Shown: positions 1 through 64,000 of the stretch, piece after piece
Layout of the letters: each line of letters begins with the position of its first letter
Numbering within the stretch: position 1 is the first letter of the stretch
From: Allomyces arbusculus
Taxonomy: Eukaryota > Blastocladiomycota > Blastocladiomycetes > Blastocladiales > Blastocladiaceae
Direction of reading: 5' to 3'
Assembly (NCBI GenBank): GCA_027604705.1
Contig: JADHYV010000025.1
Span: 124,001-188,000, forward strand
Length of the DNA: 64,000 nucleotides
Program-made: the position numbers and the translations under genes
Notes under the pieces: model-generated
Seen by the model: only the letters and a program-made list of their open reading frames with translations
Told to the model about the DNA's origin: nothing
The model's database searches: none

Positions 1-25
1 GCACGAAACGGGCGGTGCGCGCCAT
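1..25 (-). CDS. Possible 5' end of a minus-strand gene leaving the window
   Basis: An ATG on the minus strand at 25-23 opens a frame that stays open to the left edge and begins M-A-R-T-A-R-F-V. It would be transcribed divergently from the gene at 203. Only eight codons are visible, so this is a guess from spacing and orientation. Confidence 0.15.
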
Positions 26-202
26 GGTGGATGATTTGGCGGCGCGATTCCAGGGGGTGGAGAATGGGCTCGGGTTCGTGCTGAATCGGGCCACGGGACT
101 CGCACATGATTTGCTCGAGTTTGAAGACGACAGAGTGCGGTTGGTTGAGGGATTGACGGGGAGTACGTTGCGAATTCACCACCATTTCGAGTACACTGAC
201 AC

Positions 203-688
203 ATGAAACTGACACCCGCGACAGGGACCTTCCCGGCCAACCACATATGCGTTGTTGCGCACGACCCACCGCCATCAGCATCGTCGTCGTCCCTGACCCT
301 CATCCCATTCAACGACCTCCCCGCTCTCGTTGCGCGATTGCCCCCACTTTCTCCTGTCACCGAATCCTGGCTTCCCGCACCATCCACGCTCGCGATTGGC
401 GGGCTCGTTGCCCCCGTCACGGCCGTCGTGGCACGGTCTGTGGCCGTGGGCATGCATCGCCGCGCGGCCGCATACCTTGCCACCCGCTTGGTCACGGGCA
501 CGGCAGCTCGTGTTGCGGCGGGTGCGGCCGCGGGCGTGGCGGGCGTGGCCACGGTCGGGTCCGTGTGTCTCGGCGCGTACGGCGCCTATGAGACGGCGTG
601 TGCCGTGGCCGAGCTGGTGCGCGAAGCGCGCGAGGAGCGCGACCCGGTGTCGAGTGGGATTCTCGAAGTGCCTGGGTCGCAAATGTAA
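203..688 (+). CDS. Small hydrophobic Ala/Val/Gly-rich protein, unknown function
   Basis: This is a single-exon frame of 161 residues opening with an ATG in a good context (ACACATGAAA). The first half is Pro/Ser-rich. The middle holds two hydrophobic stretches rich in Ala, Val and Gly, one near residues 60-80 and one near 95-130, which could be membrane-spanning or amphipathic. The last 30 residues are charged (repeated REARE-type text). I do not recognise the family. It lies between the left edge and the 3' end of the convergent dehydrogenase gene, about 50 bp away. The codons are GC-rich like those of the neighbours, which supports coding. A chance open frame remains possible in sequence this GC-rich. 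Confidence 0.45.
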   Translation: MKLTPATGTFPANHICVVAHDPPPSASSSSLTLIPFNDLPALVARLPPLSPVTESWLPAPSTLAIGGLVAPVTAVVARSVAVGMHRRAAAYLATRLVTGTAARVAAGAAAGVAGVATVGSVCLGAYGAYETACAVAELVREAREERDPVSSGILEVPGSQM

Positions 689-739
689 ATAATTATCGAT
701 TGGTGCCAAAATCTCTGCTCTGCAAAACCATGTTATGTC

Positions 740-1593
740 CTACGCGGTCGGGAGCTTCTGAAACTCGGCCAGGACATCCGCCTGCCAATCCAAAAACTGG
801 CCCGACAGATCCTTCGGCGCCTTGAGCACGAGTTGCGCGACGACATGGCCCGACACTTCCGGCGCGACCAGCGACCCTTCGTCGTGCCGCTTGAGGAAAT
901 AGTCGTGCATGTCTTTGGGCAGCTTGCCCCCACCTTCGGAGCGAATGTGCGCCTGCATGTCTGTGTCGAGCACGCCCGGGCGCACCGACACGGCCGTCAC
1001 GTCGGGTTCCTCGGCACCGACATTGGCGGCGAGCATGTTGAGTGCGGCTTTCGACATGTTGTACGCGACCCACCCGTGGTAGGCGTTGGTCGCGGCGCCC
1101 GACGAGACGTAGATGGCGCGGCCCTTGGACGCGCGCAGGTGCGGCAGCGTGAGCTGCGTCAGGTGCAAGACCGAGAACAGGTTCACGTCGAACAGGTGCT
1201 TGACGCCGGCGAGCGGGATGTCGGCGGCGGGGCCCATTGGTTCCAGGACACTAATTTGTGGAGAACAGCGTCAGACGCGTGGCCACTTGAAGATCGGGAC
1301 AGAAAAGACAATGTGGCGTACCCAGCGTTGAACACGACGCCATCGATCCGGCCATATTTGGCCACGGTCGTCTCGACGACTTTCTGCGCGACCTTTTCGT
1401 CGACCAGGTCGCCGGCCACGAATTCGAACTGGCCCATGGGAAGCGCGTGTTGCAGGTTGCGCAGGAGATGCTCGGACCGGGCCACGCCCACGACGCGCAC
1501 TTGCTTGTTGATGGTGAACAACTCGCGCACGATCGCGGCACCGTAGCCGCGCGACGCGCCGGTAACAATCACGACTGGGTGTGCTGAGGCCAT
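740..1593 (-). CDS. Short-chain dehydrogenase/reductase (SDR), yeast YIR035C/IRC24-like
   Basis: Two exons, 1593-1322 and 1250-740, encode 260 residues; the 71-nt intron has donor GTACGC and acceptor TTAG. The Rossmann cofactor motif TGASRGYG is at residues 11-18, and the NAG motif (89-91) is split by the intron and restored exactly on splicing. The catalytic pair is Y154 and K158 (YNMSK), with the partner Ser in VSSGA near 140. The ending fits soluble NAD(P)H-dependent fungal reductases of the benzil/sepiapterin-reductase type; the true substrate cannot be read from sequence. The start is the ATG just before the first beta strand. It is head-to-head with the F-box gene, 273 bp apart, so the two may share a promoter. 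Confidence 0.9.
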
Positions 1594-1866
1594 TCTTGGT
1601 TCGCTTGCACGTGAAGGTCGTGGCAAGAAGGGACTGAGAGGGTGAATTCGTGGTGATCGTGCTGCCGTGAAACGCGGCAGAAGTTGCGGTGCTGTGTTGC
1701 GGTGGGGATCCATGTCACGACTATCAGCGAGACGTGACCGCGTCGCATACCAGCGACTGTCTAGCATCAGAACATCAGAGCATCAAATCGCTTGGCGTGA
1801 GCTTCAACCGTCGACCCTCCAACCATTGTTCTTGCCAAGCTCAAGCTCGTCGCAACGTTCCCCACC

Positions 1867-3630
1867 ATGAGCGAGCAACCACGAGCCGCTCATGCGGGCG
1901 CCAGCGGCTTCCTCGACCTGAGCGACGAAGTCGTAACGCTCATTTTCCATCATCTCGACCCGCCCGACTTGGCCCAGACCATGCGCACTTGCCGCCATTT
2001 CTACAATATCGCCTGCAGCAACGCCATTTGGAAAGACTTGTTTTTCCGCCACTTCACGGCTCCGCTCGTCGATGCTCCAGTCTTTTCATCCCGTGCGCGG
2101 CTTTCGAATCGACGAGATAATTGGCGCGAGCTGTATCGCGTGCAGTCGAATTGGGCTTTGGGGCGGGCAAACAAGATGCAGCTGGTCCTGGATTCGGTCC
2201 CGACGCAGAAGGAGGAACAAGAGGGTGAACGGCCCATAAAACGACGACGGATCGCGTGTGAGCATCATGCTGCGCCAACTGCAGCGGCGACGGATACGCT
2301 CAAGTACTTGCTCGTCGGCCAGACGGTTCTGCATGTTCCCCCGGACACGACGGGCAAGATTGATGTTTACTCGCTCCAGGCACCGCCTGCGCCGTCTGCC
2401 AAGCAGACGATTAATTTGCCCAAACCGGAGCCTGTACTCGCATTGGTCCCTGATTCGACGACTCATGGACTGTCCTCCCGAATTCTTGCCGTTACGTCGA
2501 AGCACCTGCATATCCTTGACCTCGCTCCACCCATTTCGGTCACTTCGACCACACCGAACCCTTTTTCGATCCAGCGCAGCGCAACGATTCTCTCGGTCGT
2601 CTACGTTTCCGGCATCTGCGCTCTGCTCGTCAAGACCACCGCATCCGTATCCCTGGCACTTATTTACGTCGAATCGGCCAAGGTCCTCGACCGATTCTAT
2701 GGTTTCCCGAATGTGGCCACGCTCGCGCTTGCCGCGCATCTCGACGATGCCGGCCGGCTCGTGGTATCGGTCGCGTTCCCACGTTCTTTATACTCTCCAC
2801 CGACTTACCCAGCGCAGCACGAGCTTCAGGTGCAGCAATTTACGGTACCCATCACCGACCGCCATCGCACCGTATCCTCCACGGCTCTGCTCATCCCGAA
2901 AGAGCGCGCCGCGCTCATGACCCCGCTCACGCCCCTACCAATCATGACTCGCGCACCGCAATTGCACGCGAGCATAGACCACCTGTTTGTTTCGGCGCCG
3001 TACATTGTTGGCACGCATTGCGACTACTCGGTGTCGGTATTTGCGCTGCTCCCCGACGACAAGGGAACGGACCAGCTCGTATTTCTCACGACGCTGGCTG
3101 GACACACGGCGCCCGTTGTCGGCGTGGCCGTGCAGGCGAGCGGGCGGCTCGCGACACTGTCGCGGGACATGTCAGTGCGCGTCTGGCAGCTGGAGCCATG
3201 GATTGCGACGGGCAATGCGCCGGGTGCGCCACTGAGGACGAGTGGCGGGTCGGGACCTGAAAACGAGAATGCCTGGCTGTTTCACCGGCCGCCAGACCCG
3301 CTGGCGACCCCGGTGCGGCGCACGGCTCCTGGCTCCACGGGGTTCGCGATGCTTCATCTGCGCAATACGACGCCGTTGACCAAGAGCACAACGCGCACCG
3401 AGTACATCGAGGACGAGGTGTCAGATGACGAGGAGGAGGGCGCGGACTGGCGCCCCGTGCCATTTCGACGCGCGGTCGAGACACGCGAGGTCCTGCGTGT
3501 GCGTGGCGATGCGTGTGTCGCGCGATTGCGCGTTGATGCGGGAGATGATCCGGTGTGGGTTCATTGCGGCAGTGATCAGGTCGTGTGTGGGTTGGCGTCG
3601 CGCGTCGTGGTGTTTGATTTTTGTGCGTAG
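1867..3630 (+). CDS. F-box/WD40-repeat protein, probable SCF substrate receptor
   Basis: An intronless frame encodes 587 residues. Residues about 14-60 form an F-box (starting F-L-D-L-S-D-E-V, with the L-x-x-C-R-H-F-Y and I-W-K-D-L-F-F motifs), the Skp1-binding element of SCF ubiquitin ligases. The rest is beta-rich. It contains at least one clear WD40 repeat near 400-445 (LAGHTAPVVG, then VRVWQLE), so a beta-propeller for substrate binding is likely. An acidic loop (EDEVSDDEEE) lies near 515-525. A basic cluster (PIKRRR) near 125 could be a nuclear localisation signal. The specific target is unknown. An AATAAA signal lies 109 nt after the stop. Confidence 0.85.
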   Translation: MSEQPRAAHAGASGFLDLSDEVVTLIFHHLDPPDLAQTMRTCRHFYNIACSNAIWKDLFFRHFTAPLVDAPVFSSRARLSNRRDNWRELYRVQSNWALGRANKMQLVLDSVPTQKEEQEGERPIKRRRIACEHHAAPTAAATDTLKYLLVGQTVLHVPPDTTGKIDVYSLQAPPAPSAKQTINLPKPEPVLALVPDSTTHGLSSRILAVTSKHLHILDLAPPISVTSTTPNPFSIQRSATILSVVYVSGICALLVKTTASVSLALIYVESAKVLDRFYGFPNVATLALAAHLDDAGRLVVSVAFPRSLYSPPTYPAQHELQVQQFTVPITDRHRTVSSTALLIPKERAALMTPLTPLPIMTRAPQLHASIDHLFVSAPYIVGTHCDYSVSVFALLPDDKGTDQLVFLTTLAGHTAPVVGVAVQASGRLATLSRDMSVRVWQLEPWIATGNAPGAPLRTSGGSGPENENAWLFHRPPDPLATPVRRTAPGSTGFAMLHLRNTTPLTKSTTRTEYIEDEVSDDEEEGADWRPVPFRRAVETREVLRVRGDACVARLRVDAGDDPVWVHCGSDQVVCGLASRVVVFDFCA

Positions 3631-3738
3631 AGGTGGGTGTAGAGAGCACGAAAACGTGTCGCGTTGTTCCGAAGGCTGTGTGACTCGCGCGATAACGCAT
3701 CAGTGGGAACGACGACGGCGGTTGGTGAACCGCACGAG

Positions 3739-3744
3739 AATAAA
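3739..3744 (+). terminator. Poly(A) signal AATAAA of the F-box gene
   Basis: An exact AATAAA hexamer sits 109 nt downstream of the F-box gene stop codon on the same strand, a normal distance for a 3' UTR. Cleavage position is not visible. Confidence 0.4.
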
Positions 3745-4649
3745 GTCTTCGCGAAATCATGCTTGGGACATTGATATATCATGTTTGGGACATTGAAAAC
3801 TGTTGAAATGATTCTTACTCAATTCCAAGCAGCACCGGCTTCTTGTGAGCCTGCGTGTCGCCCGACAAGCTGATGTGGAACCGCCCACTGCCTATGAGTT
3901 CAGAGCTGCAACAGTGGAAGTGTGGTTGGTGCTCCAGAACTAGATGTGCGACCACATCGTGGCACCACCGACAATGTGACATACTCATCATTTCGCACAT
4001 GTACTAGTCGTCACCATTTCGACTGAACGATTGTCACCACTAAGTTCCAAGCTCACAAATCTTCTACGTCTACGATTTCCAGCTCATACATTTACCTATT
4101 TCACGTCGACAATCACAAGCTTGACACGAGTTGGATGATGGGCGGGCGCGTTGGAAGCAAGAATAAACCGAGAGGAACTCATCGGTAGATGGACATGTCG
4201 ATGGTCCACGCGAAAGCGCTGCGACTAAAATGGGCACGACCCGTCGGAGTGTTCTTCACATGATACTCTCTGAGCGCTGAAGTGGAAGCGCTGATACTTT
4301 CTGTCGCCTGAAGTCACAGCGCTGATCGAAATTCAAAATTGACGTGGAAAAAACTAGACAGGACGGTCAGGAATATTCGACGGAGTGGTCATCATGAAAT
4401 TGTTGAAGCAGCCGCGCCATGTGAACAAGTTCAACTGATGATTCCTCGCCTGCTCGTCCAGGTCGACCACGCACACGCTGTCTTGACGCCAACGTCCAAT
4501 ACGGCGAGCAAACTCACGAACATCCTCGCCGAACGCATCCATCATGTGTTCCACGCCTGAAGTATCATCAACAAGAACAGGCACAGACAGACAGATACAT
4601 ACACATTCAACAATCCAACAACACGATCCAACTCACCCTTCCTCCAATC
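3745..4649. other. Intergenic region between two convergent genes
   Basis: About 0.9 kb of lower-GC sequence between the F-box gene and the stop of the large membrane-protein gene. Only short frames occur (for example minus 3815-4000 and 4354-4584), without recognisable motifs. AGCGCT occurs four times between 4215 and 4323. The last 80 bases are pyrimidine-rich and probably belong to the 3' UTR of the minus-strand gene. Confidence 0.5.
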
Positions 4650-7600
4650 CTACCCCGCTCCACCCCTCCCCGACCCGGCCGACGTCCCTCCATTCTCATC
4701 CCCCGTCGACACCTCCCCCACCGCATCCAAATGCGGCACAACAGCCCTCCCCGCGGCCCCCCGCGTCCGCGGCGGCGTCGGCGCCATCCCACGATCCAGG
4801 ACCCCGGCCGCAGCCGCGACCGTCATTCGCCGCCCCGCCGTCACTGACGGCGTATGCATATGGAACAGCGTGGCCGCCGACGCCGACGACGCGCGCGACC
4901 GCGAGGACAGTGGCGTGAGTGGCGGCAGCGGCAGTGCACCACCCGTCCCGCGAATCGGTGTGGACTCGACGACGAATGTCGGCGCATCAGATCGCGTCGT
5001 CGCGGACGGCGGGCCTGGCGGGGTCGGGAGCGATGCCGTGGCGGTGGCGTCGCCGCTCGGACGCCGCCGTGCGGCTGCGGGGGCGGGTAGCGCGAGGGTT
5101 GCGCGCGACGACGAGTCGAGCGAACTCATTGACGCGAATAGCGCCGCGGCCGCGGGGTTGCCCGGTGACGGGTGCCGCCGTGCGCCGCGGCGCGGGCCGA
5201 CCGCGCGGCGTGGGACCGCGACGGTGCCGTAGATCGGGTCGTCGACGACGGGTAAGTCGAGCACTTGCATTCGCGCAGCAGCAGCACGGCCCGCGTGGTG
5301 CAAGGTCGTGAGCGACGAGTTGACGGTGGGCGGGAGCGAAACAGTACTGAGTAAAGCCGTTGACAGCATTCCAGGAATCCGGCCGCCGTACGGTGTCGGA
5401 CGGCCGCTGCCGCTGGGAAGTGCGGACGATGATCCGCCGCCGGAAAAGGAAGTCGCGGTGGGCGATCCGAGACTGTTGGCCATGACGATTCCGGACATGT
5501 CGCTATTCGTCGGCCCACCCCAGGAGGGCAGTTCCTGCGAGTGGAAGAGCGTGCCGAACGTGTTGCGTCGCGCACGCGGCGGGACGGGCAGCCGCCAGTT
5601 GGCTAGTGCGTGCCCGACACTCGTCGTGCTTACGTCGGTCTCATCGGCGGCGGCACGGTCGGGTGGGGTCAGGTTAATCCGTGGGCGGTTGCTCTCGGAA
5701 TCCTCCTCGTGCTCGGGCGCCATATCGGTCGGGAACGACAATGCCGACCCGAGACTCGACGTTTCCATCCTCCCTCCCGCCGCGGCCGCAGCAGCCAGTG
5801 AACCCACTGGTGGTGCGCGCGATCGGGACGACGGCGTCCGTTGCACTTCTAGTGCGTGATCCGCGGGCAACCTCGGTGCCGGCGGTGGCGGAGAATCCGC
5901 CGCTGGCGCCGGTGACGGAGCAAACGCAACCCCCTCTTTCGCGAGCCCCTGCGGCGACAAAAGCCCGTCAGGCGCGCTTTTCCCGCTCGAAGTACTGAGA
6001 TTGCTCGACTTGCGCCGCAGCAGCGACACTGGTAATGACATCCTTGCAACCGACGCCGCGGCTGCGTCCCGCCCAACCACGGCCTGCCGCGCAGGGGCCG
6101 ACGCGCGATGCGGCACTCTCGCCGGCGCCGCATCGTCCGGGTCCACGAGTGCGACTGTGCTCGCGTTCTTGAGAATCAGTTTCCACCGTCGCGTTGCCGA
6201 CATGGGCTTCCCTGCGGAAGTGTCGCTATTCGACTCGACGGAAGCGGAAGCAGACGCGTCTGGCGCGTCGAGCGCCGACGGCGGAATCGATGACGTGCTC
6301 ACTGACGCCGCGGCGGCGGCGTGACCGCCGCCATGGATCAGTCCGCGCAGACTTACAAACGACGCCATGGCCGTGACCGTGTGCGGGATCGACGGCGCAG
6401 ACCGGCGCTTCTGGACGGTGCGTGGCGTCGGGACCAGGGCCACGGGCGCGTGCGCGCCATCGGCGCCGTTACCGCCGCGGGACGATGAGTGCGACGACGA
6501 CGAGACGCGGCTGGGCAGCGGCATGCGTCTTCCGACGTCCGGCGCGGTCGGGACCGGGTGTGGCGGACGGGATTCGGGCGGTAAGAGCAGGGCCTCGGCG
6601 TCGAGGGTCACCGATGCAGATTGCGGTAACGTGCGGTGCAGGCCGTCGCCGACGGTCGACGGCGTCGATGGGGCTGAATCAAACCGGTGCTTCTTGGCCT
6701 CGATGGGCGCGTGCGCTGTTGGGGGTTGAGTGCCCGTGGGGGTGGAGGTCGGGAGCGAGATGAACGCGGCGCGCCGACGGCGGCGCCAACACCGGACGAC
6801 GCAGAATGCGGCGATGAGCACAACGAGACCCCCGACCGCGGCAATGACAATGGTAGCCACGCCGAGACCCGAACTCGTGGGTGCAGTGCCCTTGGGGTCG
6901 GTCGGGTCGACGGGAATCGTGCCCTTGGCAGCCGCGGGCGGTGGCCACGCAGCAATGACCTTGGACGGCGATACGAGCAGCGCGGCACTGGAATTCACCA
7001 TCACGAGTCGCGCGACCCCCGCGCCGGATCCGGCACCCGCAGTCGGAACCGATGCGGCCCACGCGAGTTTCGACCAGTTGCGCGGGTACACACGCACCTG
7101 GCCCTGTTTCGGGGACAGCAAGGCGACGTGGTCTTTGTCTACCGCATAGACGCGGTCGTCGACTGTGCACGCGATACTTGTGGCCGCGCCCGCGCCGACG
7201 CGCACAGAGCTGCCGTCGCACATGACGAGCGTGTCGTCCCCAAGCAACCCGAGTGGAACGATTGCGCCCACGGATCTTGTCTCGTCAAGCCGCACCGTCG
7301 TGAGCGGTCCCGTCGTCCCGGTCGATGCGGCTGCGAGCGTCGTTGCGTTCGGCGGGAGACCGCGCACGCCGTGAATCGCGCCGTTGCCGATGAGGAACAC
7401 GGCCTGCGGCGGGGTCGCAAACAGCCACTGGTCAGCGACGCGCAAGTCTGTCGGCGGAGCGTACTGCGACGAAATGGGCAGCGGTGCAGCGACGCCCGGA
7501 ATTGCCGGAATCGACGTGACGGGTCCATCCAGCAGTTCGGCACCGTTGCGCTGCTGCAGGACGCGCAGCGGGTTAGGCACCGGGCGGTACAGGAAGGTCA

Positions 7601-8532
7601 TCTCGGGTACGCGCAACGGAAGGTTGCCGCACGCGAGAGATGCGGGCGAGAGCGGGTGAAGAACGTTGGGCGTGGTCGTCACGCACAGCGGGCCGTTCTG
7701 GCCGGGCCGTTGCCCGACGGCGTGCAGTGCGGATCCGTCTATGACGACTTCCAGCAGGGAGCCGGGTTCGAGTGCGATCGAGGCCGGCCACATGGTTGAC
7801 CACGAGGATCTCCCGTCGAGCGCGGCGAGAGTCGTGGCCATGACCACGAGCGACTTGTTGTTGGTCGTATCGGGCGCGGTTTGCTGCTCTTGTTGCTGTA
7901 CGAGCACGATCGCTCCGGTGTCGGTCAGTGCCCAATTAGTCGGGGCCGCGTTAGCCAGCAGCACGTCCTGCTGTGTCTGCCAGACGACAGAGACGCCGGG
8001 ATTGTCCCAGTCGCCGTGAACGCGGCTTGTAAACAAGGTCGTGCCCGCCTGGTACCCGAGCACGAGGTCGACGGCTGACGAGCCCGGATCGGGCGGGACG
8101 ACGAGCGGCGCGAGCGGGACGGCGCCGGATGGGACTCGCAGCGTCGAGAGCAGGGAATCCGTGGTGATATCTGTCGCATATTATGTGATGGTGAGCGACT
8201 CAACTTGGGACGAAAAGTAACCTATTCGCCGATGGCAGGAGAGTACCTATGGCGTGGCAGGGGCTCATAAGGGCAACGAGCGCAGCGACAAGCAATCCCG
8301 AGCGAAAGAGTATCCTCGTCGGGCACACGGATCGGGTGGAGAGCGGCGTAGAAGCACGTCGGATTCGTGAGCCGCAGTCGATGGTGCTCGACAATTTGCG
8401 TAGTTGGTGGTCGCCACGGTCGGGTGTGGTACTTGACGAACAACACCATGAACTCGCCGATGGCCTTTCTCGGTCGGCGTCGTGAACATCGTAGCCTGCA
8501 TAACCGGGTCTAAGCGCAGCGCACCGGTCCAT
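4650..8532 (-). CDS. Large single-pass (type I) membrane protein with long low-complexity cytosolic tail
   Basis: Two exons, 8532-8247 and 8170-4650, give 1,268 residues; the 76-nt intron has donor GTACTC. Exon 1 ends in a hydrophobic leader (LLVAALVALMSPCHA), probably a signal peptide. The in-frame ATG lies about 75 residues before it, so the true start may be a missed upstream exon. The lumenal part of about 430 residues is beta-rich with repeated hydrophobic-Asp patterns, like a propeller-type ectodomain. A transmembrane helix at about 531-554 (GLGVATIVIAAVGGLVVLIA) is followed by an RRRRR stop-transfer cluster. The remaining 700 residues are Ser/Pro/Ala-rich with SRSR and RRxS patterns, suiting a phosphorylated cytosolic tail. 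No family is recognised; a sensor or adhesion role is inference. A shorter 34-nt intron (donor GTTGAG) also preserves frame. Confidence 0.7.
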
Positions 8533-9302
8533 GGCGCCAAATCGCATTATGGTCGTATTTGTCGCGGCCGGCCAGCGGCACGCGGACGATGCTGGTCCTA
8601 CAGGTCACTGCCCTGCCTGGTGGTGCTCGATGGTCGGTCTGTTCGCTTGCTGCTGCGCCGGGAATGATCATGCACCGGGTCGGCCGGCCAGGTTTGCTTG
8701 CGGGCATGAGGACGTCGTGGGCCGCGGACTCGTCGCGCACGACGGTGCCCAACGTGCTGGGCGTGCGCGCAAATGATTTTACAGGAGTCGTCGCTGTCAT
8801 GGCTGCTGGCGGTGGATGGGCGGCGGTGGCCGGCAAAGTTGGAGGAAGCCGTCCCGATTCGGCAAGCGAGGTGTGCCGCACCGCGTTCGTCCGCCATGAT
8901 GAAGTCGAAGGCGGAAGGCGGCCTGCCGCGATCACGTCGCCACACTGGGCGTCGTTTGACGTGGTGGCGTGAGGCCAAGGACGTGGATGCCCTCATCAAG
9001 CAGAAAACTCACGATTCAAGCTCATTTCCAAACACGATTCCCGCGTCCCCGTCGCTTTACCTTCGTCCAACCACCCGCATTCAACTCGGTTATTGCTCTT
9101 CATGCCGCCAACCCGCCCTGCGGCCGCGATCGCGCAACCTTGAGCCGCCCCCGCCAGCTGGATGCTGCAGTCAGCCGCGGGCCCTGTCCCCAATTCGCCT
9201 GCCTCTCGACTTCACCACCAGCAACAACAACAGCATTACTCGTCTATCAGCCGGCTCCCGCGATTGCCCGGCACCCACTCGAGTCTCATCAGCTTGTCAA
9301 CC
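8533..9302. other. Intergenic region, divergent promoters
   Basis: About 0.77 kb separates the 5' ends of the membrane-protein gene (-) and the gene at 9303 (+). Frames on both strands are open (for example plus 8590-8972), but they overlap each other and show no motif, so I treat them as chance. The missing start exon of the membrane-protein gene may lie here. Confidence 0.35.
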
Positions 9303-11473
9303 ATGCCCGTGTCCGCACCATCAACACGGTCTTCCTCCTCAGCGAGCCTCGACTCTGGTCCGACGGCGGGCGCGCCGCACCTCGTTGCGGCCTCGTCGCC
9401 CGCGCTCGGCAGCGCCAGCGGCCGGAAACCCAGGCGCAACCTGGCCAAGCAGACAGCGCAACGATGTCGGTGCGTTTGTTGCCCTTTCAAGAACATCGGA
9501 CCAGATTGTCCGCTGACTGCCCGTCTTCTCTAGCCTCATCGAGGAAAAGCAGCGCGCCATGGTCGCGGAACAAGAAGCTACGCGGGAACGCATCTTGCGT
9601 GAGCGCAAGGAAAAGTACCGCCAGGTCGTGCTCGCGACGAAACCCGACTGGAGCGCGATTGGCGTGCCGAAGAGACGCAGCGAGGAGGCGCCACCCGGTG
9701 GAGCAGACCAGGAGCCGTGGGATCAGAGGTGGCCGATGCGCGACCCAGCACCGACACCAGCAAGAAAGGGGGTACCGGCGAGCGCGCCGGTGGAGAGGAC
9801 GCCGAAAATCAAGTGTACGCGACCGTCTTTGCGATACTACACGATACGCGTTCGACTGACACCGACTCCGTCCGTAGACAAAGGTACGTGGGACCCTCAG
9901 CAGCAGCTCCGCGTCGCGCGAGCCAGTGCCGTCGAAGTCGTCAAGCCACGAGCCGAGCCGAGGTACATTGACCTCTCGTTTACGCTGACGGTTAATTTTG
10001 CCTGGCTCGCTATTCTGACCTGAGTACACCTTCCAGTTCGCACCTCGCCTCGGCATACACGTCGCGCTCCCCTAGTCCCGCTCCACCACCCGACTCGCCT
10101 CTCACCCGCGCTCCGCGGCCACACCCACCCCGTGCGCCCACTCCCCCCGGCCCACCAGCAACCGCGCCCTCCGCCATCGCCCCGGCGTTCGGCCCCTCCC
10201 CAACCCTCCCTGCCTTCGACCCCGCCGACGATTTTTCCGACTCCTCTATGAGCGACGGCGACGATTGTGTCTCCGGCTCAGGTGGACACCGCCGAAATAC
10301 GCTACGCCTATCGGAAGCCGCGATTCGGTTGCTCGAATCGAACGTCAAGATGAAAGTGTCGCAGGCGAAAGCCATGATGCTCGGCGCAAATGGGCCCGCC
10401 GGCGCGCCGCCCGGAGGTGTGGGAAGTGCGCCGCGGTTACTGCAGCCGTTACCGCCGGAAAAGCAGCGGTCGCGCACGCCGAGTCCGCCGGCGTACGGCG
10501 CGCGGAACGGGTCCTCTGCGGCCGGGCGACCGAAAAGCGCACGTCGTGTCGGCGGGGGTAACGGCACAGCGGCAACGGCGACCAAGTCGCGGATTGGCGG
10601 TGGCGAGGAGCGGTCGCGGACTGTGTCTAGGATCCCGTTGGCAAGTGGGGATAATGGTGGCGTGAGACGGCCGAGTGCGGCGATGGCGCGCAGATGGGCG
10701 CATAGTGACTCGCTGCTGTATTCGGGCAGCACGGCGCGCGCGGCGGATGAGTTTGGGGATGTGGTGATGGCGAGCACTGCGACTAAGCTCGACTCGGCCA
10801 TCCGTACGTTGTTCAACGACTTGGATGGTGGTTGCGGTTCCTTGACTGATTTCTGTCGTGTGTTGTAGGCCAACTGGAAGCGTTTCTTCCCACACGCGCA
10901 CCGGATCAGTTGAAACCAAGCCAACCCGCGTCGACCGCTTCAAATCGTCCACGTTCTCCAGTCCATTCGGCAGGAGTTGCTTCGCGGTCGCAACTCGCCG
11001 TGCCCTCGTTCATCGCGACCGCGCCTCCTCCCTCTTCTGCGCCAACGCGCACGATCACCGCCGCCACGCCGTCCGCTGCGTCCACTCGCGCCGCCGCACC
11101 GCCCGTTTCTGCGACCTCCACGCGCTCCAGTACTGCGACACGCACCGGCACCAGCTGTCCCGGCCGTCCAAGCAAGATTCCCGCGGCACCATCCACCTTA
11201 TCAGCACGGCCGCCACGACTGATGCGGGTGCTTGTTCCCGCAACCGCACCAATACCACCGCCGCCTCCACCACCAGCACCTGAGCCCGACGCGCTCGAGT
11301 CGCAGTTGATTGCGAGTCTAGAGCGACTCACGGTCGAGATCGATGCCCGGCTCGCGCGCGTCGGCCTGCTGCACCCGACGCCGTCCGTGTTCCTGCGCGG
11401 CGTGCCGCGGCCTGCGGGGAGCGTCGGCGCTGCGCATGGCGGGTGGCCGACGGTTGGACGGAGGGTAGAGTAG
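9303..11473 (+). CDS. Unrecognised 607-residue Ser/Pro-rich protein with a charged helix
   Basis: Five exons are proposed: 9303-9469, 9534-9663, 9729-9883, 10037-10803 and 10869-11473. All phases agree and the introns are 64, 65, 153 and 65 nt. The donors are GTGCGT, GTGCCG and two GTACGT; the 9664-9728 intron is the least certain. After a Ser/Ala-rich start comes a charged helix, K-Q-R-A-M-V-A-E-Q-E followed by RERILRERKEKYRQV, that could form a coiled coil. The third exon has a beta-like stretch (VYATVFAIL). Exon 4 is Pro/Ser/Gly-rich and contains a basic region and LRLSEAAIRLLES. Exon 5 carries a 10-proline tract and a final helix (LESQLIASLERLTVEIDARL). No family is recognised; a scaffold or cytoskeletal role is only a possibility. 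Confidence 0.6.
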
Positions 11474-11948
11474 ATGAGCGAGGGACTTTGAACTGTGCTG
11501 TGTTGAAGGCTTGGTCTCGATGGAAACGGATGAAATGAATCTTGCTTGTGTCCAAGTCAGACATCCACGTCAAACGCCAACCCGACCACCCGAAACGCCG
11601 GCCCCAACACCACGCTGCCGCGGAGCGCGCCGGCTCGCTCGCCCGGCAGGAATTCGCCCTTGCGACATGCGTGCTCGCGCTGTTCCTCCTTGTGCGACGC
11701 AGTGGGAACCCGTCGGGCACGCCACGGACGGCAGAGTTTCGGGGCCTTCGATGTCCGTTTCCCACCAGCACAGCGTTCGCGCGAGACGCGCCGTGCCCGG
11801 TGCGGGAGACACCCGGGCAAAGCCGTTTGCGGGCGTGCCGATCTTTTGGGCCGTGGCTGCCCGCGACCCGCGCGTGCCAACGGTTCCCGTGCGCCGACGC
11901 CAGGAGAACATTGACGCGACCGACGCGGCGCGCACGACTCGGGCAGGG

Positions 11949-11955
11949 TATAAAA
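11949..11955 (+). promoter_or_regulatory. TATA box of the GAPDH gene
   Basis: TATAAAA sits in a GC-rich setting 103 nt upstream of the GAPDH ATG. A pyrimidine-rich leader (CTTTCTTTCG) and CACCACC lie just before the start codon. This is the arrangement expected for a highly expressed glycolytic gene. Confidence 0.6.
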
Positions 11956-12057
11956 CGCGGGCGCGCCCGCGTCGGGGGCTGCTGCTCCGACCGACCGACC
12001 GACCTTGACGACCGGACGCATCCAATCCTCTTTCTTTCGTTTCACGCATCCACCACC

Positions 12058-13378
<1,321 letters not shown>

Positions 13379-13544
13379 GCAGCCAAGGGTCGCCTGTCGC
13401 ATCGCGGTGCTGCGGGGCCGTGCCGGTCACGGCGGGCGGCGCCGACGGCGCGAATTAGGGTGTCGTGTTGTGGTTCCCTTTTGTGATCGATTCTTGTTGG
13501 TTGGATGGTCTTGCGCGAGATTTGAGTTCCTTCGCGATGAGCAC

Positions 13545-13550
13545 AATAAA
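13545..13550 (+). terminator. Poly(A) signal AATAAA of GAPDH
   Basis: An exact AATAAA hexamer lies 167 nt downstream of the GAPDH stop codon, followed by T-rich sequence. Confidence 0.5.
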
Positions 13551-14998
13551 CGTTTGAAATGCGCACTTCTTTCTCACTGTTTAAGGCTCTCATGTACTCC
13601 TTGGTATTGCCGTTCTCTGAGGTGCGCGGTCCTTGCCCGAAACGACTTGGAACATTTGGCGTGCACCGCTGTTCAGCAGAGCGTGAAAATATACAATAGA
13701 AGATAATGAAAATCGCAAGAAATGTGAAGAGTGTTGGGAACTGACTTGATCGCAAGGCAAGAGCTGTGACCATCACGTCCCTGATCAGGAAGGAAAGAAA
13801 TCTCGAAAGATGGCGCTCAAGTCATCGACCACACCACCACCACGCCCTTTTGGCGTGCGCGCGCAACCCTCGGTGGTGGAGGGCGAGTGGAAGACGCAAC
13901 ATGGGATAGTTAGCAATAAATTAGACATGTTGTTCACTAAACGTTGAACCTTTGGTGTGCCATCACTTGACTCCACCCGCTACGGCCTCTTTCAGGCCGT
14001 CGTTGCGCCCGCCGTGTATAGCCAGCACCGACCAGCTCTTGTCATTGCAACAAATAGAGTTGGCCAGGCGCGTCCTACTTGCACCAGAACGACTCTAGTG
14101 GTGCTTGTGCGTTTCAAGGAGCATCGCTTATGGGCCAGGCGTTACCCGGAATCCAATTATTCCCACCTCTAGTGTGGATCATTCAATGATGGGTGCAAGT
14201 TGACAGGCGAGCAGATTGCCAGTCGCCTATGTTGTGGCAAGGAAATTGTACCTGCTGAACCGCGTTCGCGCAATCTTGTGGTGTTCAGGTTGAATGTGGG
14301 TGTGCACGTTAAGTGCACAATGAGTGTGTGGGCGTGTGCTTGCCTGCTGCATTGCTAAGTGCATGGTGATACACGTGTGGTGCCCTTTTTGTTTCCCCCT
14401 TTCTTTTGTCTCTCTTTGATTGACACCCCACCTCCCTCGTACCCAATTATTGATCGAGACAACTCTCTGCTTCTTACTCTTTTCTCATGTGCCGCGATTC
14501 GTGGGTTCCATGGGCCGCTGCGACCAGGGCGGTCCTCACTGAGCAACCGTTGGCGATGGATCAAGTGCCCCAGCAGGGTTGCTGGGTGCACTTACTGATA
14601 TTTTTCGTGTTATATTTTTTTTTTATGTGGCTAGGTTGGACGCTGAGACAGCTTGACATCTTGCGCGGAATTTGTCCATGTTCTTAAAGGTTGCTCGTTC
14701 GAACATATACCGCTGTTCAGCTGTGTGACCTTGATCTTGTGGGCTTGATCTTTCGCGGCTCGCCACGCTCTCTGACCGCCGCCACCAAACGCCTTCCTTC
14801 TCCCTTTTCTCTCCTCCCGCACGCACCGACATAATAATCCTTCTCTCCCGCCGTATCCCTGCCGCGCCCAGCACCAGCAACTTGCGGCTTTCTCGCTCAG
14901 GCTTCAGCATCTTACACAAGCTCGCGCTCGTCGTGCTTGTTCTCACGCTGTACTCGTCAACTCTGCACTCCTCGGCATTCCCACACTGTTAAAACGAG
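13551..14998. other. Intergenic region without a supportable gene
   Basis: About 1.45 kb of lower-GC sequence, with TG/GT-rich text near 14,280-14,380 and a T-rich run near 14,610. Only short frames without family motifs occur. The right end should hold the promoter and leader of the mevalonate kinase gene. Confidence 0.5.
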
Positions 14999-16732
14999 AT
15001 GGGCGCCGTCCCGACCCGTTCCCCGACTCACGAGCCTGCAGCAAATGAAGCCATGACGAACACAACCACGACAGCAACGCCTTTACCGCCGCTCCTCGCG
15101 GCCGCGCGCGGCGACGCCAGGATCGTGCCCGTCCTCGCGTCGGCGCCTGGCAAAGCCATCTTGTTTGGAGAGCACGCAGTCGTCTACGGCAAGGTGTGCG
15201 CGCACGCTCTGATCTGGCCATTCTCCAAGGCGCGAAAGCTTACACCACCCTTCCACAGACCGCTATTGCGACCGCCGTCGACCTGCGCTCCTACGTCCTG
15301 CTCTACCCGGCCCCAACGTCGCGCGGCGCCGTGACCATCGTCTTTCCGGACATCCATTTCCGCGTCGCTGTCCCGCTCGAGTCCCTCAAGCCGTTCACGC
15401 GCGCGCCGTCCCCGACGTCGGCCCCGCGAGACCTCGACCTGGACCGGCGTGCGGCACTAACGGCGATCATCACGGCGCGGTGCCGGGACGTCTTGCCGAC
15501 GCAACTCGCCGCGGCGCTCGCCGTCCTGCACTTACTGCTGGAACTGTGCGGGGACACGGTCCCGCCGTTCACGTTGGTCCTGCGCAGCGAGATTCCCGTT
15601 GGGTCTGGCCTTGGGAGTTCGGCGAGTTTGAGTGTTGCGCTGGCGGTCGCGATGCTGGCCGGGTTCGGGGTCGTCGGGTTTGGTGAGATGGAGGAGGAGG
15701 TCGGGAGCGCGAAGCGCAAGCGGGCGCGGACGACGAGTGGGGAGGTGGCCAAGGACGACAAGAAGGAGGCGATGCTCACGACCGTCAACGCGTGGGGGTT
15801 TGCGTCGGAAAAAGTCATTCACGGGAACCCGTCGGGCGTCGACAACACGGTCGTCACGTACGGCGGGTCGCTTGCGTACACAAAGGGCGCCGGGATGGTA
15901 CCGCTGACAGGGTACGCTACGCTGCGCCCTATCCTCTTGGCTCCGCATGCGTCCCTGACGCACCCCTGCCCAATCTAGCTGCGCGGCATTCGAGTTCCTC
16001 TTGACCAACACGCTCGTTGAGAAAAACACCAAGATCCAAGTCGACAAGGTGCGCCGCCGGCGCGACCTGCTGCCGACCGTCATCGACCCGGTCCTCGACG
16101 CCATGCACCACCTGGCCACGACCGCGCAGTCCCTCCTGACTGCCGACTCCGCCGACCTCTCGCCGCTCATTCACGTGAATCAAACTCTTCTCGCTGCACT
16201 TGACGCGTCGCATCCGGCTATTGAACAAGTCGTCGCCCTCACGGCTGCGCACGGCTTACCGTCGAAACTGACGGGTGCCGGTGGCGGGGGGTGCGTCATG
16301 ACGTACGTCCCGCCCGGGACTGAGTCGGGGACGGTGGAGACGACGATGGCCGAATTGCGTGCCGCTGGGTTCGATACGTTCAAGACGCAGGTCGGCGGGA
16401 TGGGGGTCGCCCTACACCAGGCGGCGGCGGACGCGCCGGTGGCAAGGGTCGGGGAGAAGCGCGCGCGCGACGACGAAACGGAGGAGGTCAAGGACTGGGA
16501 CGCGTGGATGGCGCGGTTTGAAAAGGTGCCTGCGAATGAGTTGCGGGAGATGGTCGGCACGCCGAGCGGTGCGGGGACGCCGGTGTTGCTCTCGCCCCCG
16601 TCGCCGTCACGGGTCGGCGAGAAAGAGGTGGAGAGTGTTGTGAAACCGGTGGAGAAAGCAGAGGTCGTGGCAAAGAAGAGTGTTGCGAAGGCGGCGCCAG
16701 CGCGGCCGCGCAGGAGTCAGCGGCACAAGTAG
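14999..16732 (+). CDS. ERG12: Mevalonate kinase (sterol/isoprenoid pathway)
   Basis: The enzyme phosphorylates mevalonate with ATP and belongs to the GHMP kinases. Three exons (14999-15193, 15259-15911, 15979-16732) encode 533 residues; the introns are 65 and 67 nt. The motif PGKAILFGEHAVVYGK is followed across intron 1 by TAIATAVDLR, the normal family order. The ATP-binding loop is IPVGSGLGSSASLSVAL. NPSGVDNTVVTYGG supplies the substrate side with its Asp, and KLTGAGGGGC is GHMP motif 3. A roughly 50-residue N-terminal extension and a roughly 95-residue C-terminal extension (charged, ending in a Lys/Arg/Ala-rich tail) make it longer than the usual 400-450 residues. The insert KRKRARTTSG between motifs is also unusual and could be a nuclear localisation signal. 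Confidence 0.95.
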
Positions 16733-16907
16733 TCGCTGAAGCAGTCATGCGGCACCGCCGCGTGGATGCGAATTGACTTGATGTATATATTAAAACATGC
16801 TGAAAAAGCTCCTGGAGTCACGGGCAGATTATGCCTGCATCCCTTGAGGCTACAAGCCTCGAGGTCATGCGCGCGAGGAAAACAAATGGTCTGGACCCAA
16901 CATGTAA

Positions 16908-16989
16908 CGACAACGACAGGATTCGAACCTGTGCAGGCAGAGCCTAATTGATTTCTAGTCAATCTCCTTAACCACTCGGACACGTTGTC
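16908..16989 (-). tRNA. tRNA-Ser (anticodon AGA)
   Basis: An 82-nt class II tRNA. The 5' acceptor strand GACAACG pairs with CGTTGTC. The anticodon stem ATTGA/TCAAT encloses loop CTAGAAA with anticodon AGA, which reads UCU. The extra-long variable arm (AGGCTCTGCCT) is typical of tRNA-Ser. The T-arm is CAGGTTCGAATCCTG and the discriminator base is G, as in eukaryotic tRNA-Ser. No intron is visible. Confidence 0.95.
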
Positions 16990-17706
16990 ATTTCTCAGCC
17001 AGATGACGGCTGTTGAGTCCGGAAAAATCGTAACTATATAAGTACCTAAGTGCAGCTGTGTCTGTGCAACCGCTTACAGTTAATGAGAGTCGTGGCTTGT
17101 CCTAAGGTTGGCTCAAAGTCGACGAGTGCCTGGCTTGGGCCTCATTTCGCTTCATTTCTCCTCGTGTCCACCAACGCTCAGCCGAAATGATTGCGCACTT
17201 CCTCCACCGTTGCCCCTGCCCGCGCGCCCGCACCCGCCTCGACGCCGCCATCCATGACTTGCGCGGCGCCTGCGTGAAGAGGTTACGCACCAGTTGACGA
17301 CGACGATGACCCACGGTCACCCATCGAAGCCGCGCTCGCCATCTCCAAATGGGACTCTTCTCCCGCTGCGAACGACCGGCACCACTTTCGTTCAACCTTT
17401 TGCGACATCTCGCACGCTTACTTGCTTCGCTACCAACTCCGCTCCGCTCTTCACCCCTCTTCGCGCGCGCATACGAGCAACATTCACGCGGCGCGCCCTG
17501 CCACTGCGTCTAAATCGGGGCCCAAATCGTAATCTACGACGACGACGCCGCTGCATTGTTCACGACTCGACGGCGCCGCCGCCGCCGACCTGGTTCATGG
17601 TTCTTTGATCGGGCAGCAGCCGACGGCAGTGCTTCATGGTGGACGAAGGCTCGCTCTCTCAAAGTCCATTGCTGCTTGCTGCCGTCGCTGCCGCCGGCGC
17701 TGCACG
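16990..17706. other. Intergenic region upstream of the small membrane-protein gene
   Basis: About 0.7 kb. A frame at about 17,293-17,527 (+) has protein-like composition but no start codon and no clear splice partner. An ATG at 17187 opens a 36-codon frame just before it. I cannot join them with a normal-sized intron, so they are left as possible leader ORFs. Confidence 0.35.
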
Positions 17707-18835
17707 ATGCCGACGACCGCGGCTCGACCATTACTTGCCCTGCTGCTCCTGCTCGTCGTTTTGGCTGCCGCGGCCTCGCTCGCACCGGACAGCGCCGTCC
17801 TCGGTGCGCCGGTTGACAGTACCATGGCGGCCGCCGCTTCGTCAACGTCCCTGCCGAGGAAGGCCACAGCGCCGGTTGACGTTGACCGACGTGTACGTTT
17901 GCTTGTTGATAGTGCCCCCAATTGCAGACCGCGAACAAGCGGGGTTGCTACATGTCGGTTTTGGTCAGCGGTGACATCGTTGCTGACTCTTTTTCATGAT
18001 ACTCCTCCAGATCGATGAGCTATCCCCGCCCGTGCCATCCGAGCGGCCGCACCACGACAGAGCTTGGCTCCGCGCCAGCGACCTTGACGGCTGGGACCAC
18101 CCGGTCGACAGCGAGGTGCCGATGCCCATGATCCCGCAGGGGCCACGACGTGCGTCCCCATCGCAGCCGTCTTCCCCGCGCTCGCCGTCCGACGCGGCAC
18201 CTTACGTCCCGCCGCAGGGTAACACGACCTCGACTCGGCCCGCCTCGACCCCTGGCCCATCGCCATTTGCGGTTGCTGCTGCCGCCACCCCTGCGGCGCG
18301 CGACGTGCCCACCCCAACGCCAACGCTCTCCCCTGCCGACGAATCGATGCGCGGCGCCGAATCGAGCCGCACGTCGGCGATCCCATCCGAGACCCCTGCG
18401 CCGAACCCGCTGTTCGCGATGGACATTCGCGCCGTGACCGCGTGGTCGTCGGCAGCAACCGTTGGCGCGGCCCTCGGCGCGACACTGCTGCTCGTCATCA
18501 TGAAGCGGTATGGGTGGGATGGCGTGCACGGCCAGTGGACCACACCAGCGCCCGCCGCTCCAGAACTCCCGCCACCACCACCGCTCGCGCGGCGCGAATC
18601 CGTGGCGAGCACGTATTACTCGCCGATGGTAGGAGTCGGGTCGCTTGAGGCGGCGACGCCGCCAATCGATTTGACGGTGCCCGTCTTGCCGGCACCGCCA
18701 CCCGCAGCAACGACGAATGTGGACCGCGCGCCACGGCTGTTCCGGTCGTGGGCGGCGTACCGGCTCAGCGATATGCCTGATTACGACGACGATGGGTCGG
18801 TCGAGTCGCTCGGTCGCGAGTTTCGTGTGTGGTGA
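17707..18835 (+). CDS. Small type I membrane protein with Ser/Pro-rich ectodomain, unknown function
   Basis: Two exons, 17707-17892 and 18011-18835, give 336 residues; the 118-nt intron has donor GTACGT and acceptor CCAG. The protein starts with a classic signal peptide (M-P-T-T-A-A-R followed by PLLALLLLLVVLAAAA). The ectodomain of about 170 residues is rich in Pro, Ser, Thr and Ala, and so is likely O-glycosylated. One transmembrane helix near residues 205-230 (ATVGAALGATLLLVIMKRYG) is followed by a cytosolic tail with Pro-rich text, RRESVASTYY and an acidic YDDDGSVESLG end. The layout suits a cell-surface sensor or adhesion stalk (as in fungal Wsc/Mid2-type sensors), but no cysteine-rich or named domain is present. 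Confidence 0.75.
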
Positions 18836-20409
18836 GCCGATTTGCGTGCTGCGTGCGGCAGGGCCGTGTTTATCCTATATGTACAGGCGAGCGGTGGGCG
18901 TGCTCGCAGGAGGAGGAGGTGTCTTGATGGCTGGCCCCTCGTTGCTTTTGGTTTGTTTTTCGTCTCTGTCGCAATCCGTCTGTGCTTTGCTCTCCTCTTC
19001 GCCCAATTTTGCTCGCTCTTTTGTTTCCACTTCATCTACCCATTCCCGCTCATCTGTGCGCTTTGTTCTAGACTCGTGGACTGTGATCCAGTGCGGACGC
19101 TGTCCAAATTTTGCAGAGTTGATATTTATGTTCGAAACAATGTTTATTTGTGTGTGAAACTTGCGAAGCTGCTCCGATCTCGCTTCGCACACGTCGTCTC
19201 GATTGGTCTTGGCATCGCACGAAGGTTTCAATGGCAGTTGCGACACCACCTCGAGCACCGATGCGCTCCGCTCACCCAACAACAACAAAGGAAGTCAATT
19301 TCAGCACTTTACATTTAAGCAGATGGAAACGCAGGCAGTGTGGATGCCTGATCACGTCGCCCAAGAGCTGGTCAGCACGACATTGGAGACAGCTTTGTCG
19401 TTTCCAGTCCATTGCACCCTCCACCAACCACGTCGACCGTGTTCTTGCTAGCGGATTTGATGATAACATGTATTACTTCTCACAAGGTATCAGCGGTAAT
19501 GGCATGTCCACAGCGAGGCTCGGAATCATACCCGGAAGTATTGCGAGCGAGGTGTCGGCCGCCTGCTTGTGCGCGATCTGCTTTCTGTTTCGAATCACAA
19601 CATCGTCGTTGTCCCCGTATGACTGGCTGACATAATGTCCACCAAGAAAAAGCGGCTGCAGGCTATGAACGAGCTGCATGAGCTGGCTAGTGGCAACGAT
19701 ATTCTGGAAACGGGTGCCAAGTCAGCCGGATCAATTCAATTTGAAGAGTGTGAGTCCCGGCCGTCGTGCTCAAGGTTGCGCTGCTGGGGCACTCTCGAGT
19801 GCTCACGTTTACGTTCTGACGCGATGTTCGACCCGTGACCCGAGGGCACGGGAAGAGGAGGGGGGGGGGGGGGGGCGTGCTGAACGTGCGTGTCAGACGA
19901 CGGCTCGCGTCGAGACCTCGTCGCCAGGCCTCTCCTGGTCCATGGCGTCGTCTCTGGACGCTCAGGGGCGCGGGCCTACGACACCATGTGCAATGTTCAT
20001 GGCTTTGATGTTTTGCGAGTACATTTTGTGAAGAGTTGGCTAATCGTTTGGTAATCGACCTGTGCGAGTGCTGCCCCCATCGGGTTCTGTTCCATGAATC
20101 AAAGCACATGGTCTGGATTGCACGTCTTCCGTTTGTGAAGGTGAATAGGGAGCTGTAGCGGGACACTGTCTTCGACCAGGACCTAATATGCTAGAGAATG
20201 CAAGCGAAAGCTAAAGAAATAGCGACGAGATTTTCGCAACACAAAAGAAAAGAGAAAAAACAGGACCAAAAACGTACACTGGAACGACAACCAAACAAAG
20301 AAGATCAAAAGGCGAGCACGTCCAAATGCTGGCGCAGCGCCAGCGCAACACTAATCCCCAATCCCTGAGCCTCTACTGAAACCGCAAACCACCCTTCCCC
20401 AGCGACGCC
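18836..20409. other. Intergenic region between convergent genes; contains a G16 run
   Basis: About 1.6 kb of mixed composition. A 16-base G homopolymer lies at 19860-19875. Short frames exist on both strands (for example plus 19635-19838, starting M-S-T-K-K-K-R-L-Q, and minus 19679-19473), but none has a recognised motif or clear continuation. The right end is A-rich and is probably the 3' UTR of TIM44. Confidence 0.4.
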
Positions 20410-21931
20410 TTACCACGTCGCGCCGCCCGAATGCTTGGCCTGGTCAACGACAGTCCACCCGCGGGTGATCGGGTTCGTGTTCCCTTCCTGGATCGTCATG
20501 ACCAGCACGTACGTGCACCGCAGAATCACGTCCGGCTTGCCGAGCCGCACTTCCTTGGAAACGCGGTCACGGTAGAGAATCACCTCTTGCGTGTGGAAAG
20601 ACAAGACGAGCACTGGAATGTTGTTCTCGAGCACCTTGGCCGACGTCACGTCGACTCCCTTGAGCTCAATCAGCTTCGAGTCCGAAACGAGTCCTTGCTT
20701 GACAATCTCGTCGTGGCCCGCCGTCAGCACCTTGACTGACCCTTCGCTGCACCATTGGCTCAGCGTGTCCTTGTCGCCAGCCAACCACGCCTCGAGCAGT
20801 TCCGGCAAAATGAACTCGCGCGCCTCTTTCAAGAACCCGTCGAGCGTGAATTTCGGGTCGAGCTGCTTGAAGAGGGTCAATGCCTTGGCCGTCTCGGTCT
20901 CCTCAAATACGCCGCCTAAATAAACATCAACCATCCAGTCAGTACCCTGGGTTGCACGCGCGGCGGGTGGAGAAAGTGAAGCAGCAGCAGCGCACCAAAA
21001 CGGTCCTGGAAACTCTCGACAAAGTAGCGTCCCCACGACACAACAAGGTTATCACTCTCGGCAATCGTCTTTTGAGCCGACAGCAGGTTCTGCATGACCG
21101 GGCTCGTTTCCTTGAACTTGTCCCACGACCGCTTCCACTTGGGACCCTCGTGCATGACCATGCCAAGCGCCTCCTCGTTGGCCGTGATCTTGGACTTGAG
21201 CTCGTACTCGAGCTGCCGCTGCCGCTTGAGCAGTTCGCGGTACCGCTTCGACGTGATGCCGCCATACCGGCTCGACGAGTCCTGGATCGCCTTGGCCAGG
21301 TCCTCGGTCACCTGCTTGTAGGCTTCACTGTCGGTGATGGGCTTGACGGCCGTGCTCGCCTGGAGAAAAAGAGGCAGTGCGGGCGACGATCAATTTGCGC
21401 CATCGGCATGCGGCAAGCTGCGCAGACCAAAGGCAAAACCAAACGTACCGCTTGACCAACGACATTTGCCGTCGTCTTGATCGTCGTCGTCGCGGCCTTG
21501 GCAATCGGCGTTTCCGCGACCACCTCGACCGCGTCCTTGACGGTCTCCCCCACCTTCTTCGCGACCTCGCCCGTCTTACGCAGCGCCTCGGACGTGACTC
21601 CCACGCTCTCCTTCGAAATTTCCATGGCCTTCTTGAGCGAGTCGGACTCGGCAATCTTGGACGCGCCGGCACTCAGCTGCTTGACGTTCTCCTTGAGCTC
21701 CTTGTTCTCCTGCACTTGCCGCTTGACACTGTCGACAAACCCGCGGAAAAAGGCTTGCCCGGGGCCGACTTGCTCGCCGCCGCCGCTGTTGTCCGAGTTC
21801 CATCGCCGCTGCGCCGCCGTCGTGGCGGCAGCAGCGGCAGAGGGGCGCCGACGCGCAAGGGCCGCGGCGGCGGCGGGGCGCGTCGATGGTGCGGAGGAGG
21901 AGGCCGCGGATTGGAGGGTGCGACGGAGCAT
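20410..21931 (-). CDS. TIM44: Tim44, mitochondrial inner-membrane import motor subunit
   Basis: Tim44 tethers mtHsp70 to the TIM23 channel on the matrix face and drives preprotein import. Three exons (21931-21449, 21359-20996, 20915-20410) encode 450 residues; the introns are 89 and 80 nt. The N-terminus is an Arg/Ala/Ser presequence without acidic residues (M-L-R-R-T-L-Q-S-A-A). The middle is a charged helical Hsp70-binding region (KRQVQENKELKENVKQL, then KKVGETVKDAV). The C-terminal Tim44-like lipid-binding domain starts at DRFGGVFEETETAKAL and runs to the end (TRGWTVVDQAKHSGGATW). Length and order match the fungal family. It is head-to-head with ACL4, with 690 bp between the start codons. 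Confidence 0.95.
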
Positions 21932-22621
21932 GGTGGTGGTCGGGTCGAGTCCGGTCGTGGTACAAGATCGAAGCTAGGCGGCCCGTGCAACGCAGCGGGT
22001 CAGCGAGACGGCGGAAACGGCGGGACTGGAGCGCACAAAGGCCGTGGAGATCCCATACACGAGCGAATACGGCGCGATTGGTTGTGTGGCTCGAGGAACG
22101 GGCGGTTGTTGTTGGTACTTTTGGGCGTGGCCACGGCGAGCAAGTGCTGGTCGTCAAGATTGCAGCAGGTTGCGGCAGGCGGCGGGCTGTTTGTCGGTCG
22201 GGAACACGGTCGTGTGGATTGGGTGCCGGGCAGATCGCGCTCGTTGACGTTGGCAAAAATGGGGCAAATGGCAGCGTGGAGAGCGTGGTGGTGGTCGGAG
22301 CAGCCGAGCGGCCAACAGTCGAGTGATCGCAACCGCTCGTTGATCAAATCATCTTTTCGCGTTCAACAAATTGCGCCGTATTTGTTCACGTGTTGACTGC
22401 ATTCTGCCTCGTTCTGCGGGCGATGAGCGCATAGCAACGCTATGTATGATACAGCGTGACATGGGACGCACTTTCTTGCTGCTCGCGCTGAACGAATGGC
22501 AGCTCGCGATCACGACGACCACAGCAGCAGAGGCCAACGTTCACGGCCACGGAACGGTGGAGAGTGGGCATTCATCGCCTGCAAATACGCCGCCAAATCA
22601 GCTTGGATCAAGCAATCGACC
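21932..22621. promoter_or_regulatory. Bidirectional promoter region, TIM44 / ACL4
   Basis: This 690-bp gap separates the two start codons of divergently transcribed genes. No TATA box is evident. No supportable gene lies inside; open frames here are GC-driven. Confidence 0.4.
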
Positions 22622-23970
22622 ATGGGCAAAGCCAAGCGCGTCGGCGGCAAGCGCGTCGCCAGCAAATTGTTGCGCTCCTCTTCATCAACCTCCGCGGCAC
22701 CAGCACCACCACCTCCATCTGACCCGGAAACCGCACTCCCGCTTGCCACAACTCTCGTTGAGCGTGGCGAACTGGCCGAAGCCCTGCAACTCGCGCAGCA
22801 CGTGCTAAGCAGCCACCCAACTCATCTGACGACGCTCGAGCTCGCTGGCACCTTGCTGCTCGATCTCGGCAAGCCCGTCGAAGCCAAATCCGTGTTCGAT
22901 CGCTATGTCGCTGTCGACCAGAACAACGCGTCGGTCCTGCTCTACCTCGCGCAACTGAGCGCCGCCAAGGACGCTGTCTCATGGTATCAGCGTGCGGGAC
23001 AAGTGCTCGAGGCCAAGCTCGCTGCGGCGGGCGGCGACGTGGCCGAGCTCAAGGAGAAAATCTCTGAGGCGCTGTGCGGCATTGCAGAGATTTACCTCAC
23101 CGACCTCTGGTACCGATTTCTGGCTGGAAAATGGGGATGAGGACGCGGTGAAGTACCGATCATTGATCCCCGCCAACTCCGTAGTTTCGAGCCGGAAGCG
23201 GCCGAAACGTGCTTGACCGTCCTGCACCGCGCGATCCAAGTGGACCCGAGCAACCCGGACCCTTACCTGACATTGGCCTCGGTGCAAATCTCCAACTCGC
23301 AGCCACTCGACGCCAAGAGCACTCTGCAATCGTCGCTCGCGCAATGGCTGCAACCGTTCATGGCCTACCTGTCGATGCTCTCCGACCCGGAAAAGATGAT
23401 GGAGCTCGAACGCACGAATGCCGTGCCAGACCCGCCGCGGCTGCCGTCATTTGACGCGCGACTCAATGCCGTGCGCCTCTGCCTCGAACTCGGGCTCTAT
23501 GGCCGCGCGCTCGATGTTTTGGGCGTGTGCATGCAGGAGTTTGACGAGTCGGTCGAGGCCTGGTACCTGTTTGGCTGGACCTACTTTTTGGTCGGGACGG
23601 CGAGCGCCGAGACCAAGCCCATGACTGAGGTCGCTGGGATCGAGGTCGCCGTGGAGTTGCCCGAGGACGAGGTCATGGACGCGCGCAGCTCGCGCGACGA
23701 GTGGTGGAGCGATGCGATCGAGTGCTTGCAGCGTGCCAAGGCGGTACGGAGCGTTTTCTTTCTGGGTGGAGAGATTTCGGACTGACATTCTGTTGCGACT
23801 TGTAGCTCTATGAGCGGCAGAACTACGACGACTTGCCGCTGCTCCAGCATGTCGAGGAGCTGCTGGCCGAAATGGCGGCCAAGGGCGACTTTGCGTCGGC
23901 CGACGGCGCCGGCGAGGACGACGACGACGCTGAAGACGATGACGGCGAGTGGGAGGACATGGAGTTGTGA
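22622..23970 (+). CDS. ACL4: Acl4-like TPR protein, dedicated assembly chaperone of ribosomal protein L4
   Basis: In yeast, Acl4 captures nascent Rpl4 and escorts it to the nucleus for 60S assembly. Three exons (22622-23109, 23185-23743, 23806-23970) encode 403 residues; the introns are 75 and 62 nt. The start M-G-K-A-K-R-V-G-G-K is basic. TPR-type helix pairs follow: LPLATTLVERGELAEALQLA, then AGTLLLDLGKPVEAKSVFDR, then AIQVDPSNPDPYLTLASVQI and LGLYGRALDVLGVCMQEF. The family motif EIYLTDLC is restored across intron 1. The C-terminal tail is strongly acidic (EDDDDAEDDDGEWEDME), as in the family. A generic TPR chaperone is the alternative, but the whole layout fits Acl4. Confidence 0.85.
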
Positions 23971-24871
23971 TTTGAACAGGGCGTGTCTTTTGTATTTTTG
24001 TATTTTGTCGACAAAAAGGCATCAGAAGAGCACATTTTTGGGATTTCATGACATGCTGCTCTTCAAATCTTCTGGCTGCAAAACGCACGTGGGACTGACA
24101 TCAGGGCGCGCCCTCTCCGCCACACAAAGCAGCAGCAACGTGCGCGCGACGCGACCATAGTCCATCTCCATTTGCCCCACCCGCTGCTCCAACCAACCAA
24201 CAATTATCATCACTTTCCTCCACCCCTTTTGGCCACGACTGCGACGCCGTACTCCCTGCAGCGGACCCGCGGCCAGAAGAACGCACCAGCACCCAGCGAC
24301 CACTCATCCCGCTGCCGGCCAACCCGGCGGAGCCAGCCAGCTCAGCTTCTCTCCGGACCTGGATTTTTGCGGCTTGCAAGCGAACCAACCCGACCACCCG
24401 ACGCCCGGATAAGCGCCGGATCCCGTATTTCTTCGCAACCCCGACGTCAGTGCGCGTTGTGCGCACTTTGTGACCGGCCGACGCTATTCTTGTTTGGCCG
24501 TTGACTTGGCTCGAGCAAACGCTCGCAAGGTGAATAACTCTTGAACCGCCCCCGCCCCCCGCGCTTCCTCTCGCAGCTGGACCCAGCATCGACTATTTGA
24601 TACCCATTGCGGCGACATTGACGAGACGCGCTCGCCTGCGCTCTTGTTGACCAACGACGGAAACTAACGGGAACCTCGCTTGGACTTGACCGACCCTCGT
24701 GGCGACTTCTACGACGGTTTTGTCCTGCTCCGTTGCCTTGCTGCAGCTGCAGAAAAGTTGAAGACGCACTTGTCGGCACCTGGCGTACTCCAGGCCTACG
24801 ACGATTGACGCCGCGCGCACCGACTCTGCGAGCGCGTCCAACCACTACCACCCCTTTTCGTCGCGCTCACG
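23971..24871. other. Intergenic region between ACL4 and the acyltransferase gene
   Basis: About 0.9 kb between two tandem plus-strand genes. It should hold the ACL4 3' UTR and the promoter and leader of the next gene. Frames on both strands are mutually overlapping and motif-free. I see no RNA gene or repeat. Confidence 0.5.
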
Positions 24872-26219
24872 ATGAACCTGTTCGCGTCGCTGATTTTCAT
24901 CACCTACGTGGCGCTGTCGCTCCTCGCGCGGCTCAACCTCGCACCGCGCGCCGTACAGTACTACATCAAGCTCACGCACTATGGCCTCGTGACGGTGGTC
25001 GCCGCCACCTACGGCCTCTTCCTCGCGCTCTTTGCCAAGCTATTTGACCAGGACTTGCGGCTCGACATCTCCTACTATGTCGGCCGCGTTATGGTGAGCC
25101 TGGGCTCGATTGTGCTCGGTGTCGATTGTGTGGTTTCGGGCGGCGAGTTCTTGGAGAACCCCGAGTTCCAGGCTGTGCTCGTCGGGAACCACCAGGCGAC
25201 GCTCGATATGATCACAATGTCCGCGATTTTTCCGCGGCATTGCACGGTTATGGTATGCTTGTATGCGGATGTGGACTTTGAGCTGATATGTACTGACGTT
25301 CTAATGTGCGGTTTGGTGTAGGCCAAGAAGAGTCTGCGCGCAGTGCCCGTTCTCGGCGCCTTTAGTACGTTGCGCTTCGCAGTGGCAGACGTATGTCGTC
25401 AGCGGGCAACGCACTGACGCCGACCCGACTCTTTTCCGCAGTGGCTGCGACGCACGCCGTCTTTGTGGACCGTGGCAACTCGGCCAAGGCGCGGCAGGCC
25501 ATGGACAAGGCCATCAAGGAGATGAACGCCAAGAAGGTATGCCGTCTCTCGTTCCCGTTCTTGCTCCCGTTCCGCATTCATCTCATATCGTGTTGCGCTG
25601 CTCATAGCTGTCGCTATTTGTCTACCCCGAGGGCACGCGCGCGCGCACTCGCGAGCGGACGATGCTGCCGTTCAAGAAGGGCGCATTCCACCTGGCCGTG
25701 CAGGCGCAGATCCCGATCGTGCCTGTCGTCTTCTCGGCCTACGACGACATTTTCGACTCCAAGGCCAAGTCGTTTGTGGGCGGAACCGTGCACATCAAGG
25801 GTACAAATCGCTGCGCCATTCTTCCCCACCACCTCTGCATCGCTGACGCTGGCCTCTCCACAGTCCTTCCGCCGATCCCGACCGAGGGCATCGCCGTCGA
25901 CGACAAGGAAACGATCAATGAGCTGCTCACGGAAACGCGCGAAATGATGATTGCGACTTATATTGATATTTCCGCAAAAGTGCCGACACCGAGCGCGCCT
26001 GCACATGACGGTTCGTCGTCGTCGTCGGATTCGGACGACGAGGGCCATCGCCGCCGCCCGCGCGACTCGGTCTCAATCCACGAACAGCCGATGCCAATCA
26101 ACGACGCTGAGCCCGACTCGCTCGTGCAGGACCAGAAAATGGACCGCGAGGACGGGTACCTCGACGACTATGCTGTGCGGCAACGGCGAGCGGTGGGGAG
26201 GGATGGAGAGGAGGAGTAA
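24872..26219 (+). CDS. SLC1: 1-acyl-sn-glycerol-3-phosphate acyltransferase (LPA acyltransferase)
   Basis: The enzyme makes phosphatidic acid from lysophosphatidic acid and acyl-CoA in the ER membrane. Five exons (24872-25252, 25322-25364, 25442-25536, 25608-25800, 25864-26219) give 355 residues. The introns are 63-77 nt, with donors GTATGC, GTACGT, GTATGC and GTACAA. Two hydrophobic segments occupy the N-terminal 60 residues. Catalytic motif I is NHQATLD at 106-112 (H107, D112), motif III is YPEGTRAR at 179-186, and a PIVPVVFSAYDD stretch follows. The tail after about residue 285 is hydrophilic with a Ser/Asp run (SSSSSDSDDE), likely a phosphorylated regulatory region. It is slightly longer than yeast Slc1 because of this tail. 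Confidence 0.93.
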
Positions 26220-26611
26220 TAGGGAGTTTTGGGAAGGGGTTGGGTTTGGTACATTTTACAGACAGTACTGTCGATTGCGATGGATGGATCGTATTGGTTT
26301 GGCGTCAGGGTTGCGGCTGCGGAGAGAATTGATGAGCGTGAGCCAGCGCTGAGTCGCGCCAAATCGTTCAGGGTGGACTGTTGAGGATGAGGTCTTGTCC
26401 TGAGAGTCGCGGTTGTAGTGGAAAGCTGTGTTTATACAACCCGACATTTTTGATGGATGGCCATCATTTCTGACCAGAAGTGGTTCTCCACAAATTTTTC
26501 ATTCATTCTCCATCCACACTGCTGCAATACCGACCCAACAACGAACCGGCCACCAAGCGCGCTCCCCAACTTGCTGCAAATTCCTCCAACCGCCACCGAT
26601 TTAGCGACCAA
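26220..26611. other. Intergenic region upstream of LST8
   Basis: About 390 bp between two tandem plus-strand genes. No gene or obvious TATA box is present. Confidence 0.5.
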
Positions 26612-27949
26612 ATGGCAGCAGCAACAAGCGCCGTCATTCTCGTCACGGCTGGCTACGACCACACGATTCGGTTCTGGGACGCGCCGTCGGGCAACTGTTA
26701 CCGGACCGTCCAGTTCCAGTCCTCGGTAAACAACGACGCTCGTTTGATGCTACCAGCACCGCGAGAGCTATTCTGACGCGAAACGTGGCGGGCGGTTCCC
26801 GACTAGCAAGTGAACAAGCTGGCCATTTCGCCCGACAAAAAGTTTGTCGTTGCGGCCGGTTCGTTTTTCCCGACCCTCTGCACGTCGGCGCGTGGAAATG
26901 AGCTGGTGGTGGCGCATTCTCCGTTGCCATGAACCTAGCGATTGACGCGCATGGCTCGCGCACGCATGGTTAGGCAATGGCACCATCAAATTTTTCGATG
27001 TCGCGTCGGGTAACGCCAACCCGATCATGTCGTTTGACGGCCACGTCGGCAACGTGACGGCGTTGCAGTTCCAAACCGACGGTCGATGGTTTGTCTCAGG
27101 CGGCGAGGACCGCACTGTCAAGATTTGGGACATGCGGTACGCTCATTGCCCCCCTCTCGTCGGCAAGCGCAGACCCTGACCGATCGTCGGGCCTCCCGTA
27201 GCACGCCAACGCCCACGCGCGACTACGACCACCGCGCGCCCGTGACCGACGTGCAAATCCACCCGAACCAAGGGGAGCTCGTGACGTGCGACCAGGCCGG
27301 CAGCGTCAAGATCTGGGATTTGTCGGCCAATTCGTGCACCCACCAGCTTTTGCCGGAAGAGGACGCGGCCATGCGGTCGGTGGCCGTGTCGTCGACGGCC
27401 GACACGCTGATTGCCGGAAACAACAAGGGCAACGTGTATATTTGGAAGTGGGTCGGCGCCGAGTTGCAGCCGATTAAGCAGTTGCTTGCGCACAAGAAGT
27501 ACTTGCTCAAGTGCATGTTGTCGCCCGACGACCAGTACGTTCTTTTGCTGTTGTTTTCGCTCATCGCCGACGCGCACGTTGGTTTGACCTCTGTATTTTT
27601 GGGGCGCGTTTAGGATGCTCGTGACGTGCTCGGCCGACTCGACGGTCAAAGTCTGGGACACGACCAACTACTCGTACCAGCTCGTGCGCACGCTCACGGG
27701 CCACCAGCGGTGGGTCTGGGATTGCGCGTTTTCGGCCGACTCGGCATACCTTGTCACGGGTACTATCGCTGTTTTCGACGCACTGCGGTCACAGACAACT
27801 GACGACAACCATGCACCTGCTCAGCGTCTAGCGACCACTCGGCGCGGTTGTGGGAAGTGGCCACGGGCAAGCTCGCGGGCCAGTTTATGGGGCACCACAA
27901 GGCCGCCGTGTGCGTTGCGCTGCACGACCAGCAAACGCCGGCGGCGTAG
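26612..27949 (+). CDS. LST8: Lst8, WD40 subunit of TOR kinase complexes
   Basis: Lst8 is a seven-bladed beta-propeller that binds the kinase domain in both TORC1 and TORC2. Six exons (26612-26725, 26807-26858, 26974-27136, 27202-27534, 27614-27759, 27825-27949) encode 310 residues, close to the usual 303-330. Each junction restores family-conserved text: [17 protein letters not shown], then [46 protein letters not shown] and [19 protein letters not shown]. The start [15 protein letters not shown] is diagnostic. The donors are GTAAAC, GTTCGT, GTACGC, GTACGT and GTACTA. Downstream of the stop, a minus-strand open frame overlaps the 3' end. Confidence 0.95.
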
Positions 27950-28524
27950 TAGTGTGGAGCGAGACGAGAAAGGTTGAGCGATACAGCTCGGTTTTTGATC
28001 GATATGCGACGATTTGCTCGACTTTGTTCATCCTCCCGACACGAAAGACATTCAACGCAACCGATCCCACGCAAGGCACCACATAAATCTAGCAATGGCC
28101 GCGCCGGTCGATCAAATAAGATCACATTTTGTCCCCATGGCACCTCGACGTGACCAGCTATTGATTTTACGGAGCAAGACCGGTGCAGCTCGATGAGCGC
28201 GACACGACCCTGCACCCCACATATCACAGCGACGGCCGCAATCCGAGGTGGATTCGCTGAAATAGTCGGGTCCTCTAGTTTTATCACGTCGACCGAACGC
28301 GTCCAAACCGCACCGTCGTCTTCTCCCACGTCCTGTCTACCCGTTTGCTTTCGTCCAACCACGAAGCGAAATCGCCTGCCAATGCTCTCGTCATGAGGGA
28401 CGCAAAACGTGCGTCCCCGATCAGTCAAGTAATCCTCTTCCTTGCTATTTTCATCCACCGAGCCCATGGGAGGGTCCAGGTCGAAGAAGGCCAATTGATT
28501 GAGCGGCAAGGCGACCGGCGTCAT
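27763..28524 (-). CDS. Candidate minus-strand ORF, unknown (possibly spurious)
   Basis: An open frame of 253 residues from an ATG at 28524 runs antisense into the last exon of LST8. Its first 180 residues have a balanced composition (D, E, V, I, N, F), unlike the Arg/Ala-rich shadow frames of this window; examples are LAFFDLDPPMGSVDENSKEE and IAAVAVICGVQGRVALIELH. Third-position GC is weaker than in its neighbours, and the last part overlaps real coding sequence. It may be a real lineage-specific gene with an undetected splice before the overlap, or a chance frame. Confidence 0.25.
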   Translation of the reverse strand: MTPVALPLNQLAFFDLDPPMGSVDENSKEEDYLTDRGRTFCVPHDESIGRRFRFVVGRKQTGRQDVGEDDGAVWTRSVDVIKLEDPTISANPPRIAAVAVICGVQGRVALIELHRSCSVKSIAGHVEVPWGQNVILFDRPARPLLDLCGALRGIGCVECLSCREDEQSRANRRISIKNRAVSLNLSRLAPHYYAAGVCWSCSATHTAALWCPINWPASLPVATSHNRAEWSLDAEQVHGCRQLSVTAVRRKQR

Positions 28525-28875
28525 GGTGGTGCGTCGCAAACAGGTTGCAACGGCGCCCGACGCTCAGCAGCAGCGCTGCATCGCGGCATGCGAGTCGTTG
28601 CGAGGCGAGGATGCGAGTTGCGGCGGTGGAGCGGTTGAAGAGAAGAACAGGGACATCCTGTCTGAGTAGTTTAAGGGAGGGGGAGTGAGAGCATGAACGG
28701 CTGTGGCAGGTATCCGTCTTGGATTCCCGTGACACAACCCACCGCACACTTGTGGAATGGGTTGCCGAGTCGAGGTCCAAGTGCTGCCTCAAAATTGATC
28801 GTCAAATCTCAATGTCAACAAGCCTAATACGCGCCCGACTTGGTGCATGAGCAAGAATACCACGCAGGCAACATC

Positions 28876-31458
28876 ATGACCAGTGTTATCCCGCTCAGCG
28901 GCGCCCGCGACGCGCGCCAGGGCGCCATGACACTGCTTCAACTCGACGAGGCCAAGATCCTGCTCGACTGTGGCTGGACGCCCGACCTCAACCCCGACGA
29001 CCTCGCATTACTCAAAAAGTAGGTGGAGAGAATTACACGTTCGTGGCTCGACGTGTTATTTTACAGAGAAATGGATGCGTGAAGCGGATTTGCGATTTGT
29101 TGAGCTGCGTTTATTTATTTCCGGTGAAATGAATATAACAAACATTTGGCTCGTCACTTCTCTCGTTCATCATCTCAGGTATGCTCGCGACATTGATTGC
29201 GTGCTCTTGACCCATGGGTCGTTGCGGCACTGCGGCGCCCTGCCCTACGCCATTGCCAAGCTCGGGCTCAACTGCCCCATCTACGCCACGTTCCCCGTGC
29301 AGACCATGGGCAGGCACACGGTGCACGACGCGCTGCTCACGAAAAAGATGCACGAACCCGTCGACCACCTGTTTTCGCGACGTGACGTGGAACTCGCGTT
29401 CAACCGCGTCACGCTGCTGCGATACTCGCAGCCCTACCCGCTGTCTGGTTCGTTGTCCTCGGTGTTCACGATGGAGCGACTCGACATACCATTTTCTGAC
29501 ACTTTTGAGTTGATGTCGGTTCAGGCAAGGCACAAGGCACGACGATCACAGCGTTTGCCGCTGGTCACTCTGTCGGCGGCACCGTATGGAGCCTCAAGCG
29601 CGCAACCGAGGATATCGTCTACCTCATGGACATGAACCACCGCAAGGACGCGCACTTGGCCCCGACCACCGTCTTCCACGGCGACCAAATCGCGCCACCG
29701 CTGATGCGCCCAACGCTCCTGGTCGCATCAGCGCACTTACCCGTAGGTCACTCGATCCGCGGCCGCGACGACGCTCTTTTGCACCCGGCGCTCGAAACGC
29801 TCAAGGCCGGTGGGAACGTCCTGATTCCGGTCGACGCGGCGTCGCGTGTCCTGGAACTCGCCTATGTCCTGGAAGACCGTTGGACGAAGCATGCGATTCC
29901 GTACCCGGTCGTGCTCCTGAGCCATGTCGCGCACAAGGTCATGCACTCGGCGCGCGGGATGCTCGAGTGGTACGCCGAGTCGCTCACGCACGCGTTCTCG
30001 AACCGCCGCGTGTCCCCATTCGATTTCCAGGCCGTGAAAGTCGCCGCGTCCTGGGACGAGCTCATGAAACATCCGGACCCGAAGCTCGTGCTCGCGACCG
30101 ACGATGCCTTGACTGCCGGGTTTGCACGGGACTTGTTCCTCGAATTGGCCAAAAGTCCACGGAACCTTGTCGTTTTGGCGTCAGCAGGAACGCCTGGATC
30201 GCTCGCGCGCGCACTCTACGACCAGGCTCGTGCCGCGAGCACCTCGGGCACCGGCTCGGAACTCACCATCTTGCACGCGACGATTCCACTCTCGCTCGCT
30301 CGGCGCGTCCCGCTTGAGGGCGACGAGCTCGCTGCGCACGTGGCCGACAAGGCGGCCGCCGCCGAACGCGCGCGCGAAGAGGCCGACTTGCTTGCAAAAA
30401 ACAAGTCGATCATCGAGGCTGAACTTTCCGACGATGGCGACGACGACGACGACGAAGGGGTCGTGGCCGACACCCCGACCGCCGCCGCGGCCGCGCCCGA
30501 AGCCAGTAAGTCGCAGCATCGAACACACGCGACGTTTGTTGGATTCGACGCGTACGTGCGCGACAACCCGCGCGCGCGGTTCCCGTTTGTCGAGCACCGG
30601 CGGCGGTTCGATGAGTACGGCGAAGTGATCAAGCCCGAGCATTACATGACCGACGCGGACCGCATGGAAAAGGAGCGCGAGCGCGCCGCGCGCCGGCGGC
30701 AGGAGGCCGAGGAGGCGAGGCTCGACCAGGAAGAGGCCATGGACGTGGACGACGACAAGGACGATGCGCCGATGAAGTACGTCAAAGACGACATGAGTCT
30801 CGACGTGCATTGCCGCGTACAGGTGATTGATTACGAGGGGTTGTCGGACTTGACGGCGCTCGCGCGGATCGTGCCGATGATGCAGGCGCGCACGACGGTG
30901 TTGGTCGGTGGAGATGATGGCGAGACGGGTGCGCTGCTTGACGAGCTGGCGAGAGCTGTGGGTGGGGAGGATGCGGACGATGCTGCTGAGGCGACGCCGA
31001 AAGTGCTCGCGCCCAAGGTCGGCGACGTCGTGCGGCTATCGGCGGCCGCGCAGGTCACGCAGGTCAAGCTCACGGACGCGTTGTTCACGCAGCTCACGCT
31101 GCACAAGTACGGCGACTACGAGATTGGCACCGTCTCGGCCATGGTATGCGCGCCCGCGGGGGCCGCGGCCGAGGGAACGACGGTAGTGGGCGCAGGCGTC
31201 CCGGCGCTTGATGTGGTCGAGCTGGCGGCCATGCAACGGCCACCACCCGTCGTAATTGGCACGCTGCGGCTCAGTGACTTCAAGACGGTGCTCGATCGCG
31301 AAGGGTTCTCGACCGAGTTCAACCACGGCGTGCTGGTCGTGAACGGCAAGGTGGGTGTCGGCAAGAACGGTGCCGGCGAGCTCGTCCTCGAGGGCCGCAT
31401 CTGCCCCGAGTATTACCGCGTGCGCAAGCTGCTCTACCAGCAGCACGTTGTCTTGTGA
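28876..31458 (+). CDS. CFT2: CPSF2 / Cft2 (CPSF-100), cleavage and polyadenylation factor subunit
   Basis: This is the catalytically inactive metallo-beta-lactamase/beta-CASP partner of CPSF73 in mRNA 3'-end processing. Three exons (28876-29018, 29179-29447, 29525-31458) encode 781 residues, about the length of human CPSF2. The start MTSVIPLSGARDARQGAMTL and LLDCGWTPDLNP match the family. LLTHGSLRHCGALPYAIAKL stands where active nucleases have HxHxDH, so zinc ligands are lost as expected for CPSF100. QGTTITAFAAGHSVGGTVW and the KAGGNVLIPVDAASRVLEL block follow. An acidic loop (DDGDDDDDEGVV) and a charged RRRQEAEEA helix lie in the middle. The conserved C-terminal domain starts near VKDDMSLDVHCRVQVIDYEG. 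The introns are 160 and 77 nt. Confidence 0.95.
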
Positions 31459-32695
31459 TTGAGAAGCCCTGTGTTAATATGAACATGTCGACATCTCTGG
31501 ACCGTTGACGGGCACACGCTTGCTGTGGCGCGCCGGTGGCCTCGATAGCTTTGGTGGCCTCGATGTGCGCTCATTGGCCTCGATGCGCGCCGCTAGCTTC
31601 GATACGCACCACCTGTACGATTCGCGCGTTCCACTGAGCACTTTTCCATGTTCCTGTTTCTGGGGTATTTTGGGGGTCGTTTGCACACACGTCACGTCGT
31701 TCATGAAATCCAACGACAGGTGCATGAACAGCATGGGCGCAGCTGGCAAGCGCGTCCGACGCGTTAAACGCCACATACTACCAAATCCGGGTGTCGACAT
31801 TTGCAGTTCCCTTTTCACAGATTTGCTTTTTGTGTCGGGTCCACGTTTTGGACTTCAGCGTGATTTTTCAAAGATTCTCCGAGCACCTCGATGCCATTCA
31901 TTTTGCCGCATGGCGAGCCCAGTTGGCCAGTGACGCCCTCTGATCGTGCTTTTATCCTTCGCGCCGTGTGTTGTCGGCATCGACCACGCCCCGAGCGGCC
32001 AACCATCAGTGACGATCAGCCTGGGATCAAGGTGGTCCTGGCTACCCGCAGCGACGACCAACGGCCCTCGCGTGTGCTGTTTGACACCATGGAATTCGAT
32101 GAGAGTTCCGCCCTGCATCGAGCACCACGAAGGATGATGCGGAGTGATGCTCGGTCTTGCTGGCCTCGGCCGGCCGGTGTCCCTTGATGCGGCCAATGCG
32201 GACTACCGCCCCGGCCAATTTCGTGCATTCGCGAGCTTTGTTCTCCGCGAAAAAGGGGACAAAAAGGATGACGCAAGCCCGTCGTCCATTTTCTCCCCAA
32301 TGACAGCGTGAGGGTGCGCGCCCCCGGTCCGACGTGAATCGCCGCACGCACGGCGTGGTCGCGGTCGCTTGTGGTCCGCGACGTTCCGGCTCGGAAAACA
32401 GGACTTGCGAGGGCCAGATCGTGGCGGCCGACGCTCGTTTAACAGGAGGGCCAAGCTCTCGCTTCGCGCGCTTCGTGCATGCGTGGGCATGCTCTCGTTG
32501 GCCGTCACCATCGTCTATCCATCGCAACCCTTAGGCTCACGCACCGTGGTGGGGGAGCTCGTTGGCGCCCTTGAAAACCAGCAGCCCGCGTTCCAACTGC
32601 GAGCTCGGGGCTTCTTCTCTCCCCCAGTTTATTTGCTTTCCTCCCCACCGACCAACCCGCACCCTCGTCGTTGACTACGTCGCCAGCCTGTCACC
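31459..32695. other. Intergenic / leader region before the bZIP gene
   Basis: About 1.2 kb. It contains three exact GGCCTCGAT copies spaced about 20 bp apart (31,538-31,585). Frames of 60-160 codons on both strands overlap each other and show no motif. The last several hundred bases probably form the promoter and 5' leader of the bZIP gene. Confidence 0.4.
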
Positions 32696-34830
32696 ATGCC
32701 GGAACACACGTACGTACCCGTGATATGTCGCCAGGCCGCGTCGGGTCGGCGCAAACGGCGAGCAGTGCGCGCCATCGCCGCCCGCCACCACCAACCCCCG
32801 CGTCCCCGTCGCTGACCGTGAAATACCCAATGCCGCCGCCGCCTCCCGCTCTCTGCGTTGCTAGACCGCCCAACACCACGCCGTTTGGCAGTGCGCCGCT
32901 TTCCTCAATTTTGTCGGAAGACGTGATGGCCAGCCTGGTTGAGAAATTGGCGAGCCCCAGTGCCGCCTCGATCTGGTCGGCGTTTGCCACGACTACGACC
33001 CCCTCCACGACCACCGGCGCCAACCAGCCAAGCACCGGCGTGGCCCACCGGTACGGCACGCCCGAGTCTAAACTCGATCTGACGCGTCTGCCGACGCCGT
33101 CGTCGTCGGTTGACGGCGGTGACCCGCCGTTCCGCTCGCTGACGCTGCGCGCCGAGGACAACATGCACACCGACCTTGATCAGCAGCGCATCGAGGCCGA
33201 CCACATGTTCAACGCGTTTGTGCAGATGCCGCCCGAGACAGGGACCACGGCCGCTGACGCGTGCTCAGCCCACAATCACGATTTGGGTTCGGCCGCGCCG
33301 CCTCCTCTCCTGCTTCCGCTGCCGGTAGCGCCCTTTGACGACGCGCTCTTCAGACAAGGGACCGCGGTTTCGACCACCCCGACCGCTGCCGCCGCCCCAG
33401 CGGGCGCGGGATCGGCGGCAGTGAACCAAGGGCCGATCGTGCCGCAACCCGCAGACGGAGCCCTGGCCGCGACCTTGCTCTCACCGTCGCTGCTGATGGC
33501 CAGTTTGCTCAGCACCAACAACCCGGCCGCGCTCGCAGCGATCTTGAACCTGCATGTGTTGCACGCCGCCGCCGCCGTGGCCAGCAGTCACAGCAGCGCG
33601 AGCAGTAGCAGCAGTGCCGGTGTCGCGGCGATCACGCTGACCAATGACCAGGACGTGCCCAAGGCGATCCCTGAGTCGGTCGCGGTCGAGCCCCGGGTCC
33701 AGGAGCCGACGCCGTCTCCGTCCCCGCCGCCGTCGCCGTCGCCCGCGCCGTGGATGCTTCCCCCGTCGCGGCCGCGTCGGGCCAAGGCCGCGGCGGCGGC
33801 GGCGATCTCTTTGCCACCCAAGCGACGCACTTCGAGCACGGCTGCCCTGCTGGACAAGGACAAGGTGGATGAGGGCAGCAAGGAATCCAAGAAGGAGGGC
33901 GGTGGAAGGAACTTTGTCGTCAAGAGTGCCGAGGAAAAGGAGGCCGATGGCCAGCGCGCCAGCAGCAGCAACGACGCTGTCAATAAGGGCAAGGGCGCCA
34001 AGAACGTGGTCAGTCAGGACGAGAACGGCAAAATCGAGGTGCCCAAGACCAAGAGCAAGGGTAAAGGCAAGGGCCACAAAAGTAAGGGCAAGAACAAGGG
34101 CAACCAGTGCGAGGGCAGCGAGGACGGTACAGGTACCGCTGACTCGGCCAAGGACCAGCACGAGCCGTCCGGTAAGAACGACGAGGCAGCCGACGGCAGC
34201 AAGGACGTGCTCTCCAAGGACCCCGCTGACGATGCCGAAGACGAGCCCATCATGCTCCCGACCAACACGCGCAAGACCGTGACCAAGTGTCCGCTCCTGC
34301 CCGTCGTGCTGCCCTACCCGAAAAACATGATCCGACCCGACGAGCCCATCTTGCCGCCGCGCGGCAGTGGCCAAAAACGCGCGCGCGAAGACGACAATGA
34401 CGATGACGACGACTCGAATCTAACGCCCACAGAGAAGATGCTGCGCGACAGGCGGCTGCGCAATACGATTTCGGCGCGCAAATCGCGCGCACGCAAGCAA
34501 GCCAAGATCGAGGTGCTTGAGGCCGAGGGCACGCGGCTCGCCCAGCAGTTGCAAGAGACGGAGATGCAGGTGCAGCAGCTCACGCAGCTGGTCATGGCCA
34601 AGGACCAGGTGATAATGAGTTTGACGGGCGTCAAGGGCGTCAAGGACCCGGCCTCCTTGGCCTCTGTCAGTGGTGCGCAGCCCACGGTTGCGATTTCGGC
34701 GGCCGTGGTGGCCGCGCTCTTGGGCAAGGTGAGCGCACTCGAAGAGCACGTCGCGCACCTGGCCACGGAGGGGAAGGGACGCGACTTGACTCGTGTTGGC
34801 GCGGCTATTGCTGAGGGCGGAGAAGCTTGA
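32696..34830 (+). CDS. Gcn4/CpcA-type bZIP transcription factor with long low-complexity N-terminus
   Basis: The C-terminal part holds a bZIP domain. The basic region is RRLRNTISARKSRARKQ with the N-x7-R signature (N..R), followed by IEVLEAEGTRLAQQLQETEM as the leucine-zipper start. NT-x-(A)AR-x-SRARK resembles yeast Gcn4. The 600 residues before it are Pro/Ser/Ala-rich activation-type sequence, followed by a Lys/Gly-rich stretch (KSKGKGKGHKSKGKNKG) and an acidic DDNDDDDDS run. The best start is ATG 32696 in GTCACCATGC, with a 14-nt exon, a 56-nt intron (GTACGT...GCAG) and exon 2 from 32766; phase is kept. An unspliced start at ATG 32725 is the alternative. In Gcn4 relatives translation is controlled by upstream ORFs; that is not demonstrable here. 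Confidence 0.85.
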
Positions 34831-36471
34831 AGGGATTCGGCGAGAGCTGTCCGCGATGATACCAAAGCAAGGTGAAGCGACGGTGGGGTGTGGGCGCTGG
34901 CCTGGTAGCAATGATTGTAATTCTTGGAATATAGATATCCGGTTTTTTTTCTTTGATTTGGAGTAATTTGGACCACAACCCGAATTCGCAGTCACATCCC
35001 AATGGCCCTAGTACTGGTGGTACTTGACCTCTTGTAACAGTTGCGCCAGGATCAATTGTTGCCCCCCTTGCCATCGACCTGAACGCACCGGCGGCGAGGC
35101 AGCACCGACGCGCAGAGGATGCGACTGTTGACACATCAACATGAGCTGTCGCGGTTAGGGGTGGCGTTTACGAACCTGTCACAACCCTTGCTTCTGAGCT
35201 TTCTAGGCGTCTTCCAGCCCGCTATGTATCGCGACCTTCGAGAAATGAATCGAGGCTCATCAAGGCCCTCGACGTGCAACATGTACACGCCAAATATTTG
35301 CCATCAATCCTCCCCACCCGCTTCTTGAACACATCTGAGGCAGCACCACAAACATCGATCTTGACGCTTCGTATTCCACGCACATTCGTTTGGCCGGCAT
35401 ATTTTTCGCACCATGGCTTGCTCGTCGTTGGTGCTGCGCAACACCACCAGGACACCTGACAATCATGTCAAGCCAGATCGGCCCGTCGAGCTGCTGCTCC
35501 AGGCCACCACGATTTACCTACGGAACTCGGCTAGACCGTAATCTTAACCATCACTAGGGGCGGAAGACAACGCGCGGAACCAGAAAAGAAGAGACTATAT
35601 GGCATACATACACTTTGCACTTGATGCAAAATGCATCAGGCTCTTTCATGTTTGCCAGGAACGCCAGGATCACGCTTACAATTCGTCTCAATAACGTTAA
35701 CATTATACGTATGATCAGGTGATGAGCACTCGAGCACCCCATTTCCGATCTGGCGCTGCTCAATGACCAGAGCGGTCACTCATTTTGACCTCCGTCCACC
35801 ATGAGCACGGCGCGGTCGCAGAACCCTGCACACGGCCGCAAAAATGGGTAATCAAGACCATTGACGATGCCGCCAAGGACTTTGCACAGATCAGGCCACC
35901 AGTGGCGCTACATTCGCTCGGATTCTGGTGACCAACACATTGGATCCAATTCACAGGTCGACATCAGCACGCGGCATGAACAGCCCGTGCGTAGAGCATG
36001 AGCAATGAGATGCCAGCCTGTGCCGCCAAATGCACCATAGCCTGCCGAAATGCCGACGATCCAGATCCGAGCGGGCTCGGTTAATTTTTAGGACGGTCCC
36101 ATTGTTAATTTCTCATATACAAGTAGTATCACAGCTGTGACATGCATTTGCTTGTCTAGCACCACGATTACCATGGGGGGTTCTCGAAGGTTTCCCGTCT
36201 TTGGCGAGTTGGGCAAAAACGCGGAGCCATAGCAGCGAAGTGGCTCATGGGAACGGCCATTCGCCCCCCTTTCCTGGCTTCTGTGTTGTTTCCTGTGTTG
36301 GTCCCGTGCGTGCTTCAGACGCAATACATTTCCATGTAATGCAATCGTGGCATGAGCAATCCAACCGCTTTTGCATCGCGGTGGACATGCTGCCTAAGCT
36401 CATGGACGCGGTACACTCGCCGGCAATCTCGCCAGTCGGCCTGACGGGTTGCACCAAATAAATGCGACGGT
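34831..36471. other. Long intergenic region without a supportable gene
   Basis: About 1.6 kb between convergent genes, noticeably lower in GC than the coding DNA. Only short, motif-free frames occur. I see no terminal repeats or transposase motifs, but decayed repeats cannot be excluded. Confidence 0.45.
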
Positions 36472-37034
36472 TCAATGAGTCCTTGTATTTGATGGCGGCG
36501 AACCCGCGGATCCCGCATCGACCTTGGCCAAAATCGCCTCGACGCGCGCCCTTGCCAGATGCAGCGCCTCAGTAGACAAATCGAGCTGCTTCTCCTCGGC
36601 GTAGATATTGGCCTGGTACGGCGGCAGCGTCGTGCCGATCCCTTGGTCAGCGAGCCGGCGGAACTGCTTGCGCAGCGTTCGTTGAATACGCTATTATCAA
36701 GCAAAAACGCCGTTAGAGTCCGATTCAGGATGGTGAAGAAGCACGGCACAGGGATATGCACGTCGAGCAAGTCGAGGTGTTCACCAACGTAGGCCATCAT
36801 GTCGGACGTTTGGTCCCCCTCGGCCATTGGCAGCGCATCGTCGCCAACCGTGATCTCGCCGGCGGCTTGCATGGCTTCGACGCGTGCACTGATCGGCTCG
36901 GCGAGCAGGTCGAACACGTCGGCCATGCGCTCGAGGACGGCAACCAGGTCGTGCTCGACGGAGGTGATCTCGGTGAGCCATTCGGGCAGCGCCGTGCTGC
37001 GTTCGGTGTTGGATGATGGTGCGGTTGGGTCCAT
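36472..37034 (-). CDS. Small helical protein, possible Mediator subunit 11
   Basis: Two exons, 37034-36750 and 36690-36472, encode 167 residues; the 59-nt intron has donor GTGCCG and acceptor ATAG. The protein is almost all helix: LTEITSVEHDLVAVLERMAD in the first third, an acidic middle, then across the junction LDLLDVHIP-RIQRTLRKQFRRLADQG, and a final helix EEKQLDLSTEALHLARARVE. Fungal Med11 proteins share an N-terminal helix starting around an Ile/Val-Glu pair and a central L-R-R-Q-I-x-x-L-E-E-x-G-I type segment, which this resembles. Med11 pairs with Med22 in the Mediator head. The match was made by eye and is weak; another small coiled-coil protein is possible. The splice is well supported because both flanking frames are otherwise short. 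Confidence 0.6.
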
Positions 37035-37482
37035 GATTCTGTAATCGTTGTTGGTTTGATTGCAACAAGTTGGGGTGCTGGGGTGATAGTTCTGGCTTTG
37101 TCGTTGATGCTGCCAACAATATTGTTTCCAGCAACGAAATGGATGTGTGGATGCGAGGGACGTGAGGCAGGACATGTTGTAGAGTGTTGCAGAATCGAAG
37201 CATCATGCCAACCAACATCAAAGCAACTCGATGAGAGAGGATCGACCGCGTCGTTGGCATCCGCTTTTACGCCGAAACAATGGCGTAGATGCTCCGGAGA
37301 CAAATCAAATCGGCAGCCTGACGCAAGCAGAAATGAGGAGTTGACGAGCAGGAAGCCGCGTCGTGCACTGGCGGGTCCGCTCCAGTTCCATGGCTGGCAA
37401 CAGATATGAAATGGAGTGGCCGCCGTCAGCATTAAGATCAAACTATTTTCTTCAACCACCCGCTCGCAACTCAAGCCCACAT
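37035..37482. other. Intergenic region
   Basis: About 450 bp between the Med11-like start and the stop of the VTT-protein gene, both on the minus strand. It should hold the Med11-like promoter and the 3' UTR of the VTT gene. No motif is evident. Confidence 0.5.
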
Positions 37483-38800
37483 CTATTTGCATGCCTGCAT
37501 TCGGCGCTTCGCGCTGCGCGTGCGGCGTGCCGGACCATCATAACTCGGATCGAAAGTGGGCGCCGCGCTTTTCGTCCGCACCACCTCGCTCTCCACGCCC
37601 GCGACAGCGACCGCCTCCGTGCCCGTCTTCTTCTCCACCGTCACAGCTTTTTCCACAGCATCCTCCTCCTCTTCGGCCAAGTACCCGCTTGACCGCCGCT
37701 TCAGCCACACCGGCACGAGCGCCATCGCGGCCATAGCCGCCAACTTCGCCAACAGCGCCGGCTGCAAGATATCCTCGATCCGGTCCAGCGACGCCAAAAT
37801 CGCCCCCGCCTGCGTCGTCACAATATTGTACGGCGCGAGTCCGACCAGGACCGACACAAAAAAGTGCGGCACGAGCGGCACGCCAATCACGGGACTCGCT
37901 AGATTCAATAACCAGTTGGGCGTGAGCGGGAAAATGCGCAGGAAGAGCAGGTAGTAGAGAAGGTGGTTCTGCGCGTGTTCGCGGCGCACACGGGCCGCGA
38001 GTCGCGCGACCTTGCCATCGGGCGACCGGTCGATAAGGAAACGTTTGACCAAGGGAGCGCCGAATGCGCGCGAGAGGAGGTAGCAGCACGAGGCGCCGAC
38101 GGCGGTCAGGAAAATGGCGAGTGCGGAGCCCCATGTGCCGTAGAGCGAGCCGGCGACCAGGTTCTAATGAATTGGAGCGGCGGTGAGCTTGCGGCGTAGT
38201 ACGTTGGCTCGCGCGGGGCCGAAAACGAGTGCCGTACCAAGGCCATGGCGCCTGGGATCGAGAACGTCTGCTTGAACACGTAGAACGCCGTGAACAAACC
38301 CAGGACGTGCGCGAAATGCTCTTCCGAGTACTGCTGCAGGACCATGGCGAGCGCTGGTGGAGAACCAGACCGACTTGCTTCAGACTTGTCGTTCTTGAAC
38401 AATAATTCAGCGACGAACTTCTGAACACACCTTTGATGTCGTGCAGCGACGAGACTTGCAAATTTACCGTGACGCCCGAGTCAAGCGGCGGCAGCGCATG
38501 CGTGAGGGCGTAAATGCCGCCAATCGACGCGGCCATGATCACGCCATAGGCGCTCAGTCGCAGCAAGAGCATGGCAGTAGACGGTTCGCTCGTGGTCGTT
38601 TCGCCCTTGGTCGCTGATGATCCTGCATTGTCGTGCTCCTTGGAGTCATGACGGCGACGAGCTGGTGAACTTGCGGCGGGCATGAAGCCGGTGGTCGTTG
38701 CCGTGCTACTCGTCGAATCATTTCCGGTGCTGGTGCTCGAGCTGTCGGTCGCGGGCATCGCCACTTGCAATCGGCGGCTTGTTTTGGATCTTTTGGCCAT
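37483..38800 (-). CDS. VTT/DedA-superfamily membrane protein (TMEM41/Tvp38-like), copy 1
   Basis: Three exons (38800-38431, 38353-38238, 38163-37483) encode 388 residues; the introns are 77 and 74 nt. A Ser/Thr-rich cytosolic start precedes a first transmembrane helix (AYGVIMAASIGGIYALTHAL). The VTT core follows: FSIPGAMAL joined across intron 2 to NLVAGSLYGTWGSALAIFLT, then RIFPLTPNWLLNLASPVIGV, matching the conserved F-P-x-x-P-N-W-x-x-N element of DedA proteins. More hydrophobic helices and a charged tail end the protein. Relatives include TMEM41B and VMP1 lipid scramblases of the ER and yeast Tvp38 of the Golgi, so a membrane-lipid role is likely. A second member lies at 61.5 kb. Confidence 0.85.
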
Positions 38801-39143
38801 GATCGTGCAGCGACTGACTGGTGTTGAAAAGAAGTTGCTGGTTTGTGTGGTGAGGACAGGACTGCAAGTCCAGGCAGGTCGTTCGCAGAGGTGCGACGTT
38901 GCTCTGGAGAGAGTGTGGCGAAACTGGAGTCGGGTGCCGCATGGTGACAGGTCGCCTCGGCTGTTGGGTTAGGTTATCCGTCCACCTCCGTTCTTGAGTC
39001 GTGCCCGCCACGGAATGATTTCGATTGTGATTCCATTCCATTCCTCAAAAGTCTCTCCCACGACGCCGTTCTCAGTCCAGTCCCCCTTATCCCTTCCTCC
39101 CCCTGGTCCGCCCCTCCCCTCCCCACCCGCCCCACTCTGGTCC
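38801..39143. other. Short intergenic region
   Basis: 343 bp between the VTT-protein start and the vinculin stop, with pyrimidine-rich sequence at 39,040-39,150. No gene is seen. Confidence 0.5.
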
Positions 39144-42100
39144 TCACTTCTCCTGCGCCGGCTTGCGCGTCAACAAATCCGCAATCCGCCCTGTCCCCTT
39201 CATCATCGCCGGGGCCGCCGGCGTGCACCGCGCCGCCGCCGAATCTTTCCCTTCGAGCGGCTGCGTCGATGTGCGCCGCGACACGGGCACGCTCGCCGAA
39301 ACCCCCGCGGGCGCGGCGTGCGGCGCCTCGACGTTGAACCGCGCCGCGGCCGCGCGGACTGACGAGACCGGCATCGCGCCGACCGCGTCCTCGGCAATCG
39401 CGGGTTCCGGAGGGGCCGACGTGGTCGACGAGGGGCCGAACGTGCGCGCCGAGGTCGTGCGGGTCGCGGTGGCCGACGGCACGCGGGACCGCGATGCTGA
39501 CGGGTCCGTGAAATTGGCAGAGGCGGCGGCAGCGGCGTTGGCCGCAGACGACGCGCGGATCGCGGTCACATCAGTCGCGGCGGCAGTGGCGGGGGCCGGG
39601 GTAGTCGGGCTGGCGCCTGCGCCCGCAGCGGCGCGCCGGGCCTTGCCGAGGAACAAGTTGCGCTTGAACCGGATCGCGGCGATCCCGACGGTCGCGGCTG
39701 TCTTGACGTGCATGCGCAGTGCCGCGGCCTCCGCGTGCCGCAAGACGTCGCGCACCGCCGTCATCAAATTCTGCGCGCAGACGACGAGTCCACGTTCCGC
39801 GTCGAGATCATTCGCGGGGGAACTGGCCTTGACCGACGCCAAGATCTTAAGTTGTTGCGCGAGCGTCGGGATCAAGTCGGCGGAACGCGCGAGCGCCGTG
39901 CGCAGCCGCTTGTCGGTGCATTGGTCGACGATTTGCCGCACGTGCTTGTCGAGCATCTGGCACAGTTGCACGACTTCGCGCGTGGACCCGAGGAGCGTGA
40001 GCTTGGCAGCTGGCGAGTCGAGTTGGTATTGTTCGGCGAGTTCGCGGAGCCGGGAGGAAATATCAGAGGCGGTGTGCACGACAGGGTTGGCCGCGCGCGA
40101 CCACCTGGACGTTTCCACGACGAGCTCCTGCGCGGCGGCCTGGTGGAGCGGGGTGGAGAAGAGTTAGCATCACAGACCAACTCACGACGAACTTGTCAGT
40201 ATCACGGACCTTGAGCGGGTTCGCCTGCGCCTCCTCGGGCGACAGAAGCTCTGGCGCGTCTTCCTCGACGACCACCACGTCCCCGGGCACCACCGGTACC
40301 TCCATGGTCAACTTCTCCACCACCTCCGTCACTTCCTCCACTCCACCGCCCGGCGCCGCCGCGGCCGCAACCACCTCCCGCGCGACCTCTGGCTCCGGGA
40401 CGCGCGGTACACTTGGCGCCGCCGACGCGGCCACATGTACCCCCTTCTCGTCACGAATCGCGTGCGAGACATCCTGGATGGCGGCGAGCACCGCGTTCGG
40501 GTCCTGGTCATCAGTGGCGGCCGTGGCCTGCGCAAGCCGTGTGACGTATTCGGCCGAAGACGAGTTGTCAGCCTCGCGCTTGACGGCGGCGACGAACCCG
40601 CGGAATGCCGCGGCGAGTGCGGCGACGTCGGAAGTGAGTGTCACGGCGCCGCGCGTCTTGCTGAGGTGCACTTGGTGCGCGAGCCGCTCGACCTTGGCCG
40701 CTAGTATCGGAGAGAGAGGAACCGGTTATGATCATCCAACTCAGCTTCATCCTCGTTGCAGGACCGCACGTACCGCTCGACGCGACCATCACCTCCGGCT
40801 CGTACCGCGCCACAACCACCTTCTCCTTGGCCCTGTCCAACGCCTTCGTCCACTCGCCCACCGCCATATCCAGGTACTCTCTCGCCGCTTCCCCGACCCC
40901 ACCCTCTGCAACCACCTCCGCCGCCGTGCCCACCTCATGCGCATGCGCCGCCAAATCGGCCGCCATGTCCGGACACCCTTCGGCGCGAACAACCCGGACC
41001 AGACCTTTCGCCGCGTCTCTGAACTCGGCGACCCCGGCCTTCGGGTTCTCCATTAGGCTCCGCGTCGCAACAGCCGCATTCGCCAGCGCATGTAGGGCGA
41101 CCCCCGCGCGCTCTCCGCGGAACGCCACGTCGGCTGCCTTGACCCGGTCCGCCACCGCCGTCGCAGCCGCAGCCAATTCCGTGAGCGTCGCGACGTTCGG
41201 TGCGGTCGGAAGGTGCAAAAGCACGGCAATCGAATCGAGCGCGCGGTCGGTGTCCGCGTCGAGGTGCACCCCACGGCGCGCGAGTTCGGAGCGCAGGGAC
41301 GTGAGTTCGTCGGCCGCACGTGGGGCCGTCGTGGGCCACGTGCCCGGGTTGGATGTAAGATCGGTGATGTGCGCGAGAGTTTGGTTGGCCAGGGCGGCGA
41401 TGGTCGCTGGGGTCGGTGACAACACGGTCGTGGTGGTCGTGGCGAGCGTCAAGTGCGACTGGCTCCGTGCGTGCGCGTCGATGGCGGTCTTGATCTGGTC
41501 AGCTGTGGCGGGTAAGGTGCCGGTGAGTTGCACCCGCGCGGTGGGCGACGGGGCCGTCGGGTCCGCCAAGGCCGCCGCGAGGGCGTCGAGCGTGCGCATT
41601 GCGTCGGCGTCCACGGCAACACCGCGTGTGGCAAGGGCGGTCCGCAGTGCCGCCAAAGTCTTGGCGACCCGCGGCGCGTCCGTCGCCCAGCTCTTGGGCG
41701 CTCTCGCTGCGAGGTCCGTGACTTCAGCGACGACTTGGTCAATGAGCGCCTTGATCTCGGCCGGCGCGAGATTCGCGGCGCTCGCGCCCTTGGCGGCCAA
41801 TCGGTTCGCCTTTTCGGCCGCATTCACTTGATCGACGGCGGTCAGCGTCATGGCCAGCAGTCCCGCGGCATCGGCCGAATCGAGCGTCGTCCCCGCCAGG
41901 ACCAACTGGATCTTGTCGAGCGCGGCGTTTGTCGCGTCGTCGAGCGGGACCCCGCGCGCATGAATGTCCTGCATGAGCGCGGCCAGTTCCTCGGCGGCGC
42001 GCGCACCCGCAGCATTGGGCCACGCGACGTCGGCAAGGGCCACGGCCTCGGCGATGCGCGAGACGAGTCGGTCAGTCGGGGACAGCACGGCGCGTGGGGT

Positions 42101-43604
42101 GGACAGGTTGTCCTTTGGCGCGTTCTTGATTGCGTCGGCGGCGTGAATCGCCAGGTTCTGCACGGCCTCGGGTGTCGTAGGGGGTTCCGGTTGCGCGAGA
42201 CAGTCGATCAGCTCCGTCAACGCATCGGCGGTGTCAGTATCCAACGACACGTCACGGTCGGCCACCTCGTCCCGGATGGCCTGCACGAGCGCGCGCGCCT
42301 GCTTTGCGCGCTCGGTCCACTCTTCCGCCGACGCGCCCACGGCCGCAGCCATTCGCGCCGGCAGTTGCGCAACTAGAGCATCGAGTACTGGCGCAGCCGC
42401 CGCTTTCCGCGCATCCGCGTCGGCATCGCGCACAATCTCCTCCGCGGCCTCAACCAACGCCGTCTGTTCTTCGTCGGTCAGCGGGACCGGTGCGCACAGC
42501 AGGTCCTCGACGCGCTTCACCACTGCCTCGTACCGTGCCGTCCCCCCAGACAAGCCGTGCCGCAAGGCATCCACCTGGTTCCGTGCGTGGGCGGCGGCGG
42601 TCGTCCACGCAGCGCGGTCCCCGTCGCGCGCGGCGTTCGCGGCGGCACGTACGCGGTCGCGCAGCTCGTGCGCGTCTTCAGCCGCGGCCGGTTCCCACGC
42701 GACGTTGGCCGCTTCAACCTCTTCGTCGGCCTCGTCGAGGACGTCCATGGCGGAGCGCTGCACGTCGCGCGCGATGCCCGCACACGCGCGCGCAAACGCG
42801 CCGCCGTGCCGCTGCAACAGGTGCCGTGTCCCGACGACACTCCCGCCGCCATTCTCCCCGCCCGCCGCGGCCAAGATCACGCGGGTCGCAGCAACCGCGG
42901 CGGTAATTGCCTGCTCGAACCGCGCGAGATGTCCCGCCAGCGACTGCGCGATCGGTGGATGGAGCAGTTCCGGGACGCGCGCGTGGACGAGATGAGCCAG
43001 AAACACGGACCGCTGCGCGTGCCGCTTGATGTGCGTGACGAGGTCCGGCGCGGTCGGGGTTGTGGCGACTTGCGCGGCGAGCTGCGTCAGCCGTAGAGGT
43101 AAGGCGCGCGCGACGACGACGATTTTCTGAATTTCCGACTCGTCATAGGTGTTGAGGATCGCTTGCGTGCCCGCGAAGATCCCGCGCGTCGCGTCAACAA
43201 GGTGATTCCGTCCCGTCGGGCTCAGAGGGTCCGCGGCGAGTTGCGAGGCGACAGAGACGAGTTGTGCGGCGGCGGAGCGGACTAGACAAGGTCGGGAGGG
43301 GTGAGATACGTGATAGACAAATGTTCCCAACAAAAAACGTACCCTGCTTGCACCCATCGGTCATGGCGGCCTGCAGCTTGGCCACATCTATGACGCCGCC
43401 TGTCTCAATGGCGAGCGCCTCGGCGTCGAGCAGCGACTCGCCGGCCGACGCGAGCATGTCGACATTGACGGCGATCTGCTGCGCGTACTCACGCAGGTCC
43501 GGGATCGGCGTCGACCCGAGCTCGGCCTGGGCCGTGATGACAATCAGCTGCGCGACCGCGTCGGAGATCGGGTCGAGCAGGGCCTTGGTCGTGCTGGTGA
43601 GCAT
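39144..43604 (-). CDS. VCL: Vinculin (actin-adhesion linker), full length
   Basis: Four exons (43604-43343, 43281-40774, 40700-40186, 40139-39144) encode 1,426 residues; the introns are 61, 73 and 46 nt. The N-terminus reads like a vinculin head: ALLDPISDAVAQLIVI, IPDLREYAQQIAVNVDMLAS, then ATRGIFAGTQAILNTYDESE and IQKIVVVARALPLRLTQLA. A long all-helical middle of repeated bundles follows (D2-D4 equivalent). A Pro/Val/Glu-rich hinge near 1040-1085 precedes the tail from residue 1096: AAAQELVVETSRWS, QCTDKRLRTALARSADLIPT and LAQQLKILASVKA (about 1169-1200), the most diagnostic vinculin-tail text. The last 170 residues are Ala/Ser/Thr-rich and have no metazoan counterpart. Vinculin links membrane adhesions to F-actin. 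Alpha-catenin is the alternative, but the tail favours vinculin. Confidence 0.93.
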
Positions 43605-44315
43605 GGTGGTGGGGTAGCGGCTGTCGTGTTGCGGACGGGGCCGAGTTGGCCAGCGGCTCGGCGGTTGCGGTGTTGACGCGCGTGTCCCCCAGGATCTTCG
43701 CGTGCAGTGCGGTTGCGGCGACTGCGTGTCCTGCCGAGAGAGCAGCGACGACGATGGCCGACGCGTCGCTGCTGGCCGAATGGGTCGTGAGAGAGGACGG
43801 AGACGCGGCGGGGGTCGATCCTCTGTGCCGCGTGTGATTCTGCCGTGGCGAAGGTGCCCAAGGCAGATCGGCCCAGGGCGTAACGCGCGGCGTAACGCGC
43901 GGCGTAACGCAAAACTTCGTCCCGAAGCGAACAGTCTCGCCGTGGCGCGAGCGCAGGCAGTCGGCCATTTACGGCACTTTCCAAACTCAGCCCGGCCGAG
44001 CTTCCACGCTCTCCAACTTCCACGTGTGGCAGGCCGATCACCGGCACGCCTCTTGGCCCCCTCCGTCACGGACCGGCCTCGCGTGTGCGCCTGCACGCAG
44101 TGGACGGACACTCCAACACGTTCTCATCAAGCGCGTCTCTCTCCTCCACGCGCAACGAGCACGAGCTGACGACACCGTCCGCGCGCGCATACGTACGTGA
44201 CGCCCGCAGCAGGCCTGTTCTCTCTCACCCACCCGCCGTATCAACGTCGATTCTCCTCTTCAACAAAACTCCCGCCCGCGACCATCGTCTCCGCTCTCGA
44301 ATCCCGTTCACGACC
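43605..44315. promoter_or_regulatory. Bidirectional promoter region, vinculin / metallophosphoesterase
   Basis: 711 bp between two divergent start codons. It contains a direct repeat of GGCGTAACGCGC (see 43877-43910). Frames in it are GC-driven and overlap each other. Confidence 0.4.
43877..43910. repeat. 12-bp tandem repeat GGCGTAACGCGC, 2.8 copies
   Basis: Three head-to-tail copies; the last is cut to ten bases. Each contains GCGTAACGC, a palindrome around a central A. The position in a shared promoter makes protein binding plausible but unproven. Confidence 0.7.
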
Positions 44316-46152
44316 ATGACCCGCCCATCACCGGCACCACGACTGCTCCGCGCGCTCGCCGCGCTCGCGACCCTGCTGGCCCTGCTCGTCGCCCGCGCCA
44401 ACGCCTTTGGCACGCAGTGCGGCCAAGACAGCCCCATCCTGCGCAAGTCCGCGCCCGCCGGCTTGCTGCACCTGCACGAAGACTGGGCCGCGGTCGCTGA
44501 GCACGCGCGAATCCCAAGGCTCGCGCCGAACCGCGACGCCAACGGCACGGTCCTCCCGCGGCACAAGACGCGTATCGCGTTCTTAGGCGACCAAGGGCTC
44601 CGACCGGACTCGCTCGCGCTGCTCAAGCAAATCAAGGACTGGAAACCGCACGCGGTCGTGCACTTGGGCGACTTTGTACGGTCCTTCTCTCCCTTGATCG
44701 GTTGTGATCGTGATCGCCATGCTGACGGCTCAACAATTTGATCAGGACTACCGCGACAACCCCGCCGCTTTCGATGCGCAAATTGACTCGGTCTTTGGCG
44801 CGCACTTCCCATACCTCGCGGCCATCGGGAACCACGACCTCGTCCGATGGACCTCCGACCCCGCGCTCGGCGCCGGGTACCGGGACCTCCTCGCCGCGCG
44901 CCTGCGCCGAATCCCGCGGCTCGCCGACGTGCACTGCGACGCGCCGACGCGCGATATGGGCGAACATATGGTCTGCACGATCCGCGGCGTGCAAGTGCAC
45001 CTGTCGGGTGTTGGCACGTACGGCGCGAAACACGCGTCGCACCTCTCCAAGTCGTTGTCCAACTCGAACCACGCCTGGCGCGTCTGCGGCTGGCACAAGA
45101 ACCAGCGCGCCTACCAAAGTGGTACGAAGCCGGATGAAACGGGATACAGGGTCTACGACACGTGTCGCGCGCATGGGGCCGTCGTCGCGACCGCACACGA
45201 GCACGCGTATTCGCGCACGGCATTGATGGGGTCGTTTGAGAAATTCGAAATGATGAACGCGACCGCGGCCGAGCACGACCAACTCGACGTGCGTCCCGGG
45301 TCGACGTTCGCGTTCGTCACGGGGCTCGGCGGCGAGTCCGTGCGGAGTTTGTCGCGCAAATTGCCCGACCGCCCGTGGCTCGTCCGCGCCGCGGGCGCGG
45401 ACCAGAGCGCGCGCGCCGCCGCGGTCCTGTGCGAGTTTTACCCGGGCGACGACCCGTTCGAGGCCACGTGCGAGGTGTGCGATGCGGTTAGGGACGAGGA
45501 GACCGTGTATGACCAGTGGAGAATGACGACGGTCGCGCCGCAGCCGAAAGTCGCGGTCGCCGCATTGGCCAAGGACAAGACGTGTGTCCAGACGGTCGAT
45601 CTCGCGATGCGGCCGATCAAGTCCGCGACCCGGCCGGCGCACTTGGCGAACACGTACGGGTACTTGCCGCTCGCCGCGGACGGGACCGAGTTCACGTTCT
45701 CCGCGCGCGGCAACTTGCCCGCGCGTGGGCGCGTCGTCGCCGCGCACTTGCAAGTGATGGGCGCGACCGGCGCCGACGCCGATACGGCGTCCCCGCTCCG
45801 CGTCGATTTGCGGCTGCAGAAGCCGACGGTTCCGGCGCGCCTCACGATCCAGGCCGTGCGGCACTGGTACCAGGCGGTCATGCGCGACCGGTCCGGCGAC
45901 GCGGTGGATGCCCACGGCGCTCGCGTGCTGGCGACGCGCGAGTGGACGGCCGACGAGTGGGAGAAGCACGAGGTGTGGGTGTCCCCCAACCTGGTGCCTG
46001 AATCGGGGATCGATTTGGCCGAATTTGCGGGCGCGATGCGCGTGCGTGTCGCAGCGAGCGGCGAGGAGGAGCAGACGCGGTGGGTGTTCACGGGACAAGG
46101 CGACGCGTGCTTGGCGCCGTCGCTCATGCTGCATATTGATACGTGCGCGTGA
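44316..46152 (+). CDS. Secreted calcineurin-like metallophosphoesterase (purple-acid-phosphatase-type)
   Basis: Two exons, 44316-44675 and 44746-46152, give 588 residues; the 70-nt intron has donor GTACGG. A signal peptide opens the protein (LLRALAALATLLALLVARAN). The metal-binding motifs are in the canonical order: FLGDQG, then HLGDF joined across the intron to DYRDNP (GDxDY), then GNHDL, GWHKNQ and the terminal histidine pair AHEHAYSR. These residues bind the two metal ions of this superfamily. A C-terminal beta-rich domain of about 250 residues follows (starting near TTVAPQPKVAVAALA), perhaps carbohydrate- or wall-binding. The substrate (phosphomonoester or diester) is unknown. The gene is head-to-head with vinculin and convergent with SNF8, 174 bp apart. 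Confidence 0.9.
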
Positions 46153-46326
46153 AGGTAGAGAGAGGGCGAGGACGGGTTTCCGATGCCCGAGAGATGATGT
46201 ATCCGTGTGTATAGGTTGCGCAAAAGTCGCTCATTTCAGTTTCTGTAGCGGTTCGTTCCATAAAAATATCAATCATCATCTGCTGCCCCATCACTCTCTG
46301 TCTCGCTCGTATTCAGCGGCGCGACA

Positions 46327-47321
46327 CTAGGTGATCAGCTCGGCCGAGAACCAGAAATACGCGGGCGCGTCGCCCTGCATGTCGACCCACACAATCCCAT
46401 CGGCCACGAGAAGATCCTACACCAAACCGCCAAAAGCATGAGTTCGCGGTCCCAGCTCGCTTCTCCACCCGAGTTCGAGACGTACCAGGCACCGCTGTGC
46501 GCGATCGCTGGTCCACCCGGTGGTCCTCGCCACGTCCTCGGCCGTGATCGGCCTGACCCCCGCGGCATCCCCCAACATCCGCGTGACGCGATCCGCATCC
46601 AGGTTCAGTTCCCTCGGCACGGCGGCAATCACCGTCGTTGCCCCGTTCGCCGCAGGCAAGTCGAGGAGCGCGAACCCGCCGCCGAGCGGCGCAAGCAATT
46701 TGACAGCGCGCGTCACGTCGTCTCTACACTCCAACCGCGTCATTATCCCCCTCGCTTCCGCACAGAACTGGCGAGCGAGCGTACTCAGAAACCGCCGCCG
46801 CCGCACTCGCGCGTTCGTGATTCAACGCCTTGACCGCGTCGGAGAGCGGGACGAGCGGCCCCCACCGGTCACGTAACGCGATGCACAACTCCATGACACG
46901 CACGCCGAGCTCATAGTAGAACCCGCCGACACCAAGGAGGTCGCTCCAGACGCCCTTGCTCGCTACACATACGCGTCAGTCTCCAATCACCGCAAAATGC
47001 GATGGGTGCGGCGTACACGTCAACGGGTCGACGCCCATGCCCGCACACATCTGTGCAAACTGGCGCCGGAACGCCGGGTTGCGCGCAATCTCGGCGCGGT
47101 GCTTGGTCACAAACAGTTCGAGCGAGGATTTGAACTGCGCCATTTGGTCTTGCAGTTGGGCGAGTTGCGCGGCGGCGAGACGGCCGCCCATGTGCCGAAA
47201 TTGCTCCTGTCGACGAGCATCGTGGTCAGCGCGTGCGCGAGCAAAGAGAACGTGGGAGCGGCGAGCGTGCCTTCTCGCGCGCCCGTTGCTGCAGGCCGGC
47301 AATCCCGACTTGGCGTCGCAT
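46327..47321 (-). CDS. SNF8: Snf8/Vps22, ESCRT-II subunit
   Basis: ESCRT-II sorts ubiquitinated cargo into endosomal vesicles. Five exons (47321-47271, 47206-47017, 46962-46785, 46723-46486, 46416-46327) encode 248 residues, the family length. M-R-R-Q-V-G-I-A-G-L-Q-Q-R-A opens the protein and KHRAEIARNPAFRRQFAQMC plus GVDPL mark the N-terminal helices. KGVWSDLLGVGGFYYELGV is the most conserved family block. Two winged-helix domains follow (DDVTRAVKLLAPLGGGFALL, then ITAEDVARTTGWTSDRAQR) and the end is DGIVWVDMQGDAPAYFWFS. Four introns of 54-69 nt are restored in phase. Intron 1 begins with GC instead of GT. Confidence 0.95.
47207..47270 (-). other. GC-AG intron in SNF8
   Basis: Family alignment by eye requires the join QQRAREK / EQFRHMGG. 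The 64-nt sequence removed begins GCACGC and ends GTCGACAG, with a CTGAC branch-like motif near its 3' end. No GT donor gives the right phase. Confidence 0.6.
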
Positions 47322-47752
47322 AATTGGCAGCTGATGAAGGTTGAACTGGTGGAAAAGGGCGGTTCGGTTGCGCCGAGTTGTGTACGGTGAGGTGGCGGAG
47401 GTTTGGCGCTATCGAATCCTCGACGTTGTTGGATTTCAAATAATACGTGTCGCGACGCGTCGCGTGCGGTGGCCCAACCGGCCCGACCACCGCCACCCAT
47501 TCATGGACTTCATGGAAGACCAGGTATGCGGCGCCGGACCTGCCTGCCCTTGACGGTCCGCACACAAGCGATAGCGCGATCGGTGGACAATAGCGCGGTG
47601 TCAAAGGAATCGGGTGCACGTCCGACGAACACGATAATCGCGCGACATGGACGGTGTGAGGAGTTCGTGTTCAGTTCTCCAAAGCGGATTCGGCTCACTT
47701 TGATTTGAAATTGATATCACGACACATAGCAAAATCAAAGAAACTCCACCGC
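47322..47752. other. Intergenic region
   Basis: 431 bp between the SNF8 start and the stop of the polyglutamine-protein gene, both on the minus strand. No supportable gene is present. Confidence 0.5.
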
Positions 47753-47837
47753 TCACCCTTGTCGCGGGGACGGCAGCCGCTGCGTGATCGCCATGCCTGG
47801 CTGCTGTTGTTGCTGTTGCAACATCATCGGCGACCCG

Positions 47838-47906
<69 letters not shown>

Positions 47907-49720
47907 CGCATCTGCTGCTGGTGATGCGCCTGCTGCTGATGTTGCTGCTGCTGCGACATCTGCGACGCCTGGTCCGACCCCGCCTGCGGCGGCGGCGGCG
48001 GCGGGACCGCGACCGGCCACGCGGCGTGCGGCGTCATGAGCATCCCCGCGGGCACCAACGCGCCCGCCAAAGCCGCCTGCGTCATGCCCCCATTCGGCCC
48101 TGGCGGCAACGCCAAGCTCCCCGGCACACTCGCCGGGTGAAACGGCGGCGGCACGACGCCGTCCCCCAACAACAGCCCCCTGACCGACGGCAACTCGTCC
48201 CTCCCGCCGCCCGCCCCCGCTGCCGCGGCGGCTGCGGCTGCCGCTTCCGTCGCGTGTTTCCGACGCAGTTGCCAGTCGACCAACTCCTGCTGCGAGAGGT
48301 CGGCGACACGGACGTCGGTCGAGGCCTTGGTGACGAGCCGGACCACTTTGCGCGTGAGGACGGCGTCGGTCCAGACGACGCCGTCGAGCTCGAAATTGGC
48401 TGGGTAGTTGGCGTAGATGCTGCGCTTGATATACGCAACGGCCTCGTCGATTTCCGGCCGCGTCAGGTCCTTAACGGAGGTGCGCGACGTGGCGAACGCC
48501 CAGTCGCGCTTGAATTTGCGCACCATCGACTACAAGTAGGGTTGGGGTGAGTGGGATGGCGTAACGTGGAAGGAACTGTACGAGGGGTGTGAGGTGGATC
48601 CGGCGGAAGTGGTGATTCGGCAGCGGATTCGCCCCAGGCCGGAGCCCCAAACAACACCACCACCACCACCACCACCACCACCACCACCACCCTCGACCGA
48701 GGGGATCCAAATCGCGATAATACACACCTCGAGCGCCGGCGCGCGCTTGCGCCGCTTGGCTGGTCTCGGGCCCGCGCTGCCCGCGGGGGACGCCGTCGAC
48801 GACGCCACGGTCGCAGGCGTGCTCGGCATCGCCGTCGGACCCGGGACTGGCGTGCTCAGTGCGCGCGGCATCGCGGGCGCCTGCAGCGGCGTTGCCGGCG
48901 GGAGCGCCGTGGTCCCAGCGGGAGGCGCGGGGCTCGCGGGCGCCGTCGACGCCGTCGAGTGCGACGTCACGACCTGCATTGGCTCTGCGGCAGCGACTGC
49001 GGGCGTGCTGGACCCGATTCGCGGTGGGACGGCCGACAGTTGCGCAACCCGGTCCTGCAGTGCCGCAACGGTCGCCTGTAATCCAGCGACCGCGTGGTGC
49101 AGGACCGCGAGCTGGTGCTCGACGGGCGCCGAGTGCGTGCAGGTGCATGCGGCGTTGTGTGTCGGCCCAGCGACGGGCATGAGCGGCGGGTAGGCGAAAT
49201 GCGTGACGGCCGACATGGCCGTCGTCGACGACGGCGCCGAGGCCGACGTCGGCGTGGGAATGTGGTGCGCGACGTTGCCGCCCGACCGCAGGCATTCGGA
49301 ACAGCCTGGGTCCGTGCAGGCGTGCGGAGCTCGCGGCGACGACGTGGCCGCGCCGGCGGCAGTGGTGGTGGTCGGCAGGTAAGGGCTCGCGTGCGCCGAG
49401 GTCGCGGGTGGGGTTGATGGGTCGTTGGCCGGCGTTGTCATTGATGTCGGCGGGTTGTAGGGCCCCGCGGGGAAGGCGAGCGGGGTCGGTGCAGACTGCT
49501 GCATGGCGTGGCCGAGCGGCGGGGTCGGGTGCGGGACGTGCGGGTGCGGCGCGTGCGGCGAGTGCGAGTGCACGTAGTGGTGCGGAGCGTGGTGGATCGG
49601 CACGGGCACGGCGGCAAGGTGAGCTGAAGCGTGGTGGTGGTGCGGTTGGTAGTGGTAGTGGTAAGGGACCGCCGAGCCGGCCGTGGGAGCCGCTTGCGTG
49701 GGTGCGCTGGTCGACGACAT
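47753..49720 (-). CDS. Polyglutamine, His/Pro-rich nuclear-type protein, unknown
   Basis: Two exons, 49720-48728 and 48529-47753, encode 589 residues; the 198-nt intron has donor GTGTGT. The first 100 residues are His/Pro-rich (HYHYQPHHHH, then HHAPHHYVHSH). A small cysteine cluster (CTDPGCSEC) lies near 135-150. A heptad-like helix (HQLAVLHHAVAGLQATVAAL) follows near 190-215. A basic nuclear-localisation-type cluster (PAKRRKRA) ends exon 1. Exon 2 begins with a compact, well-composed domain (KFKRDWAFATSRTSVKDLTR, then IDEAVAYIKRSIYANYP) of about 80 residues, then Ala and Pro runs and a pure polyglutamine tract of about 23 residues. The layout suits a transcriptional regulator. I do not recognise the exon-2 domain. 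Confidence 0.75.
47838..47905. repeat. Pure CTG/CAG microsatellite, coding for polyglutamine
   Basis: A 68-bp uninterrupted triplet run, CAG on the coding minus strand, about 22-23 units with no CAA interruption. Further short CAG-rich text flanks it. Confidence 0.95.
48655..48691. repeat. CCA microsatellite inside the polyglutamine-gene intron
   Basis: About 12 perfect CAC/CCA units (TGG on the coding strand) lie within the 198-nt intron 48530-48727, which explains why a Gly run appears in the unspliced frame. Confidence 0.9.
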
Positions 49721-51436
49721 GGCTGGCCGACACGTCGATTGATCGGTTCTTGCTCGAGTCCTGACAGCGACGACCGCGAAGATCTGCACACGCCCTGCGG
49801 GTCCTTCGCGCGGGGGACCGCACCAACTTTATGGCCGCCGCGAATTACTTACAACACGGATGTGCCGTGTCGGCGCGCCGACGCACACCTGCACCTTGGC
49901 ATGCGCGACCGACATTCGCGACCGCACCCAGGCCCAACCTGCGGGCCATCCCTCCTCTCCCGCTCACACCAGCCGTCGGCCAGCTGGCGCCCGACACCAA
50001 TGCTGAGACATGCACGGCGTCGCGCGCACCGGCGCCTCCTCCGCCCATGCAAGGGCCGGGCAAGGCAGAGACATGCCCGCGAAAAGCGCGTCGTGGTCAG
50101 GCCGAGACTAATCGCGCGCGCCGGCGTGTGGAGCAAGTGCGCGGGAAGAGATGATCCGGCGCGCGCGCTGCCGGGCGGAACCGAAACACCGGAAAATGAA
50201 ATGAAAAACGGGAAGCGAAAAAGGGAAGGGTTTTCCGCTTTTGCCCGGGCGAAAGGCCAGCTTGCGAGCGCGCTTACACAGCCTACGACGTGCTTGTCAA
50301 ACAGCGTTTCGCCTGCACAAGGGTTACGACCGGCCTTAGTCACGGGCCGCTCAAGTCGCCGTATCTTGCCGCCCACCAATGCATGCGCGCACGTATGTAG
50401 CGCCACGGAAAAGGCAAAGATGAACGAAAGCGCGTGAGGAGAACCGCTTGATCAAATATGAAATGACGAGAGCGGCGCGTCTCGCGCCCTCCGTATCCAC
50501 GATCACGGCCTGGCGCGCGTGGTTTTTCTCCGCATGATGACCATGATGGTGGGATCGTGCTGCTTGTCCGTCGACGACGAGGACGACGACGAGGTCGACG
50601 GCATAGCCCAAGCGTGTCTCGTCGAACGCCCGGCGAAAAGGCACACGACACAGCGCCACGATGCGGCCCGCCAGCGTCCAGTCCTGCCCCCGCCGCCGCC
50701 CCTTCCAGAACCACCGCAAATCAGTTTTGCCAAGAAATGAGGTGGAGAACGTTCGCCCCCCACATGCACATCGATAGGCCTTGTTCGGCATGAAGTGGAA
50801 GCGAACTGGGGAATGGTGGCGGTCGCGGAAACCTCGCTCCGCGGCCATCGCGTCGCGCCCCCGCACGCGCGCCATTTTTTATGGAATACGCGACGTGCTT
50901 GTCCCGCCACCAACACGAATGGTGATGTACATGATTTCGTCAACGTCAAAATGGGCGCGCGGCTCCACCACCAAAACAGGCCTTTTCTTGGATGCGACCG
51001 ACGCAACACGCGACGACGTATCCGACGGTATCCGGGTCATTTCCGTACATTCACGCGCACGCACTTCGCATACGGTCCTGAGTCAATTCCGGGTCCTCTT
51101 GGTGAGCATTTTTCTTGACGCGCGCGCAGCGTGGATGACGAGATCGAGAACAAAAGTCATTAGACTGCCGGTATTTACGACGGGACACTAGGCGCCGCGC
51201 GCCTCTCGTCTCGCTGGTGGTTGTGATCGAACGCGCGTCGAAATGAAGCGAGACGACGCGTGCGGCGCACGGGCGACAATATTGGCCTGTGCATGGGCGC
51301 GCTGGATCTGCAGCTGACCCGGTGGCCACCCTTGGCATCATCCAAACCCTGGAAGTGGACGTGGGGACGACAACAAACTCTTGGACGACGAGGACCGGCC
51401 ACGTCGCGCATTGAGCCAGGCATGGCCGCTCGCGTT
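49721..51436. other. Long intergenic region without a firm gene
   Basis: About 1.7 kb upstream of the polyglutamine-protein gene. Two opposing frames overlap at 50,351-50,875 (-) and 50,519-50,740 (+); both have plausible composition, so at most one is real. Neither has a known motif. The minisatellite follows on the right. Confidence 0.4.
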
Positions 51437-52110
51437 CCTCTCCACCCCTGCGCAACTCGCGACGGCGGTGCCCAGTCGATTTGGTCGCTCGTGCTCATCT
51501 CCACTTTGGCTCGGCTCGCGACAGCGGCTCCGAGTCGTGCCGGCCGTTCGTGCTTTTCTCCACCCTCGCAAGTGGCGACGCGGTAATGTCGAGCCGAGCT
51601 GGTCACTCGTACATCGTACACTTCTCCGCCCTCGCGCACGACTCGCAACAACGGCGCCTCGGCGTGCCGGCTGTTCATGCTTCTCTCCACCGTCGCGACT
51701 TGCGATCGCACTGATGGCGGCCAGTTGTGTTGGCTGTTCGTACACTTCTCCATCCTTGCGCGACTCGGGGCGGTCGCACCCATCCGTGTTGGCCGTTCAT
51801 CCTCTCCATTCTCGTAGCTGGCGACAGCGACTGCGGCGCCGAGTCGTGTCGACCGTCCACGCTTCTCTCCACCCTCGCGCGACTGTCGACGGCGGTCCTT
51901 AGTCGTGTTGGCCGTTCGTGCTCTCCTCCACACTCAGAGCTGCCGACGGCAGTGTCCAGTCATGAAGGCTGTTCGTGCACCTCTCCACCCTCGCGCAACT
52001 CGCGATGGTCGCACCCAATCCATATTGGCCGTTCCTCTCCACCTTTGCGCGACTCGTTACGACGGCACCTCATTGTGTCGGCCATTCGTGCTCCTCTCCA
52101 CCCTGTCAAG
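51437..52110. repeat. Degenerate minisatellite, unit about 60 bp, about 12 copies
   Basis: CTCTCCACC-type phrases recur at roughly 51437, 51496, 51555, 51621, 51680, 51746, 51800, 51863, 51923, 51979, 52034 and 52092. Each is followed by text like CTCGCGCGACTCGCGACGGC and by GTGTTGGCCGTTCGTGC. Spacing is 54-66 bp and copies differ by many substitutions, so the array is old. It lies downstream of the helicase stop. Confidence 0.85.
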
Positions 52111-52208
52111 TCGCAATGGGACCCGCAAATGAGAATGAACAACATATATCCACCATTATGCGCCCCCCGCCCCCCCCACCTCCCACTCTCCACCGACCCT
52201 CCCACTCT

Positions 52209-54335
52209 CTACTTGGTCACTGAAAACGACGCTTTCTGCTTCAACCGCTCCTGAATCGCCGTCGCGAGCGCGCGCGAGTCCTTGGTGATCAGCGACACCG
52301 CGTACCCCGGCCGTCCGGCCCGCGCGGTGCGTCCAATCCGATGCAGGTACTCGATCGCCGAATCCGGGAAATCGTAATTAACGACCAGCGAGACCTTGGT
52401 CGTATCGAGCCCACGGGCCGCAATATCTGTGCACACGAGAATTGCGCCGTCCGTCTGGTCAAACTCGTGCCAGACACTGGCGCGCTCTTCGGCTGACTGC
52501 ACGCCGACGAGCTTGAACACGTTCGGGATGCGCTTGGTCGTGGTTAGGTACGAGTGGAGGGCGTCGACTGCGGCCCGGCGGTTGCAGAACACGAGCACCG
52601 AACCGGGCAGTTCCGACTCCCGGTGCTGCTTGAGAATATCGAGGACCGCGAGGTGCTGGTTCGCCTGGTACTGTTTGGGCACATCGACGAATTTCTGCCG
52701 GCACTTGGCGAGCGGCCGGTGCAGCTTCGAGGTCGTGACCATGTGCAGCCCGCCTTCGGCAAACAAAACCTGCATCGAATTGTGCAGCGACTTAGGCAGC
52801 GTCGCCGTGACCATCAGACATAATGCGTGCCGTGCCGGCATCGCGTTCGCGTGGTACGCGCGCGAGCTGGGATGCTTGTCGTCGCCACCGAGCGCGAGAA
52901 TCGGCCGTGCCGAGCTGTGCCGCGACCGCGCCTGCGCGACTTCCTGCACGAGCTTAATCGCCTTGAGCGCCTCGGTCGAGAACCCTTGGTCGAAGATAAA
53001 ATCAGCCTCATCAAACACGATCAGTCGCGTTTCGGCGAGGGCGACACGGCCCTTGCCGAGAAACTCGACCAGCGACCCGGGCGTCGTGAGCAGAATGTCG
53101 ACCGGGTCAGCGATGATGCGTTTCTGGTGCTGCAGCGGCGTCGATGTGGTCATGGCCACGACGCGCAGCCGCGCCTCGTGCGACATGACCTTGGCGACTT
53201 TACCGACTTGGCGGAGCAAGTCGTGTGACGGGAGAAGAACCACGGCGCGCGGATAGCCCGGCCGGCGCAGCGGAATCGGCTTTTTGGGCAATTTCGGCAT
53301 CGCTGGTGCCGGTACCGGGTCAGCAGCGGGCGCACCGTCGCCGTTGTCCGTGACCGACGTCGCATCCGCCTGTGCGGCAGCGAGCTGGTCGCGCACGGTC
53401 TGCTGCTGCGTTTGTGCCTCGGCAAGCGCCGCGTTATAGGCGTCCATCTGCGCAGAATACTCGGCCTCATGCCGCCGCAACACGTCAAAGACGGGTGCCA
53501 AGTACGCGAGTGTCTTGCCCGACCCAGTCTCGGCCGCGATCAACACCCCTTGCAACGCCGACTTTTCCGTATCCGCTGGCGGCGACGCCGCCCACTGGTT
53601 AACGACCGCCGCAGTCCGTGCCTGGACCTCGGTCGGCTTCAACGCCGCATTCTCACCCGACGTGGCCTTGACGACCGACTCGGCAGCCTGCGCAACGGCC
53701 GCGTCAAACCCGAGCTCCACAAACGACTTGGGGCGGACCTCGTCGGTCGGCGGTTGAAGGATCTGGTCGTTCACATGCATCAGCTGGAACTCGGGCCCGC
53801 GGCGCCTCGGGTCGCGCAACAGGTCGCTCGCCTCCTGCTGCAGCTGCTGCCGCTTGGCCGCCATCGACGACCTGTCGATGGTCTGCGTACGCGCCAATTT
53901 TTGGGCCAGCTTGTTCCGCCACGCGCCGCGGCCCTCCCACGGCCGTGGTTCATGCTCGGACGCGCGCGGCCTTGGGCGATCGGATGACGGAGGGCGATCG
54001 CCGTCAACGTCGCGGCGCGGCGCGCGAGGTGCGGAATTGCTGCTGCGGTCGCTGCTGGATGCGTCGCGGCCGCGACTGGAGCCAGAACGGTCGTCATCGC
54101 GGGCCCGCGGCGCGCGGGAGGCGATATTGCTGTTGCCACTGCTGCCGAGATCGAGACGAGGAGGTTTTCTGCGGCCGCTGCTGGTCGCGAATCGGCCGTC
54201 GCGGTGCTTGGGCCGGGCGCCGCCGGCGGCGGCAAGAGAGGTCGCGGTGAAGTGGCGGTGCGGGGCCGGCAGGGCGCCGGCGAGCGCGAGCGATGTGGGA
54301 ACGCGTCGTGCGGCCAGTTGGAACCAGGTTAACAT
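52209..54335 (-). CDS. MRH4: Mitochondrial DEAD-box RNA helicase, Mrh4-like
   Basis: An intronless frame of 708 residues starts at the ATG at 54335. The N-terminus is Arg/Ala/Ser-rich without acids (M-L-T-W-F-Q-L-A-A-R-R-V-P-T-S-L), a likely mitochondrial presequence. A 150-residue Arg/Ser/Asp linker follows. Helicase motifs occur in order: KPTEVQ (Q motif), AAETGSGKT (I), TTPGSL (Ib), FDEAD (II), VTATLP (III, TAT instead of SAT), then VLVFCNRRAAVD (IV), TDIAARGLD (V) and HRIGRTARAG (VI). In yeast, Mrh4 aids late assembly of the mitochondrial large ribosomal subunit. An insert of about 55 residues with ALAEAQTQQQTVRDQLAA text splits motifs I and Ia. Assignment to Mrh4 rather than another mitochondrial DEAD-box protein is tentative. 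Confidence 0.88.
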   Translation of the reverse strand: MLTWFQLAARRVPTSLALAGALPAPHRHFTATSLAAAGGARPKHRDGRFATSSGRRKPPRLDLGSSGNSNIASRAPRARDDDRSGSSRGRDASSSDRSSNSAPRAPRRDVDGDRPPSSDRPRPRASEHEPRPWEGRGAWRNKLAQKLARTQTIDRSSMAAKRQQLQQEASDLLRDPRRRGPEFQLMHVNDQILQPPTDEVRPKSFVELGFDAAVAQAAESVVKATSGENAALKPTEVQARTAAVVNQWAASPPADTEKSALQGVLIAAETGSGKTLAYLAPVFDVLRRHEAEYSAQMDAYNAALAEAQTQQQTVRDQLAAAQADATSVTDNGDGAPAADPVPAPAMPKLPKKPIPLRRPGYPRAVVLLPSHDLLRQVGKVAKVMSHEARLRVVAMTTSTPLQHQKRIIADPVDILLTTPGSLVEFLGKGRVALAETRLIVFDEADFIFDQGFSTEALKAIKLVQEVAQARSRHSSARPILALGGDDKHPSSRAYHANAMPARHALCLMVTATLPKSLHNSMQVLFAEGGLHMVTTSKLHRPLAKCRQKFVDVPKQYQANQHLAVLDILKQHRESELPGSVLVFCNRRAAVDALHSYLTTTKRIPNVFKLVGVQSAEERASVWHEFDQTDGAILVCTDIAARGLDTTKVSLVVNYDFPDSAIEYLHRIGRTARAGRPGYAVSLITKDSRALATAIQERLKQKASFSVTK

Positions 54336-55523
54336 GATGCAATTCGGGGCTGTGTGATGGTCTCGATGGTGGTTAATCACAAAAGAAGTGGTGTTGATCG
54401 CGAGTTGCTGACGTAGTCATGTGCAGGCACGGGCGGGGTTGCCTGGTGCGGTGCGGTTTGCCGCTGTGGCTGCACGTCAAGTGTCGAGCCGTGCTCCAGC
54501 TGCATGTTCATCCACATGATCTCGACGACGACGACAGAGTCGACAACTTTTATTTCTTTGGCAAATGGGTTCCGCATCGGCATGCGCCGGTGTTGAAGCA
54601 GCATCAGTTTCATCAGCGGTGCTAGGCCGCTGCCCCTACCCACGATCAATGACGCTCCTTGCAGATTTCCCAGATTGATGCATTCGAATTTGACAAGAGG
54701 TGCACCTGGTGGAGAAAAACAGCGACGAGCTGTTCATTACTCACAGTGCGACAAACGGCCATTTGAAGGGACAGAGTGACGACGACTATAGATGATTCAA
54801 ACAGGCTCATTTCGTTGTCTTCGCGCTTTTCCGGAAAGTGCCATTCCATGTCGCTCGGCTGCATCATTTTTTCAAGGTGGTTGACTTCCACGGACAGCAA
54901 CGCAATTGCGAGAACTAATTACGCTCGGGTGTTGAGCTGATACTTGACTGACGTCGAGCATCGGCAACGATGGCGGTGCGAGAGAAAGCAGGTAGCGAGA
55001 CCCCAATTCTTGATTGTCGTCTGCCGCGCTGATATTTTTGCGGCGCCTTTCACGCGTCTGCTCCGTCGCGTTATGGCATGCTCGAGTCAAGTACTTTAAT
55101 GGCTCGATCTCGGCCGGATATGGACCGCAAATTGCAAGCGAATATGCAGCCAAACCGAAAGCTTCAACAGTAAGGCTTATTGCGCAAGAATGAATACGAG
55201 AAGCTGAACCGATGCGTAGAAATGCGACACTGAGCACCACTATAGAATCTATAAGCCCTGGAAACGTTTGCACCTACCGCCCTGAACCCGGAACCGGCAC
55301 CCGAACCCAAACATGAAGCGAAAAGGACCTGAACGACAAACAACGGAAGACGACAAAACGAAAAAAAAAATCCAACGAAACGGTGCAAGGTCGACCGCCA
55401 CCAGGAGAAACCATCCCAAAATGAGGGTGAGGGGGTCGCGGGTCGACCTCAGAAGCGAGCAAAGAGCGAGAGAAAGCACGTCGAGTTGACAAATGAACCT
55501 CAAGCCCTAACCACGACAACGGC
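54336..55523. other. Intergenic region, lower GC
   Basis: About 1.2 kb between the helicase 5' end and the carrier-gene stop, both on the minus strand. The right part is A-rich on the plus strand. Only short motif-free frames are seen. Confidence 0.5.
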
Positions 55524-56895
55524 TCACAGCCACCGGTTCAGCATCTCGTAAACCCCAAAGATGACCGCCGACGTCGGCGTCGACTTGACGACCGTGACCA
55601 AGCACCCACGGTACAATCCAGCCCATCCTTCGGCGCAGTACAAGTTGCGTCCGACGGCCAAGAATCCGGCCCGCGCCGCCTCCTTGGCCGCTCGCGTCGC
55701 CTCGGCGACCGCGTGGGCGTTCCCGGACCGCTGTGCGCGTGCCACAGCTGCCGCAGCCAGCTCCTCGGCGGTCTGCTGCCGCGACTTGATCACGTCAGCC
55801 GGGAACAGGACCACGTTGTAGGACACGCCCGCGAGCGCACCTGCCGCAAGCAGTTCCGGAACCGCGAGGTCGGCCTTCGACGACGCGCCGCGGTACCTGA
55901 TGAACTGCTGGATCGCGACTTCGTAGACGCCAAACCACGCCGCCGACCCGCCGGTCTCGCGCAGCATCGTCCCGACATGGCCGCGGTAGAACCCACGCAC
56001 GCCGTGCGTCGCGTAGGTGTGTCGAATCACGTCAATCGGACCACGGTACCGGATCGGACCCGCTACGATGGGCTTTTTGGTGGTGGTGGGTGCTGGAGTC
56101 GTCGAGTGCGTCGCCATACTGGCCAGCAGCGGCGACGCAAGCGAAACCGCGATCTTCTTGGGTGCCGACGGCTGAGTGTAGTGCCGCTTCTGCGCGGCGC
56201 CGACGGCCGCAGCGGCGGAAGACGACGTTGACGAGGATACCGCGGTCGAGATGGACGAACCGGTGCCGAGCTGGTGGCCCATTTCCTGCACCTGCAGCTT
56301 GCACTTGACGAGCTCGATTGGCGTGAGCAAAAACGACGCGACGGTGCCCGCGAGCGCACCCGCCGTGAAGAGTTGGGGCAAGGTCAGCGGCACGTCCGGG
56401 TCGGCGTCGGTGTTGGATCGGATCGCATTCTGGATGGCGTTGTAGCTGACGAACAAGGTTGCGTTTTCGAGAACTGCGCCGACGAGCGGCGAAGCGAGAC
56501 CCTAGTCGTGGATCGAGTGTGAGCTGGGGGGAATGACGGTGAAAAAGAGAGTCAGATAAACGAATCCGCGTACTTTGTAGAGGCCACGGACGCCCTCCTT
56601 GTGCACAATCTTGCGGAAGCAGTCGACCGAGCCCGTGTACATTTTCGGTCGGCCGGCGTCGGACGTCATCGGCTGGCTCTGGAGCCGAACTTTCACTAGA
56701 CGATCCGGCAACAGCGAGTAAGCACATCGTCCTTGCGTACGTCCAGGGCACGCACGACGACACCGTACCGGTGTCGGCCGGGAACTCGACAATCTTGCCG
56801 CACACGCCCGCGATCGAACCAAAAGCGACATCGCGCAACGCTGCCCATGCCGCTGGCCGTCCATTGAGATCATGAGAGTCGCCACCATGGGTCAT
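55524..56895 (-). CDS. ORT1: Mitochondrial ornithine carrier (Ort1/Arg11-like)
   Basis: This is an inner-membrane carrier that exchanges ornithine/arginine-type amino acids between matrix and cytosol. Three exons (56895-56769, 56695-56574, 56501-55524) encode 408 residues; the introns are 73 and 72 nt. The three carrier repeats are visible: EFPADT joined to VKVRLQSQ across intron 1, then [17 protein letters not shown], then [37 protein letters not shown] matches yeast Ort1 closely. A Ser/Ala-rich insert of about 70 residues (near [18 protein letters not shown]) lengthens the second repeat, and a 30-residue Ala/Glu-rich insert lies in the third; typical carriers are about 300 residues. The related basic-amino-acid or carnitine carriers are the alternative. 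Confidence 0.9.
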
Positions 56896-57481
56896 ACCGA
56901 ACCACCACTTGCCGTTGGGTTCGGGGGGTCAAACGAGACGTGCGGGGAGGGAAAACGAGTGCGACACGCGCACGCGTGTCGGCGATCGGTCTGCGTCAAG
57001 GCACGCAAACGAAGTGTTCTTTAAGAAAGTTGCTTGTCGTCGTTCCACCGCGGCCAGACGCGCAGCGGATCGAGTCGAGTGGAGGGCGCGCGAGGTTGGT
57101 CGCCGCAGTGGGGAGTGAGTGCTGGGATGCGGGGGACTGCGCGATGCTTGGACGCGGGCGAGCGAGTGCCAGGGCCAGTTTGCAGCAGGTTGATGTTGCC
57201 TCCGCGGAAGGGACGAGCGGATCCAGGGTCGTCGTAGAAGATATTTAGAACAGCGACACTGGAGTGCGCAAGCGCAGCAGACTCAGCAGACTGTGATCAC
57301 CGAAAATCATCCAGGACTACGCACGCACGCGACAAGTGCGTGACGTGAACAGTCAAATGTCTCTCATGTCTCTCACCGAAAGCAAGTTTGAATCATTGTC
57401 ACATTCACGGCGAAACGTCGCGATGATAGAGACCTTTAGCAAAGCCCCGAGATGAGATTTTTCCCGAGGTTTAGACATCCG
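56896..57481. promoter_or_regulatory. Region upstream of ORT1
   Basis: About 590 bp of normal CpG-rich sequence ahead of the carrier start. Plus-strand frames here are open but motif-free. CpG density drops abruptly at its right end. Confidence 0.35.
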
Positions 57482-59365
57482 CTGCCTCAACTCAAATTTA
57501 CAGGAAGAAACATGGACTTTCATGGGAGCTCCCACAGAATTCACTCAGGGAGAGAGACTGCAACACAGATTGCTCCAGGTGCAATCAATCCATGCCAATG
57601 CACACAGATGCTGCCCTGGCTGCACCACCATTGTGCATGCATCGCTCAGCAAGTCGCGTGGACCAAGACCAGCGCAGTGACTAGTGGCATGAGCAAGTAG
57701 AGTGCAGACTGCCATTATGCTCAATTGCCATGGCCTGTGCAAATTCACAACTGCAAGCCTGAGCATAGAGCACACATTACACAACTTTTTGCTTGCTCTG
57801 GCAACACCATTATCTTGCTCTCAACCATGGTGAAGTTGCCAGCAGTCAGCATCAACATGGACAGTGCATGCTGTGTGAATTGCCTTGGTATGCCAGTCAC
57901 AGTGGCAGCAAAGTGGATCCATCAAGTTGCATCACAAAAACCTCAGGTTGGCCCTGCCACAACCTGAGAGATACCTTGGGTCCTGTGTTGATGGACCTGA
58001 GAAAAAATCTCTGCAAAATGTCTCACAGAAATGGGCCATAACATTGTTACTAATGAGCCACACAAAACCTTGGGTCAGGACTTTGTTAAAGGTCTCTAAT
58101 GTTGCCAGTTTTGGTGTATTACAATTTCTGCATGTCCCCTGCCGGATGGTGATACCAAGCAAGCCACCTCCTCCAAGTCATTGCATTCCAACTTCCCTTA
58201 GACCATCACCCATGCATCTGTGCTTCCTGTGCCAACAGAGGTGATAATAGTCATGGTTGTGAGGGTGAAAAGCCAGGAAGCTTGGAGTGATCATATGTGA
58301 GCCTCTGGCAGCATTGTTTGCCAGAAAATTGTGTCCCAAGACTGTAACAAAAAGAGAATCTGGCTCCTCTGTTGGATGCACAAAGGAAGTGTCTTCATTT
58401 TTCTGTGCTCAGTCATTCATTCTTTGCATCCTGCTGTTCTGAAGACCTTCCTGCCATGGTGACTTGGACTTTACATTACAGAATATAATGGCCATGTTGT
58501 TGCTGATCAACAATGTGGTTGGTGCAGGCCTACAGAGCAATGTTGTCCAAATCTTCTTTTGTGATTACTCTCCAGTTGCTTCATGCATGGAACTGTGTTC
58601 ACCACTGCTTGCCAAACCATGTTCACCTGCTCCCACATCACAGTGCCCTCCATCTGCACCATGTGGCCAGACTTGGCATGCCCAGACTTGCATTGCCAAC
58701 CTGGGCATCATTGACATGTTTGGGGGGTTTGGGTAGATCTAGTTGGTGGCCAAATGGCTCTGACAATCAAGTATGTGCACTTGTGCTCCACAGTTGTTCA
58801 TGCAGCATGCTGTTGCCTGTCCCTTCCTCGGTATCTTTGAGCCCTGGCACCTGTGCATATGATAAAGGACAGAAAGCAGTTGCTCTTATTGCTGATTGAG
58901 GCCATGAAGTCTTGCATTATGAGCCAGTACCATAAGTGGAGAATTTGGCCAGGAAGGAACAATGCCAAATGTAGCTCATGGTTGCTATGGTGCACACATA
59001 GTTTGACAAGAGGGGCACAGGCATTGTGGCATATGTCACTTGGCTGAACACAATCTCCATGAAGAGAACATGCATGGGATTGTTCCCTGGGCCATCAGCA
59101 AGAGTCCTGCCAATGCACATGTGAACAACAGAGCTGTCAGAGAGCATGGCCATCAGGAGCAGGAGCTGGACAACCAAATAGGGATGCTGCAACAGAAAGG
59201 CCAGGCTGTTCTTGACCATGATAGGTTAGGTTTTGGGTTTCTCTCTATAATTGCTCAACAAGCTACCCAATTCTCTTTCCCTGTGCACCAGCTGTGCTTG
59301 GTCAATCACACTGCATGCAAAGATGTTAACTGACCACATCTACAGCATTGACACATATCAATGTG
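57482..59365. repeat. CpG-depleted block, probable decayed silenced repeat
   Basis: About 1.9 kb contains only about six CpG dinucleotides, while flanking sequence of the same length carries well over a hundred. TpG and CpA are correspondingly common (TGCA, CATGG, TTGCC text throughout). This is the footprint of long-term methylated-CpG deamination. The minus strand carries long but degenerate reading-frame pieces interrupted by several stops, as expected for a decayed mobile element. I cannot name a family, and no terminal or target-site repeats are evident. Confidence 0.65.
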
Positions 59366-59906
59366 AGTGAACGATTTGAACGCGTGTGATGGAAAGGCAG
59401 CATGCCATCACACCACACGTTACTCTGAGGGCAACATCTACACCCTGCCAACAGTGACACACCCCACCAATCAGCAACAGGACGGAGCTCTGGGACTGCA
59501 TTGGTGCATAACATTTCACACGCTTGAACAAAAAAAAGGATTCATTTGTTGTAAGCAAGTCCACCGAACCGAAGTCAGAAAGGCCGACCGACGCTGATAT
59601 GTCGCTAGGGACGAGCGTTGCAAGGGACCTGATCTGAAGAGTTTGCAATGCGACGTGATCATGAAGGGCGATTGGTGACCTGAAGTGATACCTCAACGCA
59701 ACGACAAGGACCCTGACCACAAACATCGCGCACATGGTTCGCCGACAAAGACATCCACAATGAAAAGCAACCACGCTCCAAACGTTTGATTGCTCCATCA
59801 TGAACACCAATAATCGGCTCCCAACGACGCGCCACGAGCCATGAAGCCCGCAGCGCGCCTTGGTACTCTGCTCCTGATCGCAACCCCAACGAGGCACACG
59901 ACCCGC
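59366..59906. other. Intergenic region downstream of the ribosomal-protein gene
   Basis: About 540 bp. CpG density returns to normal at the left end. This is probably the 3' UTR of RPL10A plus spacer; no gene is supportable. Confidence 0.5.
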
Positions 59907-60978
59907 TTAGTAGAGGCGCTGCGGCTTGCCCATGGTGCTCTTGACGTAGAGCGACTTGACGTTCTGCCAGTTCTTCTTGAGCAGCGACACAAGGAAGTTG
60001 ACCGCCAGCATGATGTTCGCGACGAGCTGGTCCTCGGTCATGGCGACGTGGCCAACGGCGACACCAAGGCACAGCACCTTCTTGAGCTGGAACTTGATCG
60101 TCGAGCGCAGCTCATCGGCCTTGACGGTGATGTCGTCCGAGTGCGAGATGGGCGTCGGGAACTTACCGGCCTTGTGGAGACCGGGGCCGAGAAGACGCGG
60201 GATCTGCTTGATCAGCGCCTCCGAAGCCAGGAAGGCATCGTACTTCTTGGCCAGCTTCTTGATCAGCTTCTTGTTCTTGTTGAGCTTCTTGAGGTCCTCA
60301 ACCGACATGTACTCGAGGCCGACCTTCTTGGCCGCGTCGCAGTGGAAGGCGTCGCCGAGAATGCACACCTTCATCTTCGGGCGCGGGATGTTGGGGAGCC
60401 TGTTGGTGATGGGGGAATATCAGTCAGTTTGCAAGCAATTCGAGTTAGGAAAACGACGCTCGGCAGTAATTTCGGCGGTCAAGATTGCAATCACGGCGAT
60501 GGCGACGAGACGACGGTAACAAACGATTTCAGCACAGCGGGATTCCCACGAGCGGTGAAACGGTGCGAGTGAGCGTCACGAGCGCAAACTCGCCGTGAGA
60601 CCGCAACACAGCCGTGTCGAGGAGAATCCAGGCAAACGAGCTGTCGTCGAGTCGACGTCATCGCGGCCGTTCGATTGCGGGTCGTCGCTGGAACCGCCGT
60701 CGCCGTCGCCACCATTTGCTGGTCGTGCACCGTCGTCGCCAAATCGCATAATCGCCGTCGAGACCGCCGAAAAATCGTCGCGAGAGCCGTGTTGCCGCAA
60801 GCTGAACGTGGGGCACATACTTGACAACGCCCGAGAAACGCTTGTCGCGCTGCGGGTCGTAGTTCTTGAGGCCGATTTGCAGCTCAACCGTCTCGGTGAA
60901 GTTGCGCTTCTTCTCCTCCGAGGCGGCGAGCACGGTGCGAACCGTCTCGCGGCAGGATGCCGTGCTGACCTTGCTCAT
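59907..60978 (-). CDS. RPL10A: 60S ribosomal protein L10a (uL1)
   Basis: This is the L1-stalk protein of the large ribosomal subunit. Exons 60978-60821 and 60399-59907 encode 216 residues, the normal eukaryotic length. M-S-K-V-S-T opens the protein. [20 protein letters not shown] and [21 protein letters not shown] (restored across the intron) are uL1 hallmarks. They are followed by [34 protein letters not shown] and the end [22 protein letters not shown]. The 421-nt intron (donor GTATGT, acceptor ACAG) is the longest in the window. Introns of ribosomal-protein genes often host regulatory RNA or snoRNAs, but I see no clear box C/D pair here. Confidence 0.97.
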
Positions 60979-61535
60979 GATGGATGGATTCGGTGAGCGT
61001 AAAGGAGGGAGAGAGAACCAGGATGGCCGTGCGGGCAACGGATGGACCGGCGTGGCCACCCCCAGACGTGCGGTGGGTGCGGTGGACGACAGTCAGGTGA
61101 GATCGGTGCCAGATCTGTCGAGGGATCGCGCACACGCGTCTCTCACGCAGGCCGAGATGAACCGACAGCGCCACGAACAACCAACCGGCGCCAAGTCGCC
61201 GCACCGCCGCCGCCTGTCCGCGCGCAGTCGCCCGGCCACGCGACAACGCCGCTGTCGTCGTGCTGGATGTTGACGCCGCGGTTGGGATGGGGCATGGGCC
61301 GCCAAGTTCACGACAGCGCGCGGCCCGGATCCACGGCCGGCGGGTCCTGCCTGGCCCTCTCTTGGCAGCGCCTCGCCGCAGCCTCCCTTGACGTTCGGCC
61401 CCCACGGCCCCACGTCCGCTCGGCAACCTTGAACGTGTGGTCAACCCCCGTCCTCTGAGAACGTTGTCGCGACGCTCGCCTACAAGTGGACATGGCTCCC
61501 GCTCTTGCTCTTCACCAACGGCAATCACCTCCGCC
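60979..61535. promoter_or_regulatory. Bidirectional promoter region, RPL10A / VTT protein 2
   Basis: 557 bp separate two divergent start codons. Open frames on both strands are Arg-rich and unlikely to be coding. No TATA box is evident. Confidence 0.4.
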
Positions 61536-63029
61536 ATGCATCCACCGACCACACCAGCACCCGCTCCGCCACCCTCTGTCGACAACGGCAATGCATGTCG
61601 ATCCGGCGCGTCTCCCAATGCATCTCAACCCGCAACGCTGTCCATGACCTCGCCCCCGCCGCGGCCACCACGCCGCGCGCCGCGGTCGCGCAGTGCGGAC
61701 GCGGCCATCACCGTTTCCCCGCGCCCTCGCCGTTCAAGTCCACCACCCGCTCGTCCGAGGAGCCGGTCACGGCCGCCGTCATTCCCGTCGTATGGCACGG
61801 CCCCCGCATTGCCCAAGCTGGCCACGGAGCCGGGCGACGACGAGCAGCTGCTGTTGGCACCTGTCGCTGGGCCCGTTTGGCGATGGTGCGCTGGATTCCG
61901 CGAGACAGTGATGCGCACGTTCCGGCCCGCCATTGCGAACAAACACGCGGAAGTGGCCGCGGGCGCGGTCGACGGCGCGAGCAGCTCGGCCGGGTCGACG
62001 CTCACGGGCGAGACGGTCGTCGAGATTGCCGCCGACGAGATGGACGCGCTCGAGGACGACGAAGATGTTGCGCTGCTCGCACCACCACCGCGAATCCACC
62101 CGGCACTCGCAGCACTGTCGGTCGTGGCCATCTACGCGGTCCTGCTCGTGGTTGTGGCCGTGACGGCGCCGCCGCTCACGCCGAGGTGTGTGTTTGCGCA
62201 ATGGATTTAATTTGCGCACCGCGCTTCGGGCACGAACTGACGCGTGCTGATCGGGTAGCCAACGGCAACACATTCGCCTGCCGCACACGATCGCGCAGCT
62301 CAAGCAAGTCGCGGGCGAAGTGGCCGGGCTGGCGTCAACACACCGCGCGACAGTCATGGCCGCGTACGCGGTGCTCTTCACGTTTCTGCAAACGTTTGCG
62401 ATTCCGGGCAGCTTGATGCTGACGTGCGTTGACCTCTCACCTCCCTGATTTTGCGACGACTGTGGCGAATGGCTGACCCGCAACAACGGGCACTTAGCCT
62501 TCTCGCCGGCGCCCTCTACCCACTCCCACTCGCCCTCCTTCTCGTCTCCACCTGCTCGGCCGTCGGCGCGTCTGCGTGCTATATCCTCGCGCGCGCGTGC
62601 GGCCGCGCCGTCGTCTCGCGGCTCTCCCCACTGCGCGTGGCTGCCTGGCGCCGCGAAGTCGACCGCCACGCGCACGACCTGCTGCCTTACATGGTCTTTT
62701 TGCGCGTGACGCCGCTGTTTCCAAACTGGCTCGTGAACGTGACCGCGCCGCACCTCGGCGTGCCGCTGCGTGTGTTTTGCGCCGGCACGTTTCTCGGTGT
62801 GATGCCGCCAGGGTTTGTCTATGTGCATGCGGGCGCATCGCTGCAGGACTTGACCGAGGATAAGTTTCGGCTGTGGACGCCGCTGAATCTGGCCGCAATG
62901 GGGATGTTGGGCGCGCTGTCGCTGCTGCCGGTGCTGGTGGGCCGGAGGAGGCGACGGGCACGGCGCGGACCGGGTGAGGAGGAGGTGCCGGAGGTGGAAG
63001 ACGGCGAGCGGCGGCCACTGTTGGGCTAG
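61536..63029 (+). CDS. VTT/DedA-superfamily membrane protein (TMEM41-like), copy 2
   Basis: Three exons (61536-62185, 62259-62423, 62498-63029) encode 448 residues; the introns are 73 and 74 nt. A Pro/Arg/Ser-rich cytosolic start of about 170 residues precedes a transmembrane helix (ALAALSVVAIYAVLLVVVAV). The VTT core is clearer than in copy 1: HIRLPHTIAQLKQVAGEVAG, then FLQTFAIPGSLMLT joined across intron 2 to LLAGALYPLPLALLLVSTCS, then RVTPLFPNWLVNVTAPHLGV. FAIPGS-type and F-P-N-W-x-x-N motifs match TMEM41 proteins. The C-terminus is basic then acidic (RRRRRARRGPGEEE). The likely role is ER membrane lipid scrambling or autophagy. Sequence difference from copy 1 suggests an old paralogy. Confidence 0.88.
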
Positions 63030-63392
63030 CCGGCTTCGTCGCCGTTGTTGTGTACATAGGTATCGAAATCGTGCCAATGAGAAATTGTCAAATACATTGA
63101 TCCGGGAAAGACGTGCGTGCGTCTTGCGTTGCTTTGCGTCCTCTCGTCGTGCTTGATCCACCGTGACGTCGGTGTCGTTCGGGGTCGTGCAGTGCAAATG
63201 ACGGTGAGACGGTCTCACCGCGACCACGACACGCGGCGTGATGGCGGCCGTGATGTGTCTCTCCTTCGCCAGCCGTCTCACAACGCGCTCCGGCGAGCTC
63301 CAGCCGCGTTCGCACGGCCCCACCTTCACCCATCCTCCCCGCCCAGTCCATTCTCCCGCACTCACTCCCCATCAACCTCCCGCAAACGAACG
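63030..63392. other. Intergenic region
   Basis: 363 bp between two tandem plus-strand genes; no gene seen. Antisense frames across it are GC-driven. Confidence 0.5.
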
Positions 63393-64000
63393 ATGATGGG
63401 CAACGACATGTCCTCCGAGTCCGCGCCACACTCGCGCGCATCCACGTACGAGTGGGTCGGCCACCCGCCGTCTTTCCACCAGCCCGCCGGTGGCAGCGCA
63501 CCCGCGGCGAGCTCGCCGCCGCAACCGACCGCCGCGCCGCGCGGCCTGCAGTACCCGCCGCTCACGGACCTGCACCGCGCGCCACTCCCGGGCGGGCACA
63601 AGTCGCCGCCGCCCGGCACGTTCCCGCAACACCTACAGCAGCACCCGCCGCTGATCGATTTGGCAGAGCCGGAGCGCGAGCGGCCGCCGATTCCGAGCCG
63701 CCCCGCGGTCGTGCCGGTGGCGATGTGGGACACGCTCGCGCCGGCGGCCGCGCTCGCGAAACTGCGGCCAGCGGCCGAGCCGGCGGCGGCGCGTCCGGTC
63801 GTGCCGCAGGTCGAGACAGAGCCCGACTTGCTCCGCGTCGAGACGGAACTGACGCGCGCCGAGACCGACTTGTCGCTGGCCCACCCTGCGCTGCGGATCG
63901 ACACGGCGACAGCGCGGTCGCCGTCGCCCGAAGTGCCCTCGGTCCCGGACGTTGCGGCGAACGTGGACTTGGCGAGCCCGATGCTATCGGGCCCGTTCAG
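63393..64000 (+). CDS. 5' part of an unknown Pro-rich protein, cut by the window edge
   Basis: From ATG 63393 (a second ATG follows at 63396) the frame stays open for 608 bases to the window end. It encodes at least 202 residues starting M-M-G-N-D-M-S-S-E-S. The text is Pro/Ala-rich and low in Arg, with meaningful-looking pieces such as LIDLAEPERERPPIPSRPAV, then ETEPDLLRVETELTRAETDL (a possible short helix). The pyrimidine-rich leader just upstream supports the start. No domain is visible yet. Confidence 0.65.
   Translation, partial: MMGNDMSSESAPHSRASTYEWVGHPPSFHQPAGGSAPAASSPPQPTAAPRGLQYPPLTDLHRAPLPGGHKSPPPGTFPQHLQQHPPLIDLAEPERERPPIPSRPAVVPVAMWDTLAPAAALAKLRPAAEPAAARPVVPQVETEPDLLRVETELTRAETDLSLAHPALRIDTATARSPSPEVPSVPDVAANVDLASPMLSGPF

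Follow-up and report, generated by a model that had tools for sequence, protein, structure and literature searches.

Vinculin-family proteins have been described in cells that lack integrins, both among zoosporic fungi and in Dictyostelium. The excerpted text of a report on Orpinomyces (PMC5042518) describes vinculin, talin, paxillin and alpha-actinin in this fungus, and lists its vinculin (KX463730) next to a Spizellomyces protein (XP_016608717); thus, from those excerpts, vinculin in a zoosporic fungus is already known. The genomes compared there include those of Allomyces, Spizellomyces and Batrachochytrium. Homologues of focal-adhesion proteins are placed in the basal fungal phyla and not in Dikarya, which agrees with the statement, made in a first-pass annotation of the DNA studied here, that vinculin is absent from most well-known fungi. 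Integrin, FAK and Src are stated in the same excerpts to be invariably missing from basal fungi, and all basal fungi in which scaffolding homologues are clear are said to have a flagellated stage. Transcription of the Orpinomyces genes was seen during active zoosporogenesis and was greatest in germinating spores, above that in sporangia; vinculin transcription is lower, not higher, on an insoluble matrix. Our searches of the vinculin literature for Blastocladiomycota, or for Spizellomyces together with talin, found PMC5042518 alone.

Dictyostelium is likewise described as being without integrins (excerpts of PMC9197732). Loss of its vinculin/alpha-catenin-like protein ctnnA/vinA leads to a loss of talin tension, and vinculin showed no specific enrichment with Dictyostelium talin A, according to the part of PMC12686525 available. 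We describe here a vinculin-family gene of Allomyces, found in a stretch of DNA of 64,000 nucleotides (the window), and set it beside these proteins, comparing its product by sequence with the vinculins of animals.

Results

An intact gene with a conserved head, D4 domain and tail

The vinculin-family gene occupies positions 39144-43604 of the minus strand and consists of four exons (43604-43343, 43281-40774, 40700-40186 and 40139-39144), separated by introns of 61, 73 and 46 bp, all three of which have GT...AG ends. The reading frame starts with an ATG at 43604 and finishes with a stop codon ending at 39144, and the joined exons encode 1,426 amino acids with no internal stops. Support for the start codon comes from the alignment of residue 3 of the product with human metavinculin residue 6. 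The spliced product matched the Pfam Vinculin family (PF01044) in two stretches, with an E value of 2.9e-37 and a score of 128.9 bits (cutoff 38.1), which is the significant match that the first-pass annotation had proposed to look for. When the unspliced frames were tested alone, two of the four matched the family, with E values of 2.4e-12 and 3.2e-20; those of exons 1 and 3 had no Pfam Vinculin match. The spliced model, the Pfam match, PDB matches to head and tail and codon usage concur that the gene is intact, complete and genuine. Indeed, the full-length vinculin gene of 1,426 residues that had been called on the minus strand stands, and the four motifs quoted for it are all present in the spliced product.

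The conserved parts of the protein begin with a D1-like N-terminal head (approximately residues 3-250; 42794-43598, minus strand, including intron 1 at 43282-43342), in which residues 3-233 align with residues 6-222 of human metavinculin (63.8 bits). The second part of the head (residues 251-398; 42350-42793, minus strand) is defined by the alignment with sponge vinculin, in which residues 3-389 pair with sponge residues 7-375, and is predicted to be helical from about residue 286. The talin-site position A50 of vinculin aligns with Asn47 of the Allomyces product in the PDB-search alignment. Ile at A50 blocks talin binding, according to excerpts of PMC7039207; since the position is Asn in the Allomyces product, talin binding cannot be assumed.

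The D4-like domain (approximately residues 843-1010; 40441-41017, minus strand, including intron 2 at 40701-40773) was delimited from the sponge alignment and a three-way alignment with sponge and human vinculin, in which the D4 loop K-x-E-x-(D/E)-N-S is kept in all three. It is followed by an acidic hinge with a net charge of -11 (approximately residues 1011-1090; 40201-40440, minus strand), delimited by motif scan and composition. In the proline-rich hinge of animal vinculin, FPPPP is an EVH1 ligand that recruits Ena/VASP; it is a ligand motif and not a family-defining domain. A motif scan for EVH1-binding proline motifs found neither [FLWY]PPPP nor [FLWY]PxPP across the entire Allomyces protein, and the animal route of Ena/VASP recruitment is therefore unlikely to operate.

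The vinculin tail (approximately residues 1091-1253; 39666-40200, minus strand, including intron 3 at 40140-40185) is delimited by PF01044, PDB matches and alignment. It contains QCTDKRLRT and IPTLAQQLKILASVKA, and the PF01044 match extends to position 838 of the 852 in the profile. The tail charge cluster reads DKRLR here, DKRIR in human and DKRAK in sponge vinculin; by sequence, the T12 charge cluster of head-tail autoinhibition is thus present in the Allomyces product. In fly vinculin, changing DRRIR to AAAIA (the T12 change) reduced autoinhibition, as described in excerpts of PMC5201009.

Beyond residue 1253 lies a C-terminal extension of 173 residues (residues 1254-1426; 39147-39665, minus strand) that is rich in Ala, Ser, Thr and Pro and has a net charge of +11; by codon usage, the frame of the gene scores highest of the six there. 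It begins with KRNLFLGKARR, a putative counterpart of the basic arm at the end of animal vinculin tails. The C-terminal extension singled out as new in the first-pass annotation is therefore real, but the biggest departure from animal vinculin is an insertion of four repeats, described below.

Because the head, D4 domain and tail are kept in order, the product is most likely an autoinhibited linker. The head would bind a membrane-side partner, probably talin; partner binding would free the tail, which could then bind F-actin and acidic lipids. Since integrin is not expected in such a fungus, this link would serve integrin-independent roles, and candidates include integrin-independent attachment, anchoring of the basal body, and coupling of the cortex to actin at germination or at hyphal tips. 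The retained adhesion system that had been proposed is not shown by these data, given that the excerpts of PMC5042518 describe basal fungi as lacking integrin, FAK and Src, and the transcription of vinculin in Orpinomyces as lower on an insoluble matrix. A narrower role is possible, although we think it the less likely outcome: the actin-linker chemistry might be kept but be used only at the basal body or flagellum or in zoospore formation, and not in adhesion. The flagellated stage of all scaffolding-bearing basal fungi and the high transcription of the Orpinomyces genes in zoosporogenesis, with vinculin lower on insoluble matrix, point in this direction (excerpts of PMC5042518). However, this argument is drawn by analogy from another fungus, and in that fungus transcription peaks in germinating spores, above sporangia (same excerpts). 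We retain the broader reading of an integrin-independent actin linker.

The product resembles vinculin more than alpha-catenin

A search of PDB sequences with the product returned 42 distinct sequences at E≤0.01, 35 of which are named vinculin, metavinculin, VIN1 or VCL; one more is an unnamed product that gave a vinculin-head match with the same scores, and six are alpha-catenins or HMP-1. The top scores were those of sponge VIN1 (118.4 bits) and of human metavinculin (7ktt) and vinculin (6upw), with 114.2 bits each, while vinculin isoform 1 scored 107.8 bits. The matches to sponge vinculin and human metavinculin cover both head and tail. The best match over head and tail was not to an alpha-catenin; the alpha-catenins and HMP-1 matched the tail only, at 19-31.6 bits, and their heads had no match at E≤0.01. 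Similarly, over the D4 domain and tail, the product (residues 851-1240) aligns with residues 424-823 of sponge vinculin at 76.3 bits and the vinculin-tail chains match the tail at 61-66 bits, compared to at most 31.6 bits for alpha-catenin. Because the alpha-catenins are weaker and match in the tail only, the product is vinculin-like rather than alpha-catenin-like among its solved relatives.

We also predicted the structure of the product of exon 2 (834 residues) from the single sequence. The model had a mean pLDDT of 63.6 and a pTM of 0.32, and 267 residues, most of them in the head part, were below 50. In a Foldseek search, three of the 132 matches had E≤0.001, namely metavinculin (2.7e-4), alpha-catenin (3.0e-4) and metavinculin (8.7e-4); the next were vinculin (2.7e-3) and sponge vinculin (1.7e-2). 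The TM-scores of these matches were only 0.12-0.17, with rmsd of 35-40 Å, and hence the model shows a local bundle resemblance to vinculin and alpha-catenin and no superposable whole.

The protein could instead be of the alpha-catenin type, or could descend from the common ancestor of alpha-catenin and vinculin, and so not be vinculin proper. The six alpha-catenin tails among the 42 PDB matches, the second rank of a full-length alpha-catenin in the fold search and the description of Dictyostelium ctnnA/vinA as a proposed precursor of both (excerpts of PMC12686525) are consistent with such an origin, but the scores of alpha-catenins over the tail are so far below the head-and-tail matches of sponge vinculin (118 bits) and human metavinculin (114 bits) that we consider it improbable.

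The gene is native to its contig

The codon usage of the vinculin gene closely follows that of seven other genes in the window, pooled (2,361 codons), with a correlation of r=0.935 and with GC3 of 0.82 for the vinculin gene and 0.83 for the pooled genes. When each of the seven genes was compared with the other six, r was 0.80-0.95, and the vinculin sequence read in its five other frames gave r=0.21-0.73. Taken part by part, the frame of the gene was the best of six in five of six parts. The exception is the hinge, in which an antisense frame scores 0.434 compared to 0.242 for the frame of the gene, so that the case for coding there depends on the frame being open and its flanks conserved. The similarity in codon usage to the window genes indicates that the vinculin gene is native.

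The surrounding genes are ordinary eukaryotic ones. Family matches in the window include a short-chain dehydrogenase, F-box, GAPDH, mevalonate-kinase-like, Tim44, TPR and acyltransferase proteins, as well as WD40, CPSF2, bZIP, VTT, DEAD-box helicase, mitochondrial carrier and ribosomal uL1 proteins; several other frames in the window had no family match. Codon usage and these neighbours make contamination within the contig very unlikely. The host is probably an early-branching fungus, with which the short introns are in keeping. The three short introns and the ordinary eukaryotic neighbours fit the claim that the gene lies in a fungal genome, and a fungal host is plausible but unproven.

We regard it as very improbable that the gene is a contaminant or was recently transferred from an animal or amoeba. 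The neighbouring GAPDH does score higher in the PDB against chains that we presume to be animal (545.9 bits) than against the ‘GAPDH 3’ chains (485 bits), which we take to be yeast; the GAPDH and uL1 matches are, however, not decisive on the host, as they come from tables without organism names. Against a foreign origin stand the codon usage shared with seven other window genes and the fact that similarity to animal vinculins is distant only. Scans of viral contigs and prokaryote genomes, collections without animals or amoebae in which only close relatives are detected, found no close relative of the vinculin gene.

Several other features of the window were noted. A gene for a VTT-domain membrane protein (37483-38163, minus strand; Pfam VTT_dom, E=1.3e-11) lies just downstream of the vinculin gene and shares its strand. 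The divergent neighbour (44343-46152, plus strand) is metallophosphoesterase-like by eye (GDQGL, HLGD and GNHD, in two frames with a likely intron between), and the larger of its two frames (44698-46152) had no Pfam or NCBIfam match at 1e-3. A fragment at 46420-46821 (minus strand) has a weak EAP30/Vps36 match (E=1.5e-4, under the family cutoff), and an open frame of 1,176 amino acids (4650-8180, minus strand) matches nothing in Pfam at 0.01 or in NCBIfam at 0.001. The GAPDH gene lies at 12266-13375 (plus strand) and the ribosomal uL1 gene at 59910-60419 (minus strand); the best PDB match of the latter is a chain named uL1B (9rvu, 275.6 bits).

Four tandem repeats separate the head from the D4 domain

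Between the head and D4 alignments, the Allomyces product has approximately 460 residues where sponge vinculin has approximately 50. Residues 399-842 consist of four diverged tandem repeats of 100-119 residues each, missed in the first-pass annotation, which explain most of this excess. All four lie on the minus strand and are delimited by self-comparison and alignment: R1 (residues 399-498; 42050-42349), R2 (residues 499-606; 41726-42049), R3 (residues 607-723; 41375-41725) and R4 (residues 724-842; 41018-41374). For R3 and R4, a helical structure model adds to the evidence.

The self-comparison used windows of 40 residues and a reporting level of 45, with 20 shuffles that gave maxima of 37-58. 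The best self-match, R3 with R4, scored 104 at an offset of 117 residues, and R2 with R4 scored 73 at an offset of 227. The matches of R1 with R3 (57), R1 with R4 (55) and R2 with R3 (54) are each within the shuffle range, yet fall in the same register; R1 with R2 was below the reporting level. Nine invariant columns, one of them a Trp, are common to R1-R4. The repeats score 118-124 bits against their own profile, which holds by construction.

We considered residues 301-398 as a fifth repeat. By whole-sequence score against the R1-R4 profile they rank first of 501 (with 500 shuffles), at 8.9 compared to 8.6 bits, whereas by single-domain score all four displayed shuffles are better, and hhalign gives a probability of 3.5%. 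With a score barely above shuffles, a fifth repeat is unproven.

In the AlphaFold model of R3 and R4, for which R1 and R2 formed the sole other alignment row, mean pLDDT was 74.4 and pTM 0.43. The repeats are predicted to be helical, each with helices of approximately 24, 15 and 42-49 residues, and a 20-residue helix joins the two. None of the 91 Foldseek matches of this model reached E≤0.001, and vinculin heads appear at E≥1.4 among the best 50 of the 91. Likewise, the R1-R4 profile gave 12 PDB matches at E values of 0.05-3, none of them vinculin. The middle repeats of animal-type vinculin are approximately 112 residues long. Comparison of R1-R4 with three animal vinculin repeat pieces gave an hhalign probability of 0.24% over nine columns, and six of 100 column shuffles scored higher. 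The first Pfam Vinculin stretch reaches approximately residue 475, and thus into R1.

The repeats might instead be an artefact of the gene model, arising from two genes or from an intron left in place, as the want of a PDB relative by sequence and the stretch left uncovered by the two Pfam matches (approximately residues 476-869) might suggest. We regard this as extremely improbable, because a single in-frame exon of 2,508 bp spans part of the head, R1-R4 and the start of D4, and over the repeats the frame of the gene outscores the other five in codon usage.

With the helical insertion, head and tail would be joined by a longer arm, which may have gained bundles that bind ligands or yield to force. 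One specific proposal, which we put forward as rather doubtful, is that the arm of a fungal vinculin acquired an array of helical bundles peculiar to its lineage, four or perhaps five in number, that are new and do not stem from the repeats of animal vinculin. In a link between actin and membrane that is free of integrin, this array would serve as a spacer able to extend or to bind ligands. A repeat insertion in fungal vinculins is not mentioned in the excerpts returned by our vinculin literature searches, which were not aimed at it.

Discussion

We favour, with some confidence, the reading that the gene is an intact member of the vinculin family, native to a fungus that diverged early and is probably zoosporic, and that its product would be an autoinhibited, integrin-independent actin linker with a longer arm. 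Since the presence of vinculin in basal fungi is already published, the interest of one more case is limited; the unusual part is the four-repeat architecture. The vinculin family in organisms without integrin shows an actin-linker role before, or apart from, animal adhesion. With the clasp residues kept, the animal hinge motif missing and a four-repeat arm present, the Allomyces product provides a testable case for separating the core of the protein from its added parts.

Animal vinculin, as represented by human vinculin and metavinculin and by sponge VIN1 (PDB 6bfi), has the same order of head, D4 domain and tail. It has in common with the Allomyces product the tail core C-x-DKR-x-(R/K)-T ... 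IPT(I/L)xxQLKIL(A/S)(S/T)VKA and the D4 loop. The Allomyces product differs in length (1,426 amino acids, compared to 846 for the sponge chain and 1,066 for the vinculin isoform 1 chain), in its added repeats and C-terminal extension, and in having no FPPPP. Alpha-catenin and C. elegans HMP-1 belong to the same superfamily, but their likeness is far weaker and confined to the tail. Dictyostelium ctnnA/vinA is likewise a vinculin-family protein of an integrin-free cell, needed for talin tension, and is likened here by its description in the excerpts of PMC12686525. The proteins of Orpinomyces and Spizellomyces likewise place Pfam Vinculin in a flagellated fungus said to be without integrin (excerpts of PMC5042518).
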